From the NCBI RefSeq assembly GCF_000807675.2, contig NZ_CP019962.1, positions 2,666,001 through 2,730,000 on the forward strand: DNA of 64,000 nt, written 5' to 3'. This DNA is from Eubacterium limosum (GTDB lineage Bacteria > Bacillota > Clostridia > Eubacteriales > Eubacteriaceae). Below are positions 1 to 64,000 of this stretch, in pieces. The position numbers were made by a program, and so were the translations under genes. Position 1 is the first letter of the stretch; each line of letters begins with the position of its first letter. The notes under the pieces are model-generated. The model saw only the letters and a list, made by a program, of their open reading frames with translations. It ran no database searches and was not told the DNA's origin.

Positions 1-246
1 AAGTGTTTCAGCCATGATTTTTGTAGCTTCTGGTTCCATGTAAGTCTGGCAGAAGGTGGAAAGGTTCAGTCTGGCACTTCCTTCATCCAATAAGTCATCT
101 TTGATTAAGCGGTAAGCAACCTCCGGTTCAACTGGGTCCTTGCGAAGTTTGTATTTGGGTAAGGGTTCATCACTTGCTTCTGTACCAAAAATTGGGGTTA
201 AGTAGCGATCCTTTAATTTGTCCTGATCATCTTTTGAATATAACAT
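1..246 (-). CDS. gadB: Glutamate decarboxylase, N-terminal part (cut by window edge)
   Basis: The 82 visible codons give the N-terminus of a PLP-dependent glutamate decarboxylase, which converts glutamate to GABA and consumes a cytoplasmic proton. The stretch RLNLSTFCQTYMEPEATKIM matches the conserved NLATFCQTW region near the N-terminus of E. coli GadB; the PLP lysine lies outside the window. The ATG at 246-244 follows an AGGAGGTAAT ribosome site at 251-260. It lies 80 bp downstream of gadC on the same strand, so the two are probably co-transcribed as a glutamate-dependent acid resistance unit. Identification is strong despite truncation, because both the motif and the neighbour agree. Confidence 0.88.
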   Translation of the reverse strand, partial: MLYSKDDQDKLKDRYLTPIFGTEASDEPLPKYKLRKDPVEPEVAYRLIKDDLLDEGSARLNLSTFCQTYMEPEATKIMAETL

Positions 247-326
247 TTTGATTACCTCCTAAAAATGTTTGAATTAAATTTATTTATGTCAAGCCAATGA
301 TAATTGACGACACAGCGTAAAATAAG

Positions 327-1964
327 TTATTTTTTAGTGGACAGCTTGTCCGCTTTGCTCGTTTGAGCGGTCTGCGCTGCAGCTGCGGCCTCCTGGGCTG
401 GGTCAGCAATCGGCGCGGTTTCCTGATTCATGTAATCTTCAGGATCTGGGTTAATATGATGTTCGCCACGGCCTCTTAAACTGATGTAATTGAAATGACC
501 TGGACGGTCTGCCATGGTAACATGCTGCGGTTCTTTAATCTTCTTGCCCTTCTTATCATGCAGTGCGTAAATGATGAATGGTACGATAACAGCCAGGATA
601 AAACTGATCATCAGAACCGTTTCGTATTTTCCGTCGTTTGTCGCTGCAAGCTGAGATGGCGGGAAGAAAGAGATAATAAAGGTAGCAACCGACATAATCA
701 AGCCGATGCCTGCCAGAATGGTCTTACCAGCTGTGCCGCCAGGTACCTGGTAAGCACGTTTGAGATCCTTGTGTTTGTAGACAAGAACAAAGTAGCCGAT
801 AAAGAAGAGAATATAACCGACCAGATAAAGCACAACGGTCAGTGAAATTGCAGTTAAGAATGAAATGTTTGCGCCGCCGCCGCCAAAGGTCAGAACAGCT
901 GCCCAAATGGTGACGATAACGCCCTGTACCATAATCAGCGGAACAGGAACATTGTGTTTGTTGACTTTTTTGAAAACACCAGGTAAGATACCTTTTTGTG
1001 CTGTGGTGTAAAGACCTCTTGAAGGGCCGACAACCCAGGCGCTTACTTCGCCCATAACGCCGACCGCAATCATGCAGGCAATGATTTTAACCAGCCATCC
1101 AAGATGTGGATTAACATGATTCATCAAAGCGGCGAACGCCTGGACAACACCAGAGTTCATGCTTAATTCGCTTGCCGGAACGGAAGCCGCAACCGCCATA
1201 CCACCGATGGTGTTTAAGATAATGGCCATAATGACCAGCATAAACATGGCCAGCGGATAGTTCTTGTTGGCGTTCTGCAGCTCATTGACGTGTGAGGCAG
1301 AAGCTTCAACACCCATGAAGGCCAGAACGAATGAAGCGAAAATTACCAGCGTATTGATTTTAGAAAAATCAGGAATGAATGCTTTTGCGCTGATTTCGAC
1401 ATTCAGCGGACCGCCGGTTGTAAAGTAAGCAATCGCCAGACCGAAAAGAATAATGGCCGGAATAATGATCCCGACAATCAGGCCGACTTTTGAAATGATC
1501 GCGGTGTACTTGGTTCCGCCGAGCTGAGAGAAGGTCAAGGCCCAGAAGACAACTAATACGCCGATAAACTGTATGGTCGGATTGCTGCTGAGTGCAGGGA
1601 AGTCAAACACATACGAGAATGCGCCGAGAATGAAATAAATCATGGTGACAAAACCGACGGTTATTTGGAACCATTGAAAAAAGATTGCGGCAAAACCCCA
1701 TCGTTCACCAAGTGTATTTCCGACCCAGGCAAAAATACCACCGTCCTGCCAGCCATCGACCGTCGCCATTTCAGCGGCGCAGAGAGCAACAGGAATGAAC
1801 CATAAAAATCCACCAAGTAATAAGAAAAATACAAGCTGGAAACCAGATGATGCAAAGGTTGGATATTCATAGACCGTCATAACCATTGAAGCAGTAATGG
1901 CAAAGAAGCCAAATAAGGTTAAGGTCTTTTTAGGTCCAGTGCTTTGCGAACTTGGTTTATTCAT
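327..1964 (-). CDS. gadC: Glutamate/GABA antiporter
   Basis: APC-superfamily exchanger that imports glutamate and exports GABA across the cytoplasmic membrane, partner of GadB in acid resistance. The protein (545 aa) follows E. coli GadC nearly throughout: the N-terminal LTLFGFFAITASMVM, VYEYPTFASSGF, LCAAEMATVDGW and VGPSRGLYTTAQK blocks are all recognisable, with about 12 hydrophobic segments. The C-terminal region keeps the pH-sensing C-plug type sequence (GHFNYISLRGRGEHHI), but continues about 35 residues beyond the E. coli end with an Ala/Gln-rich tail. An AGGAGGTG site precedes the ATG. Transcribed ahead of gadB. Other APC antiporters are possible in principle, but similarity to GadC is much closer. 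Confidence 0.92.
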   Translation of the reverse strand: MNKPSSQSTGPKKTLTLFGFFAITASMVMTVYEYPTFASSGFQLVFFLLLGGFLWFIPVALCAAEMATVDGWQDGGIFAWVGNTLGERWGFAAIFFQWFQITVGFVTMIYFILGAFSYVFDFPALSSNPTIQFIGVLVVFWALTFSQLGGTKYTAIISKVGLIVGIIIPAIILFGLAIAYFTTGGPLNVEISAKAFIPDFSKINTLVIFASFVLAFMGVEASASHVNELQNANKNYPLAMFMLVIMAIILNTIGGMAVAASVPASELSMNSGVVQAFAALMNHVNPHLGWLVKIIACMIAVGVMGEVSAWVVGPSRGLYTTAQKGILPGVFKKVNKHNVPVPLIMVQGVIVTIWAAVLTFGGGGANISFLTAISLTVVLYLVGYILFFIGYFVLVYKHKDLKRAYQVPGGTAGKTILAGIGLIMSVATFIISFFPPSQLAATNDGKYETVLMISFILAVIVPFIIYALHDKKGKKIKEPQHVTMADRPGHFNYISLRGRGEHHINPDPEDYMNQETAPIADPAQEAAAAAQTAQTSKADKLSTKK

Positions 1965-2097
1965 GTGAGAAACACCTCCTAAAAAATGTTCTTTTGGTTT
2001 ACGGTTAATTACTTACCCGGCGAAATTTTGGTTTAAACAAAAAAGAAGAAAAAAGTAAAAATAAAAATTTTTATTTTAAAAATGATTGAAAAACGAC

Positions 2098-2142
2098 AAA
2101 GATCCTTAAAAATCGCATTTAAGGCGATTTTTAAGGATCTTT
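2098..2142 (-). terminator. Terminator between the GGDEF gene and gadC
   Basis: A 19-base perfect inverted repeat, AAAGATCCTTAAAAATCGC and its complement, separated by 7 bases, with T-rich sequence on both sides. It lies just after the stop of the minus-strand diguanylate cyclase gene and upstream of gadC, so it most likely ends the former transcript. Confidence 0.7.
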
Positions 2143-2156
2143 TTGGGTAATTCGTC

Positions 2157-3803
2157 TCAATCTTCATGAAACAAATCAGCTTCTTTTTCATAGATAGCAT
2201 AAGCGGAGGTCTCATTATGCTTGGCATCGTACATGGCCTCATCAGCCTGGCGTATCCACTGGCTGCGGTTAATGGTATCATCCTTGAGGAAAGTGATCCC
2301 CAGACTGGCAGAAAGATTGACAGGGTGCTCCCTGAGATTTTTAATATTTTCGATATTCCGAAGGATATTTTCCGCTAAATCCAAAACATCCTTTGGATTT
2401 GAATAATTATTGATAAATATCAGGAATTCATCACCGCCCAGACGGGCAGGGAAAACATTATCGCTGGCAATGCCCTTTAGAATTTTGGCCACAGCATTGA
2501 GTGCGGCGTCGCCCATATGATGTCCGAAGGTATCATTGATGGTTTTAAAACCGTCAAGGTCAAAAAGAAAAAGAGCCTGATTGTTGTATTTTCTGAACAG
2601 CGTGTCCATTGTGTGATAAATAGACTTACGGTTTGGAATGTTGGTCAGCCCGTCAATATAAGCCGACTTCTTTAAAAGTTCATTTGTTTTTACCAGCTCA
2701 TGCTTGCTGATTTCCAGGGTTTCAGTCATCTGATTGATGTTGTCAGCCAGCTCGTGAAACTCATCGTCTCCTGGAATTTCACAGCGCACAGAAAAGTTTT
2801 CATGCTGAATCTGCTTGATCTTTTCGGTCAGATAGGTAAGAGGGTTTGTAATGGTTTTGGCAAGCTGAATTCCGATAAACAGAGCGACCAGTGTAATCGT
2901 CAATGTAGTGAGAAGCAGCATGGTCTGCAGGGTGTTGGCCTCTTTAAAAACCTCGGTTTGCGTCATACAGACAACCACGACCCAGCCAGAGGTAGGGATC
3001 TTTTCGTAATTGGCAATAACAGGGGTACCATCATAGTTATAGGTAAAGAATCCAGTGTTGCTCTTTAGTCGGTTGTTTTCAACATCGGATATGAACTTTT
3101 TCAGATCTGCGTCATTATTGAGGGCGTTCTCCTGACTTTCTTCTGAGGAGAGACCTTCCTCCATAATTGTAGAAAGCTGTTTGGCCTTGGAGTCCAGAAT
3201 ATAGACATAGCCGCTGTCGCCCACCTTACGCTGGCTGATCTGCTGGTTAATACTTCCAATACTGACATTGCGGTTTAAAATTCCGATGGGTTTTTGGGAA
3301 GTATCGTATATCTTTATGGCCAATGCGAGGCATTTACTGCCGTTGGACGGCGTGTCCACAACTTCATTGTAGGAATCCTTGTTTTGCTCAATCAATGTTT
3401 TGAACATGCTTGAATCCCTCACGTTTGTCCCCTGATAATTAGGGTCCGATGAAGCCACGACATTTCCGGACAGGTCGATGATTGAATTGCGATTGACAAC
3501 GCTGTTTGTTTTAGCGCTGATGTTCAGGAGCTGCTGCGCCGGCTCCAGGAGCTCAGAGTTTGACGGATCGCTCAGACTCTTGGCGAAAGCGGGAATCTGA
3601 GCTGTGAATTCCAGATCATCCATTTGTGTTTTGTAAAACTCTTCCAGATAGTTGGCGATGGATTCAGAAACATCTGACAGGGCCTGCTTTCGCATCTCCA
3701 AAGAGCTTCTTGACATATAAATGCTTATAATGGAAGATAATATTAAAAGCGGTATCACCACTAACAGAATCATTAAAAGGGGGAGCTTTCTTTTTACTTT
3801 CAA
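2157..3803 (-). CDS. Membrane diguanylate cyclase (dCache-HAMP-GGDEF)
   Basis: Makes c-di-GMP from two GTP in response to an extracellular signal. Order: an N-terminal membrane segment (LLMILLVVIPLLILSSII), an extracytoplasmic region of about 250 residues with dCache-like features (WVVVVCMTQTEVFKEA just before the second membrane segment), a second membrane helix, a HAMP segment with ITNPLTYLTEKIKQI, and a C-terminal GGDEF domain with intact RLGGDEFLIF. The usual RxxD inhibitory site before GGDEF is not visible (IASD instead), so product inhibition may be absent. The start is taken as TTG at 3803-3801, 11 bases after GGAGG (3815-3819); a longer frame opens at TTG 3836, but then the ribosome site would lie inside the gene. 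Signal unknown. Confidence 0.85.
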   Translation of the reverse strand: MKVKRKLPLLMILLVVIPLLILSSIISIYMSRSSLEMRKQALSDVSESIANYLEEFYKTQMDDLEFTAQIPAFAKSLSDPSNSELLEPAQQLLNISAKTNSVVNRNSIIDLSGNVVASSDPNYQGTNVRDSSMFKTLIEQNKDSYNEVVDTPSNGSKCLALAIKIYDTSQKPIGILNRNVSIGSINQQISQRKVGDSGYVYILDSKAKQLSTIMEEGLSSEESQENALNNDADLKKFISDVENNRLKSNTGFFTYNYDGTPVIANYEKIPTSGWVVVVCMTQTEVFKEANTLQTMLLLTTLTITLVALFIGIQLAKTITNPLTYLTEKIKQIQHENFSVRCEIPGDDEFHELADNINQMTETLEISKHELVKTNELLKKSAYIDGLTNIPNRKSIYHTMDTLFRKYNNQALFLFDLDGFKTINDTFGHHMGDAALNAVAKILKGIASDNVFPARLGGDEFLIFINNYSNPKDVLDLAENILRNIENIKNLREHPVNLSASLGITFLKDDTINRSQWIRQADEAMYDAKHNETSAYAIYEKEADLFHED

Positions 3804-3885
3804 AATATGTGTCACCTCCAGGAGATTTCTACCCAACTCTACTTTATTTTAACACAAGTTTAACGAGAGTAAAAATAAAAAAAGA

Positions 3886-3914
3886 TTGACATTATTCTCT
3901 CAAACACGTATAGT
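3886..3914 (+). promoter_or_regulatory. Promoter of the corA leader
   Basis: TTGACA at 3886-3891 and TATAGT at 3909-3914 with a 17-base spacer. Transcription would begin near 3921, about 190 bases ahead of the corA start codon, leaving a long leader. Confidence 0.75.
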
Positions 3915-3940
3915 AGGTAGAGGGCACAATCCTAAACAGT

Positions 3941-3968
3941 ACCTTCATGTTTTATGTGAAGGTTTTTT
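3941..3968 (+). terminator. Early terminator in the corA leader
   Basis: ACCTTCA (3941-3947) pairs with TGAAGGT (3957-3963), followed by a run of six T. It lies only about 20-45 bases after the predicted transcription start, so most transcripts could end as a very short RNA unless read-through is favoured. It fits an attenuator, but no known riboswitch fold was recognised in the bases before it. Confidence 0.6.
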
Positions 3969-4008
3969 CTTTGTGATAAGCCCTTAAGATACAAAAAGGA
4001 GTGATATT

Positions 4009-4095
4009 ATGGACGCAGACCCTGGAGAGAAGCGCTTACTAAAATTGAATAATCAAGCGGTCATAATATCAGCATATATTTTGACCGCTTTCTAA
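4009..4095 (+). CDS. 28-aa leader peptide upstream of corA (MgtL-like start)
   Basis: A small ORF with a good ribosome site (AAGGAG, 7-base spacer) ending 14 bases before the corA start. The product begins MDADPGEKRLLKL and is otherwise undistinguished. This resembles the enterobacterial Mg-sensing leader peptide MgtL ([17 protein letters not shown]), which also starts with an acidic residue, then D-P, then a basic RxLKL stretch; acidic/proline starts are known to destabilise translating ribosomes at low magnesium. The last codons are part of the stem regions that can expose or hide the corA ribosome site. No homologue search was done; the coding assignment rests on ribosome site, position and peptide resemblance. 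Confidence 0.55.
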   Translation: MDADPGEKRLLKLNNQAVIISAYILTAF

Positions 4096-4111
4096 CGAGG
4101 GAGGTCAAAAT
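4055..4111 (+). promoter_or_regulatory. Alternative hairpins controlling corA translation
   Basis: Two exclusive structures share the same bases. AAGCGGTCA (4055-4063) pairs with TGACCGCTT (4082-4090). Alternatively ATTTTGACC (4078-4086) pairs with GGTCAAAAT (4103-4111), which covers part of the ribosome site GGGAGG and the first two bases of the corA ATG. The first would leave corA open and the second would shut it. Confidence 0.5.
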
Positions 4112-5042
4112 GATCAATATTTACAAAACGATTGATGGAAAAATTGTAGAAATTGATGAAATTGAAAAGCATGCCTGGATTAACATGGTAAATCCCACAG
4201 AGGAAGAGCTTCTGTCAATTTCAGATCAATTAAATGTAGAAGAGGATTTTCTCCGTGCCGCACTGGATGAAGAAGAAATCTCACGTGTCGAGCTTGATGA
4301 GGATATGAATCAGGCATTAATAACCATCGATGTACCCATAGTGGATAAAACCTCACAGATGGTTTTATACAGTACCATACCGGTTGGGATTATCGAAACC
4401 CATGAGAACATTATAACGGTCTGTCTGCAAAGCAATACCATTATCGATGACTTTGCAAAGGGCCGGGTAAAGCATGTTTTTACAAATCTGAAAACCCGGT
4501 TTATTTTTCAGATGCTTTACCGTGTTGCGACCCGGTTCCTGGTTTACCTGAGACATATTAACCGAATGAGCACCGAAATCGAGAAGGAACTGCATCGTTC
4601 GATGAAAAACAAAGAACTTATCCAGTTATTGGATTTGGAAAAGAGTTTGGTGTTCTTCTCCACTTCATTAAAAGCGAACCAGTCCGTGCTTGAAAAGCTT
4701 CAGCGGGGGCGTGTCATCAAGCTTTACGAAGATGACCGCGAGCTGTTAGAGGACGTGCTGATTGAAGTGGAGCAGGCCATTGAGATGTCCAATATTTACA
4801 GCAATATTTTGAGCGGTACGATGGATGCTTTCGCGTCGATCATTTCAAACAACTTGAATATTGTAATGAAGGTTTTAACCTCCATTACAATATTGATGGC
4901 AATACCAACAATGGTCTCAAGCTTTTATGGAATGAACGTTTCGGGCCTGCCGTTTGCTAATTTTGGAGCAGTTGTGATTATCGTTGTGATCCTAACCGCT
5001 TTGGTAGCAATGATATTATTCAGAAAAAACATGTTCTCATAG
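4110..5042 (+). CDS. corA: CorA-family divalent metal (Mg2+) transporter
   Basis: 310-aa CorA-family channel for Mg2+ (or Co2+/Ni2+), active as a pentamer in the cytoplasmic membrane. A long acidic cytoplasmic N-terminal domain is followed by the stalk helix and two C-terminal membrane helices; the hallmark YGMNVSGLPF (GMN selectivity loop) sits between them near residue 283. The ATG at 4110 follows GAGGGAGGTC. It has a dedicated promoter, an early terminator, a leader ORF and competing hairpins, which together suggest control by a metal or by translation. Monocistronic: the next promoter follows directly. Substrate Mg2+ is inferred from the family and leader. Confidence 0.9.
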   Translation: MINIYKTIDGKIVEIDEIEKHAWINMVNPTEEELLSISDQLNVEEDFLRAALDEEEISRVELDEDMNQALITIDVPIVDKTSQMVLYSTIPVGIIETHENIITVCLQSNTIIDDFAKGRVKHVFTNLKTRFIFQMLYRVATRFLVYLRHINRMSTEIEKELHRSMKNKELIQLLDLEKSLVFFSTSLKANQSVLEKLQRGRVIKLYEDDRELLEDVLIEVEQAIEMSNIYSNILSGTMDAFASIISNNLNIVMKVLTSITILMAIPTMVSSFYGMNVSGLPFANFGAVVIIVVILTALVAMILFRKNMFS

Positions 5043-5062
5043 CAATAAATTGTTCAAGCTGC

Positions 5063-5091
5063 TTGACAATATAGACGAATGGCGCTATAAT
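5063..5091 (+). promoter_or_regulatory. Promoter of the FMN riboswitch-ribU transcript
   Basis: TTGACA (5063-5068), 17-base spacer, TATAAT (5086-5091), about 20 bases before the riboswitch. Confidence 0.8.
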
Positions 5092-5118
5092 GTATACAGA
5101 AAATTAAATGATATGTCT

Positions 5119-5240
5119 GTTTCAGGGCGAGGTGTAATTCCTCACTGGTAGTGATGTGCGAAGGAGCAATAAGTCTACGAGCCGAAAGGCCGATCTGGTT
5201 AGAATCCAGAACCAACGGTATAGTCCGGATGAAAGAAATT
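5119..5240 (+). promoter_or_regulatory. FMN riboswitch (RFN element)
   Basis: The conserved RFN blocks are present in order: TTCAGGGCGAGGTGTAATTCC, CACTGGTAGT, GTCTACGAGCCGAAAGGC, GATCTGGTTAGAATCCAGA and AACGGTATAGTCCGGATG. The three-letter core and spacing match the class closely. It binds FMN and is followed by an intrinsic terminator, so FMN should stop transcription into ribU. Confidence 0.95.
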
Positions 5241-5264
5241 AGCACAGTTGATGCGCTTAGTATT

Positions 5265-5298
5265 GAGCCCTTAGGTACACAGACCTAAGGGCTTTTTT
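5265..5298 (+). terminator. Riboswitch-controlled terminator before ribU
   Basis: GCCCTTAGGT/ACCTAAGGGC stem with five-base loop and a run of six T, placed between the FMN aptamer and the ribU ribosome site; the expected expression platform. Confidence 0.85.
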
Positions 5299-5332
5299 AA
5301 TACGACCTGACAGACCCACAGGAGGTATCATC

Positions 5333-5896
5333 ATGAACGTCAAAACGAAGACGATCACTCAAATGGCGGTATTGGCAGCGATGTCCATACTATTGGTCTA
5401 CTTAATTCACTTTCCAATTTTCCCGGCAGCTCCTTTTTTAGAGTATGATCCGGCGGATATCCCCATTTTGATCGGTACATTTATGTTTGGGCCGTTAGGT
5501 GGCCTGGTTTTAACAGCGGTTGTCTCTATTTTACAGGGATTAACGGTAAGTTCGGCCAGCGGTATTATCGGCATTATGATGCATTTCTTTGCGACGGGAA
5601 GCTTTGTCCTAGTGGCAGGCAATATTTATAAGAAGCATCGTACACGGAAGGGCGCTGTTGTTGGACTGCTCTTTGGAGCCCTGGCAATGACGATCACAAT
5701 GGTTATCTGGAATCTGATTTTCACACCGCTGTTTATGGGAACACCAATTGAGGCGGTTATAGCAATGCTCATTCCAGTCATTATACCATTTAATTTAATT
5801 AAAACAGGTGTCAATGCGCTCATTACATTTATTGTCTACAAGTCTGTATCAAAGGTGTTAGGCATGGAAATCAAAGAAACAAAGCTGGCTGAATAA
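5333..5896 (+). CDS. ribU: Riboflavin ECF transporter, substrate-binding S component
   Basis: 187-aa hydrophobic protein with about six membrane helices; the start (KTKTITQMAVLAAMSILLVYLI) and the block FLEYDPADIPILIGTFMFGPLGG are characteristic of RibU. It captures riboflavin and works with the shared ECF energising module (ATPases and T component), not encoded here. Placement behind an FMN riboswitch supports the substrate. ATG follows AGGAGGTATC. It is a single-gene unit ended by its own terminator. Confidence 0.93.
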   Translation: MNVKTKTITQMAVLAAMSILLVYLIHFPIFPAAPFLEYDPADIPILIGTFMFGPLGGLVLTAVVSILQGLTVSSASGIIGIMMHFFATGSFVLVAGNIYKKHRTRKGAVVGLLFGALAMTITMVIWNLIFTPLFMGTPIEAVIAMLIPVIIPFNLIKTGVNALITFIVYKSVSKVLGMEIKETKLAE

Positions 5897-5916
5897 GCCT
5901 GAATAAGCCATTGAGA

Positions 5917-5947
5917 AGCGAAATCTTCACGGATTTCGCTTTTTTTA
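5917..5947 (+). terminator. ribU terminator
   Basis: AGCGAAATC (5917-5925) pairs with GATTTCGCT (5932-5940), followed by T7. Confidence 0.85.
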
Positions 5948-5968
5948 TAAAAAAAATCAAATAACCTA

Positions 5969-6109
5969 TTGACAGTTCATAAAAAAGCTGATAAACTATG
6001 TCAAGTCGTCAGCAATAAGGCGCTGCTGATTTTGAGTAAAAGTCTTCGAAAAAAGATTTTGAAAAAAGCAAAAAAGCGCTTGACAACAGCCTGTGAGATG
6101 TTGTATCAT
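5969..6109 (+). promoter_or_regulatory. Tandem rRNA operon promoters and leader
   Basis: Two promoter-like sets in the 400-bp gap before 16S: TTGACA at 5969 with TAAACT at 5992, and TTGACA at 6080 with TATCAT at 6104 (18-base spacer). The remaining 200 bases to 16S are leader without a reading frame of note, and probably form the 5' half of the 16S processing stem. Confidence 0.65.
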
Positions 6110-6312
6110 AAACAAGCTGTCAAGGACGGCAGATGAATCTCTTCATTAGTATAGATAAAGAGGTTCGGGTCATAGAAAAGAGAATAGTACCATAAAACCT
6201 GAAATTCCAGCTGATGAAAATCAGCAAAGGATAAAACGCAAGTGCGATGAACACTTCAAAAAAATCATCACATGAACCAGATCAAGAAGCCGAAAGGCTA
6301 AACGATAAACTT

Positions 6313-7839
<1,527 letters not shown>

Positions 7840-7906
7840 GGGAACAGGAAGTCATGGTACTATTTTCTTTTGTATGACCCAAAGTCATACACAAAAATGA
7901 TAATCT

Positions 7907-7982
7907 GGGGGTGTAGCTCAGTTGGGAGAGCACCTGCCTTGCAAGCAGGGGGTCAGGAGTTCGAATCTCCTCATCTCCACCA
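7907..7982 (+). tRNA. tRNA-Ala (anticodon TGC)
   Basis: Cloverleaf with acceptor GGGGGTG/CATCTCC including the G3-U70 alanine identity pair, anticodon loop TTGCAAG, T loop TTCGAAT and encoded CCA. In the 16S-23S spacer. Confidence 0.95.
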
Positions 7983-8004
7983 TCTTATCATAAAAAGCAA
8001 TTGC

Positions 8005-8080
8005 GGGGGCGTGGCTCAGTTGGGAGAGCGTCTGCTTCGCATGCAGAAGGTCAGGAGTTCGAGTCTCCTCGTCTCCACCA
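8005..8080 (+). tRNA. tRNA-Ala (anticodon CGC)
   Basis: Acceptor GGGGGCG/CGTCTCC also keeps the G3-U70 pair; anticodon loop TTCGCAT gives CGC, decoding GCG. Body is close to the preceding tRNA-Ala, consistent with duplication and anticodon change. CCA encoded. Confidence 0.9.
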
Positions 8081-8097
8081 TATTGATAATAAAATAT

Positions 8098-8174
<77 letters not shown>

Positions 8175-8347
8175 TGATTAAACATCATACATTGGTCATT
8201 GAAAACAACATAAAGAAAAAAGAGTAAAGAGCAAATATTAAACAAAGTAAAAAACTTCTTAATAAATGCAATTTCAAAAACAACATTCTTTTGAGCTCAG
8301 AAAGAGAACAAAAGAAAAACAAAACGAAATGCGAAAGCATTCGTGGA

Positions 8348-11209
<2,862 letters not shown>

Positions 11210-11284
11210 CCATCAAGACATTTTGAAAACTCTTTTCCTTTATGTTGTTTTGAATGACCAAAAACCGAATAAAAACGCAAGATT

Positions 11285-11403
11285 GATCTCGTGATGATGG
11301 CGAAGGGGAAACACCTGTTTACATACCGAACACAGAAGTAAAGTCCTTCAGCGCTGAAAGTACTTGGTGGGCAACTGCCTGGGAGGATAGGACATCGCGG
11401 GGT
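11285..11403 (+). rRNA. rrf: 5S ribosomal RNA
   Basis: Ends pair (GATCTCGTGATG with CATCGCGGGGTC); the conserved ACATACCGAACACAGAAGT and CTGGGAGGATAGG segments are present. About 75 bases after 23S. Confidence 0.93.
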
Positions 11404-11412
11404 CTTAAATAA

Positions 11413-11487
11413 TCCTCAGTAGCTCAACGGTGGAGCACTCGGCTGTTAACCGATAGGCTGTAGGTTCGAATCCTACCTGGGGAGCCA
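11413..11487 (+). tRNA. tRNA-Asn (anticodon GTT)
   Basis: Acceptor TCCTCAG/CTGGGGA, anticodon loop CTGTTAA, T loop TTCGAAT, CCA encoded. Ten bases after 5S, so part of the rRNA transcript. Confidence 0.94.
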
Positions 11488-11498
11488 TTTGAAGACAA

Positions 11499-11540
11499 AC
11501 GGATATGGATAAGCAGGAACTTTTCCATATCCGTCTTTTT
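11499..11540 (+). terminator. Intrinsic terminator inside the rRNA-tRNA cluster
   Basis: ACGGATATGGA (11499-11509) pairs with TCCATATCCGT (11524-11534), then CTTTTT. It stands between tRNA-Asn and tRNA-Glu. No promoter fits in the 16 bases that follow, so the downstream tRNAs may rely on read-through. Confidence 0.75.
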
Positions 11541-11555
11541 AAGCCAAAGACATTT

Positions 11556-11630
11556 GGCCCCTTGGTCAAGCGGTTAAGACACCGCCCTTTCACGGCGGTT
11601 ACGGGGGTTCGAATCCCCCAGGGGTCACCA
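11556..11630 (+). tRNA. tRNA-Glu (anticodon TTC)
   Basis: Acceptor GGCCCCT/AGGGGTC, anticodon loop CTTTCAC, T loop TTCGAAT, CCA encoded. Confidence 0.95.
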
Positions 11631-11648
11631 TTTTTAATAACACCATGC

Positions 11649-11725
11649 GGCCTGGTAGTTCAGTTGGTTAGAATGCCAGCCTGTCACGCTGGAGGTCGAG
11701 AGTTCGAGTCTCTTCCAGGTCGCCA
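11649..11725 (+). tRNA. tRNA-Asp (anticodon GTC)
   Basis: Acceptor GGCCTGG/CCAGGTC, discriminator G, anticodon loop CTGTCAC, T loop TTCGAGT, CCA encoded. Confidence 0.95.
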
Positions 11726-11753
11726 TTTTTATCTTAATATTACCAATTTTTGT

Positions 11754-11829
11754 GACCCATTAGCTCAGTTGGTAGAGCATCTGACTTTTAATCAGGGTGT
11801 CGGGCGTTCAAGTCGCCCATGGGTCACCA
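11754..11829 (+). tRNA. tRNA-Lys (anticodon TTT)
   Basis: Acceptor GACCCAT/ATGGGTC, anticodon loop CTTTTAA, T loop TTCAAGT, CCA encoded. Confidence 0.95.
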
Positions 11830-11875
11830 TTTTTTTATTTGTTTTAGGTTTTATAATTCAATAAGTTTATATTAA

Positions 11876-11980
11876 GCTGATGTGGCTCAATTGGCATAAG
11901 CAGAGAACCCAAATCTGTGATTTGGTGTGAATCGCTTAGTTAGGCAGATGGCCGGGAGCAGCAATTGTTCGAATTGGAAT
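11876..11980 (+). pseudogene. Decayed tRNA-Thr-like copy
   Basis: The first 22 bases, GCTGATGTGGCTCAATTGGC, are identical to the intact tRNA-Thr that follows at 12000, and the flanks before both (AATTTAATARGTTTAT) match. An anticodon-like arm CCAAA-TCTGTGA-TTTGG keeps TGT at anticodon position but has C instead of the invariant U33, then comes about 35 bases of unrelated sequence and a T-arm-like CAATTGTTCGAATTG. There is no matching 3' acceptor strand or CCA, so a working tRNA is unlikely. Confidence 0.6.
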
Positions 11981-11999
11981 TTAATAGGTTTATCATTAA

Positions 12000-12075
12000 G
12001 CTGATGTGGCTCAATTGGCAGAGCAGCTGATTTGTAATCAGCAGGTTGTAGGTTCAAGTCCTATCATCAGCTCCA
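12000..12075 (+). tRNA. tRNA-Thr (anticodon TGT)
   Basis: Acceptor GCTGATG/CATCAGC, anticodon loop TTTGTAA, T loop TTCAAGT, CCA encoded. Confidence 0.95.
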
Positions 12076-12085
12076 TTTTTATTTT

Positions 12086-12170
12086 GGGGAGATGCCCGAG
12101 TGGCTAAAGGGGGCGGACTGTAAATCCGTTGACTGAGTCTACGATGGTTCGAATCCATCTCTCCCCACCA
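12086..12170 (+). tRNA. tRNA-Tyr (anticodon GTA)
   Basis: Class II tRNA with a long variable arm, acceptor GGGGAGA/TCTCCCC, anticodon loop CTGTAAA, CCA encoded. Last tRNA of the cluster. Confidence 0.95.
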
Positions 12171-12174
12171 TTAT

Positions 12175-12198
12175 AACGATCGTTGGATCGTTTTTTTT
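12175..12198 (+). terminator. Terminator of the tRNA cluster
   Basis: AACGATC/GATCGTT stem with four-base loop followed by T8. Confidence 0.85.
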
Positions 12199-12207
12199 AT
12201 TGCAAAA

Positions 12208-12240
12208 ATTCAACCCGTATTGTTACGATACGGGTTGAAT
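12208..12240. repeat. Perfect 13-bp inverted repeat between convergent units
   Basis: ATTCAACCCGTAT and its exact complement around a seven-base loop, between the tRNA terminator and the terminator of the minus-strand gene. It has no T run of its own; perhaps a backup terminator or an RNA 3'-end stabiliser. Confidence 0.6.
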
Positions 12241-12243
12241 ACA

Positions 12244-12268
12244 AAAGGCCTCTCTTAATTGAGAGGCC
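12244..12268 (-). terminator. Terminator of the 89-aa protein gene
   Basis: Read on the minus strand: GGCCTCTC/GAGAGGCC with a six-base loop, then TTTTG. Follows the stop at 12287 by about 20 bases. Confidence 0.8.
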
Positions 12269-12286
12269 CCAAGGTTCAAAGTATAA

Positions 12287-12556
12287 TTATTTACCGCCAC
12301 AGGCTGTTCGATTTGGATGTCTTGTGACAAAACCATTAATATCTTCTTTTGGGTTGTAAACAGAAAGAATCATTGTTCCTTCATTAAGGTCTAATTTGTG
12401 TTCAGAATACTCGGTTAATTTTTCGATTTCCAAAACAGCAGCCTTCGCTTCATCAACATTTGTAAATTCTTCCAGTGAAACTGTAGCGATGCCATCATCT
12501 GAATAATTTGCAGATTCCATCTTTTTCAGTAAGGTTTTTGAAATATCATTCAACAT
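12287..12556 (-). CDS. Small acidic protein of unknown function (89 aa)
   Basis: Not recognised. The preferred ATG at 12556 follows AAAGGTGG with a five-base spacer; an earlier in-frame ATG (12580) has no ribosome site. The product begins MLNDISKTLLKKMESANYSDD, has a negatively charged alpha/beta-looking body, and ends NRTACGGK, a Cys-Gly-Gly-Lys tail with the only cysteine. No membrane segment or signal peptide. It is a single-gene unit with its own terminator, facing the tRNA cluster. Coding is supported by ribosome site, terminator and a full uninterrupted frame. Confidence 0.65.
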   Translation of the reverse strand: MLNDISKTLLKKMESANYSDDGIATVSLEEFTNVDEAKAAVLEIEKLTEYSEHKLDLNEGTMILSVYNPKEDINGFVTRHPNRTACGGK

Positions 12557-12767
12557 AGTAACCACCTTTAATCCTTTCATCGATTACGTGACCTATTTTG
12601 ATTATACGATAACTTTGAAGTCTTGTCCACAAGATGTCAAAAATTTACTACTAATCAAAATAGGCGGCTTAAATAAAGCCTCTACTTTATCTTTATATGA
12701 AATTATACCCTAAGATTTAAGAAAATAACAAAATCGAGGAAATGTAAGTAAATTTCCACTGGGGTGA

Positions 12768-12795
12768 TTGACAAAAATGCGAAAAATGAGATACT
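12768..12795 (+). promoter_or_regulatory. Probable promoter of fdhA
   Basis: TTGACA at 12768-12773 and GATACT at 12790-12795 (16-base spacer). A better TATAAT at 12795 lies 21 bases away, so the exact -10 is uncertain. Confidence 0.5.
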
Positions 12796-12847
12796 ATAAT
12801 AAGGATTACAATGTAATTTTGGTAGATTATATTAGGAGATGTTTGAA

Positions 12848-15535
12848 ATGGTAAATTTAACAATTGACAATCAGAAAGTGAGCGTTCCCGAGGGCACTAC
12901 GATCCTTAACGCCGCTAAAGAAGTAGGGATTGATATCCCGACTTTGTGCTATTTTAAAGGCTTTGATCCTGAAGGAAGCTGCAGGATGTGCCTTGTTGAA
13001 GTGGTAGGAGCCAGAAGACTGGAGACCGCTTGTTCAACACCGGTAGGCGAAGGGATGGTCGTCTATACGAATAATGCGGTTGTTCGTAAAGCACGCCGCT
13101 TTGTCTTAAAAATGCTTTTCTCAGATCATACATTTGATTGCTTTACCTGCTACAAATTCGGCACCTGTCGTTTTGTCGATCTAAATGGGAATTGTATCGA
13201 GTATGACGAAGTGAAAAGCTTTGGTCAATCTTTGGAAAAGGGTCAGCCAATCGATGACTCAAGTCCTTTTTATACTTATGATCCCAACAAATGTATTTTA
13301 TGTAATCGTTGCGTTAAGGTTTGTGAACACCTTCAGTGCAATCATGTTTTAGCAAAATGCGACCGTGGTTACGAAACAAATATTAATCCAGTTTTCGATA
13401 TGCTGCGCGGTGATAAAAACTCAAACTGTGTAAACTGTGGAAATTGTATTGCCGAATGCCCTACAGGAGCACTGGCGCCGAAAAAGTTCATGCCGCTGCC
13501 TTATACCGATACGGTAGAAACAATTTGCCCTTATTGTGGCGTAGGCTGTACTTTGAAATTAAAGGTTCGGGATAACAAGATTACAGATGTTATGAGTGTT
13601 CCGGGCAATGTTAACAATAATCTTCTTTGTGTTAAAGGGCGCTTTGCCCATGATTTTGTGGCCAGTGAGGATCGTCTGAAAACGCCGCTTATTCGAAAAA
13701 ATGGCGTTTTGGAAGAAGCAACCTGGGAAGAAGCTTATGATCTGATTACTCAGAAGCTGAAAGAAGCGATTTCAGAAGGCCCGCAGGCTGTGGCAGGTTT
13801 TTCGTCAGCCCGCTGTACCAATGAAGAAAACTATTTGTTCCAGAAATTTATCCGATCAGTCGGTAAGACGAACAATGTTGACCATTGTGCGCGACTTTGT
13901 CATGCCTCTACCGTTGCTGGGCTGGCTAAATCCTTTGGAAGCGGTGCTATGACAAACAGCATCGAAGAAGTGGATGTGATGGATGTTATTCTCGTCAGCG
14001 GTTCAAATACCACTGAGACACATCCTGTCATCGGTGCTAAGATCAAGCAGCGAGTACAGAAAGGCGCGGCGCTGATTGTGGCGGAACCGCGTAAAATTGA
14101 ACTGGCAAAATATGCCGATGTATATCTTCAGATCAAGCCAGGCACCAATGTTGCCCTGTTTAATGGTTTGATGAAAGCGATTTTAGATGAACATCTGGAA
14201 GACCGTGATTTTATTAACGAGCGGACTGAAAATTTCGATGCGCTTGAAGAATATTTAAACACAATTACAGTAGAAGAATGTGCTGAGATATGTGGAGTTG
14301 ATCCCGAAGAAATGCGCAAGGCAGCACGTTTATATGCGACTAAGGATAAAGGCGGCATTTTCTATTCAATGGGTGTGACCCAGCACGCTACCGGAACCGA
14401 TGGTGTTATGAGTACCGCTAATCTGGCAATGATAACCGGCAAGATTGGCCGTGAAGGTTGTGGTGTTAACCCGCTTCGTGGTCAGAATAACGTCCAGGGG
14501 GCCTGTGATATGGGGGCTCTTCCAGGCGATTTTACAGGCTACCAGAAGACGAATAACCCAGACGTTCTTGCGAAATTTGAGCAGGCCTGGGGAACAGAGC
14601 TGCCGACAAATGCAGGCCATACGATTACGGAAATTGTTGACGATGTGGATAAAAACATCGTGAAGTTTTTATATATTATGGGTGAAAACCCACTGGTTTC
14701 TGATCCCAACACAAACCATGTTAAGGAAGCCTTTGAGAAGGCAAACTTTATCGCACTCCAGGATATTTTTCTGACTGAAACGTCAGAATATGCGGATGTT
14801 GTTCTGCCAGCAATGGTTTATGCCGAAAAAGACGGTACATTCACCAATACCGAGCGCCGGGTCCAGCTGCTCAGAAAAGCTGTAAAGGCGCCTGGCGTGG
14901 CCAAAGAGGACTGGCGTATCATCTGTGAGCTTGCACAGCGTATGGGCTCTGAAGGCTTTAATTTTAACAGCTCAGCCGAAATTATGGATGAAATCGCATC
15001 GGTCACCCCGAGCTATGCCGGTGTGTCACACGAGCGTTTGGAACGCGGCGACCGAATTCAGTGGCCATGCCCTGACAAAGAATCAGAAGGTACTAAATTC
15101 CTGCATAAAGGCCAGTTTACGCGCGGAAAAGGCATGTTCAATGTTGCGCACTACATTGCACCGGAAGATCAGCCGGATGAAACCTATCCGATGATTCTCA
15201 TGACTGGACGTATTCTGCAGCATTATCATACCCGCACGATGACTAAGAGAACTGCGGGCATTCAGGAGATTGTTGGAGATCCTTTCTTCGAAATTAATCC
15301 CAAAACGGCTGAAGAAAACGGATTTTCAGAAGGTCAGTTTATTCAGGTAACATCGCCAAGAGGTTCTGTAACCGCAAAAGCAGTCTATAATAAAGGAATT
15401 CAGGAAAACACCCTGTTTATGCCATTCCATTATGGTGACAAGGGTGCCAATTGCCTGACCGGCGGTAAGGTCGATCCGATCGCTAAGATTCCACCGTTCA
15501 AGGTTTGTAAAGTCTTTTTAGAAGAAGCAAAATAA
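12848..15535 (+). CDS. fdhA: Formate dehydrogenase catalytic subunit, Cys-type, with NuoG-like N-terminus
   Basis: Interconverts CO2 and formate, the first step of the methyl branch of the Wood-Ljungdahl pathway. 895 aa, the size and order of the Moorella FdhA. N-terminal 2Fe-2S domain (TLCYFKG, SCRMCLVEV), His-Cys3 cluster site HTFDCFTCYKFGTC, two ferredoxin-type 4Fe-4S sites (CILCNRCVKVC, CVNCGNCIAEC), then the Mo/W-bis-PGD domain with ICPYCGVGC and NNLLCVKGR. The metal-ligand position is Cys (CARLCHASTVAG), not the selenocysteine of many acetogen enzymes. ATG 12848 is preferred over 12839, because the AGGAG site lies nine bases before it and the protein then begins MVNLTID as in relatives. 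No electron-transfer partner subunit lies beside it; cofactor genes mobA and fdhD follow. Confidence 0.92.
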   Translation: MVNLTIDNQKVSVPEGTTILNAAKEVGIDIPTLCYFKGFDPEGSCRMCLVEVVGARRLETACSTPVGEGMVVYTNNAVVRKARRFVLKMLFSDHTFDCFTCYKFGTCRFVDLNGNCIEYDEVKSFGQSLEKGQPIDDSSPFYTYDPNKCILCNRCVKVCEHLQCNHVLAKCDRGYETNINPVFDMLRGDKNSNCVNCGNCIAECPTGALAPKKFMPLPYTDTVETICPYCGVGCTLKLKVRDNKITDVMSVPGNVNNNLLCVKGRFAHDFVASEDRLKTPLIRKNGVLEEATWEEAYDLITQKLKEAISEGPQAVAGFSSARCTNEENYLFQKFIRSVGKTNNVDHCARLCHASTVAGLAKSFGSGAMTNSIEEVDVMDVILVSGSNTTETHPVIGAKIKQRVQKGAALIVAEPRKIELAKYADVYLQIKPGTNVALFNGLMKAILDEHLEDRDFINERTENFDALEEYLNTITVEECAEICGVDPEEMRKAARLYATKDKGGIFYSMGVTQHATGTDGVMSTANLAMITGKIGREGCGVNPLRGQNNVQGACDMGALPGDFTGYQKTNNPDVLAKFEQAWGTELPTNAGHTITEIVDDVDKNIVKFLYIMGENPLVSDPNTNHVKEAFEKANFIALQDIFLTETSEYADVVLPAMVYAEKDGTFTNTERRVQLLRKAVKAPGVAKEDWRIICELAQRMGSEGFNFNSSAEIMDEIASVTPSYAGVSHERLERGDRIQWPCPDKESEGTKFLHKGQFTRGKGMFNVAHYIAPEDQPDETYPMILMTGRILQHYHTRTMTKRTAGIQEIVGDPFFEINPKTAEENGFSEGQFIQVTSPRGSVTAKAVYNKGIQENTLFMPFHYGDKGANCLTGGKVDPIAKIPPFKVCKVFLEEAK

Positions 15536-15599
15536 ATGTGGGCTCCCTTCATCATGGCTGGTGGTGGAGGGAGTGTTTTCATATTCTGGGAGAAAGACA

Positions 15600-16265
15600 A
15601 TGAAAAAGTATAAAACAGCTGCCATCCTGGTTGGTGGAAAAAGCACCAGAATGGGAAAGGATAAAAAAAACCTCGTCATTTCAGGTAAAGCACTGTTGCA
15701 ATCCATTATTGACCAGCTGGCCGCTTTGTTTGATGAAATAATCATAGTCGGCTGCAGTGAGGATGAGATTGTCGGTATTCATGGCATTACAGGTGTATAT
15801 CCGGATATTTTGGATATCTCAGCATCCCTGACAGGAATCTATACCGCCTTGCTTTACAGCCAGTCAGACTATGTTTATGTCACAGCCTGTGATATGCCTA
15901 ATTATGATTTGGCTTTTATTCGGCATATGATGACACTTTTAGAAGAAAATCCTGATAAAAAAGGCTGTGTCACACGTTATAAAGAGTGGATTGAGCCCTT
16001 CAATGCTTTTTATTCAAGGGACTTGCTGCCATCAGCAGAGCGTTTTTTAAAAAGTGGAAGAAAGAGCGTTTTTCATTACTTAAGCCGGGAAAATATTTAT
16101 TATATAGCAGAGAAGGATGCTCGTATTTACACGCCGGATTGGCGCCTTTTTTGTAATTTAAACACCCCTGGAGATTTATCAAAGCATTTAAAAGGAGTTG
16201 GCGATGTCAGTGAAATTGGAAGAAATTGTAAAGATCACGCCAAGAGGCGCCAAAAGGGTCTTTGA
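15600..16265 (+). CDS. mobA: Molybdenum cofactor guanylyltransferase
   Basis: Adds GMP to molybdopterin to make the bis-MGD cofactor needed by FdhA. The nucleotide-binding signature ILVGGKSTRMGKDKK sits at the N-terminus, and YVTACDMPNYD is the conserved metal-binding DxP region. 221 aa. ATG 15600 follows GGGAG; a longer frame back to 15561 lacks a ribosome site. Its 3' end runs 62 bp into fdhD, and the last 20 residues (GRNCKDHAKRRQKGL) look like a by-product of that overlap, since the family normally ends near the NTPGDL motif. Organised fdhA-mobA-fdhD. Confidence 0.9.
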   Translation: MKKYKTAAILVGGKSTRMGKDKKNLVISGKALLQSIIDQLAALFDEIIIVGCSEDEIVGIHGITGVYPDILDISASLTGIYTALLYSQSDYVYVTACDMPNYDLAFIRHMMTLLEENPDKKGCVTRYKEWIEPFNAFYSRDLLPSAERFLKSGRKSVFHYLSRENIYYIAEKDARIYTPDWRLFCNLNTPGDLSKHLKGVGDVSEIGRNCKDHAKRRQKGL

Positions 16266-16971
16266 CCCAATGGTTGAGGAGTATCCGGTTACGTTGTATC
16301 TTAATGGACAGAAAATGATCTCATTGATGAGTACGCCCCAAAATTTAAAAGAGCTGGGTGTCGGCTTTTTTTATCTGAAAGGTCTTATAAAGGATATTCA
16401 TCAGGTAAATAAAATAGAAATTGAGCGAAGTACTGTTAAGACAGGAGCGGCTGTTTATATTGACAGCCATGAGAGGACATCGAAATTAAAAGATTTTTTT
16501 GAATTGTCTGAGGAGAGCATTCTCACAAGGAATGAAGAAAAACAGACCTATCCCTTTGAGGCCGATTTTCAAACAGTATTGAAACGATACGGGTTGACGG
16601 AAAAAGGCATTTTTGAAATGATGGAAGGCTTCAGCCAGAAGTCGGAGCTTTTTGTAAAAACTGGCGGAGTGCACAGCATTGGTCTGTATGAAAAGGGAGA
16701 AGCCGTGCTGTTCTACGATGACGTCAGCCGCTACAATACCTATAATAAGCTGTTTGGCGGTATTTTGCTGAACCAAATCACCCCTGAAAACAAAATGCTT
16801 CTAACAACTGGCAGGATTCCAAGCGAGGTAATGACTTGGATCATCCAAAATGGTATTCGTTGTGTTTTATCCATTTCTGCGCCTACAAACGGAAGCGTTC
16901 AGCTGGCCAGAAAGCATGGAGTGACCTTGATGGGATTTGTAAGGGGAGAGCGACTGAATTTATACGCCTGA
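16204..16971 (+). CDS. fdhD: FdhD-like sulfurtransferase, lacking the usual cysteine pair
   Basis: FdhD proteins pass sulfur from a cysteine desulfurase to the Mo/W-bis-PGD cofactor of formate dehydrogenase. The family pattern is clear: PVTLYLNGQKM, STPQNLKELGVGFFYLKGLI, VKTGGVHSIGLYEKGE and the C-terminal HGVTLMGFVRGERLNLYA. The central region that normally holds the CxxC pair (S-C-G-x-C-G) here reads SEESILTRNEEKQTY with no cysteine; the only Cys is in NGIRCVLSIS. The ATG 16204 follows AAGGAG and overlaps mobA by 62 bp, which implies translational coupling. 255 aa. Function as FdhD is inferred from context; the missing cysteines leave doubt about catalysis. Confidence 0.8.
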   Translation: MSVKLEEIVKITPRGAKRVFDPMVEEYPVTLYLNGQKMISLMSTPQNLKELGVGFFYLKGLIKDIHQVNKIEIERSTVKTGAAVYIDSHERTSKLKDFFELSEESILTRNEEKQTYPFEADFQTVLKRYGLTEKGIFEMMEGFSQKSELFVKTGGVHSIGLYEKGEAVLFYDDVSRYNTYNKLFGGILLNQITPENKMLLTTGRIPSEVMTWIIQNGIRCVLSISAPTNGSVQLARKHGVTLMGFVRGERLNLYA

Positions 16972-17007
16972 ATGTAAAAAAATCATCAGAAAAAGGTTAA
17001 AAAAATC

Positions 17008-17036
17008 TTGACACTGGTGGCGTCATTTGTTATTAT
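17008..17036 (+). promoter_or_regulatory. tRNA-Leu promoter
   Basis: TTGACA (17008-17013), 17-base spacer, TATTAT (17031-17036); a TATAAT overlaps three bases further on. Confidence 0.6.
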
Positions 17037-17089
17037 AATTGAGCACGTTACATACAGATGCTTTGCTCGTCTGAGTAACGCTGCATTGT

Positions 17090-17174
17090 GCGGATGTGGC
17101 GGAATTGGCAGACGCGCTAGACTTAGGATCTAGTATCTAATGATGTGGGGGTTCGACTCCCTTCATCCGCACCA
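17090..17174 (+). tRNA. tRNA-Leu (anticodon TAG)
   Basis: Class II tRNA, acceptor GCGGATG/CATCCGC, anticodon loop CTTAGGA, variable arm TATCTAATGATGTG, CCA encoded. A leader hairpin CGTTAC...GTAACG precedes it. Confidence 0.95.
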
Positions 17175-17223
17175 CTTTTTATATAAAACAAACACATTTA
17201 TATGAAAAAAGTTAAAAAAGTGC

Positions 17224-17252
17224 TTGACAAAATAAAGAGGAGCGATTATAAT
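17224..17252 (+). promoter_or_regulatory. tRNA-Gly promoter
   Basis: TTGACA (17224-17229), 17-base spacer, TATAAT (17247-17252). Confidence 0.8.
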
Positions 17253-17292
17253 AATATATGTTCGCTGATGAAAATTGTTCAAGCGAAGATAA

Positions 17293-17367
17293 GCGGAAGT
17301 GGCTCAGTGGTAGAGCATCGCCTTGCCAAGGCGAGGGTCGCGAGTTCAAATCTCGTCTTCCGCTCCA
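17293..17367 (+). tRNA. tRNA-Gly (anticodon GCC)
   Basis: Acceptor GCGGAAG/CTTCCGC, anticodon loop TTGCCAA, T loop TTCAAAT, CCA encoded. Confidence 0.95.
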
Positions 17368-17387
17368 TTTTATTTTTTGAGACTTAT

Positions 17388-17412
17388 AACAGCTACGGCT
17401 GTTTTTATTTTT
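17388..17412 (+). terminator. tRNA-Gly terminator, first
   Basis: AACAGC/GCTGTT stem, TACG loop, then TTTATTTTTATT. Confidence 0.7.
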
Positions 17413-17436
17413 ATTAAAATTGATTATCAAAGCAAC

Positions 17437-17468
17437 AAAAAAATCCTGTTCTATGCAGGATTTTTTTT
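17437..17468. terminator. Convergent terminator overlapping the DUF2974 gene end
   Basis: AAATCCTG/CAGGATTT stem with T8 on the plus side and T7 on the minus side. Its bases also encode the last residues of the minus-strand hydrolase (stop at 17451). Confidence 0.75.
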
Positions 17469-18302
17469 GTTTTTACGTTTTAAATTTCTTTTGGCCTGGA
17501 AGACAGCAAAGGTCATGGCAACTGTCATGTTTTGGATGCTGTTGTAGAGGGGATGGCGTTTTCCAGGAAGGCCAATATGTCCAAACGCATTGAGAATATG
17601 ATTAGGCTTATGATTGTTTTTGGGTGTTTTTGAGCCGGTTTCAATGACCAGCCGCTTTCCGGCAATGCTGGTCAGCAATATATTGACGATATCATAAGCG
17701 CCCTCATAGGCCGTGATCTTTTCCCTGTTTTTTTTGATTTGATGATAATATTTGCCGATAAAATCAGCTGAAAAACCGGGGCTGTTAAAGCTGACACATT
17801 GATTGACACACTCGCCGTTTAGAATAGTGATATACTGCGCATCATTGCCGCCTTTAGAATGGCCTGCTAAATCAAAGTTTGAAAAGCCAAATTTTTTCTT
17901 GCAGTATTCATAGAAACGGAGAGCATTTTTCTGTTGGTCTGTTTCTGCGGAAAAAGCGCCTTTATAGTTATCAATCCATCCGCCAAGGCCAACGGTTCCT
18001 CTGAAGGTAATAATGCCTGTTTCAGGCGAATCTGAGCTGAAACAGAGACCATAAAGCCCATTTCGGGGTTCATCGGCCTGACTGAGAATCTGAAGGGACA
18101 TCAGAGCACTGTCTTTCTGAATAAGCTCCAGAGAATGGCGCCACTCTTTAGAGGTCATGGCTGCGTCGCCTGCCAGTTTTGGATAATGACGGCGGTGAAC
18201 AGCCACCATCTCAGAAATAGGGATGGGCAGGTCCTCCGGATGAACAGGAAGTGGAAGGGCTGTTAGCTGGCTTAAAAGATTCAATTGGCTATGACAAAGC
18301 AT
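17451..18302 (-). CDS. DUF2974 (Mbeg1-like) alpha/beta-hydrolase
   Basis: 283 aa, cytoplasmic. The nucleophile elbow LAGHSKGGNDAQYI (G-x-S-x-G-G) and the upstream GIITFRGTVGLGGWIDNYKGAF are characteristic of the DUF2974 lipase-like family; a later VSFNSPGFS fits the fold. Substrate unknown; family members are annotated as putative lipases or thioesterases. ATG follows AAGGAGG with eight bases. It ends in a Lys/Asn-rich tail (KRNLKRKNKKNPA) encoded across a terminator. Follows topB on the same strand with a 42-bp gap, so may share its transcript. Confidence 0.75.
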   Translation of the reverse strand: MLCHSQLNLLSQLTALPLPVHPEDLPIPISEMVAVHRRHYPKLAGDAAMTSKEWRHSLELIQKDSALMSLQILSQADEPRNGLYGLCFSSDSPETGIITFRGTVGLGGWIDNYKGAFSAETDQQKNALRFYEYCKKKFGFSNFDLAGHSKGGNDAQYITILNGECVNQCVSFNSPGFSADFIGKYYHQIKKNREKITAYEGAYDIVNILLTSIAGKRLVIETGSKTPKNNHKPNHILNAFGHIGLPGKRHPLYNSIQNMTVAMTFAVFQAKRNLKRKNKKNPA

Positions 18303-18344
18303 TGGAGGAACCTCCTTTCTGATAGGTGTTGGGAAGCGCCAAAA

Positions 18345-20534
18345 CTATTCGGATTCCTTGAGCTTTGCCAGAGCTTCAGCAAAAGGATTGTTGACAGCTT
18401 CCTGATTTTCTTTTTTCATTTTGCGCATATAATTCTGAGCTTCACGTTTGCTGTTTTTCCGATTGCCGTCAAAATGTTTTTTGTTAAAGCTAGAAACCTT
18501 TTCTCTGAACCCGCAGCGTTTGCAGAAATAAAGAGCACCGTCGCCTTTACCGCGTATTTCCAGCTTAACATGACATTCGGGACAGCGGACATTCGTGTTT
18601 TTACTGACATTTTCACGGTAGCCGCAGGTTCTGTCCTGGCATACGAGCATCATACCGTATTTGCCTTTAACTTCAAGAAGGTTTTTTCCGCATTCTGGAC
18701 ATTTTTGTCCGCTTTTGTTGTCGTGAACAAATTTTTCGTTACTGTTTTTAACATCAGCGACCAGTTCGGTGGTGTAGGTTTTAATGTCTGCGATAAAAGC
18801 TTCAGGATCGCTTTTGCCTTTGCTGATCAATTCCAGCTGGCGTTCCCATTTTGCGGTCATGAGCGGCGATTTTAAATCAGCAGGAACCAGGTCGATAAGC
18901 TGTTTTCCCTTTGAGGTAGGATAAAGGGAATTCCCCTTTTTTTCAATAACAAACATCTTATATAATTTTTCAATGATGTCGGCTCTGGTGGCAACGGTTC
19001 CGATTCCGCCGGTTTCACCAAGGGTTTTGGCAGCTTTAGCGTCAACCTTCACCACTTTTTGAGGATTTTCCATGGCGGACAGCAGCGTGGCTTCTGTAAA
19101 ACGTGCCGGAGGCTTTGTTTCGAGTTCTTTTAGAGAAATCTGGGAGACAGCAAGCGAATCCCCCTTTTTCAGTGAAGGCAATTTCTGGTCTTCGTTATCC
19201 TCATCGTATTCCTCCTCAGATTGATTTTCATAGACTTTTTTATAACCTAGTGTTACAATTTCACGCCCTTTAGCAGTCAGTGCTTCCCCGGCGATATCGG
19301 CTGTGACCGTTGTCTGCAAATATTCATAAGGGGGCAGAAAAACACTGAGAAAGCGCTTTATGACCAGGTCATAAATTTTTCGTTCATCGGTACTGAGGTT
19401 TGCCAGTATAACACGCTGTTCGGTAGGAATGATCGCATGATGATCGGAAACTTTGCTGTCATCAACAAAGCTTTTGTTTGTATGGATGCCGAGCTTGAAG
19501 ATCTCGCTGACAGCCGCCTTATAAGGACCAATGGAAATTGTTTTGAGCCGTTCGGAGAGCGTTGGCACAATGTCCTGTGTCAGGTATTTTGAATCGGTGC
19601 GGGGATAGGTTAAAATTTTATGATTTTCATAAAGGCGCTGCATGATATTCAAGGTTTCTTTGGGACTCATACCAAAAAGGCGGTTAGCGTCTCTTTGAAG
19701 CTCTGTCAAATCATAGAGACCTGGAGAATAGCTTTTCTTTGGCTTTTTGCCGATATCTCTGATAACAGCGGATTTGCCCTTCACCTTCTGAAGAATTTTC
19801 TCTGCAGTTTCCCTTGAAGTGATGTTCTTTCCGTGCTGGCCCTGCCAGGTGAGTATAAATTGTGGCGTTTTAACCTGAATGTTGTAGTAAGGTTTGGGTT
19901 TGAAATTTTTGATTGCTTCTTCACGCTCGACGATCATGTTAAGCGTTGCAGACTGAACGCGGCCAGCAGAGAGCTGGGCGTTATATTTGACGGTCAAGGC
20001 TCTTGTGATATTAAGCCCGACCAGCCAATCCCCCTCAGCGCGGCATTGCGCAGCGCGGTAGAGGTTATTGAATTCGGCGCCGGGTTTTAAATGCTTAAAA
20101 CCCTCTGAGATGGCTTTGTCAGTCACAGAGGAGATCCAGAGGCGTTTGATTGGTTTGCGGCAGTGTGCCTTATCCAGAATCCATCGGGCAACAAGTTCAC
20201 CTTCGCGGCCAGCATCGGTCGCGATGATGATATCTTTTACTTCGGAACGGCCGAGAAGAGAGGAAACAATTTTATACTGCTTTCCGCTGCCCTTTAAAAC
20301 AGTGAGTTTCATGTGCTCCGGCAGCATAGGGAGTGATTCCATATTCCAGTTTTGATATTTTTCGCCATAGGCCTCGGGATCGGCCAGTGATACCAGATGG
20401 CCAAGAGCCCAGGTGACAATGTAGTGTTCGTTTTCGAGATAACCGTTTTGTCCATTTTTGCATTTCAGGACGCGGGCAATATCTTTTCCAACAGAAGGTT
20501 TTTCTGCAAGAACAAGAGTTTTATTTTGTGACAT
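18345..20534 (-). CDS. topB: DNA topoisomerase III (type IA)
   Basis: 729 aa. Relaxes negative supercoils and resolves recombination intermediates by single-strand cleavage. N-terminal Toprim begins VLAEKPSVGKDIARVL and includes ATDAGREGELVARW; the active-site tyrosine lies in ILTYPRTDSKYL; GGIGTVATRADIIEKL is a further family block. Two C-terminal zinc ribbons are present: CPECGKNLLEV...CQDRTCGYRE and CPECHVKLEI...CKRCGFRE. The start is the Met of MSQNKTLVLAEK after AAAGGAC; the frame extends 17 codons upstream to a TTG without a ribosome site. Size and ribbons match Firmicute TopB rather than TopA. Confidence 0.93.
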   Translation of the reverse strand: MSQNKTLVLAEKPSVGKDIARVLKCKNGQNGYLENEHYIVTWALGHLVSLADPEAYGEKYQNWNMESLPMLPEHMKLTVLKGSGKQYKIVSSLLGRSEVKDIIIATDAGREGELVARWILDKAHCRKPIKRLWISSVTDKAISEGFKHLKPGAEFNNLYRAAQCRAEGDWLVGLNITRALTVKYNAQLSAGRVQSATLNMIVEREEAIKNFKPKPYYNIQVKTPQFILTWQGQHGKNITSRETAEKILQKVKGKSAVIRDIGKKPKKSYSPGLYDLTELQRDANRLFGMSPKETLNIMQRLYENHKILTYPRTDSKYLTQDIVPTLSERLKTISIGPYKAAVSEIFKLGIHTNKSFVDDSKVSDHHAIIPTEQRVILANLSTDERKIYDLVIKRFLSVFLPPYEYLQTTVTADIAGEALTAKGREIVTLGYKKVYENQSEEEYDEDNEDQKLPSLKKGDSLAVSQISLKELETKPPARFTEATLLSAMENPQKVVKVDAKAAKTLGETGGIGTVATRADIIEKLYKMFVIEKKGNSLYPTSKGKQLIDLVPADLKSPLMTAKWERQLELISKGKSDPEAFIADIKTYTTELVADVKNSNEKFVHDNKSGQKCPECGKNLLEVKGKYGMMLVCQDRTCGYRENVSKNTNVRCPECHVKLEIRGKGDGALYFCKRCGFREKVSSFNKKHFDGNRKNSKREAQNYMRKMKKENQEAVNNPFAEALAKLKESE

Positions 20535-20569
20535 AAAAAGTCCTTTCTGTATTAATAAGTGTGTAAAAT

Positions 20570-20598
20570 GATAAAAACGGACCAAATGGGTCCGCTTT
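20570..20598 (-). terminator. Terminator of the CmpB-like gene
   Basis: Minus strand: CGGACC/GGTCCG stem, five-base loop, then TTTTTA. Lies between the CmpB-like gene and topB. Confidence 0.75.
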
Positions 20599-20617
20599 TA
20601 TTATAGCATTGTTCAAA

Positions 20618-21496
20618 TTATTTTTCCTGAGACTTTTTAGCCTGTTTTTTCGCTTTTTTGTGCAGTTTTCGAATTTTTTTCGTGTGCAGCATTGCTTCAC
20701 GGTACAGATTCAGGGAATCAGGATCATCCTTGGAGATCATGTTTGGGAAAGCGTTGATGATACGGCTGTGTGAATAGCGGCGGAAGGCGGCCTTTTCAGA
20801 CAGTCGGCCTGTAAACTCTTCAACATGCTTTTGAACATCGTCTTTGGCTGTTTCGAGAAGTTCATGCTGTGCATATCGGACATCTGTAATCTTTTGAGTG
20901 AGCTGTCCTTTTGTCTCCACGCCTTTTTCTTTAAGGTCATTGGTGACACTGGTTGCCAGTTCGGATACGCGGTTAAGCTTGTTCTTGAAGTTGAGAGTTT
21001 CCAGTGTAGAGGTAACCAGATCGGCAATCATAAGTACAGCAAAAGAGGTCGCCAGGACTTCAAGCCAAAAGGGTGAAAAACGCGAGATGATACGCTCCAC
21101 AAATGGGTGGACAAGATACATCAGAGTAAGCGCCATAACACCGAAGAGCAGCGAATTTCTGAGACAGACACGGCCATTGATGTTAAATTTGCGATTTGAA
21201 TAGTCCCACCATTTTGCATGGAACAGCTTTTCCATCGCCCAGCTCGTAATGTATTCCAGAACAGAGGTTGAGACGACACCTACGAAAAATACACTGACAG
21301 GATCGTTAATATATGGCCCTAAAATAGAAACAATAATGATTGCACCAACCCCATAGATCGGACAGTATGGACCATTTAAAAAACCTCTGTTAATAAACTT
21401 TTTCTTTGGGATAGAGCAAAATACGACTTCACAGCACCATCCAATAACAGCGTAAAGAAAAAAGTATGTGAAAAGCAGGCATAAGTTATAGTACAT
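20618..21496 (-). CDS. Putative type IV ABC transporter permease-like membrane protein (CmpB family)
   Basis: 292 aa. The N-terminal half resembles the CmpB family (PF06541): the phrase FLYAVIGWCCEVVFCSIPKKKFINRGFLNGPYCPIYGVGA and LEYITSWAMEKLFHAKWWDYS are characteristic. Five membrane helices are followed by a soluble, mostly helical C-terminal tail of about 120 residues, rich in Lys/Glu (ending KKIRKLHKKAKKQAKKSQEK). No ATPase partner adjoins it, so a transport role is doubtful; function unknown. Its own terminator separates it from topB. Confidence 0.75.
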   Translation of the reverse strand: MYYNLCLLFTYFFLYAVIGWCCEVVFCSIPKKKFINRGFLNGPYCPIYGVGAIIIVSILGPYINDPVSVFFVGVVSTSVLEYITSWAMEKLFHAKWWDYSNRKFNINGRVCLRNSLLFGVMALTLMYLVHPFVERIISRFSPFWLEVLATSFAVLMIADLVTSTLETLNFKNKLNRVSELATSVTNDLKEKGVETKGQLTQKITDVRYAQHELLETAKDDVQKHVEEFTGRLSEKAAFRRYSHSRIINAFPNMISKDDPDSLNLYREAMLHTKKIRKLHKKAKKQAKKSQEK

Positions 21497-21654
21497 TTGG
21501 TTTTCCTTTCTATAAAAGTTATTCCCTAGTATTATACCATAATTTTATAAGCGCTAACACCAGCAGTCTTTCAAGATTTACTCAAGAATAAAATACTGGG
21601 AATTTTAAGCGAGACCAGCTATAATGAGGAAAAGAGAAAAAGGAGATGAAAAAG

Positions 21655-22548
21655 ATGATCATGAATTTTGGCTCTTTAAATATTGATTATGTCTATTCCA
21701 TGGAAAAAATTGTGAGTCCGGGTGAGACACTATCTTCAAAGGACCGCTCGGTTTTTCCGGGAGGAAAGGGTCTTAACCAGTCTGTCGCTTTGGCGCGCGC
21801 CGGGGCTGAGGTACGGCATGCCGGATTCGCCGGAATCGAGGACGCTCAGTTTCTGGTCGATATTATGGAAGAGAGCGGTGTAGAGATCGGGCTGCTGCAG
21901 AGAGTTCCAGAGACAAACGGACATGCGGTTATTCAGGTAGATGAGCATGGCGAGAACTGTATTATACTGTATCGGGGAACCAATGGTATGCCGGACAGTG
22001 CTTATGTCGAGAAGATTGGAAAGACACTTTGCGAGGGTGATCTGGTTCTGTTTCAAAACGAGACGAGTGCCATTGCGGAAATGATGCGGACTGCAAAAGA
22101 GAAGGGAGCTAGAATTGCTCTGAATCCTTCTCCAATGGATAATGACTGCCTGAATTTGCCGCTGGAGCTGGTGGATATTTTTCTGCTCAATGAGATTGAG
22201 GGAGCGGCGCTGACAGGAGAAAAAGCGCCGGATAAAATCCTCTCAGGGTTACGTGAACGGTTCCCAAAAGCAAAAATTGTTTTAACTCTGGGAAGTGAAG
22301 GTGCGATGTTTTCTGATTCGAGTAAAAGTTTTTTGCAACCTGTGGTAGAATGCGAAAAAGTGGTGGATACGACCGGTGCGGGAGACACGTTTACTGGCTA
22401 CTATCTGGCTGGAATTGAAGCGGGAATGAGTGATGAAGAGGCAATTTACAGAGCGACAACAGCCTCCTCCATTTGTATTACGCGAATGGGCGCTGCACCG
22501 TCAATTCCTTTAAAAGAAGAAGTCGATACGAAAGCAGGTATACACTGA
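21655..22548 (+). CDS. PfkB/ribokinase-family sugar kinase
   Basis: 297 aa, soluble. Phosphorylates a sugar or nucleoside with ATP. The N-terminal PfkB signature FPGGKGLNQSVALARAGAEV and the C-terminal DTTGAGDTFTGYYLAGIEAG with the catalytic Asp are intact. Closest in style to ribokinase (RbsK), but no ribose transporter or repressor is nearby, so substrate is uncertain. ATG 21655 is preferred to 21646, because AAGGAG lies nine bases before it. The stop lies within a copy of the dispersed GGTATAC hairpin. Confidence 0.85.
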   Translation: MIMNFGSLNIDYVYSMEKIVSPGETLSSKDRSVFPGGKGLNQSVALARAGAEVRHAGFAGIEDAQFLVDIMEESGVEIGLLQRVPETNGHAVIQVDEHGENCIILYRGTNGMPDSAYVEKIGKTLCEGDLVLFQNETSAIAEMMRTAKEKGARIALNPSPMDNDCLNLPLELVDIFLLNEIEGAALTGEKAPDKILSGLRERFPKAKIVLTLGSEGAMFSDSSKSFLQPVVECEKVVDTTGAGDTFTGYYLAGIEAGMSDEEAIYRATTASSICITRMGAAPSIPLKEEVDTKAGIH

Positions 22549-22561
22549 AATGACGTATACC
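22537..22561 (+). repeat. Dispersed GGTATACG hairpin, copy 1
   Basis: GGTATAC (22537-22543) and GTATACC (22555-22561) around ACTGAAATGAC. It overlaps the stop codon of the kinase gene. Related copies lie at 41292, 42654 and 53360. Confidence 0.6.
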
Positions 22562-22574
22562 GATTATAAGATAA

Positions 22575-22604
22575 CAAAAAAGACCCACTGAAGGGTCTTT
22601 TTTA
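22575..22604. terminator. Bidirectional terminator between the kinase and HicB-like genes
   Basis: AAAGACCC/GGGTCTTT stem with T6 on the plus side and matching T6 on the minus side. Confidence 0.85.
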
Positions 22605-22880
22605 TGCTTCTACAATTTCAATCCACAACCCTTTCTGTTCCGGGGTCAGATTGAGGTTTTCCAATGTTGTGGGTTCAGGAAGCGGCTTTTCCAGAATAAA
22701 ACATTCGTTTATCCATTTTCCCAGAACCTCGGCGGCAATATCGAAAGCCTTTGAAAGGTCGGCCGCTTTTATGGGAATCCCATCAACGCCAAGATCTGGA
22801 AAGCCAAAGGTAATATTATCCTCACTTTTAAGTGTAAAAACAGCGGGGTAGGCATAGGTTAGCTTTTCTGTATTATCCAA
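22602..22880 (-). CDS. HicB-like protein without a HicA partner
   Basis: 92 aa, soluble. The layout YAYPAVFTLKSEDNITFGFPDLGVDG, then a helix DLSKAFDIAAEVLGKWI, follows the HicB_lk antitoxin fold (YPAvf...vsFPDlpG...A...A...l...). No HicA-sized ORF adjoins it, and the C-terminal DNA-binding domain of classical HicB is missing. It begins 18 bp after the DEDDh exonuclease gene, at a TTG start behind AAAGGA, so it is co-transcribed with that gene. Could be an orphan antitoxin or a protein-interaction adaptor. Confidence 0.65.
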   Translation of the reverse strand: MDNTEKLTYAYPAVFTLKSEDNITFGFPDLGVDGIPIKAADLSKAFDIAAEVLGKWINECFILEKPLPEPTTLENLNLTPEQKGLWIEIVEA

Positions 22881-22898
22881 TGAATCGGTTCCTTTCTT

Positions 22899-23990
22899 TT
22901 AGGTAGTAGCGGCAAGAGGCTCTGCTCGCGGAATAAAGATCGTATTGCTGCTGTTGCTTTCGGCAGGCATACGCTGTTTGAGTCCAGCGGACTTATTGTC
23001 AATCATCTCGATATCCTTTCTGAGCACATCCAGCACGAGTTTGCAGTCATCCAGAGCGCGGTGGTTCTGCATATCACAGTCCGCCGCCCTTTGGAGTGCA
23101 ATCTGATTGATGTCTTCCACTAATCCCATATGGATTTTTTGGGCACAACAGAATTTGCAATCTAGGTCGATGCCAGTGGAGTCAATGGATTTTCTCAGCA
23201 GTACGGAATCATAGTCAATTCCCCAGGACATAAGCGTTTTTCCGGCGATCAGATCACGCAGATCACGCATTACCTGGTGGATAGAGGGCTTATCCATGAC
23301 CATCTGATTGGTAATCCCGGTAAGTGAGCTGATGCGCCAGTTGATTTTGTGGCTGGGTTTCACCAGGCTGTTATACACGGTGGTACCCTTGCAGTCGATG
23401 ACGGCAATTTCAATAAGCTCATCCGGGCATTGGACCGCCTCAGTATCAAAAATAAAATATTCGGAGGGCCCTTTCAGATCCTCGCGGATACGTTTGAGAT
23501 GAGTCTTGGCATAACGCTTGTTTTCCGCGATGCGGTGTCTTCGCATTTCTTCATGCATTCGCTGGCGTTCCTCATAGGCCAGAATAATGGGGGTCAGCTC
23601 AGTTTTGCTGGCATTTAGCTCTTTAGCAATAGCCTCATTGCTTAAGCCTTGGCGCCTGAGCGTATTATACCATTTTTTCAGAAAGGAATTGAGCTTGTCG
23701 TAGGGATAATGCATTTCTCTTGCGATTTGCTTATTTGAATATTGTCTTTGACGAAGCTCTTTGTACTTTAAAAGCTCAAGCTCCTGTTTTTCCTGTCGTT
23801 TTCTTTTGATTTCGGCGTCACGTCTTTTTTTGAGCTCTTTAAAAACCGGATGAACGGGGGTAATATTGCCCTGATTAATCCACATTTCAAAAAGTTCAAA
23901 AAGCTTTTTTTCGCTGATGTTCATAACTTTAAGAATATGAGGAAGAGGTTTTGTCTGAACTTTTTTAAATTGGCATAGCATAGATTTCAT
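22899..23990 (-). CDS. DEDDh 3'-5' exonuclease with N-terminal HTH-like repeats
   Basis: 363 aa. The C-terminal half is a DnaQ-type exonuclease: ExoI FIFDTEAVQCPDELIEIAVI, a middle SWGIDYDSVLL, and ExoIII HRALDDCKLVLDVL give the D-E-D-H-D set. The N-terminal half is highly charged and contains two repeats that read like helix-turn-helix recognition segments (YSNKQIAREMHYPYDKLNSFLKKWY and GLSNEAIAKELNASKTELTPII). That combination is not a standard exonuclease architecture. It follows the TetR gene by 22 bp and precedes the HicB-like gene by 18 bp on the same strand. Substrate (DNA or RNA) unknown. Confidence 0.75.
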   Translation of the reverse strand: MKSMLCQFKKVQTKPLPHILKVMNISEKKLFELFEMWINQGNITPVHPVFKELKKRRDAEIKRKRQEKQELELLKYKELRQRQYSNKQIAREMHYPYDKLNSFLKKWYNTLRRQGLSNEAIAKELNASKTELTPIILAYEERQRMHEEMRRHRIAENKRYAKTHLKRIREDLKGPSEYFIFDTEAVQCPDELIEIAVIDCKGTTVYNSLVKPSHKINWRISSLTGITNQMVMDKPSIHQVMRDLRDLIAGKTLMSWGIDYDSVLLRKSIDSTGIDLDCKFCCAQKIHMGLVEDINQIALQRAADCDMQNHRALDDCKLVLDVLRKDIEMIDNKSAGLKQRMPAESNSSNTIFIPRAEPLAATT

Positions 23991-24012
23991 GATAAATGTC
24001 CTTAAGTATCAA

Positions 24013-24675
24013 TTAGCAGTCTTTTTTAATTAAAAAGCAGATATCAGAGGTATCGAGAAGGTTTAGAAGTCTGTCTGCTTTTTTTAAATTCTTTTCAATA
24101 ATATTTGTGTCAACACCTGCAAGACGTACGGTTATGGTTGCCAGGAAGTTGATAAAGTCCTTTGATTTTAAAGGGTCCAGCGTTTCAAAACAGTCTTTCA
24201 AAAGATATTTCCTCGCGCCATATTCAGCGATCATCAGCTTTTGAAACACTTCTTTCTGGATGTGCAGGTCAAACTCCGAAATAACAGCCATCATGGATTC
24301 ACGCACAAACTGGTGTGTTTCCTTTAAAACCAGATCCTTCGTGAGAAGGAGTTCATAGAGGATTTTATTGGCTGGATCTTCAAAAATTTTGATATAAAAA
24401 ATATGATTGAACAAAATATGCTTTTGAAGATGGTTTTCCAGCTGCGCTGCAAGCTGCTCCTCAACCATTTCGTTGATCGCGAGTATAAATTCGTGGTAAA
24501 TACTGCCAACCAGAGCCTCTTTTTTATAATAGTAATTAACCAGTCCAACTGGAATTTCGGCCTTTTCAGCGATCATCGCAATGGTCGTCTGGCGGTAGCC
24601 GTGTCTATAAAAAAGCTCCTTTGCGGTCTGTAAAATTTTCTTCTTTGTTTCAATGCCATTTTTATATTGTGCCAT
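24013..24675 (-). CDS. TetR/AcrR-family transcriptional regulator
   Basis: 220 aa. N-terminal TetR domain: KKKILQTAKELFYRHGYRQTTIAMIAEKAEIPVGLVNYYYKKEALV, with the recognition helix PVGLVNYYYKKE. The C-terminal ligand domain is unlike common subfamilies. Transcribed away from the methyltransferase operon, with a 197-bp shared control region that contains an inverted repeat, so it probably regulates that operon. Downstream genes on its own strand are the exonuclease and HicB-like protein. Ribosome site GAGGATACT before ATG. Confidence 0.88.
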   Translation of the reverse strand: MAQYKNGIETKKKILQTAKELFYRHGYRQTTIAMIAEKAEIPVGLVNYYYKKEALVGSIYHEFILAINEMVEEQLAAQLENHLQKHILFNHIFYIKIFEDPANKILYELLLTKDLVLKETHQFVRESMMAVISEFDLHIQKEVFQKLMIAEYGARKYLLKDCFETLDPLKSKDFINFLATITVRLAGVDTNIIEKNLKKADRLLNLLDTSDICFLIKKDC

Positions 24676-24788
24676 AGTATCCTCGATTTTAAACTATTTT
24701 AATTATTATAACATAATTGTTTACAAACCGCACGATTTAAAGGATGAAAATGCTATTTTGTAAAAAAAATAAATTTAAGATAAAAGGC

Positions 24789-24854
24789 TTGACAAAAAAA
24801 TGGTTGAGGTATATCATATTGAATATAAAATTGAATATATTATTTTATATTCAA
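24789..24854 (+). promoter_or_regulatory. Promoter and inverted-repeat operator of the methyltransferase operon
   Basis: TTGACA (24789-24794), 17-base spacer, TATCAT (24812-24817). Just after it lies TTGAATATAAAA (24819-24830) and its exact complement TTTTATATTCAA (24843-24854), separated by 12 bases that hold a further TTGAATAT. It covers the start of transcription, a typical place for a repressor such as the divergent TetR protein. Confidence 0.65.
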
Positions 24855-24872
24855 AAATATGGAGGGGAAATT

Positions 24873-26030
24873 ATGAGTGATGCGAACGTTATGAAGTTGT
24901 ATGAAGAAAGAGAAAAGCGCTACATTCAGGCGGTCAGTCTTGAGCAGCCAGACAGGGTACCCCATGAGACAAGATTTGGCGAATACTGGGCCATTGATTA
25001 CGCTGGGTATCCGATTAAGGGTTCGACTGTCAATCCTAAAATCATGGGTGAGGCCATGGAAAAACTGGCCCAGGATTTTGCCACAGATACAGCGCCATTT
25101 TTGTTTTCGAGAAATCCTTTGTTTTACAAATCATTACAATCACAGAGCTTTAATGAGGGGAAAACAGGCATTATGCAGCACCCTGAGGTATGCTGTATGA
25201 AAACAGAGGAATACGACGAATTGATTGCAGATCCTTTTAAATGTATTGTCAATAGGATACTGCCAAGAGTTTACGAAGCTTTAGATCCGGCCAATGGAAG
25301 CAGCAGCGTTTCGCTGGTACGGGCCATGAATATTCAGAATGATATGAATACGCCGATTTTGATGGAAGCAGCCCGGGTGAGCCAAAAATATGGACTGCCT
25401 TTGACAGGCGGAGGACTTGTCGAGGCACCGATGGATTATATTGCTGATATGATCCGCGGATTTTCTGCTATGACCATGGATATCCGGAGACAGCCTGAGA
25501 AGGTGGCAGCAGCTGCAGAAGCGGTTATGCCTTTGATGGACCGGCTGGCAGCACAGCTCCCGGCAGTCCCGGGCAAGCTGGTGAGTATGCCGCTCCATAT
25601 GCCTGTATTTATGAGGGAAAAGGACTTTGCGAAGCTATGGTGGCCAAGCTTTAAAGCGTTGGTGGAGCGGATGGCGGCAAGAGGACAGTATATGCGCATT
25701 TATTTTGAGGGGGATTGGACGCGTTACTACGACTATCTGCAGGATTTACCGAAGGGCCGTATCCTTGGTGTTTTTGAATACATGGATCATCAGCTGGCCA
25801 AGGACAAGCTTGGAAAGGTGATGTGCATTACCGGTGGTTACGATGTATCACTCCTGCAGTACGGAACAAAGCAGGCGGTTATCGATGCGGCCAAAAAGCA
25901 AATGGATATCCTGGCACCCGGCGGAGGCTATATTTTCACGGTTTCCAAGGGCATTACCTATCCCAATGACGGAACACCTGAAAATGTTAAGGCATTGTAC
26001 GAATTTGTGGAAGAATACGGAAAATATTAG
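24873..26030 (+). CDS. Corrinoid-type methyltransferase, uroporphyrinogen decarboxylase fold (copy 1)
   Basis: 385 aa. Methyltransferases of this fold move methyl groups between a substrate, a corrinoid protein and a final acceptor such as tetrahydrofolate; acetogens carry many for methoxyaromatics and methylamines. The N-terminus VSLEQPDRVPHETRFGEYWAIDYAG and the C-terminus MDILAPGGGYIFTVSKGITYPNDGTPENVKALYEFVEEYG follow the URO-D/MtaA pattern. The canonical zinc set H-x-C...C of MtaA is replaced: E279-G-D281 stands at the H-x-C position, C318 lies 37 residues on, and the usual PGCG reads PGGG. An E-x-D type set has been reported for O-demethylase methyltransferases. ATG follows GGAGG. First gene of a five-gene operon; no corrinoid protein gene in the window. 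Confidence 0.8.
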   Translation: MSDANVMKLYEEREKRYIQAVSLEQPDRVPHETRFGEYWAIDYAGYPIKGSTVNPKIMGEAMEKLAQDFATDTAPFLFSRNPLFYKSLQSQSFNEGKTGIMQHPEVCCMKTEEYDELIADPFKCIVNRILPRVYEALDPANGSSSVSLVRAMNIQNDMNTPILMEAARVSQKYGLPLTGGGLVEAPMDYIADMIRGFSAMTMDIRRQPEKVAAAAEAVMPLMDRLAAQLPAVPGKLVSMPLHMPVFMREKDFAKLWWPSFKALVERMAARGQYMRIYFEGDWTRYYDYLQDLPKGRILGVFEYMDHQLAKDKLGKVMCITGGYDVSLLQYGTKQAVIDAAKKQMDILAPGGGYIFTVSKGITYPNDGTPENVKALYEFVEEYGKY

Positions 26031-26040
26031 GAGGTCAATC

Positions 26041-26187
26041 ATGAATCAGGAAGTAAACTATCTGGCGAGCTGGGAAGAATACTGTGAGGCCAATGGTCTG
26101 CATTATGAGGAAAACGCTTATCTGGAGCCATACTGGCAGGCGACGCAGGAAAAACTGTTCGGATTTATCATCAAGCTTTTGATATGA
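26041..26187 (+). CDS. 48-aa protein paired with methyltransferase 1
   Basis: Begins 10 bases after the methyltransferase stop, with an excellent ribosome site (AGGAGG). The product starts MNQEVNYLASWEEYCEANG, is strongly acidic, with aromatic residues (YLEPYWQ), and ends in the hydrophobic run LFGFIIKLLI. The second methyltransferase of this operon is followed in the same way by another ORF of exactly 48 codons, with a comparable acidic body and a hydrophobic FxFxxxxxL end. Position, length and end suggest a family of small partner proteins. Not recognised; no known fold assigned. Confidence 0.7.
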   Translation: MNQEVNYLASWEEYCEANGLHYEENAYLEPYWQATQEKLFGFIIKLLI

Positions 26188-26218
26188 AAAGATATGGGAG
26201 AGAGGGAGCGAAAAAATA

Positions 26219-27595
26219 ATGAATGATACAAGAGGAAAACTAGGAAATTTTGTGAAATTTTCCTATGGCTTTGCAGATGTTGGATTCCAGATGATGGTAA
26301 CCCTGTCAAATTCCTATCTGCTGATCTTTTTTACCGACGTAGCTGGTATTTCGGCGGTAACGGCAGGGATTATAATGACCGTAGGGCGGATTATAGACAC
26401 CATCAGTGTTCCTATTTTGGGACCGTTTATTGAAAAAAGCCATTTGCCCTGGGGCAAGTACCGGTCGTGGCTGTTTATCGGTGCGATATGTATATTTATC
26501 ACCAACGCAATTTTATTTGTTAATCTGAGCTTTTTGCCGCAGGCGGCATTGATTGCAGTAGGAGCCATTGTATACGCGGTCTTCTGTATTTCAACGAATG
26601 TGGCCTACATTGGCTATACCTCCATGAACTCATCCTTAACCGATGATCCCAAGGAAAAGGTGCAGCTTTCCACCTTCCGCGGCCAGGGAGCTGCCATTGG
26701 TAAAATTATTGCCGGCTGGACGCTGATTCCGATGATTTATTTCTTCGGCGGCGCGGACGCTTATACCGAGCAGGGATTCCTGCTGACTGCTATTTTAGTG
26801 GGCCTGATGATCGTCTTTACCTATCTGACCCTTTTCTTTGCAACCAAAGACCGTAAAGTAATGAGCAGCAAGGAAGAAATCAAAGACGCTAAAAATAATG
26901 GGCCTTCCGTAAAGGATATGCTTAAGCAGATTGTGACAACACGGCCGCTGCTGTTGCTGTTCCTGACCGACGTTACCCGGATTCTGGCAAGCCTTTTGGT
27001 ATTTTCGATGTTCCCATACTTCTTTAAATATGTGGTCAACGATCCGGCCAAGGTTGCTGTATTCTTTGGTTCTGTTAATATTCTTTTGTTCATCGGGGCG
27101 ACGCTGGTTCCATTTATCACCAAAAAGCTCAGCAAGAGAACGACCTATATGTGCGGCAACATTGTGATGGCGGTATGTTTTGTGTTAATGTTTCTAAACA
27201 GCGGAAACCCGACACTGATTACGATTTTGGCATCCATTGGGTACTTGGGTTATTCCCTTGGGAATGTTGTGAATACAGCCATGTACGCAGACATTGTTGA
27301 CTTTGGTGAGTATAGAACCGGTAAGAACGCCAGAGCGGCAATCTTTAGCGTATTCCAGCTGTCCATTAAGGTTGCAGCTGTCTTTTCAACCAGCATCGCT
27401 GCCTTCGGGCTGGCATCAACCGGTTTTCAGGCCGGGGTTGAACCAACAGCCCAGGTGGTGAGCGGCATTAACATGATCTCTATGCTGCTGCCGGCAGGAT
27501 TACTCCTTGTTGGTGTTGTATTTTTGTTTTTCTACAATATCAATGAAAAGGAACTGCCAGAAATGCGTGAAGAGATTATGAACCGGAAAAATTAA
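26219..27595 (+). CDS. GPH-family sodium/proton:solute symporter
   Basis: 458 aa, about 12 membrane helices. Begins with LGNFVKFSYGFADVGFQMM, and RIIDTISVPILGPFIEK plus WGKYRSWLFIG are the cytoplasmic loop 2-3 signature of the glycoside-pentoside-hexuronide cation symporter family (MFS_2). Placed between the two methyltransferases, it most likely imports their methylated substrate. GPH members carry sugars and glycosides, which hints at a glycosylated or sugar-like methoxy compound; this is inference only. ATG follows GGAG-rich AGAGGGAGCG. Confidence 0.85.
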   Translation: MNDTRGKLGNFVKFSYGFADVGFQMMVTLSNSYLLIFFTDVAGISAVTAGIIMTVGRIIDTISVPILGPFIEKSHLPWGKYRSWLFIGAICIFITNAILFVNLSFLPQAALIAVGAIVYAVFCISTNVAYIGYTSMNSSLTDDPKEKVQLSTFRGQGAAIGKIIAGWTLIPMIYFFGGADAYTEQGFLLTAILVGLMIVFTYLTLFFATKDRKVMSSKEEIKDAKNNGPSVKDMLKQIVTTRPLLLLFLTDVTRILASLLVFSMFPYFFKYVVNDPAKVAVFFGSVNILLFIGATLVPFITKKLSKRTTYMCGNIVMAVCFVLMFLNSGNPTLITILASIGYLGYSLGNVVNTAMYADIVDFGEYRTGKNARAAIFSVFQLSIKVAAVFSTSIAAFGLASTGFQAGVEPTAQVVSGINMISMLLPAGLLLVGVVFLFFYNINEKELPEMREEIMNRKN

Positions 27596-27620
27596 GTTCG
27601 GGTGGAACAGAGGGAGACAA

Positions 27621-28778
27621 ATGGAGAATAATTTACAGAAAATGATAGAGGAACGAAATCAGCTTTATATGGATGTGCGCGCAGGTAAAATACCAAAGCG
27701 CGTACCCATCAACCTGAACATGGATGGCGCGGCGGCCCTGGAATACGCCGGTTATGATCTTAAGACACAACAGTATGATATAAAATATCTGATCGACGCC
27801 ATGGAAAAAGCAGCGCAGGATTTTGAGAGTGATAATCTCGGCGTAACAGCAGTCCGTTTTGCCCATTTTTATAAAATTTTAGGGGCAAAACATTTTGTGA
27901 TGGGGACAGATGGTTTTTTACAGCACCCTGAGATTGCAGCCATGGAACCCAAAGAATACGATGCCCTGACCGCGGAACCCTATAAATTTTTATGGGACAG
28001 CGTTATTCCCAGACTTTATACCGAGCTGGATAAGCCCTGGCCTTTGTCCTCGGCAGCGCTGGCAAAGGGCTTCCATACCTTTTACAGCACTATGGGGCAG
28101 GTTGGGGCAGCGAAAAATGAGTTGTGCCTGAAATATGGGAAGTCAAATCTGGGAGGAGCCTTTGCCCAGACTGACGCTCCCTTTGATTTTATCGCTGACC
28201 TGTTGAGATCTTTCACGGGCATGATGATGGATATCCGGCGTGTGCCGGACAAGGTGGAAGCTGCCTGTGAAGCGATTCTGCCGTTGATGATCAAGGCTGG
28301 CGCCAAGGGAACGCCGGAAAAGGCAGGGGGCTGTATGATTCCGCTGCACATGGCACCTTATATGAAGGAAAAGGATTTTGAACGCTTTTATTGGCCGACC
28401 TTTAAAAAGCTTGTGGAAGAGCTGGTAAAAACAAATACGAATGTCTCGATTTTCCTCGAGCATGACTTCACACGCTTCCTTGATTATATTCGTGAGCTGC
28501 CCGCAGGCTGCCAGCTGATGGCTGAGTTTGGAGATCCGAAGGCCTTTAAGGAAAAATTGGGAGACAAGTTCATACTGACTGGTTTCTATCCGCTGGCAAT
28601 GCTGAAGACAGGAACACTGGATGAAATTCAGGACAAGGCAAAGGAAATCATTGACATTTTGGCACCCGGAGGGCGTTATATCTTCAGCCTGGATAAATCC
28701 ATTCTCAGAGTCAGCGATGTGGAAATTGATAAATATCAGGCACTGCTGCGTTTTGTGAAAGAATACGCGGTTTATTAG
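27621..28778 (+). CDS. Corrinoid-type methyltransferase, uroporphyrinogen decarboxylase fold (copy 2)
   Basis: 385 aa, the same length as copy 1 and clearly paralogous: FLQHPEIAAMEPKEYDALTAEPYKF, DAPFDFIADLLRSFTGMMMDIRR and IIDILAPGGRYIFSLDKS align with it block by block, although overall identity is low. The MtaA zinc position reads E280-H-D282, but the residue matching C318 of copy 1 is Leu (KFILTG), and PGCG reads PGGR, so a full cysteine-containing zinc site is not visible. It may act on a different methyl donor or acceptor from copy 1. Ribosome site GAGGGAGAC. Fourth gene of the operon. Confidence 0.78.
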   Translation: MENNLQKMIEERNQLYMDVRAGKIPKRVPINLNMDGAAALEYAGYDLKTQQYDIKYLIDAMEKAAQDFESDNLGVTAVRFAHFYKILGAKHFVMGTDGFLQHPEIAAMEPKEYDALTAEPYKFLWDSVIPRLYTELDKPWPLSSAALAKGFHTFYSTMGQVGAAKNELCLKYGKSNLGGAFAQTDAPFDFIADLLRSFTGMMMDIRRVPDKVEAACEAILPLMIKAGAKGTPEKAGGCMIPLHMAPYMKEKDFERFYWPTFKKLVEELVKTNTNVSIFLEHDFTRFLDYIRELPAGCQLMAEFGDPKAFKEKLGDKFILTGFYPLAMLKTGTLDEIQDKAKEIIDILAPGGRYIFSLDKSILRVSDVEIDKYQALLRFVKEYAVY

Positions 28779-28787
28779 GAGGCAGGA

Positions 28788-28934
28788 ATGGAGATTAAAT
28801 CAGAGTATTACAATAATTTAGACGAAAACATGGAAAAGTATGGTATTGCGGAAGAAGATATTCCCATGGCGGAGGATACCTTCCAGGGGCTGGAGGAGCA
28901 GATGTTCAGCTTTGCAATGTTTATGCTGATGTAA
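28788..28934 (+). CDS. 48-aa protein paired with methyltransferase 2
   Basis: Begins nine bases after the stop of methyltransferase 2, with AGGAGG. The product starts MEIKSEYYNNLDENMEKYG, is strongly acidic (EEDIPMAEDTF) and ends in the hydrophobic run MFSFAMFMLM. It matches the first 48-aa protein in exact length, place after a methyltransferase, acidic middle, and F-x-F hydrophobic end. Together they look like two members of one unnamed family. Function unknown. Confidence 0.7.
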   Translation: MEIKSEYYNNLDENMEKYGIAEEDIPMAEDTFQGLEEQMFSFAMFMLM

Positions 28935-29206
28935 AATGAAAATAAGCCTATCCCATTGAAGATTGGGTTTGTAGACTGTCAAAGAAGTGGAGAAGCCCGA
29001 GACTGCGCCTTTTATCCAGATAAGAAAAAAGATCCAGGCGCTGTGGTAAACAGCCAGGAATCGTGCCGCTTTACAGGAATGTCCGGACACTGGCGTCGTA
29101 AAGCAACAACTTTAGTGAAGAAGATATAGGCGCGGGCGTAGTGTCCGCAGGATGATTTTTTCTTCCTTAGGTAAAAAGCTTCGTCTCTCAATTTTTTTGA
29201 TATTCT

Positions 29207-29241
29207 AAGCCTGCTCCCATTGTGGGGCAGGCTTATTTTTT
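29207..29241. terminator. Convergent terminator between the methyltransferase operon and the response regulator
   Basis: AAGCCTGCTCCC pairs with GGGGCAGGCTT, followed by ATTTTTTAT; T-rich on the other strand too. The 270 bases before it (28935-29206) hold no convincing gene, only a weak CCCA...TGGG hairpin after the last operon gene. Confidence 0.8.
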
Positions 29242-29847
29242 ATGGTAGGAAGGACGGATATAGCCTAATTTTATGCCCTTTGTCACCGCCTCAAGCGAGG
29301 AGGAGACATCGAGCTTGTCAAAAATATGCTGAATATGGTTTGAAATTGTGCGTTCACTTGAAAAAAGCATCTCGGCGATGGCCTTGCGCTTATACCCTTC
29401 CGATAAAAGCTGTAAAATTTTCGTTTCTGTTGCGGTCAGTTCTTCGATATATTCATTTGCCCTGGGAAAGACAAGAACGCCTTTGTTAATCTGAATCAGG
29501 CTTTCAAGCAGCCTGTCAGGCTCAAGATTTTTGTTTAAAAAACCACAGGCTCCCAGCTTTTCGGCGGCATGGCGGTAAACCGGGAGGTCGTAGCCGGTCA
29601 GGAAGACAAGCTTTAGGCCGGGAAATTCCTTTTTAAGCCCGGAAGCAAGCGCAATACCGTCTTCATCACTGACTGTGTCGAGATTGATATCGAGGAGAAG
29701 GATATCCGGATGAAGCCAGCGAATATGCGCGGCAGCCTCTGATGGGTTCAGGAGTGTCGTGAACCTCTCGATTTCAGGCGCATCCGCCAAAACAATTTCA
29801 AGACTTTTGGCAAAAAGAGCGTGGTCATCGATCAATAAAATGTTCAT
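29233..29847 (-). CDS. NarL/LuxR-type response regulator
   Basis: 204 aa. Receiver domain with the phosphorylation site D53 in ILLLDINLD and the acidic pair near the start (LIDDHALF); the C-terminal LuxR HTH reads LTATETKILQLLSEGYKRKAIAEMLFSSERTISNHIQHIFDKLDVSS. Its start overlaps the end of the sensor kinase gene by 23 bp, so the two are translationally coupled. Last gene of the ATPase-permease-kinase-regulator operon and probable activator of that operon. Confidence 0.92.
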   Translation of the reverse strand: MNILLIDDHALFAKSLEIVLADAPEIERFTTLLNPSEAAAHIRWLHPDILLLDINLDTVSDEDGIALASGLKKEFPGLKLVFLTGYDLPVYRHAAEKLGACGFLNKNLEPDRLLESLIQINKGVLVFPRANEYIEELTATETKILQLLSEGYKRKAIAEMLFSSERTISNHIQHIFDKLDVSSSLEAVTKGIKLGYIRPSYHKK

Positions 29848-31387
29848 AAGAAGTATCTCCTTTCATGGGGAGGGTCACAGAAGCACAGAGCCCGGAAGGT
29901 TCATTGGGCGCAATATTCAGATCGCCTCCGGCTGCTGTGAGGGTTTCCGAAACAGATACAAGGCCCTTATGCCTGAAAAGGTCGGAAGGTAAGGAGGTGA
30001 AGCCAGTTCCATTGTCGAGGACAGACAGGTGGATACAACAGTCCTTCACAGACAGGCAGACCTTGATTTCTGACGCGTCGGAATGCTTAAAGGCGTTATT
30101 CGCCAGCTCTTTTATTAAACGGAAAACGATGCGGTTATAAGGCTCGATGAGAAAGAGATCATCGGGGCAGTCCAGACGGACCTGCACCTTTTTTAAGGAA
30201 TAAGTTTCCGCAACGCCTTCCAGCAGCTTTTCAAAATTTTCTCTCAGAGTCATTGAGCTTAGAAGCGTTGGTGAGTAAGCCTGCATTTCATCACGGATAG
30301 AGGTGTTCAGCTGATTTAAGGTGCGGATGATTAGGACTCTGATCTCTGGGCAGTCTGCCTTTGCAGCCAGGTTTTTCACAGATAGAAGATCCTGCAGAAC
30401 CGCATCGTGCAGATAGTCTGAAAACTCTTTTTTCAGAGCTTCCTCACGGTTAAGCCAGGTGAGGGGATCACTGTAGAGAGCACCACCCTTATTGGCTGAA
30501 ATCTTAAAAGTTTGATACGCAGCGCCAAAATAGTAAAGCAGAATAAACCAAAGGGCTGTGTGCAGCAAAATAAAAACCGCAATAACAGGAAGGGCGAGGA
30601 ACCAGCCAAGCGCGGATAAGACAGCCGCACCGCAAAGAGTAATGGGCGATAAAAGGAAAGAGACTGCGGGATGGCCGCTAGCAGAGGTGTTCTGCCGGCT
30701 GGTTTTTAAAATTCTGTGAACGCTGATAAACGGCAGGCCGATGAGAACGTAAAGGCCGGTGTTGGACAGAAAGACAGGGCTGTACCGGAAGACGAGGCTG
30801 TACAGAACAGCGGGAAGGAGAATCAGCAGCAGGGAAATCAGCAGACTGCGCCCTTCCTGTCTGAAAAAGTACAGGCTTCTTTTTTTATTGGCCAGAAGGA
30901 TTACGCCAAAGGAGGCAATGTTTACCAGACACTGAACACCCAGAAGCAGATTAAACAGGTAAGGACTGGGAAAGCTCACCAGTGTCATCAGTGTGAGTAT
31001 CAGTTGAAGGTACAAAGCAAGTTTCCTGCCTGAGTAGAGAGACGCCTGAAAAATAAAGCTCAGGAAAAAGCGGGAGAGTACCAGAGGCAGGGTTGCGTAG
31101 AGCAGAAGGCCAAGTCCCGAAAAAACTGGGAGCTCCAGCCGCAGGAAGAGCATGCACCAGGATACAAAGACCAGCACCAGGGTGTAATGTTTTAAAAAGG
31201 AATTGGAGCGGTAGTTTTGAAGCTGGATAAAAGCTGCGCCAAAGTCTGTCAGCAAAATGACCGTCAGAGGCATCACCGCTTCCACTCCAAAATCCAGATG
31301 AAGCCAAAATTCGCAGCACAAAAAGACAGTCAGGAGCAATTGATGGAGGATAATCAGCAGCAGAGAGTGAAGATATTGGCTTTTCAT
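29825..31387 (-). CDS. Multi-helix sensor histidine kinase (HisKA_3, NarL-type)
   Basis: 520 aa. About 10 membrane helices fill the first 300 residues with short loops and no large external domain. The phosphoacceptor His lies in KKEFSDYLHDAVLQDLLSV (around residue 325), a HisKA_3 pattern, and the ATPase domain has KELANNAFKHS (N box) and VLDNGTGF (G1). Autophosphorylates and signals to the overlapping LuxR-type regulator. Being downstream of a Bce-like transporter, it may be controlled through that transporter as in antimicrobial-peptide detox modules, though those usually use a different kinase type. Confidence 0.88.
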   Translation of the reverse strand: MKSQYLHSLLLIILHQLLLTVFLCCEFWLHLDFGVEAVMPLTVILLTDFGAAFIQLQNYRSNSFLKHYTLVLVFVSWCMLFLRLELPVFSGLGLLLYATLPLVLSRFFLSFIFQASLYSGRKLALYLQLILTLMTLVSFPSPYLFNLLLGVQCLVNIASFGVILLANKKRSLYFFRQEGRSLLISLLLILLPAVLYSLVFRYSPVFLSNTGLYVLIGLPFISVHRILKTSRQNTSASGHPAVSFLLSPITLCGAAVLSALGWFLALPVIAVFILLHTALWFILLYYFGAAYQTFKISANKGGALYSDPLTWLNREEALKKEFSDYLHDAVLQDLLSVKNLAAKADCPEIRVLIIRTLNQLNTSIRDEMQAYSPTLLSSMTLRENFEKLLEGVAETYSLKKVQVRLDCPDDLFLIEPYNRIVFRLIKELANNAFKHSDASEIKVCLSVKDCCIHLSVLDNGTGFTSLPSDLFRHKGLVSVSETLTAAGGDLNIAPNEPSGLCASVTLPMKGDTSYEHFIDR

Positions 31388-31425
31388 GGCGTTCTCCTTT
31401 TTGTGATAGTTTTATTATAGCATAA

Positions 31426-33387
31426 TCAGGCCTTGTCGGCGATTCTGCAGCAGGCATATTGTGTGATGATATAGTACAGCGCAAAAACGAGCAGGTACAA
31501 AACGTAGGACAGCATAAAAGGCGGCAGCAGAGCAGCGCTGCTGATGATTTGCGGCATGAGGGCATTGTAGCACTGCAGGGCAAAGAAGCTGTGTAAGCCG
31601 CCGAGAATACAGGGAATGCTGAAAAGAATCAGGTTCTGTTTTGCAATGATGCGGTGCAGGGCTTTATTTTGGCAGCCCAGCTTTTTTAAGATCTCAAAAT
31701 CCTTTATGTCATAGCTGGTATCCGAGACGCTTTTGAAATAGAGGATACAGCCCATGGCAATAAAAAATATGAACGCGCCAAAGGCGGTTAAGAGCAGGTT
31801 TGGACTGCTGGCAATCAGAAATTCATCCCTCTTAAGGCAGGCGCTTGCGAAACGGTAGTCATCCTCGAAAAGCGGTGAGAGGGCTTCGGCTGTGGCGGAG
31901 TCCTCTGACAGGCTGCTCCCAAAAATACTGACCACTGAGGTCGCTTCAAGGTTCGATTGCACTAACGCGGCATAGAGGGTGTCTGAAATAACCAGTGTTC
32001 CAACGCCTTCGTTGGCAAAGCCGGTAGCGTTGTTCAGAGTGGTCTCTACGATATAAACACGCTGCGATGTTCCGTCTGGCAATGCGAGGTCATAGGTGGC
32101 TCCAGCAGACAGGCTGCTGTCACTCAGATAGCGCACGAGGATCGCTTCATTTTGTGTGAGAGACGGTGCGGCAGCTTTTTTCATGGCGGACATTCTCTGA
32201 TTGTAGTCGGTCTCGCTCATAATGGCGAAATGCGGGCCATTGTTTTTTCTGGTGTACTCAAAATCTGGAAGTTCAGATGAGTTGGAAGCAGCGATCAGCA
32301 GGTTCGTTTCAATGACCTGATAATCCTCCACGGGGTGATGGCGCTGGATAAGGCTGAGGGCCTCCTGCATTTTTTCTGGATTATCGCCAGGAAATTCAAG
32401 GGCGGCGGGGGTGATTCTGGAAAGGCCCTGCTCCGAAAAGGAATAGGTACAGAGCGTGGAGCCGAGGATACCAAGGGTTGCGGCAGAGAGGAGGGTGAGC
32501 AGGATAAGTATCCGCGCGTTGCTGCGGATGCGGTGGACAAACTTTGGTAAAACTATGATGGTATCCGGCCTATAAAACATTTTTTTATGTCTGCGGATGC
32601 TTTGGATGCCAAAGGGCAGAAAGGAGTGAATAAAGAATATTGTTCCAGTGGTTACCAGAAGAAAGGTCAGCCCAGCCATGGGCAGAAATCCAACGGTGAC
32701 CCAGAGGGATCGGATACCTGCGGTAATGTTAAAAGCCAGGCAGTAGCCTGAAACCAGAAATGCCAGCCCAAGAACAGCCGAAGCAGGATGAAGCTTTAAG
32801 GGCTTTTCACTTTTCTTCTCAAGTTTTACTATGGACAAGACGCTGACCTTTTTTAAAAAAAAGCCATTGGACAGGAGAAGAAAAATCAGAGCGGCAGAGA
32901 CAAACAGGATCGTTTGAGATAATGCAGCTGGATTAAAAAGTGGAATTTCGGACAGATTAATTTTTAATTTCAGGAGAACTGTCAACAGAAGAATCACGCC
33001 TCTATGTAAAAAACTGCCGATGATCAAGCCTGAAAGCAGGGCAACAGAAATGATCAGAAGATTTTCAAAAAAAAGAAGCACCATTATTTTTGTTTTTCGA
33101 AAGCCAAGCAGGGCGTAAATACCCAGCTCTCCCATTCGCCGTTTTGTGAAGAAGCTGTTGGAATAGGCCATATAGAACAGGACAAAAGCCATGAGGATCA
33201 CAGAGACCACACTCGTCATTGTCTCAACCCGTCCGTCCTCAGATATTTTTTCCATGACTAAGGTATTCATGGAAAAAGCCTTAAAGCAGCTGTAAACTGC
33301 GAGAACAAGGGTGACAGAAAGAAAATACAGCAGGTAGAAGCGATAATTTTTTTTAAGGTTTTTATAGGCAAGGTCAAAAAGTTTCAT
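31426..33387 (-). CDS. Bce-like ABC transporter permease (FtsX family)
   Basis: 653 aa, close to the 640-660 of BceB. Starts MKLFDLAYKNLKKNYRFYLLYFLSV, a typical BceB opening; about 10 membrane helices, FtsX-like segments SFFTKRRMGELGIYALLGFRKTKI and FEILKKLGCQNKALHRI, and a large extracellular domain of about 200 residues between helices 7 and 8. Such permeases sense and free lipid II cycle intermediates from peptide antibiotics. Nine bases after the ATPase gene. Target compound unknown. Confidence 0.87.
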   Translation of the reverse strand: MKLFDLAYKNLKKNYRFYLLYFLSVTLVLAVYSCFKAFSMNTLVMEKISEDGRVETMTSVVSVILMAFVLFYMAYSNSFFTKRRMGELGIYALLGFRKTKIMVLLFFENLLIISVALLSGLIIGSFLHRGVILLLTVLLKLKINLSEIPLFNPAALSQTILFVSAALIFLLLSNGFFLKKVSVLSIVKLEKKSEKPLKLHPASAVLGLAFLVSGYCLAFNITAGIRSLWVTVGFLPMAGLTFLLVTTGTIFFIHSFLPFGIQSIRRHKKMFYRPDTIIVLPKFVHRIRSNARILILLTLLSAATLGILGSTLCTYSFSEQGLSRITPAALEFPGDNPEKMQEALSLIQRHHPVEDYQVIETNLLIAASNSSELPDFEYTRKNNGPHFAIMSETDYNQRMSAMKKAAAPSLTQNEAILVRYLSDSSLSAGATYDLALPDGTSQRVYIVETTLNNATGFANEGVGTLVISDTLYAALVQSNLEATSVVSIFGSSLSEDSATAEALSPLFEDDYRFASACLKRDEFLIASSPNLLLTAFGAFIFFIAMGCILYFKSVSDTSYDIKDFEILKKLGCQNKALHRIIAKQNLILFSIPCILGGLHSFFALQCYNALMPQIISSAALLPPFMLSYVLYLLVFALYYIITQYACCRIADKA

Positions 33388-33396
33388 AAAAGCCTC

Positions 33397-34140
33397 CTAC
33401 TGGTCTAAACTTGAAACAGCGTTTAGAATCTGCGTATAGAAACGGGAAGATGTCTCTTCTTTTCGGTGCAGCGCTTTAGTGATGCGTCCATCCTTAAAAA
33501 TGAGGATGCGGCTTGCAAAGCTTGCGGCATAGGCGTCATGGGTTACCATGAGGATGGTGGTCTTCAGCTCGGCATTTACCGCGCTGAGCTTTTTCAGGAG
33601 GGCAGCCGCTGAGGCGGAATCCAGTGCTCCGGTGGGCTCGTCGGCGAAGAGGACGTCGGGGTTTTTCACCAAGGCTCTTGCTGCAGCGGTCCTCTGGCGC
33701 TGTCCACCGGAGAGCTGGGCGGGGTATTTGCCCAAAAGGGAAGCGATGCCAAAACGCTCTGCCAGCTTTTGAACCGTTGTGTCAATTTTGTGGGCCGGAG
33801 CGCCGATCAGCGTAAGCGGTACGGCGATGTTTTCCTGTACTGTCAGACTGTCGAGCAGAAAATATTCCTGAAAGATAAACCCAAGGTGGTCACGCCGGAA
33901 ATCTGCTGCGGCATTGTCGTTGAGCCCTTGTATATTCATCCCGCCGAGGGTGATGCTCCCTTCTGTGGGTGAATCAATGGTGGACAGGACATTGAGCAGG
34001 GTGGTTTTCCCGGAGCCGGAGGCGCCCATAATCCCTACAAATTCACCGGAGGCTACTTTGAACGAAACACGATCCAGAGCCGGACATTGGTTTTTGTCAT
34101 AATATTTGGTCAGATTTTGTGCATTCAGTAAAACGGACAT
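33397..34140 (-). CDS. Bce-like ABC transporter ATPase
   Basis: 247 aa. Walker A GASGSGKTT, Q-loop FIFQEYFLLDSLT, signature LSGGQRQRTAAARAL and Walker B VLFADEPTGALDS are all intact, in the MacB/LolD/BceA style. Forms the motor for the downstream permease. First gene of the operon. A short palindromic stretch, TGCCTT...AAGGCA (about 34172-34195), lies between its ribosome site and a TATACT-like box and might be a regulator site. Confidence 0.92.
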   Translation of the reverse strand: MSVLLNAQNLTKYYDKNQCPALDRVSFKVASGEFVGIMGASGSGKTTLLNVLSTIDSPTEGSITLGGMNIQGLNDNAAADFRRDHLGFIFQEYFLLDSLTVQENIAVPLTLIGAPAHKIDTTVQKLAERFGIASLLGKYPAQLSGGQRQRTAAARALVKNPDVLFADEPTGALDSASAAALLKKLSAVNAELKTTILMVTHDAYAASFASRILIFKDGRITKALHRKEETSSRFYTQILNAVSSLDQ

Positions 34141-34319
34141 GATTTTGTTCTCCTTGTTTTTATTAAGCTTGCCTTTAGTATACGGAAGGCAGAAAAATAA
34201 TGAGTGAGTAAAAAGCGCATAATTTTGTTTGTATAAAGGGTTAAAGAGGTTTAAAATAAAGGTGTAATTGAGTTTTGAGGTTTACAATTTAAAAATAATT
34301 GAACGGACGGAGGATTAGA

Positions 34320-35129
34320 ATGAAAGATACAATTGGTTTTATTGGATGCGGTAATATGGCTCAGGCCATGATCGGCGGCGTGGTGAGCAGCGGTCTCTTT
34401 ACAGGGGAGCACATCATCGCTTACGACCCATCGGAGTCACAGCGCCAGAAGGTGGCTGAAAAATTTGGCATTCGGACGGCCGAATCAAATATCGCTGTTG
34501 CAGGCGAAGCGGATTACCTGGTGCTGGCGGTTAAGCCTTTTGTCTATGCCGATGTTCTGCGTGAGATTGCCGGCCATACCAAAAAAGATGCGATTGTGAT
34601 TGTCATTGCAGTGGGTGTGGAATTTAGTGATGTTAAAGATATTTTGGGTAAGGATACTAAGGTGATCCGGACTCAGCCAAGCACACCTGCTTTTGTCGGT
34701 GAATCGGACTCGACAGTCTGTCCGGATGAGCTAATGACAGAGCAGGATATTGAAGAGGTTATGACCATATTCAAAAGCTTTGGCAGGGTTGAGATCATAA
34801 ACGAAAAGCTGATGAATGTTGTGCCTTCCATCGCGAGCTCGGCACCAGCCTACACCATGCTTCTTATCGAAGCCATGGCTGACGGCGGTGTACTGCACGG
34901 TTTCCCCAGAGATCAGGCTTATCGTCTGGCCGCCCAGTCTGTATACGGTGCGGCGAAACTGGTGCTGGAAACAGGTGAGCATCCAGCCGTTCTAAAAGAC
35001 CAGATATGCACCCCCGGCGGTACCACCATCGAGGCAGTGCGGGCATTGGAGGCTTCGGGATTCCGAGACGCGGTAATCTCAGCGGTTGACGCGTGCGCGC
35101 TTAAGTCCATCAGCTTATTGAAGAAATAA
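34320..35129 (+). CDS. proC: Pyrroline-5-carboxylate reductase
   Basis: 269 aa. Last step of proline synthesis, NAD(P)H-dependent. N-terminal Rossmann motif IGFIGCGNMAQAMIGG; conserved C-terminal SSAPAYTMLLIEAMADGGVLHGFPR and DQICTPGGTTIEAVRALE. ATG 34320 follows GGAGG; the frame opens seven codons earlier, but that start has no ribosome site. Separated from the GH3 gene by 19 bp, so likely co-transcribed, without an evident functional link. Confidence 0.95.
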   Translation: MKDTIGFIGCGNMAQAMIGGVVSSGLFTGEHIIAYDPSESQRQKVAEKFGIRTAESNIAVAGEADYLVLAVKPFVYADVLREIAGHTKKDAIVIVIAVGVEFSDVKDILGKDTKVIRTQPSTPAFVGESDSTVCPDELMTEQDIEEVMTIFKSFGRVEIINEKLMNVVPSIASSAPAYTMLLIEAMADGGVLHGFPRDQAYRLAAQSVYGAAKLVLETGEHPAVLKDQICTPGGTTIEAVRALEASGFRDAVISAVDACALKSISLLKK

Positions 35130-35148
35130 ACGAAAAGAGGTTTTGAGC

Positions 35149-37770
35149 ATGGATTCTTCTTTAATTACCAAATTGAGAAGAAAACTGAATCTGGAGCAGA
35201 TGACATCACTCTGTTCTGGTGAAAATAACTGGGAGACCAAGTCCTATGAGGAGCTTGGAATTCCGAAAGTGGTGATGTCAGACGGCCCTCACGGCCTGCG
35301 GGTTGAGGCTGAAAAGGAAGAGGGAAAAATTGGTGTGGGTGACAGTCTGCCTGCAACCTGCTTTCCTCCGGCTACCCTTGCGGCCTGCAGTTTTGACGAA
35401 TCGCTGATCCGGGAGATGGCCTCTGCTATTGCCAGGGAAGCCCACGCGGCAGGCGTTGACCTGATTTTGGGTCCTGGGCTGAACATTAAACGTTCGCCCC
35501 TGTGCGGCCGGAATTTTGAATATTATTCAGAGGACCCGTACCTGTCCGGCCATCTGGCCAAGGCTTTTGTTGAGGGCGCCAGGAGAGAGCACACCGGCGC
35601 GACCTTAAAGCATTTTCTGGGGAATAACCAGGAAACACACCGGATGACCGTCAATGCACTTATTGATGAACGGGCCTTGCGCGAAATCTATCTAAAGGGC
35701 TTTGAGATTGCGGTTAAGGAAGCGGGGCCAATGGCGGTTATGTGCTCCTACAACAGTATAAACGGTGAATTTTTATCCCAAAACAAGCATTTTCTGACAG
35801 AAATTTTGAGAAATGAGTGGGGCTTCCAGGGGATTGTAATGACCGACTGGGGGGCTGTTTATGACCGAGTAAAGGGTGTGAAGGCAGGACTTGACCTTGA
35901 AATGCCAGGAAGCGGCGGCGTCAATGATAAAAAAATATTTGACGCCATCAAGGAAGGAAAACTTAAAAAGACAAGGCTGAATGAAATGGCAGAGCGGCTC
36001 ATTGCCTTTGCCCTTGAGGCAGAGAAAAACCGACAGGCAGCCGGCACACCGGAGCCTGTGGATATTAATGAGCAGCACCTGCTGGCGCGCCGTATTGCGG
36101 CTGAGAGCATGGTTCTGCTCAAAAATGAAGATAGTCTGCTGCCCCTGGATAAGGAAAAGTTAAAAACCATTGCCGTTATCGGAAAAATGGCCTTTGACCC
36201 CAGGTATCAAGGCTCAGGAAGCTCGAAGATCAATCCTTACCGGATTGAGGCGCCCTATGACGCCATTGCGGCTGAGATGGCGGACAGGGTGAAGCTGCTG
36301 ACGGCCCAGGGCTATTCAGACAGCTCTGATGAAAAGCACAGGAGAATCGTAAAAGAAGCAGCGGAAACGGCCGGAAAGGCCGATGTGGCAGTGGTGTGTG
36401 CCGGTTTGCCAGATAAGCTGGAATCCGAGGGATATGACCGCACCTCCCTTAAGTTGCCCGAAAACCAGCTGGAAATGATCCAGCGTGTCTGTGAGGAACA
36501 GCCCAACACCATCGTTGTATTATTCAACGGCGGCGTGGTAGACCTGGAATTTGAAGATCAGCCAAAGGCCGTTCTGGAAGCCTGGCTGGGCGGCCAGGCC
36601 GTAGGCGCTGCAGTTTCGGATATCCTTTTTGGCTGTGTCAATCCATCAGGGCGGCTGGCAGAGACTATTCCCATGCGTCTGGAGGATACGCCCGCCTACA
36701 TCAACTTTCCAGGAACAGAGGACAGTGTCAATTATGGTGAAAGTATTTTTGTAGGATACCGCTATTATGACTATGTGAACCGGTCTGTGCGCTATCCTTT
36801 TGGCTTTGGACTCAGCTATACCACCTTTGAGTACAGTGATATGAAGGCCTCAGCGGCGGATGACGGCACAGTGATCGCCAGCTGCCGTGTTAAAAACACC
36901 GGAGAGCGCGCGGGAAAAGAAGTAGTTCAGCTGTATACTGGAAAGCTGGACGGAAAGGTCCAGCGTCCGGTTCGGGAGCTGAAGGGTTTTACTAAAATTG
37001 ATCTGAAGCCCGGAGAGGAAAAGGTGGTTGTCTTTGAGCTCTCCAAAGATGATTTCACTTATTTTAATCCGACCAGAAACGCCTGGATTCAGGAGGAAGG
37101 ACTATACTTGATCTCCATTGGCGCATCGAGCCGGGACATTCGTCTTGAAGCAGAGGTTGCGCTGCCGGCGCCTCCCCTTCCAAAGCTCACACGTTATTCC
37201 TATATGGATGACTTCATGGCAAATCCGAGGGGATGGCAGGTGATCGAGGTGATCATGTCGCAGTTTCAGAGTGTGACAGGGAAAACCATTGATACAGGGG
37301 ACGCTTTTTTCATGACGATGCTGCACGGTACGCCGGTTTCCAAAATTGTGACCTTTACCAATGGGCTGTTGAGTGATAAAAGTGTGGATCGGATTCTGGA
37401 ATTTGTCAACGGTGAGGACGACAGCGAGACCTTTGACATCCGCTGCCTTTTTGAGGGTAAGGAGGAAAAAAAGAACTGGTTCCAATCCATGCTGGAGGGC
37501 ATTTTTGGTAAAAAAGAGGACAATGCTTTTTACACAGTAGACTGCTCGGTTCGTGACCTGATGGCGAATCCTGAAACAAGGGCTGTGCTGGAGAAATACT
37601 GTCCGGATGAGTACCTGAATGGCGAAATCATGGATATGATCATCAGTATGGGGGTCACCATGCGTAAGGTGCAGAAGCTGATCCCTGATGAGTACTACCC
37701 CTACAGTCTGCTTAGAACCATTGACGAAGAGCTGAGGCTGATTTCAAAAGATAACAAAGAAGAAATGTAA
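35149..37770 (+). CDS. Glycoside hydrolase family 3 beta-glycosidase with extra C-terminal region
   Basis: 873 aa, no signal peptide, so cytoplasmic. GH3 N-terminal domain with substrate-site sequence SDGPHGLRVE, HFLGNNQETHRM, and the nucleophile Asp in GIVMTDWGAVYDRVKG; GH3 C-terminal domain around residues 330-560; FnIII-like domain (YPFGFGLSYTTFEYSDMKASA...AGKEVVQLYTG) thereafter. The last 185 residues (from MDDFMANPRGW) form an additional helical region that most GH3 enzymes lack. Beta-glucosidase is the likeliest activity, but beta-xylosidase or others cannot be excluded. ATG 35149 follows AGAGG. Confidence 0.85.
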   Translation: MDSSLITKLRRKLNLEQMTSLCSGENNWETKSYEELGIPKVVMSDGPHGLRVEAEKEEGKIGVGDSLPATCFPPATLAACSFDESLIREMASAIAREAHAAGVDLILGPGLNIKRSPLCGRNFEYYSEDPYLSGHLAKAFVEGARREHTGATLKHFLGNNQETHRMTVNALIDERALREIYLKGFEIAVKEAGPMAVMCSYNSINGEFLSQNKHFLTEILRNEWGFQGIVMTDWGAVYDRVKGVKAGLDLEMPGSGGVNDKKIFDAIKEGKLKKTRLNEMAERLIAFALEAEKNRQAAGTPEPVDINEQHLLARRIAAESMVLLKNEDSLLPLDKEKLKTIAVIGKMAFDPRYQGSGSSKINPYRIEAPYDAIAAEMADRVKLLTAQGYSDSSDEKHRRIVKEAAETAGKADVAVVCAGLPDKLESEGYDRTSLKLPENQLEMIQRVCEEQPNTIVVLFNGGVVDLEFEDQPKAVLEAWLGGQAVGAAVSDILFGCVNPSGRLAETIPMRLEDTPAYINFPGTEDSVNYGESIFVGYRYYDYVNRSVRYPFGFGLSYTTFEYSDMKASAADDGTVIASCRVKNTGERAGKEVVQLYTGKLDGKVQRPVRELKGFTKIDLKPGEEKVVVFELSKDDFTYFNPTRNAWIQEEGLYLISIGASSRDIRLEAEVALPAPPLPKLTRYSYMDDFMANPRGWQVIEVIMSQFQSVTGKTIDTGDAFFMTMLHGTPVSKIVTFTNGLLSDKSVDRILEFVNGEDDSETFDIRCLFEGKEEKKNWFQSMLEGIFGKKEDNAFYTVDCSVRDLMANPETRAVLEKYCPDEYLNGEIMDMIISMGVTMRKVQKLIPDEYYPYSLLRTIDEELRLISKDNKEEM

Positions 37771-37777
37771 ATTTTGC

Positions 37778-37808
37778 TTGACTTGAAGTGGACTCCAGGT
37801 GTTATGCT
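37778..37808 (+). promoter_or_regulatory. MerR-type promoter with 19-bp spacer
   Basis: TTGACT (37778-37783) and TATGCT (37803-37808) are 19 bases apart, two more than optimal, with a dyad GAAGTGGACTCC in the spacer. This is the hallmark of promoters untwisted by MerR activators, so the following gene is probably self-regulated. Confidence 0.65.
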
Positions 37809-37853
37809 GTATAGAAAGAGACAAAACGAATTTTAATTTGGAGGTAGAAAAGC

Positions 37854-38240
37854 ATGACCATTTCGGAAGTGGCAAAAAAATATAATCTTTCCGCGGATAC
37901 GATCCGTTATTATGAACGGATCGGGCTGATACCCAGAGTAAACCGAAACGCCAGCGGGATTCGTGATTTTACAGAAAATGACTGCGGCTGGGTCGAGTTT
38001 ATCAAATGCATGCGTGGGGCAGGGCTGCCCATTGAGGCCTTGATCGACTATGTTGCTCTTTTTCAGCAGGGGGACATAACTGTCGAAGCCCGCAAGACCA
38101 TTCTGGTTGAGCAGCGTGATGTGCTGGTTGAGCGCATGAAAGAAATGCAGAGTACGCTGGAGCGTCTGAACCAGAAGATCGAGCATTATGAGGAAGGAAT
38201 CCATGCCGCTGAAAAGCGCCTTCAAAAAAGAGAGGCCTAA
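37854..38240 (+). CDS. MerR-family regulator
   Basis: 128 aa. Winged-helix start MTISEVAKKYNLSADTIRYYERIGLIPRVNRNASGIRDF, followed by the wing and a long coiled-coil dimer helix. No cysteine cluster of metal-sensing MerR proteins. The body resembles the AdhR/YyaN-type group that answers to aldehydes or electrophiles, which is consistent with the CTTGACTT...GGACTCC promoter. Ribosome site GGAGG. No partner gene is adjacent; a terminator follows directly. Confidence 0.85.
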   Translation: MTISEVAKKYNLSADTIRYYERIGLIPRVNRNASGIRDFTENDCGWVEFIKCMRGAGLPIEALIDYVALFQQGDITVEARKTILVEQRDVLVERMKEMQSTLERLNQKIEHYEEGIHAAEKRLQKREA

Positions 38241-38262
38241 AATTTAAAAGTAAAGTAAGCTA

Positions 38263-38297
38263 AGACAGGCGCGTGCCAAAGCGGCATGCGCCTGTTT
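38263..38297 (+). terminator. MerR gene terminator
   Basis: ACAGGCGCGTGCC pairs with GGCATGCGCCTGT (one G-T), five-base loop, then T5. Confidence 0.85.
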
Positions 38298-38379
38298 TTG
38301 CAGTTTAGGCTTTTTTAGTTTTATTTTCAGATCATTTGGGCTATAATAAAAGGTAAAAGAAAGATAAAGAAGGTTAACC

Positions 38380-39072
38380 ATGAAAGTTTTGACAGTTGAT
38401 ACGGCCACGATCGTCGCAACCGCAGCGGTAGTGGATGAAAATAAATTGATTTGCGAGACCATCGTCAATTTTCAGAAAAAGCATTCTGAAAAGCTGATGC
38501 CCGCCATCGACCATATGTTGAAGGACGCAGGTCTGACCATTCAGGATATGGACGCTTTTGGCATTGTTAACGGGCCAGGCTCCTTTACAGGGCTACGCAT
38601 TGGCATGGCGACGGTCAAGGGGTTTGCCCAGGCCCTTGATAAGCCGGTGATCCCGATTTCTACGCTGGAAGCACTGGCCTATAACCTGCCCTATGCAGAC
38701 GGTGTTGTCTGTCCGATCCTTGACGCCCAGCGGTCACAGGTTTATACGGGTCTGTTCCGCTTTAACGAGGAGGAGGGCATGGTGGCCGAGCTTGAGGATT
38801 CCGTCATGGACATCGAGGCTCTTATCGGAATTTTGCAAAATTATGCCGATGGCCCGATTTATCTTCTGGGAGACGGCGTTCCGCGTTTTTATGAAACGAT
38901 GGTCGAGGCCCTGCCGGGAATCATTAAGGTGAAGCAGCATTTATCCATGAACCGGGCTTCATCGGCGGGAACTCTGGCGGTTGAGCGCGCACTTAAAAAG
39001 CAGTGGCAGGATTACAAAAGCGTCGAGCCGGTTTACATTCGTCCTTCCTATGCCGAAGAGCAGAAAAAATAG
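38380..39072 (+). CDS. tsaB: tRNA threonylcarbamoyladenosine biosynthesis protein TsaB
   Basis: 230 aa. Scaffold partner of TsaD in making t6A37 on ANN-decoding tRNAs. Begins MKVLTVDTATIVATAAVV and has NGPGSFTGLRIGMATVKGFA, the family signature. First of a tight operon tsaB-rimI-DUF1461-tsaD; the fourth t6A gene (tsaE) is not here. Confidence 0.94.
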   Translation: MKVLTVDTATIVATAAVVDENKLICETIVNFQKKHSEKLMPAIDHMLKDAGLTIQDMDAFGIVNGPGSFTGLRIGMATVKGFAQALDKPVIPISTLEALAYNLPYADGVVCPILDAQRSQVYTGLFRFNEEEGMVAELEDSVMDIEALIGILQNYADGPIYLLGDGVPRFYETMVEALPGIIKVKQHLSMNRASSAGTLAVERALKKQWQDYKSVEPVYIRPSYAEEQKK

Positions 39073-39073
39073 G

Positions 39074-39517
39074 ATGACCGTAAAAATACGCGAGATGCAG
39101 GAGCAGGACGCTCCCCGCTTATATGAAATTGGACAGGCCTGCGGCTTAGGTTCATGGTCGCTCGAGTCCTATATCAATGAATACAATAATCCCATTGCCA
39201 AATATCTGGTGGTGGAGGCAGAGGACCAGGTGGTCGGCTTTGCGGGCATCTGGTGCGTGGTGGATGAGGCACAGGTTATGAATGTTGGTATTCTTGGAAA
39301 ATACCGGCAAAACGGTCTGGGCACCTTGCTCATGGAGGCTTTGGTCAATACTGCCAGAGTCCAGGGATGCAGTTGTATGACCTTGGAGGTCAAGGAAACC
39401 AATATGGCTGCGATCTGCCTTTACAAAAAAATGGGTTTCTCAGCCACCAGTATTCGTGAGAACTATTACCCGGACCACGTGAACGGCCTTATGATGAGGA
39501 GGGGTGATCTTGGATAA
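39074..39517 (+). CDS. rimI: Ribosomal-protein-S18-alanine N-acetyltransferase
   Basis: 147 aa GNAT. The acetyl-CoA site VGILGKYRQNGLGTLLMEALVN and the C-terminal MTLEVKETNMAAICLYKKMGF are typical of RimI. ATG 39074 begins two bases after the tsaB stop; the open frame upstream inside tsaB is not needed. Acetylates the N-terminus of S18 (or possibly other proteins). The tsaB-rimI-tsaD linkage is widespread in Firmicutes. Confidence 0.9.
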   Translation: MTVKIREMQEQDAPRLYEIGQACGLGSWSLESYINEYNNPIAKYLVVEAEDQVVGFAGIWCVVDEAQVMNVGILGKYRQNGLGTLLMEALVNTARVQGCSCMTLEVKETNMAAICLYKKMGFSATSIRENYYPDHVNGLMMRRGDLG

Positions 39518-40217
39518 AAAATCTTTAGTGACAGCGATTATCGTAGGGATCGTATTCCCTGTTTTTGTGCTTATAACCTCGATAGAGTGTGCGGTGTTTA
39601 ACCGCGGTTTTTTTCTGGATCAGCTGGATAAAAATAATGTGTCCCAGACAACCGGTATTGCGTCTAAGGAGCTGCCAGCTGTGACAGACCAGATTTTTGC
39701 TTTCCTGAAAGGAGAGCGTGAGGATTTTAATATTTATGCCGAGAAGGAAAATGATCTGTATGTGCCGCTTTTCAATCAGGAAGAGCTGATTCATATGGAG
39801 GATGTGCGCGGCCTTTTAAAGGCAGCGGTGATCGTTCAGGCAGTGTGCGGTGTTCTGCTTCTGGCAGGACTCGCTCTGCTTTTTTTCTGGAACCGGGCGG
39901 CGATGGCCAAAGCAGTGTTTGGCGGCTCTGTTTTCGGTCTGGTACTGCTTCTGGCGTCCGGACTGGCAGCTGTTTTTGATTTTACGGCTGTTTTTCAGGC
40001 GGCGCACAGACTGATTTTTACCAATGACTACTGGTATCTGGACCCGAATGAAAGTGTCTTGATCAACATTGTACCTGAGCCTTATTTTATTGCTCTGGGG
40101 TTAAGAATCGTTGTTATCGCAGCGGTGGTTTACCTGATCTTCGCTGTGGGCGGCGGCTTTTTCAGCCGGCGTCTTGCCCAGAGAAAGTTTATGAAAAATT
40201 CAAAAAGAAAATTTTAG
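39510..40217 (+). CDS. DUF1461 (TIGR01906) integral membrane protein
   Basis: 235 aa, about four membrane helices with a large loop after the first. The block YVPLFNQEELIHMEDVRGLLKAA is diagnostic of TIGR01906/DUF1461. Start is TTG 39510 behind GAGGAGG (a GTG at 39504 is too near the ribosome site); overlaps the rimI stop. Function unknown; often next to t6A genes in Firmicutes. Confidence 0.8.
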   Translation: MDKKSLVTAIIVGIVFPVFVLITSIECAVFNRGFFLDQLDKNNVSQTTGIASKELPAVTDQIFAFLKGEREDFNIYAEKENDLYVPLFNQEELIHMEDVRGLLKAAVIVQAVCGVLLLAGLALLFFWNRAAMAKAVFGGSVFGLVLLLASGLAAVFDFTAVFQAAHRLIFTNDYWYLDPNESVLINIVPEPYFIALGLRIVVIAAVVYLIFAVGGGFFSRRLAQRKFMKNSKRKF

Positions 40218-40229
40218 AAAGTGAGTTCT

Positions 40230-41240
40230 ATGAAAATATTAAGTATTGAGACATCCTGTGATGAAACCTCGGTGGCAGTGGTCGAGGACGGAAGAAAAGT
40301 TCTGACCAACCGGATTTACTCACAGATTGATATTCATAAAAAATATGGCGGTGTGGTGCCTGAGATTGCATCCAGAAATCATGTGATGAAACTGCCGTAT
40401 ATTATCGAGGAGGCTCTTGAGGAAAGTGGACTCGGTTTTTCAGACCTTGACGCCATCGCGGTTACAAACGGCCCAGGACTGGTGGGCGCGCTGCTGATCG
40501 GCGTTTCCGAGGCTAAAGCCTTAGCCTACAGCTTGGGGCTGCCTTTAATTGGCGTCAATCACATTGAAGGGCATATCGCTGCGAATTTTATCCAGTACCC
40601 CGATTTGGTGCCGCCCTTTTTAACCCTGGTGGTGTCCGGCGGCCATAGCCATCTGGTGATGGTACGCGATTACCAGACCTTTGAAATCATCGGAAAAACA
40701 AGGGATGACGCAGCCGGAGAAGCCTACGATAAGATTTCAAGGGTTTTGGGGCTGGGATACCCCGGAGGCCCTGCCATCGACAGCGCGGCAAAGAAAGGAG
40801 ATCCCCATGCGGTTGAATTCCCAAGGGTATTTTTGGAAAAGGGCAGCTATGATTTCAGCTTCAGTGGTTTGAAATCTGCGGTGCTGAATTACCTGAACAG
40901 TAAAAAGATGAAGGAAGAACCCATTGTCGTGGAAGATGTAGCAGCCTCTTTTCAGCTGGCCGTCATTGAGGTGCTGGTTGAAAAAGCCATTCATTGCGCG
41001 CTGGAGCAAAAGGTGGATAAAATATGTATGGCCGGCGGTGTTTCAGCCAACAGTCTGCTGCGGGAAATGATGCGAGAAAAAGCAAAGGAAAACGGACTCG
41101 AGCTTTATTACCCAGCACCCATATTGTGTACAGACAATGCGGCGATGATCGGCTCTATGGCTTATTATAACTATATCAGTGATGTAAAAAGCGATTTGTA
41201 TTTGAATGCTGTGCCGGGACTGAAAATCGGCACCAGATAA
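40230..41240 (+). CDS. tsaD: tRNA N6-adenosine threonylcarbamoyltransferase
   Basis: 336 aa ASKHA-fold enzyme that transfers threonylcarbamoyl to A37. [17 protein letters not shown], the metal-site [20 protein letters not shown] and [14 protein letters not shown] are intact. ATG 40230 is preferred; GTG 40221 also opens the frame. Last gene of the operon, followed by a dispersed hairpin. Confidence 0.96.
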
Positions 41241-41280
41241 ACCATATACAGGTGTTTTGCGATTGGTTTGATGAAAAAAC

Positions 41281-41320
41281 ACAATATATAGCGGTATGCG
41301 TCGAAATAACGTATACCGAT
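41281..41320 (+). repeat. Dispersed GGTATACG hairpin, copy 2
   Basis: CGGTATGCG (41292-41300) and CGTATACCG (41310-41318) around TCGAAATAA, preceded by ACAATATATAG. Between tsaD and the Nramp gene. Confidence 0.65.
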
Positions 41321-41351
41321 TTTAATGTAACTGGAAAGAGGTGCATCCGAT

Positions 41352-42611
41352 TTGAATCGAATCAGGCAATGGCTTCAGGGCGGTCCTCATAGTGAGCATA
41401 AAGGCGGTCTTGAAATTTTAAAATATATTGGCCCGGGATTGCTGGTTACGGTGGGTTTCATTGACCCAGGAAACTGGGCTTCCAATGTGGCGGCCGGCGC
41501 GGAGTATGGCTATTCGCTGCTGTGGATGGTAACACTCTCGACCATTATGCTTATTATTTTACAGCACAATGCTGCCCATCTGGGGATTGCGACAGGCTAT
41601 TGCATGTCGGAGGCGGCCAGCCAGTATCTGCCCAAGTGGCTGAGCATGCCAGTTCTGTCGACCGCGGTTTTGGCCACTGTCGCCACGGTCATGGCAGAGG
41701 TGATGGGCGGTGCCATTGCGCTGGAAATGCTTTTTTCGATTCCCATAAAAATTGGCTCGGTTCTGGTAACAGCCCTGGCACTCTTTTTGCTTTTAAGCAA
41801 CTCCTATAAAAAACTGGAACGCTGGATCATCGGGTTTGTGTCATTGATCGGTGTTTCTTTCTTAATCGAGATACTGATGGTCCATGTCGACTGGGGCGCT
41901 GCTGCTGTTTCCTGGGTTAAGCCCTCAACGCCGCCGGGTTCCATGCTGGTCATCATGAGTGTGCTGGGCGCGGTGGTAATGCCACACAACCTTTTCCTTC
42001 ACTCTGAAATTATCCAGAGCCGCCAGTGGAACACGAAGGAAGAATCCGTCATTAAAAATCAGCTGAAATTTGAGTTTACAGATACGCTGGTTTCCATGAT
42101 TATCGGATGGGCGATCAACAGCGCCATGATCTTGATGGCGGCAGCCACCTTTTATAAAGCGGGGTTTCAGGTCACAGAGCTCTCGCAGGCTGCGGATATG
42201 CTCAAGCCGCTGGTAGGTTCGGGCGCGTCGCTCCTCTTTGCTTTCGCCCTTTTGCTGGCAGGAATCAGCTCATCCGTCACCGCTGGAATGGCGGGTGGTA
42301 CCATTGTTGCGGGGATGTTCAAGGAGCCCTACGATATTCATGACCGTCACAGTCAGCTGGGGATCATTGGCATCTTTCTGGCATCGCTGGTCATTATCTT
42401 CTTTATTACCGACCCTTTTATGGGGCTGGTCTACAGCCAGATGCTTTTGTCCATACAGCTGCCCATCACAATTTTCCTGCAAATTTATCTGACTACCTCC
42501 CGGAAAATCATGGGAAAATTTGCCAATGGCAAAATTGACTTTACAATCCTGCTGATTGTCGGACTGCTGGTTACAGCGCTTAATATTATGTTGCTGGTGA
42601 GCAGTTTTTAG
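41352..42611 (+). CDS. Nramp-family divalent metal transporter
   Basis: 419 aa, 11 predicted membrane helices. The metal-site motifs are present: FIDPGNWASN in helix 1 (DPGN) and VVMPHNLFLHSE in helix 6 (MPH). Imports Mn2+ or Fe2+ with protons by family knowledge. The start is TTG (MNRIRQWLQGG) behind AAAGAGGTG. It lies between two copies of the dispersed hairpin, and no metal regulator is adjacent. Could belong to an Nramp subgroup of different selectivity; not resolvable here. Confidence 0.88.
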   Translation: MNRIRQWLQGGPHSEHKGGLEILKYIGPGLLVTVGFIDPGNWASNVAAGAEYGYSLLWMVTLSTIMLIILQHNAAHLGIATGYCMSEAASQYLPKWLSMPVLSTAVLATVATVMAEVMGGAIALEMLFSIPIKIGSVLVTALALFLLLSNSYKKLERWIIGFVSLIGVSFLIEILMVHVDWGAAAVSWVKPSTPPGSMLVIMSVLGAVVMPHNLFLHSEIIQSRQWNTKEESVIKNQLKFEFTDTLVSMIIGWAINSAMILMAAATFYKAGFQVTELSQAADMLKPLVGSGASLLFAFALLLAGISSSVTAGMAGGTIVAGMFKEPYDIHDRHSQLGIIGIFLASLVIIFFITDPFMGLVYSQMLLSIQLPITIFLQIYLTTSRKIMGKFANGKIDFTILLIVGLLVTALNIMLLVSSF

Positions 42612-42653
42612 TGGGGGTTGGATCTTAAAACGCAATAAACCAGAATATGTAGC

Positions 42654-42684
42654 GGTATACGTTGTTTTGACGTATACCTTTTTT
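42654..42684 (+). repeat. Dispersed GGTATACG hairpin, copy 3
   Basis: GGTATACG (42654-42661) and CGTATACC (42671-42678) around TTGTTTTGA, then T6ATT. Here it can work as the Nramp gene terminator. Confidence 0.7.
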
Positions 42685-42734
42685 ATTATTGACTAGCTAC
42701 TTTCAATCAATACCGATTGAGAGCAGCTTTTCCA

Positions 42735-43042
42735 TGTTTATGGCAGGAGCGATCTGGGAATAAAACTGGTGGTCTTCAGGCGGCCATGGTGTAGTCTGGG
42801 GTTTCATGGATAATGGAGAACAAGATTATGCTAGCTCTAATGGTATTTCTTGGATGATTTTTGCCGAACTTATTAAGATAAAGATAAAGATACAGATTTA
42901 AAATATGAAAAAATTAAAGTAGAGTTGTTTTTTAGCAGACTTATAATCAGATGATGTGGTTGTAATAATACTGATCCAGAAAAATTATCAGAATTGTCTG
43001 AAAGCTCTTTTGAGAGGACATTTCCAAAAAACATTAAGTAAT
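42735..43042 (+). pseudogene. Probable gene remnant, AT-rich, with stops
   Basis: Coding-like stretches interrupted by stops fill this 300-bp stretch. One frame reads MFMAGAIWE-stop-NWWSSGGHGVVWGFMDNGEQ; another, starting at about 42885, reads DTDLKYEKIKVELFFSRLIIR-stop-CGCNNTDPEKLSELSESSFE and ends with a stop near 43040. Base composition is AT-richer than its neighbours. No family was recognised, so it could also be chance open frame; the remaining intergenic bases (42612-43187) hold only the hairpin and the groES promoter. Confidence 0.35.
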
Positions 43043-43109
43043 CCTGAAAAAAGTCATTAAATTTATTAAAAAGGTCTTGCAAATTTTGAGAGAATGGTTT
43101 AATATAATG

Positions 43110-43136
43110 TTAGCACTCGGAGGTAATGAGTGCTAA
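43110..43136 (+). promoter_or_regulatory. CIRCE element (HrcA operator) of groES-groEL
   Basis: TTAGCACTC, nine bases, GAGTGCTAA: a perfect CIRCE. A TATAAT at 43103-43108 ends two bases before it, so HrcA would cover the transcription start. Confidence 0.96.
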
Positions 43137-43187
43137 CAAGAAGAAAATAATAAAAATTATAAATCATTAAAAATGGAGGAATCAAAA

Positions 43188-43472
43188 ATGAGTTTAAAAC
43201 CATTGGGAGACAAGGTTGTAATCAAAGTTAAAGAAGAAGAAGTAACGACTTCTAGCGGTATTGTGTTACCAGGTTCTGCACAGGAAAAACCACAGCAGGG
43301 AACCGTTGTCGCTGTAGGCTCCGGTGAAATCGTTGATGGCAAAAAAGTGCCGCTGGATGTAAAGGAAGGCGATGAAGTTATCTATTCTAAATACGCTGGC
43401 TCTGAAGTAAAAGTCGGTGAAGAAGAATTCTTGATTTTGAAACAGTCTGACATCTTAGCAATTGTTGGATAA
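43188..43472 (+). CDS. groES: Co-chaperonin GroES
   Basis: 94 aa. Begins [40 protein letters not shown] with the mobile loop [14 protein letters not shown]; ends DILAIVG. The Met at 43188 is preferred, since the upstream ATG (43173) overlaps the GGAGG site. Caps GroEL; regulated by CIRCE. Confidence 0.97.
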
Positions 43473-43501
43473 TTCAGAAAACTACATTTAATAGATTATA
43501 A

Positions 43502-45151
<1,650 letters not shown>

Positions 45152-45191
45152 TAGAAGCCAATATAAATAAAATGATATGATTTTATAACAG

Positions 45192-45230
45192 GCAGGATAT
45201 TAAGTGAAAGCTTAATATCCTGCTTTTTTT
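45192..45230 (+). terminator. groEL terminator
   Basis: GCAGGATATTAAG/CTTAATATCCTGC stem, six-base loop, T7. Confidence 0.9.
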
Positions 45231-45232
45231 AG

Positions 45233-45261
45233 TTTTCAAAGAGGGCTTTTTTATGTATAAT
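45233..45261 (+). promoter_or_regulatory. Promoter of the OmpR-type response regulator
   Basis: TTTTCA (45233-45238), 17-base spacer, TATAAT (45256-45261). The run TTTTCAAAGA...TATAATGACT is nearly repeated before the secreted-protein gene at 50845. Confidence 0.6.
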
Positions 45262-45294
45262 GACTCTATTGGAGCTTAGGTAGGAGAGAGCAAA

Positions 45295-45990
45295 ATGTAT
45301 AATTTATTGATTGTAGACGACGATGCTTCGATACTGGAAGTAACGCGGATTTATTTTACAGGCCGCGGCTATAAGGTTTATACGTCTCAGAACGCAGAGG
45401 AGTGTTTGAAAACCGCAGCACACATGCCTCTGGATTGTATTGTGCTGGATGTGGCGCTGCCGGATATGGACGGCTTTGAGGTGTGTGAAGCAGTAAAAAA
45501 GAGGACGAATGTCCCAATTATTTTTGTGTCAAATTATGCGGAGGAGGACAAGCGGATCAGCGGTTTTGTTTCCGGAGGCGATGACTATGTCATCAAACCT
45601 TTTAGCCTGAGAGAGCTTGAACTGCGTATTTGCGCACGTATACGCCAGCAGGAGGGAAAGACTAATTGCGGTAAAACCCTGGATTTTGGAAAGCTGAGCA
45701 TCAACGAAGCGGCAAGGAGCGTGGCCTATAAGGATGATATTATTTCTTTAACCGCGGCAGAATTTGACATTCTTCTTTTTTTGGCAAACCATGAAAATCA
45801 AGTGTTTTCCCAGAAGGATATTTTTGAAAAGGTGTGGAAACTGCCAGATTTGGGAAACGCGCATACCGTTCAGGTACACGTAGCACAGATCAGGAGAAAG
45901 CTCAATTCTTTCTCCGAGGAACATCAGTACATCCAGACAGTTTGGGGAAAAGGTTATAAATTTGTTGCAGATAAAAAAGCTGAGGCATAG
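45295..45990 (+). CDS. OmpR/PhoB-family response regulator
   Basis: 231 aa. Receiver with D52 in CIVLDVALPDMDGFE and acidic DDDASI near the start; winged-helix DNA-binding C-terminus ending IQTVWGKGYKFV. Ribosome site GGAGAG. A partner kinase is probably the one at 47771, which lies beyond an opposite-strand gene; no closer kinase is present. Confidence 0.93.
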   Translation: MYNLLIVDDDASILEVTRIYFTGRGYKVYTSQNAEECLKTAAHMPLDCIVLDVALPDMDGFEVCEAVKKRTNVPIIFVSNYAEEDKRISGFVSGGDDYVIKPFSLRELELRICARIRQQEGKTNCGKTLDFGKLSINEAARSVAYKDDIISLTAAEFDILLFLANHENQVFSQKDIFEKVWKLPDLGNAHTVQVHVAQIRRKLNSFSEEHQYIQTVWGKGYKFVADKKAEA

Positions 45991-46003
45991 ATGCCTCAGC
46001 TTT
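45976..46003. terminator. Convergent terminator after the response regulator
   Basis: AAAGCTGAGGC/GCCTCAGCTTT stem around ATAGAT, with T6 on the minus-strand side. It includes the last codons of the response regulator gene. Confidence 0.8.
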
Positions 46004-46007
46004 AAAA

Positions 46008-47732
46008 CTATTTTTTGAAAAAGCGGGAGCGGAGAACCGGGTTCAACCAGAGGAGTGCGCCGATAAAAAACAGGAGAATGAGTAGAATGCCCAATGCAGG
46101 CCAGATACTGTAAACATCGGCGGCGGATTGAAGATTGTTTTGGTTTTGGGATGAATTTGTTATGCTGTCTTCGGAGGAAGGCACGTTTTGTTGAAGCTCA
46201 TTACCAGTATTTTTGGCAAGCGGAGACGCGATTTTCTCATCTCCGGCGGAAAAACGCTCCGCCGCACTGATTGTAGCGTTTCCAGACGGTATGTATTCAA
46301 GCATATTCTCAAAAATATTGCTGTCCGTATTCCGGTCTGGTTCAATTCTTCCGCCGCCGCCCCGGGTGCCGTCGATATCCTCAGGCGCATCGCCAGTGAG
46401 GGGCAGGGCTTCAAAGGTGCAGGTGACTGTGTTGGAGTAGCCTGCGTAGGCAGAGCCTGTAACCTTTAGCCGGTAGAGGGCTGTGCCGTGTTCTTTCATG
46501 ATATCGTCGTATAGCGCTTTGCCCACATCATTTTGGCTGTAGGCCTGAGTGATATCCTCACTGATCCAGCTGCTGCCGCCATCGACTGATTTCAGAAGCT
46601 TTACAGAGGATGCGCCTGTGGGCGGGGTAAAGCTGAAGTCGAGCCGGCACATTTTAACATCGGGCGTAGTGGTGACACTCAGGTCGTCGATGGGCGTGGC
46701 CGTTTTAAAGGAAATAGATGCCATAGGTGTCTGGTTACTATCGTTGAGGAGGTTCTCCCGGGTTTCCAGGGTACCGGTGAGGGTAAAGGGGTCGGTTTTT
46801 TCAAGCCCCGCGTCATAGGCGGTTCGGTCCCAGGTGACAGCCAGAGCAATGTAGCGGGTGTCATATGGGTCTTCGCTGTTTGCGAGGTTTACAGTCATGT
46901 AGTTTGGCAAGCCGCTTTCCTCATAGGCGGTGAAGGGCGGCAGCACAAAATTCAGCTTGTCGATTTCAGTGATGATCCACTGCGTGCCATCATCGGAAAA
47001 CTGGGGTGCTTCTGGTGTAAGCCGGCACAGGGTTCCTGTAACCTCGCCGCTTTGTGAAACGACAGAGACACTCTCAGCACCTTCCGCCGTAACACTGCAG
47101 TTGCTCATGAAAATATCAGAAACCGCAGAAACTCCGACGCTGCCCGAGCCATCTGTTTTGACGAAGGTGTTAGACAATTGAAGCGGGTCGGGCTGTTCGC
47201 AGACAATGCCGCGGGCATTGTCGCCGAAAGCCTGGATAAAGGTCGGCGAGTTCAGCGTGCCACCTATATAAATGGACCAGTTTGTGGGTTTGCCGCCCTC
47301 GTAAAAGAGTGCGGTGCCGTTTTCAGCTGTGATGCTGCATTCTGCAAAAACAAGGGTTCCCATGCTTGAGGTTCGGATCAGCCCTTCTGTGCCGCCGTCT
47401 CCGGTGATGGTGATGTTGGAGCCGATGAGCTCAAGCAGAGCAGTATCCTCGACATAAATATGGTAGGGGCCGGCCTCGATGGAGATTGGCACTTCGGGCA
47501 TATAGATGCTCAGGGAGTCCGTAATGATAAGGTCCCCGCTTAGAACATAGGTACCGCCAATGTCCTGGTTCTCGTCCAGCCATGCCTGAATGGCGTCGCA
47601 GCTGGGGGATTCCTCCGCCGGGGGAACGGGCGGGCCGATGATCATGGCACTGGCTTTGCCGGGCATGACCCCGAAGCCTAAGAGGAGGATCATAAACAAA
47701 ATAAAGTATTTTACTGAACGAATTGCTAACAT
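46008..47732 (-). CDS. Secreted, C-terminally membrane-anchored protein of unknown function
   Basis: 574 aa. N-terminal signal peptide (FILFMILLLGFGVMPGKASA). The next 220 residues are rich in short beta strands with repeated S/T/G turns (DSLSIYMPEVPISIEAGPYHIYVED; ITITGDGGTEGLIRTSSMGTLVFAECSITAENG), as in right-handed beta-helix proteins. Later comes an Ig/FnIII-like stretch, then a low-complexity Asn/Gln/Ser linker, and a single membrane helix (WPALGILLILLFFIGALLWL) with a basic tail. Lies between a response regulator and a kinase, transcribed against both; 38 bp separate its start from the kinase start, so their promoters overlap. It may be an output or ligand of that system; this is inference. 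Confidence 0.65.
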   Translation of the reverse strand: MLAIRSVKYFILFMILLLGFGVMPGKASAMIIGPPVPPAEESPSCDAIQAWLDENQDIGGTYVLSGDLIITDSLSIYMPEVPISIEAGPYHIYVEDTALLELIGSNITITGDGGTEGLIRTSSMGTLVFAECSITAENGTALFYEGGKPTNWSIYIGGTLNSPTFIQAFGDNARGIVCEQPDPLQLSNTFVKTDGSGSVGVSAVSDIFMSNCSVTAEGAESVSVVSQSGEVTGTLCRLTPEAPQFSDDGTQWIITEIDKLNFVLPPFTAYEESGLPNYMTVNLANSEDPYDTRYIALAVTWDRTAYDAGLEKTDPFTLTGTLETRENLLNDSNQTPMASISFKTATPIDDLSVTTTPDVKMCRLDFSFTPPTGASSVKLLKSVDGGSSWISEDITQAYSQNDVGKALYDDIMKEHGTALYRLKVTGSAYAGYSNTVTCTFEALPLTGDAPEDIDGTRGGGGRIEPDRNTDSNIFENMLEYIPSGNATISAAERFSAGDEKIASPLAKNTGNELQQNVPSSEDSITNSSQNQNNLQSAADVYSIWPALGILLILLFFIGALLWLNPVLRSRFFKK

Positions 47733-47770
47733 ACGGTTCTCCTTATAAATAATCGAAATGGAATGATGAG

Positions 47771-49783
47771 ATGAAAAAGAAATTGAATGCTATTACAATC
47801 GGGATGATTATTTTAATCGTTTCCGCTGTCCTGTGCCTGGCGTTGATACAATGGCTCTACCGGGTGGATAATAAGTATACCCAAACGACGCCACAGGCCG
47901 AAGACGGTGTTCTGACACTGACGGCAGATGCTTTTTCTAAAGATAAGCTTTTCTGTCTGGTTGACGGATGGGCTTTTTACCAGGGAAAACAGCTGAATCC
48001 GGCGGATTTTGCCGCGGATGGGCCTGGGCAGCCTGAGCCGACAGAATACGTTTATATCGGTGAATATCCTGATTTTTCCATGCGCAATCTTCGGACATCC
48101 CCCTATGGGATTGGCGCTTATCACCTGAAAATTATTAACGAAGGCGACCCTGTTATCTTGAGTATAGCTTTTCAGGAGATCTTTTCGAGCGCGGATATCT
48201 GGGTGAACGGCAAGCCGGTGGAAACTTTGGGAAACACAAATCCTCAGCAGTATGAGCCTTATATTAAAAACACAGTGATCAGCTTTGAGGCAGGGGCAGA
48301 AACCGACATTCTCATCAACACCGCCAATTTCAGCCATTATTATAGCGGGATTTACTATCCGCCTGTGTTGGGAGAGGCGCAGGAAGTCAGCTACCTGATT
48401 TTCGTGAATCAGCTGTTTTATGCATTTTTGTGTATTGCCAGCCTGGTCATCGCAGTTTTTACACTGGTGGTCTGGATGTCACCGGGGAGGGACAGGCTCT
48501 TTTTCTACTATGGTCTCATGACGCTGTCCTTTGGGCTGCATGTGGCCTATCAGCCGCTTCGGTGGCTGGGAATTCCCCTGACGGAATCCCTCTATGCGCT
48601 GGAGGACTGCACCAGCTATGTCATGCTCTTATGCGTTATTGCTATCAGCAGTATTATATCACAGGTAGATCGGAAAAGCATCTATCGGGCTTTTATTTTT
48701 CCGCTGTCTGTCACTATGTGTGTGGTTTCGGTAGTGGTGCCGCTTTTGGTGCTGCCGGGAGCGCCCTGGTTGATCAACCTCTATGGCGGTTTCCTGGATT
48801 TTTATCAGCTTCTGGCCTTTGTCTATCTGATGGCTGCTGCGGTTCTGGCCCTTAAAAGAAGAGAGGTAAAGGCCTATTTCCTCATGGCCGCCAACGCAGT
48901 GTTTGGCATTAGCCTGCTGGTTCAGATTACCAGCAGCAACGCCTTTGAGCCCATTTATACTGGCTGGCAGAGCGAGTACTGCGGCTTTATTCTGGTGCTG
49001 ATCTTTGGCGGGATGATGGTGTTTTATTACCGGCAGGTTTTGAGTGAAAATAAACGGCTCACAGCGCATCTTGAAGAGGAAGTGGCCGTACGTACCAGAG
49101 AACTGACAACCCTGATGAACGAGCGTAAAAAGTTTCTCTCTGATCTGGCCCATGATCTCAAAGCGCCGGTAACGGCCATCCAGGGGTTCATTGAGCTGGT
49201 GAAGTATGGGAATGTGCAGGTGGACGAAGAGATCCAGCGCTACCTGGAGGTCATTAACCAGAAATCCAACGAGGTACAGACAAAGGTGCGCAGTCTTCAG
49301 GAGTTTACCAGTCAGGATGAGGCTGTTATGAAAAAGGAAAAAATAGATCTTGGAAGATTGCTGGATGATTTTTATGAAAATAACCGTCCCGACGCAGAGG
49401 CAAACGGTATAAGCTTTAGTATAATCAAGCCTGGAAAACCCATAGAAATGATGGGAAACCCGGAACTTATCTACCGCGTGTTTGAGAACCTGTTTTACAA
49501 TGCCATGAGCTTCACCCCCATGAACGGCAGGATCAAGGTCGAGGCCACGCTGGAGGAAAAGTGGGTGGTGATCCGGTTTTCGGATAACGGCGCGGGCATA
49601 CCGCCGGATATTCAGCCTAAGATTTTCGATCGCTTTTATACCACACGCGGTGAGAACAGCGATTCGCAGGGGCTTGGGCTTTTTATTGTCCGCTACACGA
49701 TCAAGGCCCATGGCGGCACCATCGACGCTGCGTCGGAAATGGGGGCAGGGACGACCTTTACCATCCGGCTTAAAACTCTTTAA
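47771..49783 (+). CDS. 7TM-type sensor histidine kinase
   Basis: 670 aa. N-terminal membrane anchor, an extracellular beta-sandwich (SIAFQEIFSSADIWVNGKPVETLGN resembles the 7TMR-DISMED2/galactose-binding domain), seven membrane helices (VNQLFYAFLCIASLVIAVF onward), a coiled stretch, then HisKA (H in FLSDLAHDLKAPVTAI, near residue 460) and HATPase_c with NLFYNAMSFT, FSDNGAGIPP and GLGLFIVR. Likely partner of the OmpR-type regulator upstream. Ligand unknown. Confidence 0.88.
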   Translation: MKKKLNAITIGMIILIVSAVLCLALIQWLYRVDNKYTQTTPQAEDGVLTLTADAFSKDKLFCLVDGWAFYQGKQLNPADFAADGPGQPEPTEYVYIGEYPDFSMRNLRTSPYGIGAYHLKIINEGDPVILSIAFQEIFSSADIWVNGKPVETLGNTNPQQYEPYIKNTVISFEAGAETDILINTANFSHYYSGIYYPPVLGEAQEVSYLIFVNQLFYAFLCIASLVIAVFTLVVWMSPGRDRLFFYYGLMTLSFGLHVAYQPLRWLGIPLTESLYALEDCTSYVMLLCVIAISSIISQVDRKSIYRAFIFPLSVTMCVVSVVVPLLVLPGAPWLINLYGGFLDFYQLLAFVYLMAAAVLALKRREVKAYFLMAANAVFGISLLVQITSSNAFEPIYTGWQSEYCGFILVLIFGGMMVFYYRQVLSENKRLTAHLEEEVAVRTRELTTLMNERKKFLSDLAHDLKAPVTAIQGFIELVKYGNVQVDEEIQRYLEVINQKSNEVQTKVRSLQEFTSQDEAVMKKEKIDLGRLLDDFYENNRPDAEANGISFSIIKPGKPIEMMGNPELIYRVFENLFYNAMSFTPMNGRIKVEATLEEKWVVIRFSDNGAGIPPDIQPKIFDRFYTTRGENSDSQGLGLFIVRYTIKAHGGTIDAASEMGAGTTFTIRLKTL

Positions 49784-49886
49784 GCATGTTCAAGAAAGCT
49801 TCAAATAGCAGCGCGGCCTCTGGAATACAGTGTATGTCGGGCGTATAATAAAACGACAAACGATCAACTATTCAGGAGGCAGTAAT

Positions 49887-50684
49887 ATGAATTTGAAGCA
49901 AAAGTATGGTGAATGGGCGTTGGTGTGCGGCGCCACAGATGGCATAGGAAAAGCCTTTGCCGAGTATTTTGCGGCCAATGGGCTGAGCGTCGTGCTGGTG
50001 GGCCGGCGGGCCGAAAAGCTTCAGGCGCTCGCAGAAGAATTGGAACAAGGCTATGGAGTTAAATCAATGGCTGTGCCGCAGGATCTGACCGCGGACAGCG
50101 CTTCAGAAAACCTGATCAAAGCCACAGAGAGCCTTGACATCGGCATTTTAAATTATGTGGCGACCTTCCATAAGATGGGACGATATTCCCATGCCGCCTA
50201 TCCAGATATTCAGAAGATTATTGACATTAACATCAATACCTATGCGAAGCTGCTGCACCACTTTACCGCTTTGTTTGCAGCGCGGGACAGAGGCGCTGTT
50301 GTGACGATGACCTCGCTGACCGCTGTGACAGCATCCCCTTACAATGCGGCTTATGGAGCGGCCAAAGCTTTTCAGCTCATTTTGACAGAAGGCGTGGCCA
50401 GAGAGTTCCATGATGCCGATGTGGATATTCTGGTCATTACCGCGGGCTCTACCCAGACACCGGACTGGTTTAGGAACCAGCCCCAGGGTGACATAGACAA
50501 CAGCCAGGCCATGACGCCACAGGAAGTGGTAGAGGAAGGCATGGGTATGCTGGGAAAGGCAAATTCGTACATTGTGGGCAGGATTAACCAGGACGCCTAC
50601 AAAAAATACACAGCGGAAATGACAAGGGATGAAGCTGCCGCTCTGATGGGCAGCTATTTCGAGGAAGAATACAGAGATAAATAA
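49887..50684 (+). CDS. Short-chain dehydrogenase/reductase
   Basis: 265 aa. NAD(P)-binding VCGATDGIGKAFAEYFA and catalytic S...YNAAYGAAKAF (Y-x-x-x-K) are present; RRAEK after the Gly motif suggests NADP(H). Closest in style to the 17-beta-HSD-type group. ATG 49887 behind AGGAGG. Single-gene unit; substrate unknown. Confidence 0.87.
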   Translation: MNLKQKYGEWALVCGATDGIGKAFAEYFAANGLSVVLVGRRAEKLQALAEELEQGYGVKSMAVPQDLTADSASENLIKATESLDIGILNYVATFHKMGRYSHAAYPDIQKIIDININTYAKLLHHFTALFAARDRGAVVTMTSLTAVTASPYNAAYGAAKAFQLILTEGVAREFHDADVDILVITAGSTQTPDWFRNQPQGDIDNSQAMTPQEVVEEGMGMLGKANSYIVGRINQDAYKKYTAEMTRDEAAALMGSYFEEEYRDK

Positions 50685-50703
50685 AAAAACGTCTGCTGTG
50701 CAC

Positions 50704-50752
50704 AGAACGCCGCGCCGGCCCTTTTATAAAAAAGGGTGCGGCGTTCTTTTTT
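50704..50752 (+). terminator. SDR gene terminator
   Basis: AGAACGCCGC/GCGGCGTTCT long stem with inner pairing, then T6. Confidence 0.85.
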
Positions 50753-50777
50753 GCAGAGGTAGATAGTCTTAAACGGC

Positions 50778-50806
50778 TTTTCAAAGAAACAGGCTTATGG
50801 TATAAT
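50778..50806 (+). promoter_or_regulatory. Promoter of the Pro/Glu/Thr-rich protein gene
   Basis: TTTTCA (50778-50783), 17-base spacer, TATAAT (50801-50806). Matches the response-regulator promoter at 45233 in the bases around both boxes. Confidence 0.55.
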
Positions 50807-50844
50807 GACTAAGAATTTTAAAAAGGAAAAAGATAGGAGGAGCA

Positions 50845-51759
50845 ATGAACAGTATTAAGAAGATGTTATTTGTCTTGACTGGCTTACTGGTATTCGTTTG
50901 CCTCCCTGTTTTGGCAGAGGAGACGACGCCAAAGCAAACGACCTTGACAACAGAACCGTCGACGACGGTTGAATCTCAGATGACACCCTCTGTAGAGGAA
51001 CCGCTGACAACGCCGGATGAGGCCGTGACAGTGAGCCCGGAGACAGAGGTACAGGAGGAAAATACCGAAGCGGTTACACCAGAGCAGGCAGAGGATCAAG
51101 CGCCAGTTCCAGAGACTACGGTTCAGCAGCCGGAGGATGAAGCAGCAGCTCCGGAAATACCGGAAAATCTGGCGGAGGTTTTTGTGGATTCCAACGCCCT
51201 GAACAGTACCATCAGCATTGAGCTGAACGATGAAATTGTCAGCGGCCCCGGCAATAAAGTGCTGGCCGTCATACCGGCAGGCGCGCATTTCCGCGTGATC
51301 ACAGAGCCGGCAGAAGGCAGCGAGCGTATGGCAGTTAACATGATGGTCAAAACCAAGGATGGTACGGTGGCGTCCGTCGAACCCTTAAGCGAGGAGGACA
51401 ATGCGCAGGATTACCAGATGCCGGAGAACGCTGAGGGAATTTCAGGCGCCGTTTTCTTTGGCAATCGTGAAGAAAATACCAGCGATGAGGCCAAGAGCTT
51501 TACCGTATCGACTGCGTCGGACAATATCAACAAGCAGACCATTGTAAACAGTGAGGAAAAGCTGGAGACTGTGGCGGATAACGCGCAGACAGCGGACAAT
51601 GCCATGGTTGAGCAGGCCGGAGAGGCACAGCCAGAGGTTTCAGAGATCTCTGAAGCGCCGTCTACCGGCATCGAGGATCACATTGATTTTATCCCTCTGT
51701 TTTTATGCACACTGATGATCGCAGGTGTGATACTGTGGTCCAGAAGAGCTTTAAATTAA
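50845..51759 (+). CDS. Secreted Pro/Glu/Thr-rich membrane-anchored protein
   Basis: 304 aa. Signal peptide (MLFVLTGLLVFVCLPVLA), then about 80 residues of low-complexity Thr/Glu/Pro/Gln sequence likely to span the wall, a small folded-looking central domain (about residues 110-190, VFVDSNALNSTISIELNDEIV...VIPAGAHFRVITEP), another acidic Asn/Ala/Glu stretch and a C-terminal membrane helix (IPLFLCTLMIAGVILW) with RRALN. No LPxTG. Not recognised; may be a surface stalk. Same general plan as the 46008-47732 protein. Confidence 0.65.
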   Translation: MNSIKKMLFVLTGLLVFVCLPVLAEETTPKQTTLTTEPSTTVESQMTPSVEEPLTTPDEAVTVSPETEVQEENTEAVTPEQAEDQAPVPETTVQQPEDEAAAPEIPENLAEVFVDSNALNSTISIELNDEIVSGPGNKVLAVIPAGAHFRVITEPAEGSERMAVNMMVKTKDGTVASVEPLSEEDNAQDYQMPENAEGISGAVFFGNREENTSDEAKSFTVSTASDNINKQTIVNSEEKLETVADNAQTADNAMVEQAGEAQPEVSEISEAPSTGIEDHIDFIPLFLCTLMIAGVILWSRRALN

Positions 51760-51770
51760 AAATTCTTAAG

Positions 51771-51799
51771 GCCGAATCCCGGATGGATTCGGTCTTTTG
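51771..51799 (+). terminator. Terminator of the Pro/Glu/Thr-rich protein gene
   Basis: GCCGAATCC pairs with GGATTCGGT, then CTTTTG. Confidence 0.7.
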
Positions 51800-51841
51800 C
51801 TTTAGTGTATTAAAAAAAAACCAAAGATTAGCAAAAAAATA

Positions 51842-51870
51842 TTGTCTAATGTATACATTAATATTATAAT
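51842..51870 (+). promoter_or_regulatory. Promoter of gdh
   Basis: TTGTCT (51842-51847), 17-base spacer with the palindrome AATGTATACATT, TATAAT (51865-51870). Confidence 0.7.
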
Positions 51871-51921
51871 ATTTACCAAGGAAGCAACAACTTAATACAA
51901 TACGTAGGAGGAACACGTAAA

Positions 51922-53172
51922 ATGATGAGTGAATTTGAAATGTACCGACAGCAGTTGCGCAACGCAATTGATGAAATGGAACTGGATAATAAGGAAGCCG
52001 TATACGATCTTTTGAGCGAGGTTAACCGCTTTTATGAAGTATCTTTCCCAGTCCAGATGGACGATGGAACGAAGAAAGTCTTTAAGGGCTACCGTTCACA
52101 GCATAATTCCGCACTTGGACCAACAAAAGGTGGCTTAAGATTCCATCCGGGCGTTGACGAAGGCGAAGTAAAAGCATTATCTGCATGGATGTCAATGAAG
52201 TGTGCTGTAGCCGGTATCCCTTATGGCGGCGGTAAAGGCGGTATCACCGTTGATCCTAAGAAGCTCTCTGAACGTGAGCTTGAAAATCTGACAAGAGGTT
52301 TTGTGAAAGCAATGCATCCGGCGTTCGGTGAAAAGTTTGATATTCCGGCTCCGGATGTTAACACAAACGGCCAGATCATGTCCTGGATGATTGATGAATA
52401 CAATGCCATCACCAGAAGCCAGAACATCGGCGTATTCACCGGTAAACCACTGGAACTGGGTGGTTCTCTGGGCAGAACCGAAGCTACCGGCTACGGCGTA
52501 GGCTTTACCGTGCGTGAAGCGGCTGCTAAAATTGGTCTGGACCTGAAGGGTGCGCGCGTTGTGCTGCAGGGCTTTGGTAATGTCGGAAGCTTTGCGGCAG
52601 AATGGCTTTACAAACAGGGCTGCAAGATCATCGCTATTTCCAACAGCCGTAATGGTCTCTACGATGCAGAAGGTATGAACATTCCGGCCTTAATGAAATA
52701 CTACGAAGAAAACGGCAATGACCTGGCAGGCTATCCAGACGCAAAACCATTTGATAAAGACGAAATCTTCTCAATCGAATGTGATATCCTCCTGCCTTGC
52801 GGTCTGGGCGGAGCCATTACCAAGGACAATGCGGATAAGATCAATACTAAGATTATCAGCGAAGGCGCCAACGGACCGTTGACACCGGAAGCCGATGAAA
52901 TTTTAATTAAAAAAGGCGTATTTATCGTACCGGATATCTTGGCAAACAGCGGCGGGGTTACCGTATCTTACTTCGAGTGGGTTCAGAACCTTCAGGGCTA
53001 CTACTGGAGCAAGGAAGAAGTTTTTGAAAAAGAAGAAGACCTGATCGTTAAAGCCTTCAACGGCGTATACGATGTACTGGTCAATGAAAAAGCCTCCAAT
53101 ATGCGTACAGCGGCTTTCAACTATGCCATTAAGAAGATTGCAAAGGCCATGAAGCTTAAAGGCTGGTACTAA
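51922..53172 (+). CDS. gdhA: Glutamate dehydrogenase
   Basis: 416 aa, hexameric-type (Glu/Leu/Phe/Val DH family). Catalytic Lys in SMKCAVAGIPYGGGKGGI, substrate region RSQHNSALGPTKGGLRFHPG, APDVNTNGQIMSWMID, and the NAD(P) Rossmann GFGNVGSFAAEW. Interconverts glutamate with 2-oxoglutarate and ammonia; size and style fit the NAD-linked RocG/GudB-type enzymes. Either of two adjacent ATGs (51922, 51925) can be used behind AGGAGG. Single gene with own promoter. Confidence 0.95.
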   Translation: MMSEFEMYRQQLRNAIDEMELDNKEAVYDLLSEVNRFYEVSFPVQMDDGTKKVFKGYRSQHNSALGPTKGGLRFHPGVDEGEVKALSAWMSMKCAVAGIPYGGGKGGITVDPKKLSERELENLTRGFVKAMHPAFGEKFDIPAPDVNTNGQIMSWMIDEYNAITRSQNIGVFTGKPLELGGSLGRTEATGYGVGFTVREAAAKIGLDLKGARVVLQGFGNVGSFAAEWLYKQGCKIIAISNSRNGLYDAEGMNIPALMKYYEENGNDLAGYPDAKPFDKDEIFSIECDILLPCGLGGAITKDNADKINTKIISEGANGPLTPEADEILIKKGVFIVPDILANSGGVTVSYFEWVQNLQGYYWSKEEVFEKEEDLIVKAFNGVYDVLVNEKASNMRTAAFNYAIKKIAKAMKLKGWY

Positions 53173-53298
53173 TTCTGGCGTCAAAAACACCCGAACTGCT
53201 GCGTTACAGCGTTTTTGAGCCTCAGTCACATATTTAAAATATGCTCCTTCGGCTCAAAAACGCCGCGCCTTGCATTTTGGGCGTTTTTATAGCCAGAA
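53173..53298. repeat. 126-bp imperfect palindrome after gdh
   Basis: Outer arms TTCTGGCGTCAAAAACACCC and GGGCGTTTTTATAGCCAGAA pair imperfectly; inner arms GCGTTTTTGAGCC and GGCTCAAAAACGC pair perfectly. No ORF inside. It starts at the base after the gdh stop, so it may end or stabilise the gdh mRNA, or be a small mobile (MITE-like) element. Confidence 0.6.
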
Positions 53299-53348
53299 TG
53301 GTGAGATGGTATATATTGCGTAAAATATGCGAAACACATATAAAAGCA

Positions 53349-53393
53349 ACAATATATTGCGGTATACGTCGAAATGGCGTATACCGTTTTTTC
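53349..53393 (+). repeat. Dispersed GGTATACG hairpin, copy 4
   Basis: CGGTATACG (53360-53368) and CGTATACCG (53378-53386) around TCGAAATGG, preceded by AACAATATATTG and followed by T6C. The 313-bp gap 53173-53485 holds only this, the palindrome and a TATAAT-like box near 53450. Confidence 0.7.
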
Positions 53394-53485
53394 TATTTTT
53401 TTCTATTGAAGGACAGATATTACCATTAACTGGGGCAGACGGACTGTGGTATAATAATAAAAACGAAAGAAGGCAGGTTTTGGGG

Positions 53486-53773
53486 ATGGCAGAAATTAAT
53501 ATTTATGAAACGACACTAAATCATAACGGTGAGCAGGGAATCATTGATTTTAATGTGCTTCTGAAGGCTTTCCAGAATGCAGGGATCACCATTAATGTGT
53601 TTAATATCTGGGACAATCCGAGCTTGATGACAGAGGTCCGTCCGGTGGAGCAGGTACTGCTGCAGGAGGGCGTTGAAGCAATGCCCATTACCGTTGTTGG
53701 CGGCGAAATCTGGAAAAAGGGCGCCTATCCGGATTATAGTGAGCTCATGATGTGGAGCGCTAAAACAGAGTAA
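53486..53773 (+). CDS. ArsD-like protein without cysteines
   Basis: 95 aa, soluble. Follows the ArsD pattern in its C-terminal part: INVFNIWDNPSLMTEV...LLQEGVEAMPITVVGGEIWKKGAYPDYSELMMW matches the EGxEaLPLxlVdGeiv...GxYPtreEL run. ArsD passes arsenite to ArsA using N-terminal cysteines; this protein has no cysteine at all, and no arsenic genes are nearby. So a different role is likely. Monocistronic, with terminator. The ribosome site is weak (GGCAGG), which leaves the start somewhat open. Confidence 0.65.
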   Translation: MAEINIYETTLNHNGEQGIIDFNVLLKAFQNAGITINVFNIWDNPSLMTEVRPVEQVLLQEGVEAMPITVVGGEIWKKGAYPDYSELMMWSAKTE

Positions 53774-53774
53774 T

Positions 53775-53814
53775 AAAAAAGCTGTATGACCCGTGTAAGG
53801 CCATGCAGCTTTTT
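53775..53814. terminator. Convergent terminator after the ArsD-like gene
   Basis: AAAGCTGTATG pairs with CATGCAGCTTT (one G-T), T5 on the plus side and T6 on the minus side. Confidence 0.8.
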
Positions 53815-53819
53815 CTTTT

Positions 53820-54050
53820 CTAAACCTCGTAGGGAATGCCGGCGAATACCTCCTGCATTTCCTCAGGCTCTGCGTTATAAATTTTTAAGATGAGCCCATT
53901 GACCAACGTGATGATCTCCTGTGAATCCACAGTGCCGTCGTTGGCTGGTTTGGCGGCGTAAAGCGCGCAGAGCATCTCGTTCCGGGTTGTTCCTGTAATA
54001 CCGCTGAACAAACTGTTCAGGACTCTTTTTTCCTGTTCGTTTAATTTCAT
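53820..54050 (-). CDS. Small protein of unknown function (76 aa)
   Basis: Not recognised. All-helical-looking soluble protein starting MKLNEQEKRVLNSLFSGITG and ending PEEMQEVFAGIPYEV, with one Cys. Ribosome site AGGGG before ATG. Shares the strand with the ABC-F gene, which ends 89 bp before it, and shares a bidirectional terminator with the ArsD-like gene. Confidence 0.55.
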   Translation of the reverse strand: MKLNEQEKRVLNSLFSGITGTTRNEMLCALYAAKPANDGTVDSQEIITLVNGLILKIYNAEPEEMQEVFAGIPYEV

Positions 54051-54138
54051 ATTTTTATCCCCTTGATTTCTGGTTTTAGACTATTATAACAATTATCCCA
54101 TGACAATCAAGAGATTATCTGGCGGGATAAGAAGAATA

Positions 54139-56076
54139 TTATTGTTCCTCCCACTCCTCGATTTCGAGCAGCAGCTCCTCCCAGCGGTCTGTCAGGCTGG
54201 TTACAGCTTCCCTGGCGGTATTATAAGCGGTGGTTACAGTGTTTACATTGTCCAAGTCATCATAAAAATCATTTTGGCACATCCGGGCTTCATAATCTGC
54301 GATTTCGTTTTCCAGGCGCTCGATGTCGGCTTCCACGGTTTTCAGTTCTTTCTTTTTACCGCGGAATGCAGCCTCCTGCTCCTTCTGTTTTTTACGGTCT
54401 GCCTTCTGCCGCGTTTTTGTGACCACGGTCCGGTTCTTTTCCGCTTCCAGGGATTCCCGGAGGGCGGCCTCATCCTTGTAATGGATATAGTCGTCATAAT
54501 TGCCCAGGGTGACCTCAATACCGGTGGGGGTGAAGTTATAGATCTTAGTCGCCACCCGGTTGAGAAAGTAACGGTCATGGGAGATAAACAAAAGCGTTCC
54601 CTGATAAGCGATCAGGGCGTTTTCGAGGATCTCCTTTGTGCGCATATCAATGTGGTTGGTGGGCTCATCCATGAGCAGGAAATTGGACTGGGACAGCATC
54701 AGGCGTGCCAGAAGAAGCCGGGCTTTTTCGCCGCCGGACAGAGCGTTCACAGCTTTGAACACATCGTCACCAGTAAATAAAAAGGCTGCCAGGATACTCC
54801 GCAGCTCGCCCTCGGTAAAATGTATATCAACGTCCCAGAGGGCCTCCAGAAGATTTTCATCATAAAACTGCTTTAAGTCATTGTTTTCCTGGTCATAATA
54901 GCCAACATGGACCTTGTGGCCGTACTCGATGACACCGCTGTCCCGTGATACCTTGTCCTGGATGATGCGGAACAGGGTGGTCTTGCCGATGCCGTTGGCG
55001 CCGATGATGCCCACTTTGTCGCCGCGGTGGATATCAAAAGAAATATTTTCAAAAAGGGGCTGTCCGTCAAAGGATTTTGACACGTCACGGACGGTCAGAA
55101 CATCCTTACCGCTCTGGATGCGGGGCTTGAAGTTGAAATGGGCGTCGGATTCGGTCTGGACCTTTTCCACCACCTCCATTTTTGCCAGAGCCTTTTCACG
55201 GCTGGCAGCGCGTTTAGAGCTGTGAACAGAGTTGTAACGGCGGAACCGGGCGATCATTTCCTGCTGGCGCTTAATTTCACGCATCTGCTGGGCATACTGG
55301 TGATCCAGATCCATGAGCAGCTTTTCTTTCTTTTCCACATAGGTGGTGTAGTTGCCGTTGTAGCTGTCCAGGGAATGGCGTGAGACTTCCAAAATACGGC
55401 CGCAGACCTTATCCAGAAAGTAGCGGTCATGGGAGATGATGACAAAGGCGCCGTCATAGGCTTTCAGAAACTGCTCCAGCCATTGGAGAGAGTCGATGTC
55501 CAGGTAGTTAGTGGGCTCGTCGAGGAGCAGAAGCTCAGGTTCCTGAAGCAGATTGCGTCCCAGGGCGGCCCGTGTTTTTTCGCCGCCCGACAGGACGCCA
55601 AAGGGCTTTGCCATATCCTCATCGGTAAATCCAAGGCCCTTGGCGATACCTCGGATGCGGCTGGGGTATTCATAGCCCTTTTGCTCTGCAAAGCGATCCT
55701 GCAGCTCGCCATAGGTTTTCATGACCTTTTCCTGCTCCGCGCCGTCTGTTTCGCCGATCTGGTGCTCCAGCTCACGCAACCGCTCCTCCAATTTAATGAG
55801 GGGATCAAAGACAGAGAGGAAGAGGGCGTCCAGCGTGGTGTCCGCAGAAAAATCGGCCTCCTGAGCCAGATAACCGATGGTCAGATTGGATTTTTTACTG
55901 ATGACGCCGCTGTCGGGGGTAAGCTGGCCGGCCAGTAGCCTGAGAAAGGTGGACTTGCCTGATCCGTTGCGCCCCACCAGGCCGATCATTTCCTTTTCCT
56001 GTATGGAGAGGCTCAGCTGGTTAAAAATTTCATTGATGCCGTAACTAAAACTAAGATTTTCAATATTTATAAGCAT
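54139..56076 (-). CDS. ABC-F family ATPase (ribosome-associated)
   Basis: 645 aa. Two tandem ATPase domains, no membrane part: Walker A GRNGSGKST and GANGIGKTT; signatures LSGGEKTRAALGRNLL and LSGGEKARLLLARLML; Walker B LLLLDEPTNYLD and LLMDEPTNHID. The linker between them (DHQYAQQMREIKRQQEMIARFRRY) is the P-site tRNA-interacting arm, and the C-terminus forms an anti-parallel coiled coil (KNRTVVTKTRQKADRKKQKEQEA...). Family members free stalled ribosomes or protect against antibiotics; closest in style to YdiF/Uup. Housekeeping rather than resistance is more likely. Confidence 0.88.
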   Translation of the reverse strand: MLINIENLSFSYGINEIFNQLSLSIQEKEMIGLVGRNGSGKSTFLRLLAGQLTPDSGVISKKSNLTIGYLAQEADFSADTTLDALFLSVFDPLIKLEERLRELEHQIGETDGAEQEKVMKTYGELQDRFAEQKGYEYPSRIRGIAKGLGFTDEDMAKPFGVLSGGEKTRAALGRNLLQEPELLLLDEPTNYLDIDSLQWLEQFLKAYDGAFVIISHDRYFLDKVCGRILEVSRHSLDSYNGNYTTYVEKKEKLLMDLDHQYAQQMREIKRQQEMIARFRRYNSVHSSKRAASREKALAKMEVVEKVQTESDAHFNFKPRIQSGKDVLTVRDVSKSFDGQPLFENISFDIHRGDKVGIIGANGIGKTTLFRIIQDKVSRDSGVIEYGHKVHVGYYDQENNDLKQFYDENLLEALWDVDIHFTEGELRSILAAFLFTGDDVFKAVNALSGGEKARLLLARLMLSQSNFLLMDEPTNHIDMRTKEILENALIAYQGTLLFISHDRYFLNRVATKIYNFTPTGIEVTLGNYDDYIHYKDEAALRESLEAEKNRTVVTKTRQKADRKKQKEQEAAFRGKKKELKTVEADIERLENEIADYEARMCQNDFYDDLDNVNTVTTAYNTAREAVTSLTDRWEELLLEIEEWEEQ

Positions 56077-56172
56077 AAGGTTTTCTGCCTGTTCTTTCCA
56101 TAGTATTCCTTATATATGATACCAAAAAAGAGGGGGTGTGTCGACTGCGGACAGAGGCAGGGAAAAGAAATT

Positions 56173-56195
56173 TGCAAAATGATGAATATTTTGCA
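56173..56195. promoter_or_regulatory. Inverted repeat upstream of the DUF1538 operon
   Basis: TGCAAAAT (56173-56180) and ATTTTGCA (56188-56195) around seven bases, about 50 bases ahead of the first DUF1538 start. Possible regulator site; the regulator is unknown. Confidence 0.45.
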
Positions 56196-56243
56196 TCTAA
56201 GTGGGTATAAAAAGAATGTATTCCAAAACGAGGAGGAGGTTTG

Positions 56244-56936
56244 ATGAAAAAACTGCTTAATAGCTTTAAAGAAGTCCTTGTATCAATTTTGCCGATGACG
56301 GTTCTGATTATGATCATCAGTGGTATTTGGGCGCCCTTTACGCCTGAAATGCTTGTGTCCTTTATCGGCGGTGCCATCATGATGATGATCGGCATGGCGC
56401 TTTTTTTGTTTGGTGCGGACATCTCCATGATGGAGGTCGGCGAGCGTGTGGGAAACTTTTTGGTCTCCCGGAGAAGCTTAAAAATATTGATTGTTGCGGG
56501 CTTTTTCGTGGGCATGTTTGTGACCATTGCCGAGCCGGATGTACAGGTATTGGCCGGTCAGGTGGCCGCGGTCTCGGATGGAACGATTAATCGGACGCTG
56601 CTCATTGCTGTGGTCGGCGTTGGGGTCGGTATTTTTCTGGTCATCGCTCTGCTGCGGTTTGTTTTCCAGATGAAGCTGTACCATATCCTGATTATCGGAT
56701 ATATCGCTGTTTTTGCCCTGTCCTTTTTTACCAACCCTGAGATGGCGCCGGTAGCCTTTGATTCCGGCGGCGTCACCACTGGTCCCATTACAGTACCCTT
56801 TATACTGAGTCTGGGCAGCGGGATTACCAGCGGCGTAAGAACCAGCAGGGAAGGAACAGACAGCTTTGGGATGGTTGCGCTGTCCTCGCTCGGACCGGTG
56901 CTGGCCGTCATGATTTTGGGGGTGATCTTCAGATGA
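56244..56936 (+). CDS. DUF1538 membrane protein, first
   Basis: 230 aa, about six membrane helices. FVTIAEPDVQVLAGQV and FDSGGVTTGPITVPFILSLGSGI are the DUF1538 signatures (an E-P in the membrane and the DSGGVTTGP stretch). Overlaps the next gene by 4 bp (ATGA), so the two halves are made together; in other bacteria they can be fused in one chain. Transport of an unknown solute has been suggested by its look; no activity established. ATG 56244 behind GGAGGAGG. Confidence 0.8.
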   Translation: MKKLLNSFKEVLVSILPMTVLIMIISGIWAPFTPEMLVSFIGGAIMMMIGMALFLFGADISMMEVGERVGNFLVSRRSLKILIVAGFFVGMFVTIAEPDVQVLAGQVAAVSDGTINRTLLIAVVGVGVGIFLVIALLRFVFQMKLYHILIIGYIAVFALSFFTNPEMAPVAFDSGGVTTGPITVPFILSLGSGITSGVRTSREGTDSFGMVALSSLGPVLAVMILGVIFR

Positions 56937-57697
56937 ACCTGATCTATAATTTATTTCACGGCATGCCGGAGGTGGCATGGGAGGTTTTTCTGGCTATCCT
57001 GCCCATAATTTTGATTTTCCTGTTTTTAAACGCCATTGCACTACGGCTGCGGGCACCTATCATCAAGCGGATTATGGGTGGCTTTGTGGTGACCTATCTG
57101 GGGCTGGTGCTGTTTCTCCAGGGTGTAAATATTGCCTTTGTGCCCGCAGGTGAGTTTCTAGGAACAGCGCTCGCAGAGCTTGAGTACAGCTGGATTCTCA
57201 TTCCGCTGGGCTTTGCCATCGGCTTTCTGGTCGCCTTTGCCGAGCCGGCCGTCCAGGTTATGGTAAAGCAGGTTGAGGAAATGACTAGCGGCGCCATCAA
57301 GGCGCGGGTTATGCTGCTGGCGATCTCACTGGGGGTAGCGTTAGCGGTTATGACAGCCATGATCCGGCTGCTGGTCGGTATCTCCCTCTGGTGGATTCTG
57401 ATTCCCGGCTATATACTGGCCTTTATTCTCGGCCGTTTTGTGGAACCAAATTTTTTAGCCATGGCCTTTGATAACGGCGGTGTGGCCACTGGCCCGATGT
57501 GCTCGACCTTTATCCTGTCCCTTTCGGTGGCTGTGGCGGGCGCGACTCCCGGCCGCAATCCGCTGCTGGACGGCTTTGGCGTTGTGGCACTGATCGCTCT
57601 TGCACCGATCCTGACAACCCTGCTTCTGGGCTTCTTTTATAAGCAGAAGGAGGCATACAGGAAAAGACAGTGCGAAAAGCAATCCCGTGATTCTTAA
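56933..57697 (+). CDS. DUF1538 membrane protein, second
   Basis: 254 aa, about seven membrane helices, paralogous to the first: FLVAFAEPAVQVMVKQVEEMTSGAI and FDNGGVATGPMCSTFILSLSVAVAG align with its two signatures. Basic C-terminal tail (KQKEAYRKRQCEKQSRDS). Probably forms a complex or pseudo-symmetric pair with the first. A P-II-like gene follows after 67 bp. Confidence 0.8.
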   Translation: MNLIYNLFHGMPEVAWEVFLAILPIILIFLFLNAIALRLRAPIIKRIMGGFVVTYLGLVLFLQGVNIAFVPAGEFLGTALAELEYSWILIPLGFAIGFLVAFAEPAVQVMVKQVEEMTSGAIKARVMLLAISLGVALAVMTAMIRLLVGISLWWILIPGYILAFILGRFVEPNFLAMAFDNGGVATGPMCSTFILSLSVAVAGATPGRNPLLDGFGVVALIALAPILTTLLLGFFYKQKEAYRKRQCEKQSRDS

Positions 57698-57764
57698 CCG
57701 GTATTGACAGAAGATTTTAATCATATATAATATGTAGATTACTTAGCGAATGATGGAGGAAAAA

Positions 57765-58115
57765 ATGGAAGACAGAAATAAAATTAAGACCGAACTGATT
57801 GTGGTGATTGTGGAAAAGGATATGTCCGGCGAGGTCATTGACGCTGCTAAACAGGGCGGCGCTGACGGAGCGACTGTCATGTACGGCCGCGGGTCTGGCA
57901 TCCATGAGAACGCGCGGTTTTTCGGCATCACCATTGAACCGGAAAAGGAGATTGTTCTGATTCTGGTGGATGCGTCCATAAGGAACGCGGTACTCTGCTC
58001 GATCCAGCGGAAAATCGAAATCGACAAGCCGGGTATGGGCATCGCCTTTGTGCTGGATGTATCCAAGGTGATCGGCAGCCCGCATCTTAACCTGATGTCG
58101 GACATCGCAGATTAA
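57765..58115 (+). CDS. P-II-like signalling protein linked to DUF1538
   Basis: 116 aa. The block GGADGATVMYGRGSGIHENARFFGITIEPEKEIVLILVD is the T-loop and B-loop region of the P-II (GlnB-like) family, and the end KPGMGIAFVLDVSKVIG fits the C-loop. P-II trimers sense ATP/ADP and 2-oxoglutarate, or other ligands in divergent groups, and control membrane transporters; here the likely partners are the two DUF1538 proteins. Met 57765 is preferred, since an upstream ATG pair overlaps the GGAGG site. T-loop lacks the Tyr51-type uridylylation context, so modification is doubtful. Confidence 0.78.
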   Translation: MEDRNKIKTELIVVIVEKDMSGEVIDAAKQGGADGATVMYGRGSGIHENARFFGITIEPEKEIVLILVDASIRNAVLCSIQRKIEIDKPGMGIAFVLDVSKVIGSPHLNLMSDIAD

Positions 58116-58209
58116 TTGCTTTTAAAGATACCCCAAAGGCGCTTATTTGCTCGATTTCTGAAGGATTCAAAAAACTTTGACACTTTTTTGATTAATTCGG
58201 TCATAAAAA

Positions 58210-58238
58210 TTGACGTTTTTTTAACAACTTGATATAAT
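58210..58238 (+). promoter_or_regulatory. rex promoter with Rex-like operator
   Basis: TTGACG (58210-58215), 17-base spacer, TATAAT (58233-58238). TTGACGTTTTTTTAACAA (58210-58227) covers the -35 box and resembles the clostridial Rex site TTGTTAA-N4-TTAACAA, with a perfect right half. Confidence 0.6.
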
Positions 58239-58274
58239 AAAAAGGATAAGTACGACGCAGGAGGGGAGTGCAGA

Positions 58275-58919
58275 ATGCAAACTTTTTCAAAAAGGGTATC
58301 GATGACAGTTGTTAAGCGTCTGCCCAAGTATTACCAGTATTTAACCGATTTACAGGATCAACATATTGAAAAAATCTCGTCTAAGGAGCTGGCGGCAATG
58401 ATGGGGCTGACCGCCTCGCAGATCCGGCAGGATCTGAATTCCTTTGGCGCTTACGGACAGCAGGGCTATGGTTATAAGGTAAAAGAGCTGAAGGAGGCCA
58501 TTCGCAAAATTCTTGGGCTTGATCTCCAGTATAACTGCATTATTATCGGTTCTGGGAACCTGGGCCACGCCATTGTCAATTACGAGCGTTTTAAAGAAGA
58601 AGGCATCCATTTCAAAGCCATGTTTGATGTGGACCCGGACCAGATCGGCAAGAAGGTCGGCAATGTGACAGTCTACCATATGGATGATCTCGACGCTTTT
58701 GTCGCACACCATAAAATTGATATCTGTATCTTGAGTGTGCCGCAGAAAGTCGGGCAGGAAACCACGGACCGTGTCGTAGAGCTGGGCATCAAGGCGATTC
58801 TGAACTTTGTTCCTCTGGATCTGACAGTGCCTGATGACGTGGTGGTAGAGAGTGTGAATATCACCGACAGCCTCTTTACGCTGACCTATCTGATTAACGA
58901 AGATGACGATGATGAATAA
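58275..58919 (+). CDS. rex: Redox-sensing transcriptional repressor Rex
   Basis: 214 aa. N-terminal winged helix with MTVVKRLPKYYQYL and ISSKELAAMMGLTASQIRQDLNSFG; NAD-binding Rossmann CIIIGSGNLGHAIVNY; domain-swap C-terminal helix. Binds DNA when NAD+ is high and leaves when NADH rises; represses fermentation and electron-transfer genes in clostridia. Ends in an acidic EDDDDE tail. Ribosome site AGGAGG. It probably represses itself through the site at 58210. Confidence 0.95.
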   Translation: MQTFSKRVSMTVVKRLPKYYQYLTDLQDQHIEKISSKELAAMMGLTASQIRQDLNSFGAYGQQGYGYKVKELKEAIRKILGLDLQYNCIIIGSGNLGHAIVNYERFKEEGIHFKAMFDVDPDQIGKKVGNVTVYHMDDLDAFVAHHKIDICILSVPQKVGQETTDRVVELGIKAILNFVPLDLTVPDDVVVESVNITDSLFTLTYLINEDDDDE

Positions 58920-58927
58920 ATGTATAC

Positions 58928-58952
58928 AGCAGGCGTGAAGCCTGCTTTTTTT
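58928..58952 (+). terminator. rex terminator
   Basis: AGCAGGC/GCCTGCT stem, then T7. Confidence 0.85.
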
Positions 58953-58966
58953 GTAAAAAATAGGAG

Positions 58967-58995
58967 TTGTATTTCAAAAAAAACTATTATATAAT
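58967..58995 (+). promoter_or_regulatory. Promoter of the c-di-GMP riboswitch transcript
   Basis: TTGTAT (58967-58972), 17-base spacer, TATAAT (58990-58995), about 25 bases before the aptamer. Confidence 0.65.
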
Positions 58996-59019
58996 AGAAG
59001 ACAGTTATAAATATAATTG

Positions 59020-59107
59020 ATATCAGGGCAAATCTGTTGAAAGATAGAGACGCAAAGCTAAAGGGCCTAAACAAACATAAATTGTAGGGCAGCCAGCTGC
59101 AGTTGAA
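59020..59107 (+). promoter_or_regulatory. c-di-GMP-I riboswitch (GEMM)
   Basis: The core blocks are present in order: CAGGGCAAA, GAAAGATAGAGACGCAAAGC, GGGCCTAA, GGCAGCCAGCTGC. The two-helix layout with GAAA-type tetraloop and the receptor side matches class I. It ends about 20 bases before the start codon. ATTGTAGGG (59081-59089) can pair with CCCCACAAT just before the AGGAG site, so control may act at translation. Confidence 0.88.
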
Positions 59108-59128
59108 CCCCACAATAGGAGCTGTAAA

Positions 59129-61252
59129 ATGGCAGAAAAAAAGATGAATGAAACCATTGAAAAGAATATTTACGATGTAGCTTTGCGCAATATTTACGAT
59201 GAGCTTTATGAATTGAATGTTACAAGGAACCGTTATCGCATTATCTACCATGTGGAGAATAAATATGTGACGCCGCCGGAAGAAGGTATTCTGGCAGATG
59301 CCGTTGCCGATGTGTCAGCGCACATGATCCACCCGGAGGATTCGAAACGGTTTTTGGAATTTTTTGACCTTGATAAAATACACGTAGCCTTGGAATCTGG
59401 AAAGGGCAGCGTTATCGGTGAGTTCCGCAAACTATGGGTGGACGGGAGCTTTCACTGGGCTTCACTGACCGTTTTTCCGGCGGTCGATTATGGCGGGGAG
59501 GATGAGATCCTGCTCTGCTTTATCATGGATATCGACTATAAAAAACAGATGGAAGCCGTTGAAAAGGAAAACGAGAGCCTCCAGAAAAAACAGATAGACG
59601 ACGAGCGCTACCGTCTGGTCATTGAGCAGACCAATACCCTGGTGTTTGAGTGGATCATTGAGACGGATCAGCGTTACTATGCGCCTGAATTTTCAGAAAT
59701 ATTCATGGGCAGCTATGACGGCCGGGATATCAAGGAAATCTGGCTTAACGACGAAGTGGTCCATCCCAAGGATATTGAAGTGCTAAAGCAGAAAATGAAT
59801 ATGGAAGCCATCAGTAACGGCCAGGTGGAAATGGAGATACGCCTGTGCAATAAGAAAGGGCGGTACATCTGGTGTAAGATTGTCTTTAATGTACTTTATA
59901 ATGAGGATGGCAGCATCAAGCGGGTGATCGGCACCCTGAACAATATCGACGAATCCAAGCGGGCTCACGAAACCCTGAAATACCGAGCAGAGTTTGATCG
60001 GCTGACTGGTATTTATAATATCAATACCTTTTATGCGCAGGCCGAAAGACTGGTCAAGGATTATCCAGACCAAAAATTTGCTGTGGTGCGGCTGGATGTC
60101 AACCGCTTTAAATTTATTAACGATCTGCACGGGCGTGAGGAGGGCAATCGACTGCTCAGGTTTATGGCAACGGTTATTTCGGCCAATATGGGGCCTTTGG
60201 ATGCCTTTGGGCGGATGAACAGCGATGTGTTCTGCCTTTGCATGTCTTATGCTTCAGGCAATCCTCTGCTCGAGCGCATAAAGAAGATCCTGAAAGAGAT
60301 CAACCAGTTTTCTGAGAGCTACCAGGTCATGCCCTCCTGCGGAATCTGCATTGTGAAAGACCGTGATACCCAGATGAGTATCCTCTGCGACTGGGCAAAC
60401 CTGGCCCAGAAAACCATCAAGGGAAGCCAGATCAAGCAATGGGCCTTTTATGATAAAAAGCTGAGAGCCAAACAGCTTGAGGAGCAGCGAATCGAAAATG
60501 AAATGGATGAGGCGCTTAATAAACGCCAGTTCAAAGTATTCCTCCAGCCGAAGCATAATGTGCAGAACGGCGCGGTGATCGGCGCTGAGGCGCTGGTGCG
60601 GTGGGACCATCCCGAGAGGGGGTTCCTGACACCATGCCGCTTCATCCCGCTTTTTGAACGCAACGGTTTTATCATCAAGCTGGACGAATATGTCTGGGAA
60701 GAGACCTGCCGGATCGTCAAATCCTGGCTGGACAGGGGAATGGAAGCAGTTCCGGTGTCGGTTAATGTGTCCAGAGTGCAGGTGTATAACCCGAATTTTT
60801 ATAAAAAGCTGCTGCATATTATCCGCCGCTACGATATTCCCAAGGAGCTTCTGGAGGTCGAACTGACCGAGAGCAGCTTTGTGGAGAACACTGTAGACCT
60901 GTACCGTGGCATGGAGCGGCTGAGAGAGGAAGGAATTTCCTTTTCAATGGATGACTTTGGATCAGGCTATTCCTCACTCAATATGCTTAAAAATGTACCG
61001 GTCAACACCATTAAGCTGGATCGTGAATTCTTTAACGAGAGTGTGGCGACCCAGAAGGGCAAGACCATCATTGAGCATACCATCGGCATGATTAATGATC
61101 TGAAACTTCAGGTCATTGCCGAGGGTGTAGAGACGGGAGACCAGGTGGGTTTCCTGAATGATTGCGGGTGTTTGGCAGCTCAGGGCTATTATTATTCCAG
61201 ACCCATGCCGGTAGAAGAGTTTGAAGAACGATTTTTAAAAGAGAACATCTAA
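59129..61252 (+). CDS. PAS-GGDEF-EAL protein, probable c-di-GMP phosphodiesterase
   Basis: 707 aa, no membrane segment. Two PAS/PAC-like repeats in the first 290 residues (VDGSFHWASLTVFPAVDY; NKKGRYIWCKIVFNVLYNEDGSIKRVIGTLNNIDE), then a GGDEF domain whose active loop reads GRMNSDVF instead of GGDEF, so cyclase activity is very unlikely, then an EAL domain with EALVRW, NVSRVQVYN, ELTESSF, MDDFGSGYSSL and KLDREF, the full catalytic set. It thus should degrade c-di-GMP to pGpG. Controlled by a c-di-GMP-I riboswitch, so a feedback loop. ATG follows AGGAG. Confidence 0.9.
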   Translation: MAEKKMNETIEKNIYDVALRNIYDELYELNVTRNRYRIIYHVENKYVTPPEEGILADAVADVSAHMIHPEDSKRFLEFFDLDKIHVALESGKGSVIGEFRKLWVDGSFHWASLTVFPAVDYGGEDEILLCFIMDIDYKKQMEAVEKENESLQKKQIDDERYRLVIEQTNTLVFEWIIETDQRYYAPEFSEIFMGSYDGRDIKEIWLNDEVVHPKDIEVLKQKMNMEAISNGQVEMEIRLCNKKGRYIWCKIVFNVLYNEDGSIKRVIGTLNNIDESKRAHETLKYRAEFDRLTGIYNINTFYAQAERLVKDYPDQKFAVVRLDVNRFKFINDLHGREEGNRLLRFMATVISANMGPLDAFGRMNSDVFCLCMSYASGNPLLERIKKILKEINQFSESYQVMPSCGICIVKDRDTQMSILCDWANLAQKTIKGSQIKQWAFYDKKLRAKQLEEQRIENEMDEALNKRQFKVFLQPKHNVQNGAVIGAEALVRWDHPERGFLTPCRFIPLFERNGFIIKLDEYVWEETCRIVKSWLDRGMEAVPVSVNVSRVQVYNPNFYKKLLHIIRRYDIPKELLEVELTESSFVENTVDLYRGMERLREEGISFSMDDFGSGYSSLNMLKNVPVNTIKLDREFFNESVATQKGKTIIEHTIGMINDLKLQVIAEGVETGDQVGFLNDCGCLAAQGYYYSRPMPVEEFEERFLKENI

Positions 61253-61281
61253 AAAAGAGCTGTGTAGTGCAGCTCTTTTTT
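61251..61281. terminator. Bidirectional terminator after the EAL gene
   Basis: AAAAAAGAGCTG/CAGCTCTTTTTT with a seven-base loop; T6 on both strands, so it serves both the EAL gene and the facing lipoprotein gene. Confidence 0.9.
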
Positions 61282-61287
61282 AATGCT

Positions 61288-63165
61288 TTAATTTCCTGGC
61301 CTGTCCTGTGGCGTCTGTCCGCCCTGCATATCCTGCGGGGCGCTTTCTCCGGGATGGGTGCCGCCAGGGCCACCGCCCATACCACTGTTGTAGGTGCTGC
61401 CGTCCTCGGCAATGCTCGTGACTGAGGTGGAGGGTGTCACTGTGGTCAGGTCTGCGCCGCCTTTTGTCAGGGTATAGGTAGACCCTGTCAGGATATCCGG
61501 CGTGCTGATGATGATATTCTGAAATGCCTTGGCTGGGGTGTAGCTCGCGATTTCCTGCCCATTTGCATCCTTCAGGCTGATGGCTGTGCCAGCTGTCTGG
61601 GCGGTGTTAAAGGTCAGTGAGATGCTGTTCTGAGCAGAGCTGGACGATGGTGTCTGGAGCATACCGGAGCTGCCTGCCGCGATCAGGGTGCCGCCGGTCA
61701 GATTATAGGTGCCGTCGTAATCCAGCGCGCCGTTGCCGCCATCGGTGGGCCCATCAATGGTGACTGTGCCGCCAGTCTGGTTGATGGAGGCGTTGGAATC
61801 CAGTCCGTCACCACCGGCGTTGATGGCCCAGTTACCGCCATTAATGTTCAGCACAATGGAGCCGTCGTCCACGCTGGCGCTTTCCATGGGGTTCTGCCCC
61901 GGACGCCCATTTTGTGAGGAGCCGTCGCCGCCCGCGGCGTTGATGCCGTCATCGCTCGCCACAATGCTGCCCTTACCGCCGTTCAGGGTAATGCTCATAC
62001 TTTCAAGGCCTTCATAGGATTTGGTGATATCAAAGGTACCGCCATCTATGGTCAGGGAGGTGTCAGCGTGGATACCGTCATCACCGGAGCTCAGATTAAA
62101 GGCACCGTCCTTAATGTCGATGGTGCCATCTGCGTGGATCGAGTCGTCAGACGAGTCAATGTGATAGGTGCCGGCGTTGATGACAATGGCGTTTCCGGCC
62201 TTCAGAGCCTTTGCGCTCTGGGTCGTGTCGCTGGTGTCGTCAGAAGCGGTCTGGGGCGATTGCTGCCAGCTGCCCCAGGTGTTGCCCGCGGTTCCGGCCT
62301 TATCGCTGCTGTTGGTGCTCCCGCCGCCTGTGGCCAGGCTAAAGGTGCCGCCGTTAATGGTCAGGCTGTTTTCAGCCTGGATACCATCAGCGCCTGCGGT
62401 AATGTCAAAGGTGCCGCCATCAATCTGGATGGTACCCTTGGCGGTATCCTCATCATTGGTGGACTTGATACCGTCGCCGGCAGCGTTGATGGTGATGGTG
62501 CCGCCCGCAATTTTGGTGGCGTCGCGCCCCACAATGCCGTCGTCTGCCGAGGAGGCAATGGTGATGCTGCCCGACATGATTTTCAGGTCGTCCTTTGAGG
62601 TGATGGCGTCATTGTAGCTGCCAGTCACTGATAAGGCTCCGCCGCCGTTGATGGTCAGGTCATCCTGCACATAAAGGGCGGCGCTTGGCGCTTCTGTATC
62701 CGCGCTGTCCCGGGACGCACTGTCTGCCAGGCTGTTCTGGGTGCCGGCTTCCAGGGTAACGAGAGTTTTGCCGGCCTGCTTGCTGTAGATAGCCGCACCG
62801 CTGCCCGAGGTGATGTGGGCGTCCTTGAGTACAAGACGGACTGTGGCGTTTTTGTCAGCGTCTATGACGATGCTGCCATCATTTAAAGTGCCGGAGAGTA
62901 CATAGGCCCCAGCCCCTGTGATGGTGAGGGTGCTGCCGTTTACGGTGGCGCCGTCGCCGGAAAAATCAATGCCGCTGCCGTTAAGGGTAACAGTCTGGGG
63001 GTTTTCATCACTGTAATCCGTGTCATAGTCCTCCGCGTCATAGCCAGCAGCCGTGGCGCTTGCGCCGGATGACGTTTCAGTCCTGGCAGTACAGCCGGCT
63101 GTGAGGATCAGCAGGAGGATAAAGAGAGGAATAAAGGCTAAAAGCAAAATACTTGTTTTTTTCAT
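61288..63165 (-). CDS. Cthe_2159-like carbohydrate-binding lipoprotein
   Basis: 625 aa. Lipoprotein signal ending LILTAGC (lipobox). The body is a run of beta-helix rungs with repeated DGI and GGTF/GGTI motifs (ADDGIVGRDATKIAGGTITIN, GDGIKSTNDEDTAKGTIQIDGGTF, DDSIHADGTIDIKDGAFN), as in the DUF4353/Cthe_2159 polygalacturonate- or cellulose-binding family. A Gln/Ser-rich insert and a C-terminal Gly/Pro/Gln tail (MGGGPGGTHPGESAPQDMQGG) surround it. Next to DUF4956 and VTC-type genes, a combination seen in other Firmicutes. Surface attachment or polysaccharide binding is likely. Confidence 0.82.
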   Translation of the reverse strand: MKKTSILLLAFIPLFILLLILTAGCTARTETSSGASATAAGYDAEDYDTDYSDENPQTVTLNGSGIDFSGDGATVNGSTLTITGAGAYVLSGTLNDGSIVIDADKNATVRLVLKDAHITSGSGAAIYSKQAGKTLVTLEAGTQNSLADSASRDSADTEAPSAALYVQDDLTINGGGALSVTGSYNDAITSKDDLKIMSGSITIASSADDGIVGRDATKIAGGTITINAAGDGIKSTNDEDTAKGTIQIDGGTFDITAGADGIQAENSLTINGGTFSLATGGGSTNSSDKAGTAGNTWGSWQQSPQTASDDTSDTTQSAKALKAGNAIVINAGTYHIDSSDDSIHADGTIDIKDGAFNLSSGDDGIHADTSLTIDGGTFDITKSYEGLESMSITLNGGKGSIVASDDGINAAGGDGSSQNGRPGQNPMESASVDDGSIVLNINGGNWAINAGGDGLDSNASINQTGGTVTIDGPTDGGNGALDYDGTYNLTGGTLIAAGSSGMLQTPSSSSAQNSISLTFNTAQTAGTAISLKDANGQEIASYTPAKAFQNIIISTPDILTGSTYTLTKGGADLTTVTPSTSVTSIAEDGSTYNSGMGGGPGGTHPGESAPQDMQGGQTPQDRPGN

Positions 63166-63175
63166 GGGTTTTCTC

Positions 63176-63853
63176 CTAAAGGGCCTCGGAAACAGTCTGG
63201 GGCCGTCCGCAGATTACAGTGAGGTTACCGTTGCGGCAGCGGATGGCGTCGATGAGCGCTTTTTCATCCTCAGCCCGTTTCAGGACAATATGATATGAAA
63301 GCTCATACATACTGCCAAGATTAGTGGTTTTGACGCGTTCCAGAGACACTTTTTTTGTGTAAGCGCTGAAAATATCATCGAAGATTTCAGAATAGTCCAA
63401 GTTTTCAGGGATGGTGATGCGCAGCTCCTTGTCAAGAGGCTTGTGTTCGCCAAAGGGCGAGCGGCAGAGGATGAGCATGACCAGGCTGATGATGATGGTG
63501 ATGACCGCCGCGAACACCACGTAGCCAGTGCCTGTGGCCAGCCCTACAGCCATGGAAAAAAAGATGCTGCTGATCTCCCGGGAGCTTCCTGGAACTGAGC
63601 GGAAGCGGATCAGGCTGAAGGCGCCGAGCACCGCCACGCTTGTGCCCAGGTTGCCGTTGACCAGCATGATGACAATCTGCACCATGGCAGGTAGAAGAGC
63701 CAGCGTAATGACAAAATTTTTGGAATAGGTGCCGTGGGCCATGTAAACCAAAGCGATGACAAGTCCCAGGATAAGGGACACAAAGGTACAGATGAGCGCA
63801 GTGCTGATGGTCATCTGGCCGGTGGTGGCAGTGTCTATGATTGTTGTAAACAA
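63176..63853 (-). CDS. DUF4956 membrane protein
   Basis: 225 aa. Four membrane helices in the first 130 residues, with the DUF4956 signature NLGTSVAVLGAFSLIRFRSVPGSSREISSIFFSMAVGLATGTGY, then a soluble ferredoxin-like C-terminal domain. Start is TTG at 63853 behind AGGAGG, within the end of the upstream VTC-type gene (19-bp overlap). Function unknown; its family is found next to polyphosphate polymerase-type proteins. Confidence 0.8.
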   Translation of the reverse strand: MFTTIIDTATTGQMTISTALICTFVSLILGLVIALVYMAHGTYSKNFVITLALLPAMVQIVIMLVNGNLGTSVAVLGAFSLIRFRSVPGSSREISSIFFSMAVGLATGTGYVVFAAVITIIISLVMLILCRSPFGEHKPLDKELRITIPENLDYSEIFDDIFSAYTKKVSLERVKTTNLGSMYELSYHIVLKRAEDEKALIDAIRCRNGNLTVICGRPQTVSEAL

Positions 63854-64000
63854 GCGGGGTTCCTCCTTTCGGTTATAAGTTTGCGCTTGTAGATGCTGCC
63901 GTATTTGGAAAAGGATGCAGGGTAGATTTTAAGCTCTGAGAGCATACCGCTCAGCCAGAGCGGCATGGCATCAGGAATCTTGATCTCCATGAGAATCTCT
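63835..64000 (-). CDS. VTC-type polyphosphate polymerase domain protein, C-terminal end only
   Basis: 55 codons ending at TAG 63837-63835. The visible EIKIPDAMPLWLSGMLSELKIYPASFSKYGSIYKRKLI follows the C-terminus of the VTC (vacuolar transport chaperone-like) domain, where the acidic E-x-K and SKYG segments form part of the tunnel. Overlaps the DUF4956 start, so translationally coupled. The catalytic core lies outside the window. Confidence 0.72.
   Translation of the reverse strand, partial: EILMEIKIPDAMPLWLSGMLSELKIYPASFSKYGSIYKRKLITERRNPACLQQS

Follow-up and report, generated by a model that had tools for sequence, protein, structure and literature searches.

What does a short open reading frame (ORF) do between a strong promoter and the gene for a magnesium channel? 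This question is raised by the corA locus in the stretch of Eubacterium limosum DNA analysed here (64,000 nt of contig NZ_CP019962.1, hereafter the window), which comes from a 4.42-Mb Eubacterium genome whose CorA is 100% identical to the CorA of genome G023. A sequence-only reading of the locus had proposed that the ORF encodes an MgtL-like leader peptide, and that the progress of ribosomes along it, set by Mg2+, decides which of two mutually exclusive hairpins forms in front of corA.

Layout of the corA leader

The strong promoter, the early intrinsic terminator and the 28-codon ORF with a good ribosome site that had been described in this leader are all present (Table 1). The promoter boxes are also visible by eye in loci L005 and L006 and in the diverged L007, and transcription probably starts near position 3921. 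The stem of the early terminator is kept in L005, with one G-U change, and in L006. At what is, by eye, the matching position in Acetobacterium, a terminator follows an M-box Mg2+ riboswitch; judged from this position, the early terminator of the window may be a leftover of an M-box terminator.

Table 1. Features of the corA leader, in window coordinates
Feature	Position	Strand	Remarks
Promoter TTGACA-17-TATAGT	3886–3914	+	11 of 12 consensus bases
Early intrinsic-terminator-like hairpin, followed by T6	3941–3963	+	Upstream of the leader ORF
Ribosome-binding site AAGGAG of the leader ORF	3996–4001	+	
Leader-peptide ORF, 28 codons, MDADPGEKRLLKLNNQAVIISAYILTAF	4009–4095	+	Start MDADPGEK conserved in relatives
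Codons 2–5 (DADP)	4012–4023	+	Aligned with EPDP of MgtL; proposed ribosome-destabilising site
Segment 1, covering the leader start codon	4002–4011	+	Pairs with 4062–4071 in naked RNA
Segment 2	4055–4071	+	4055–4063 with 4082–4090 (open form); 4062–4071 with segment 1 (closed form)
Segment 3	4077–4092	+	Pairs with segment 2 (open) or with 4097–4112 (closed)
Segment 4, corA ribosome site GGGAGG (4099–4104) and ATG	4097–4112	+	Hidden in the closed form
corA, Mg2+ channel	4110–5042	+	PF01544, 172 bits

Several other elements were observed in the window. A divergent gene on the minus strand (2157–3836) adjoins the corA promoter and encodes dCache, HAMP and GGDEF domains, and a c-di-GMP-I riboswitch lies at 59017–59104. 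Within the corA coding sequence there is a terminator-like inverted repeat of 17 pairs on the minus strand (4857–4894). Directly 3′ of corA, an FMN riboswitch (5114–5244) is followed by a gene for an ECF riboflavin-type S-component (5333–5896), and the same order of corA and FMN riboswitch was seen in the three Acetobacterium loci scanned (L012, L013 and L019). Elsewhere in the window's own genome, the second CorA gene (L002) has no such leader by eye, and a search for mgtE found none.

The start of the leader peptide is conserved upstream of corA

Relatives of the window genome carry the same leader ORF in front of corA. It begins with MDADPGEK, MDADPGDK, MDADPGEN or MEADPGEK in Eubacterium and Acetobacterium, where it stops 13–16 nt upstream of corA, and within the same family it starts with MDADPGEKS in genus g4 and with MDSDPCEK or MDGDPCEK in genus g8. 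One g3 locus (L030) reads MEDGP, and no such leader was found upstream of corA in the other g3 locus (L031) or in genus g5 (L029). The C-terminal part of the peptide changes freely among these family relatives. The proposed likeness to MgtL has to be divided: E. coli MgtL reads MEPDP and the window leader MDADP, with acidic and proline codons at equal positions among codons 2–5, and this part stands, whereas the RLLKL part does not, as Acetobacterium has RIEQ, RISQ or RIKQ there. Since RLLKL is not conserved in relatives, we rejected any likeness to MgtL beyond codons 2–5.

For a wider view, we compiled 220 corA upstream regions from Clostridia, 202 of them distinct (of 142 corA match rows, 120 upstream regions were taken, seven were already in the set, ten were omitted and five were fragments or weaker second matches). 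When every ORF preceded by a sufficient ribosome site was admitted, the start M-x-x-[D/E]-P was present in 85 of the 202 regions, compared to 7 of 1010 shuffles. With the ORF picked solely by its ribosome site, 79 of 201 regions had M..[DE]P, as did 3 of 1004 shuffled ones. By the same rule, M...P without an acidic residue 4 was found in 18 of the 201 regions and neither motif in 104, while P5 in any form came up 35 times in the 1004 shuffled regions. Some leaders escape either rule, for example those with GTG starts within longer frames (MSPDP) and ORFs that overlap corA (MKPDP in L140, L153 and L154).

At least 15 anonymous family groups contain the motif (f1, f23, f26, f30, f34, f39, f45, f53, f56, f58, f62, f67, f74, f76 and f85), with a weak ribosome site in f39. 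Leader length varies from 12 to 56 codons across loci, and 77 of 106 leaders start with ATG and 29 with GTG, but the frame and the position of the motif behind the ribosome site are kept. The commonest feature of all is P5, in leaders that usually contain one or two prolines.

Other leader starts were seen as well. Residue 5 is altered in MECDTG (L059 and L065), MDSGHG (L104) and MDNDSG (L111), which may be drifted or differently tuned versions; L065 still lies behind an M-box. A further start that is acidic and lacks proline recurs before corA in L206, L210 and L220 (MAVDQGQVENIDI/MALDQGEVENIDV/MAVDQGEVENIDI) and possibly represents another leader class. In L106, where the leader reads MDSGPEHS, a fluoride riboswitch (1734–1805) was detected downstream of corA.

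The motif marks Mg2+ transporter genes

In the window's own genome, the combination of a ribosome site and MDxDP occurs once, at the corA leader of the window. Across 391 genomes of the class, the pattern GGAGGTG..ATG-GAY-NNN-GAY-CC was found in 13 places and its xPDP version in nine, and the reversed-pattern controls had no match in the same genomes. Ten of the 13 and seven of the nine (17 of 22 in total) lie directly upstream of corA, which is partly expected because the patterns were designed after the corA loci had been seen; three more, independent in this respect, precede mgtE (MDFDPLPS, MDSDPLPG and MSPDPDSK). A Mg2+ transporter gene thus lies downstream of 20 of the 22 matches, and of the remaining two, one begins a trypsin/PDZ (HtrA-like) protein and the other is a small ORF (L247).

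The M-box riboswitch provides a second connection to Mg2+. It was found upstream of corA in all 17 Acetobacterium (g2) genomes with a corA match, in the order M-box, terminator, leader ORF, corA. A scan of 76 corA sources and three mgtE sources with Rfam, not a random sample, placed an M-box ahead of the leader in 12 and two of them, respectively. Among these 12 corA sources, the leaders of L065 and L089 lack D4-P5 and that of L070 reads MDEGP; in the mgtE locus L122, about 420 nt separate the M-box from the leader downstream of it. No M-box was found at corA of the five Eubacterium (g1) genomes, and a scan of 3750–4130 for a remnant in the window leader gave none, even at E-values of up to 5. 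That M-boxes precede the same leader and that its targets are Mg2+ transporters makes Mg2+ the likely signal for the corA leader of the window, by analogy with these loci.

Two further leaders were inspected. In the Acetobacterium locus L013, a GC-rich repeated insert (GCGAAGGCAACGAGCC) lies between the terminator of the M-box (980–1143) and the leader ORF (1396). The only M-box of the window's genome precedes a P-type cation ATPase (L256, features at 268–426 and 531–750, near 2038667 of the genome), with an acidic leader ORF (MDIGREKGIGPGRAEEAVEEP) between the two and a pairing of TGTCTTAAC/GTTAAGACA over the ribosome site of the ATPase gene. As a candidate for the same switch, this leader was rejected because its ribosome-position profile is not switch-like.

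The prominence of P5 could also be the mark of an amino-acid attenuator, in which stalling at codons 4–5 would sense charged tRNA for proline or aspartate and Mg2+ transport would be secondary. Effects of proline on mgtL are mentioned in the available part of one report (PMC11552253). We regard such an attenuator as quite improbable, as it would leave the restriction to Mg2+ transporters, seen in 20 of the 22 genome-wide matches, unexplained; moreover, the leaders usually have one or two prolines only, and their partner element, the M-box, is a Mg2+ riboswitch.

Constraint at codons 4–5

At the level of codons, conservation of the start that had been read as DADP turned out to be mixed. Residues D4 and P5 are kept with differing codons: over the 106 loci, D4 is encoded by GAC in 70 and GAT in 14, and P5 by CCT in 82, CCG in 14, CCC in six and CCA in four. 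Together with the alternating ATG and GTG starts, this argues that more is kept than a fixed DNA word. At the same time, usage is biased towards GAC-CCT. In 34 representatives of sequence-sharing clusters, codon 4 is GAC in 22 and GAT in four and codon 5 is CCT in 21, compared to 191 GAC and 276 GAT and to 66 CCT among 224 proline codons in the coding sequences of 30 corA genes. This over-use indicates that part of the constraint acts on the nucleotides, and selection on the peptide alone at codons 2–5 is not proven.

Folding predictions suggest a role for these nucleotides. In the naked leader of the window, the predicted pairing between codons 4–5 and the corA ribosome site has a mean probability of 0.66, and 12 of the 94 loci folded with a model ribosome (see below) exceed 0.3. 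When the window RNA is masked up to 4008–4017, CCCU at 4020–4023 (codons 4–5) can pair with AGGG of the corA ribosome site. We read codons 4–5 as a peptide signal that may also serve as an anti-ribosome-site in some loci, including the window.

Taken further, the codon bias and the pairing in the window could point to an element acting at the level of RNA, in which GACCCT and the hairpins would form an anti-ribosome-site or a binding site for a metal or a protein and the peptide would be incidental. The leader is indeed structured, folding better than its shuffles as a whole (z = −2.55, 1 of 200 as good). However, no pairing of codons 4–5 with the corA site above 0.3 is predicted in 82 of the 94 loci, and 13 of the 34 cluster representatives use proline codons other than CCT. 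The motif also holds its frame and position with either start codon, D4 and P5 match MgtL residue by residue, and a search of Rfam gave no family matching the window's corA leader at gathering score. We therefore consider an incidental peptide unlikely.

Competing folds of the leader RNA

The two mutually exclusive hairpins proposed earlier, one of them hiding the corA ribosome site, can both be formed. The open form contains a helix between segments 2 and 3 (2:3; Table 1). In the closed form, segment 3 pairs with segment 4 (3:4), with 4077–4086 bound to 4103–4112 and 4088–4092 to 4097–4101, so that both the corA ribosome site and the ATG are hidden. A third helix, absent from the sequence-only reading, joins segments 1 and 2 (1:2) and hides the start codon of the leader in naked RNA.

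In 22 aligned relatives, 90.4% of the cells of the 2:3 helix pair and 12 double-sided cell changes were counted. The pairing percentage, the number of double-sided cell changes and the covariation score were each reached by 0 of 500 shuffles, and slid controls gave 27–61% pairing. Two weaker measures were not unusual, namely the number of pairs with a double-sided change (reached by 72 of 500 shuffles) and that of further pair types (374 of 500). The open stem thus covaries, whereas the Eubacterium version of the closed stem does not extend to Acetobacterium, where 60.6% of the cells of the 3:4 helix pair. The closed helix of Acetobacterium itself (CUCUU:AAGGAG, five pairs, about −7 kcal/mol stacking) is weak. 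A search for ungapped helices found 45 of 109 loci at p ≤ 0.05; this search misses bulged stems, which is why Acetobacterium looks weak in it and why the ribosome-mask test was used instead.

Ribosome position and accessibility of the corA ribosome site

In this test, all RNA behind the front of a model ribosome (its leading edge) was barred from pairing, and the energy needed to open the corA ribosome site (opening cost) was computed; the folding energies are models and the ribosome mask is simple. The starting set consisted of 109 loci, 106 of them corA loci picked for a start of the form M..[DE]P or MD..P and three of them mgtE loci. After removal of 15 whose ORF lay >170 nt upstream, 94 of the 109 were left.

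For the naked leader of the window, the opening cost was 10.2 kcal/mol. It was 7.6–9.1 kcal/mol with the leading edge at 4008–4017, fell to 3.1–4.3 kcal/mol at 4023–4056, rose to 11.0–12.7 kcal/mol at 4059–4080 and fell again to 2.9–3.7 kcal/mol at 4089–4092. The computed accessibility therefore agrees with the proposal that early loss of the ribosome would favour the open structure (3.1–4.3 kcal/mol), and shows closure (11.0–12.7 kcal/mol) with the ribosome further along the leader. Because the naked leader also folds shut, the open state would require a ribosome on the first codons or, alternatively, a kinetic trap, a situation similar to the one suggested for mgtQ of Salmonella. Assuming that the leading edge precedes the P-site codon by about 15 nt, corA would be shut once ribosomes are past about codon 12–15, whatever the length of the ORF.

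A similar profile was computed for most of the other loci. The cost with a late ribosome exceeded that with an early one by 4.97 kcal/mol on average over the 94 loci, compared to 0.89 kcal/mol in shuffles, and the difference between naked RNA and an early ribosome averaged 2.80 kcal/mol, compared to −0.62 in shuffles. At least 19 of 20 shuffles were beaten by 70 of the 94 loci on the first measure and by 66 on the second; counted as 34 sequence-sharing clusters, 24 passed the first, 20 the second and 18 both. At comparable distance, 93 corA loci without the motif had a mean of 0.94 kcal/mol, and 9 of the 93 exceeded 3 kcal/mol, as opposed to 72 of the 94 with the motif. In a finer scan, a gain of at least 3 kcal/mol was seen in 73 of 94 loci and in 41 of 564 shuffles; the closing edge fell 45–60 nt downstream of the leader start in 64 of these 73 loci and 18 of these 41 shuffles. 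The same alternation appears in distant Clostridia whose sequences are unrelated. In these models, the window and 70 of the 94 loci are predicted to form incompatible structures, with the position of the ribosome tipping the balance between them. Lack of conservation of the ORF or of either stem among close relatives had been named as evidence against the sequence-only proposal; the conserved ORF start, the covarying open stem and the recurring alternation point the other way.

Ten of the 34 clusters failed, namely MNPDPGSQ (L093), MKPDPSGE, MGTDPYGS, MDADPYNS, MDHSP/MDTSP, MDEGPGLY, MDDGP/MDEGP (L050 and L054), MTADPCGRY (L092), genus g8 (in which L027 passes and L028 fails) and the mgtE locus L122. 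The mgtE loci tested failed singly, with 13 of 20 shuffles as high for L122 and four of 20 for L123. For a further mgtE locus beyond the length limit of the test (L248), the raw profile is switch-like (9.4, 3.5 and 10.5).

The low cost at the end of the ORF, 2.9 kcal/mol when the model ribosome has reached the stop codon (edge 4092), bears on another explanation, translational coupling, in which ribosomes that finish the leader would unfold the closed hairpin and start anew on corA, with corA following translation of the leader positively. This would suit the short spacing in Eubacterium and Acetobacterium and the position of the edge at the stop, which lies beyond the closed interval in 50 of the 70 switch-positive loci. 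Yet the corA site stays closed with a ribosome at the stop in 20 of the 70, the stop varies in position from overlapping corA to >120 nt upstream, and coupling predicts neither a conserved xxDP start nor a 2:3 helix. We thus judge coupling to be a rather unlikely account, even though the leader of the window, with its stop 14 nt before corA, could also allow terminating ribosomes to reinitiate. Very improbable is a constant brake, that is, a conserved leader without dynamic regulation that would set a low constant level of CorA; the existence of two competing folds, one of them kept by covariation, and an alternation that recurs in unrelated sequence would be hard to explain in this way.

A proposed model for Mg2+-dependent control of corA

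Weighing these readings, we conclude that the leader probably is a translation-abort Mg2+ attenuator, in which low Mg2+ would abort translation of the leader early and lead to translation of corA, and enough Mg2+ would shut corA. Ribosomes would start on the leader ORF and, at low Mg2+, be destabilised by the nascent M-D-A-D-P chain, so that they stop or are lost on the first codons. Ribosomes that are still early in the ORF or have just initiated would cover these codons without reaching segment 2, so that 2:3 could pair, the corA ribosome site would be freed and CorA would be made. At sufficient Mg2+, ribosomes would pass about codon 12–15 and occupy segment 2, and 3:4 would then close the corA site and turn CorA off. 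A leader on which no ribosome initiates would be closed as well, either by 1:2 and 3:4 or by codons 4–5 on the corA site.

The model combines the conserved ORF start, the covariation of the 2:3 helix, the computed three-state accessibility and the association with corA, mgtE and the M-box with steps taken from analogy, namely that MxxDP would destabilise clostridial ribosomes, that Mg2+ would set this and that low Mg2+ would be the on state. Confidence in it, and in the broader reading that follows, is lowered by the bias at codons 4–5 and by the mgtE loci that fail the switch test.

For the class as a whole, we lean towards a widespread ribosome-based Mg2+ sensor of Clostridia, built on M-x-x-D-P leaders before corA and also mgtE and on a three-state ribosome-site switch that was computed for corA. 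It would often act alone and, in some lineages, behind an M-box as a translation gate following a transcription gate, with Eubacterium corA among those without an M-box, and would have its counterparts, whether convergent or very ancient, in enterobacterial MgtL and mgtQ. If so, Mg2+-dependent instability at early acidic-proline codons would be a sensing principle shared between phyla and relevant to Mg2+ sensing in bacteria generally. The clostridial leaders would then offer a natural series for testing which residues matter, and acetogens and many other anaerobes would have an extra regulator of Mg2+ uptake.

Comparison with known systems

Hallmarks of the translation-abort class of leaders are ribosome drop-off at the motif, enhanced at low Mg2+ and countered by bL31, and a rise in transporter expression at low Mg2+; the window leader would be expected to show both. 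Like other members, it places a short ORF and its ribosome site immediately before a Mg2+ transporter gene, and it has conserved acidic residues and a proline within the first five codons. In MgtL, for which drop-off at EPDP (codons 2–5) at low Mg2+ is described in the available part of one study (PMC11282234), M-E-P-D-P aligns with M-x-x-D-P, low-Mg2+ ribosome loss turns a transporter on and the hairpins are exclusive. MgtL proper, however, lies upstream of mgtA and, according to the available text, acts through Rho-dependent termination of transcription, whereas the gene downstream of the window leader is corA, on whose ribosome site the leader would act according to the computations.

In the logic of its segments, the leader is closer to mgtQ of Salmonella mgtB, where acidic codons near the start shift the balance from 1:2 and 3:4 to 2:3 and thereby free the mgtB ribosome site, as far as the accessible sections of the paper describe it (PMC8092293). 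Both have a short ORF that begins with acidic codons and precedes a Mg2+ transporter gene, control at the level of translation, a ribosome site hidden by 1:2 and 3:4 and free in 2:3, and early abort as the proposed on switch. In the same sections, mgtQ itself has eight codons, lies between mgtC and mgtB and carries Asp2 and Glu5 with Pro4, in contrast to the clostridial leaders, which have 12–56 codons, belong to the 5′ leader of corA or mgtE, and carry DP at codons 4–5. The sequences compared show no relationship between the two.

Control of corA by a leader ORF is in itself already known from corL of enterobacteria. If E. coli ysgD is corL, as we take it to be, its peptide reads (M)DTPSRYW, with P at codon 4 and without xxDP, and the system, in the part of its description at hand, is Rho-dependent and gammaproteobacterial; the window leader does not encode a peptide of this type. 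The available portion of the corL report states that translation of this ORF represses corA and that it is Mg2+-responsive in E. coli (PMC11552253). Another conserved corA leader is the gammaproteobacterial corA motif, a riboswitch candidate that is reported, in the accessible part of the source, only from Gammaproteobacteria and metagenomes (PMC6429828). The M-box (ykoK, RF00380) is likewise a Mg2+ element and lies upstream of the leader at corA of Acetobacterium and some other Clostridia and at the mgtE loci L122 and L123; it differs in being aptamer-based and is absent from the corA leader of the window.

In the openly licensed PMC literature, we recognised no treatment of a leader ORF of clostridial corA or mgtE, which is weak evidence of absence, and in the partial texts found there, ribosome instability at early acidic-proline codons serves as a Mg2+ gauge in enterobacteria only. 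By analogy with these systems, and with no evidence of common descent, the window leader appears to combine the acidic-proline codon position of MgtL with the segment logic of mgtQ, in another phylum, with other targets and at another level of control.
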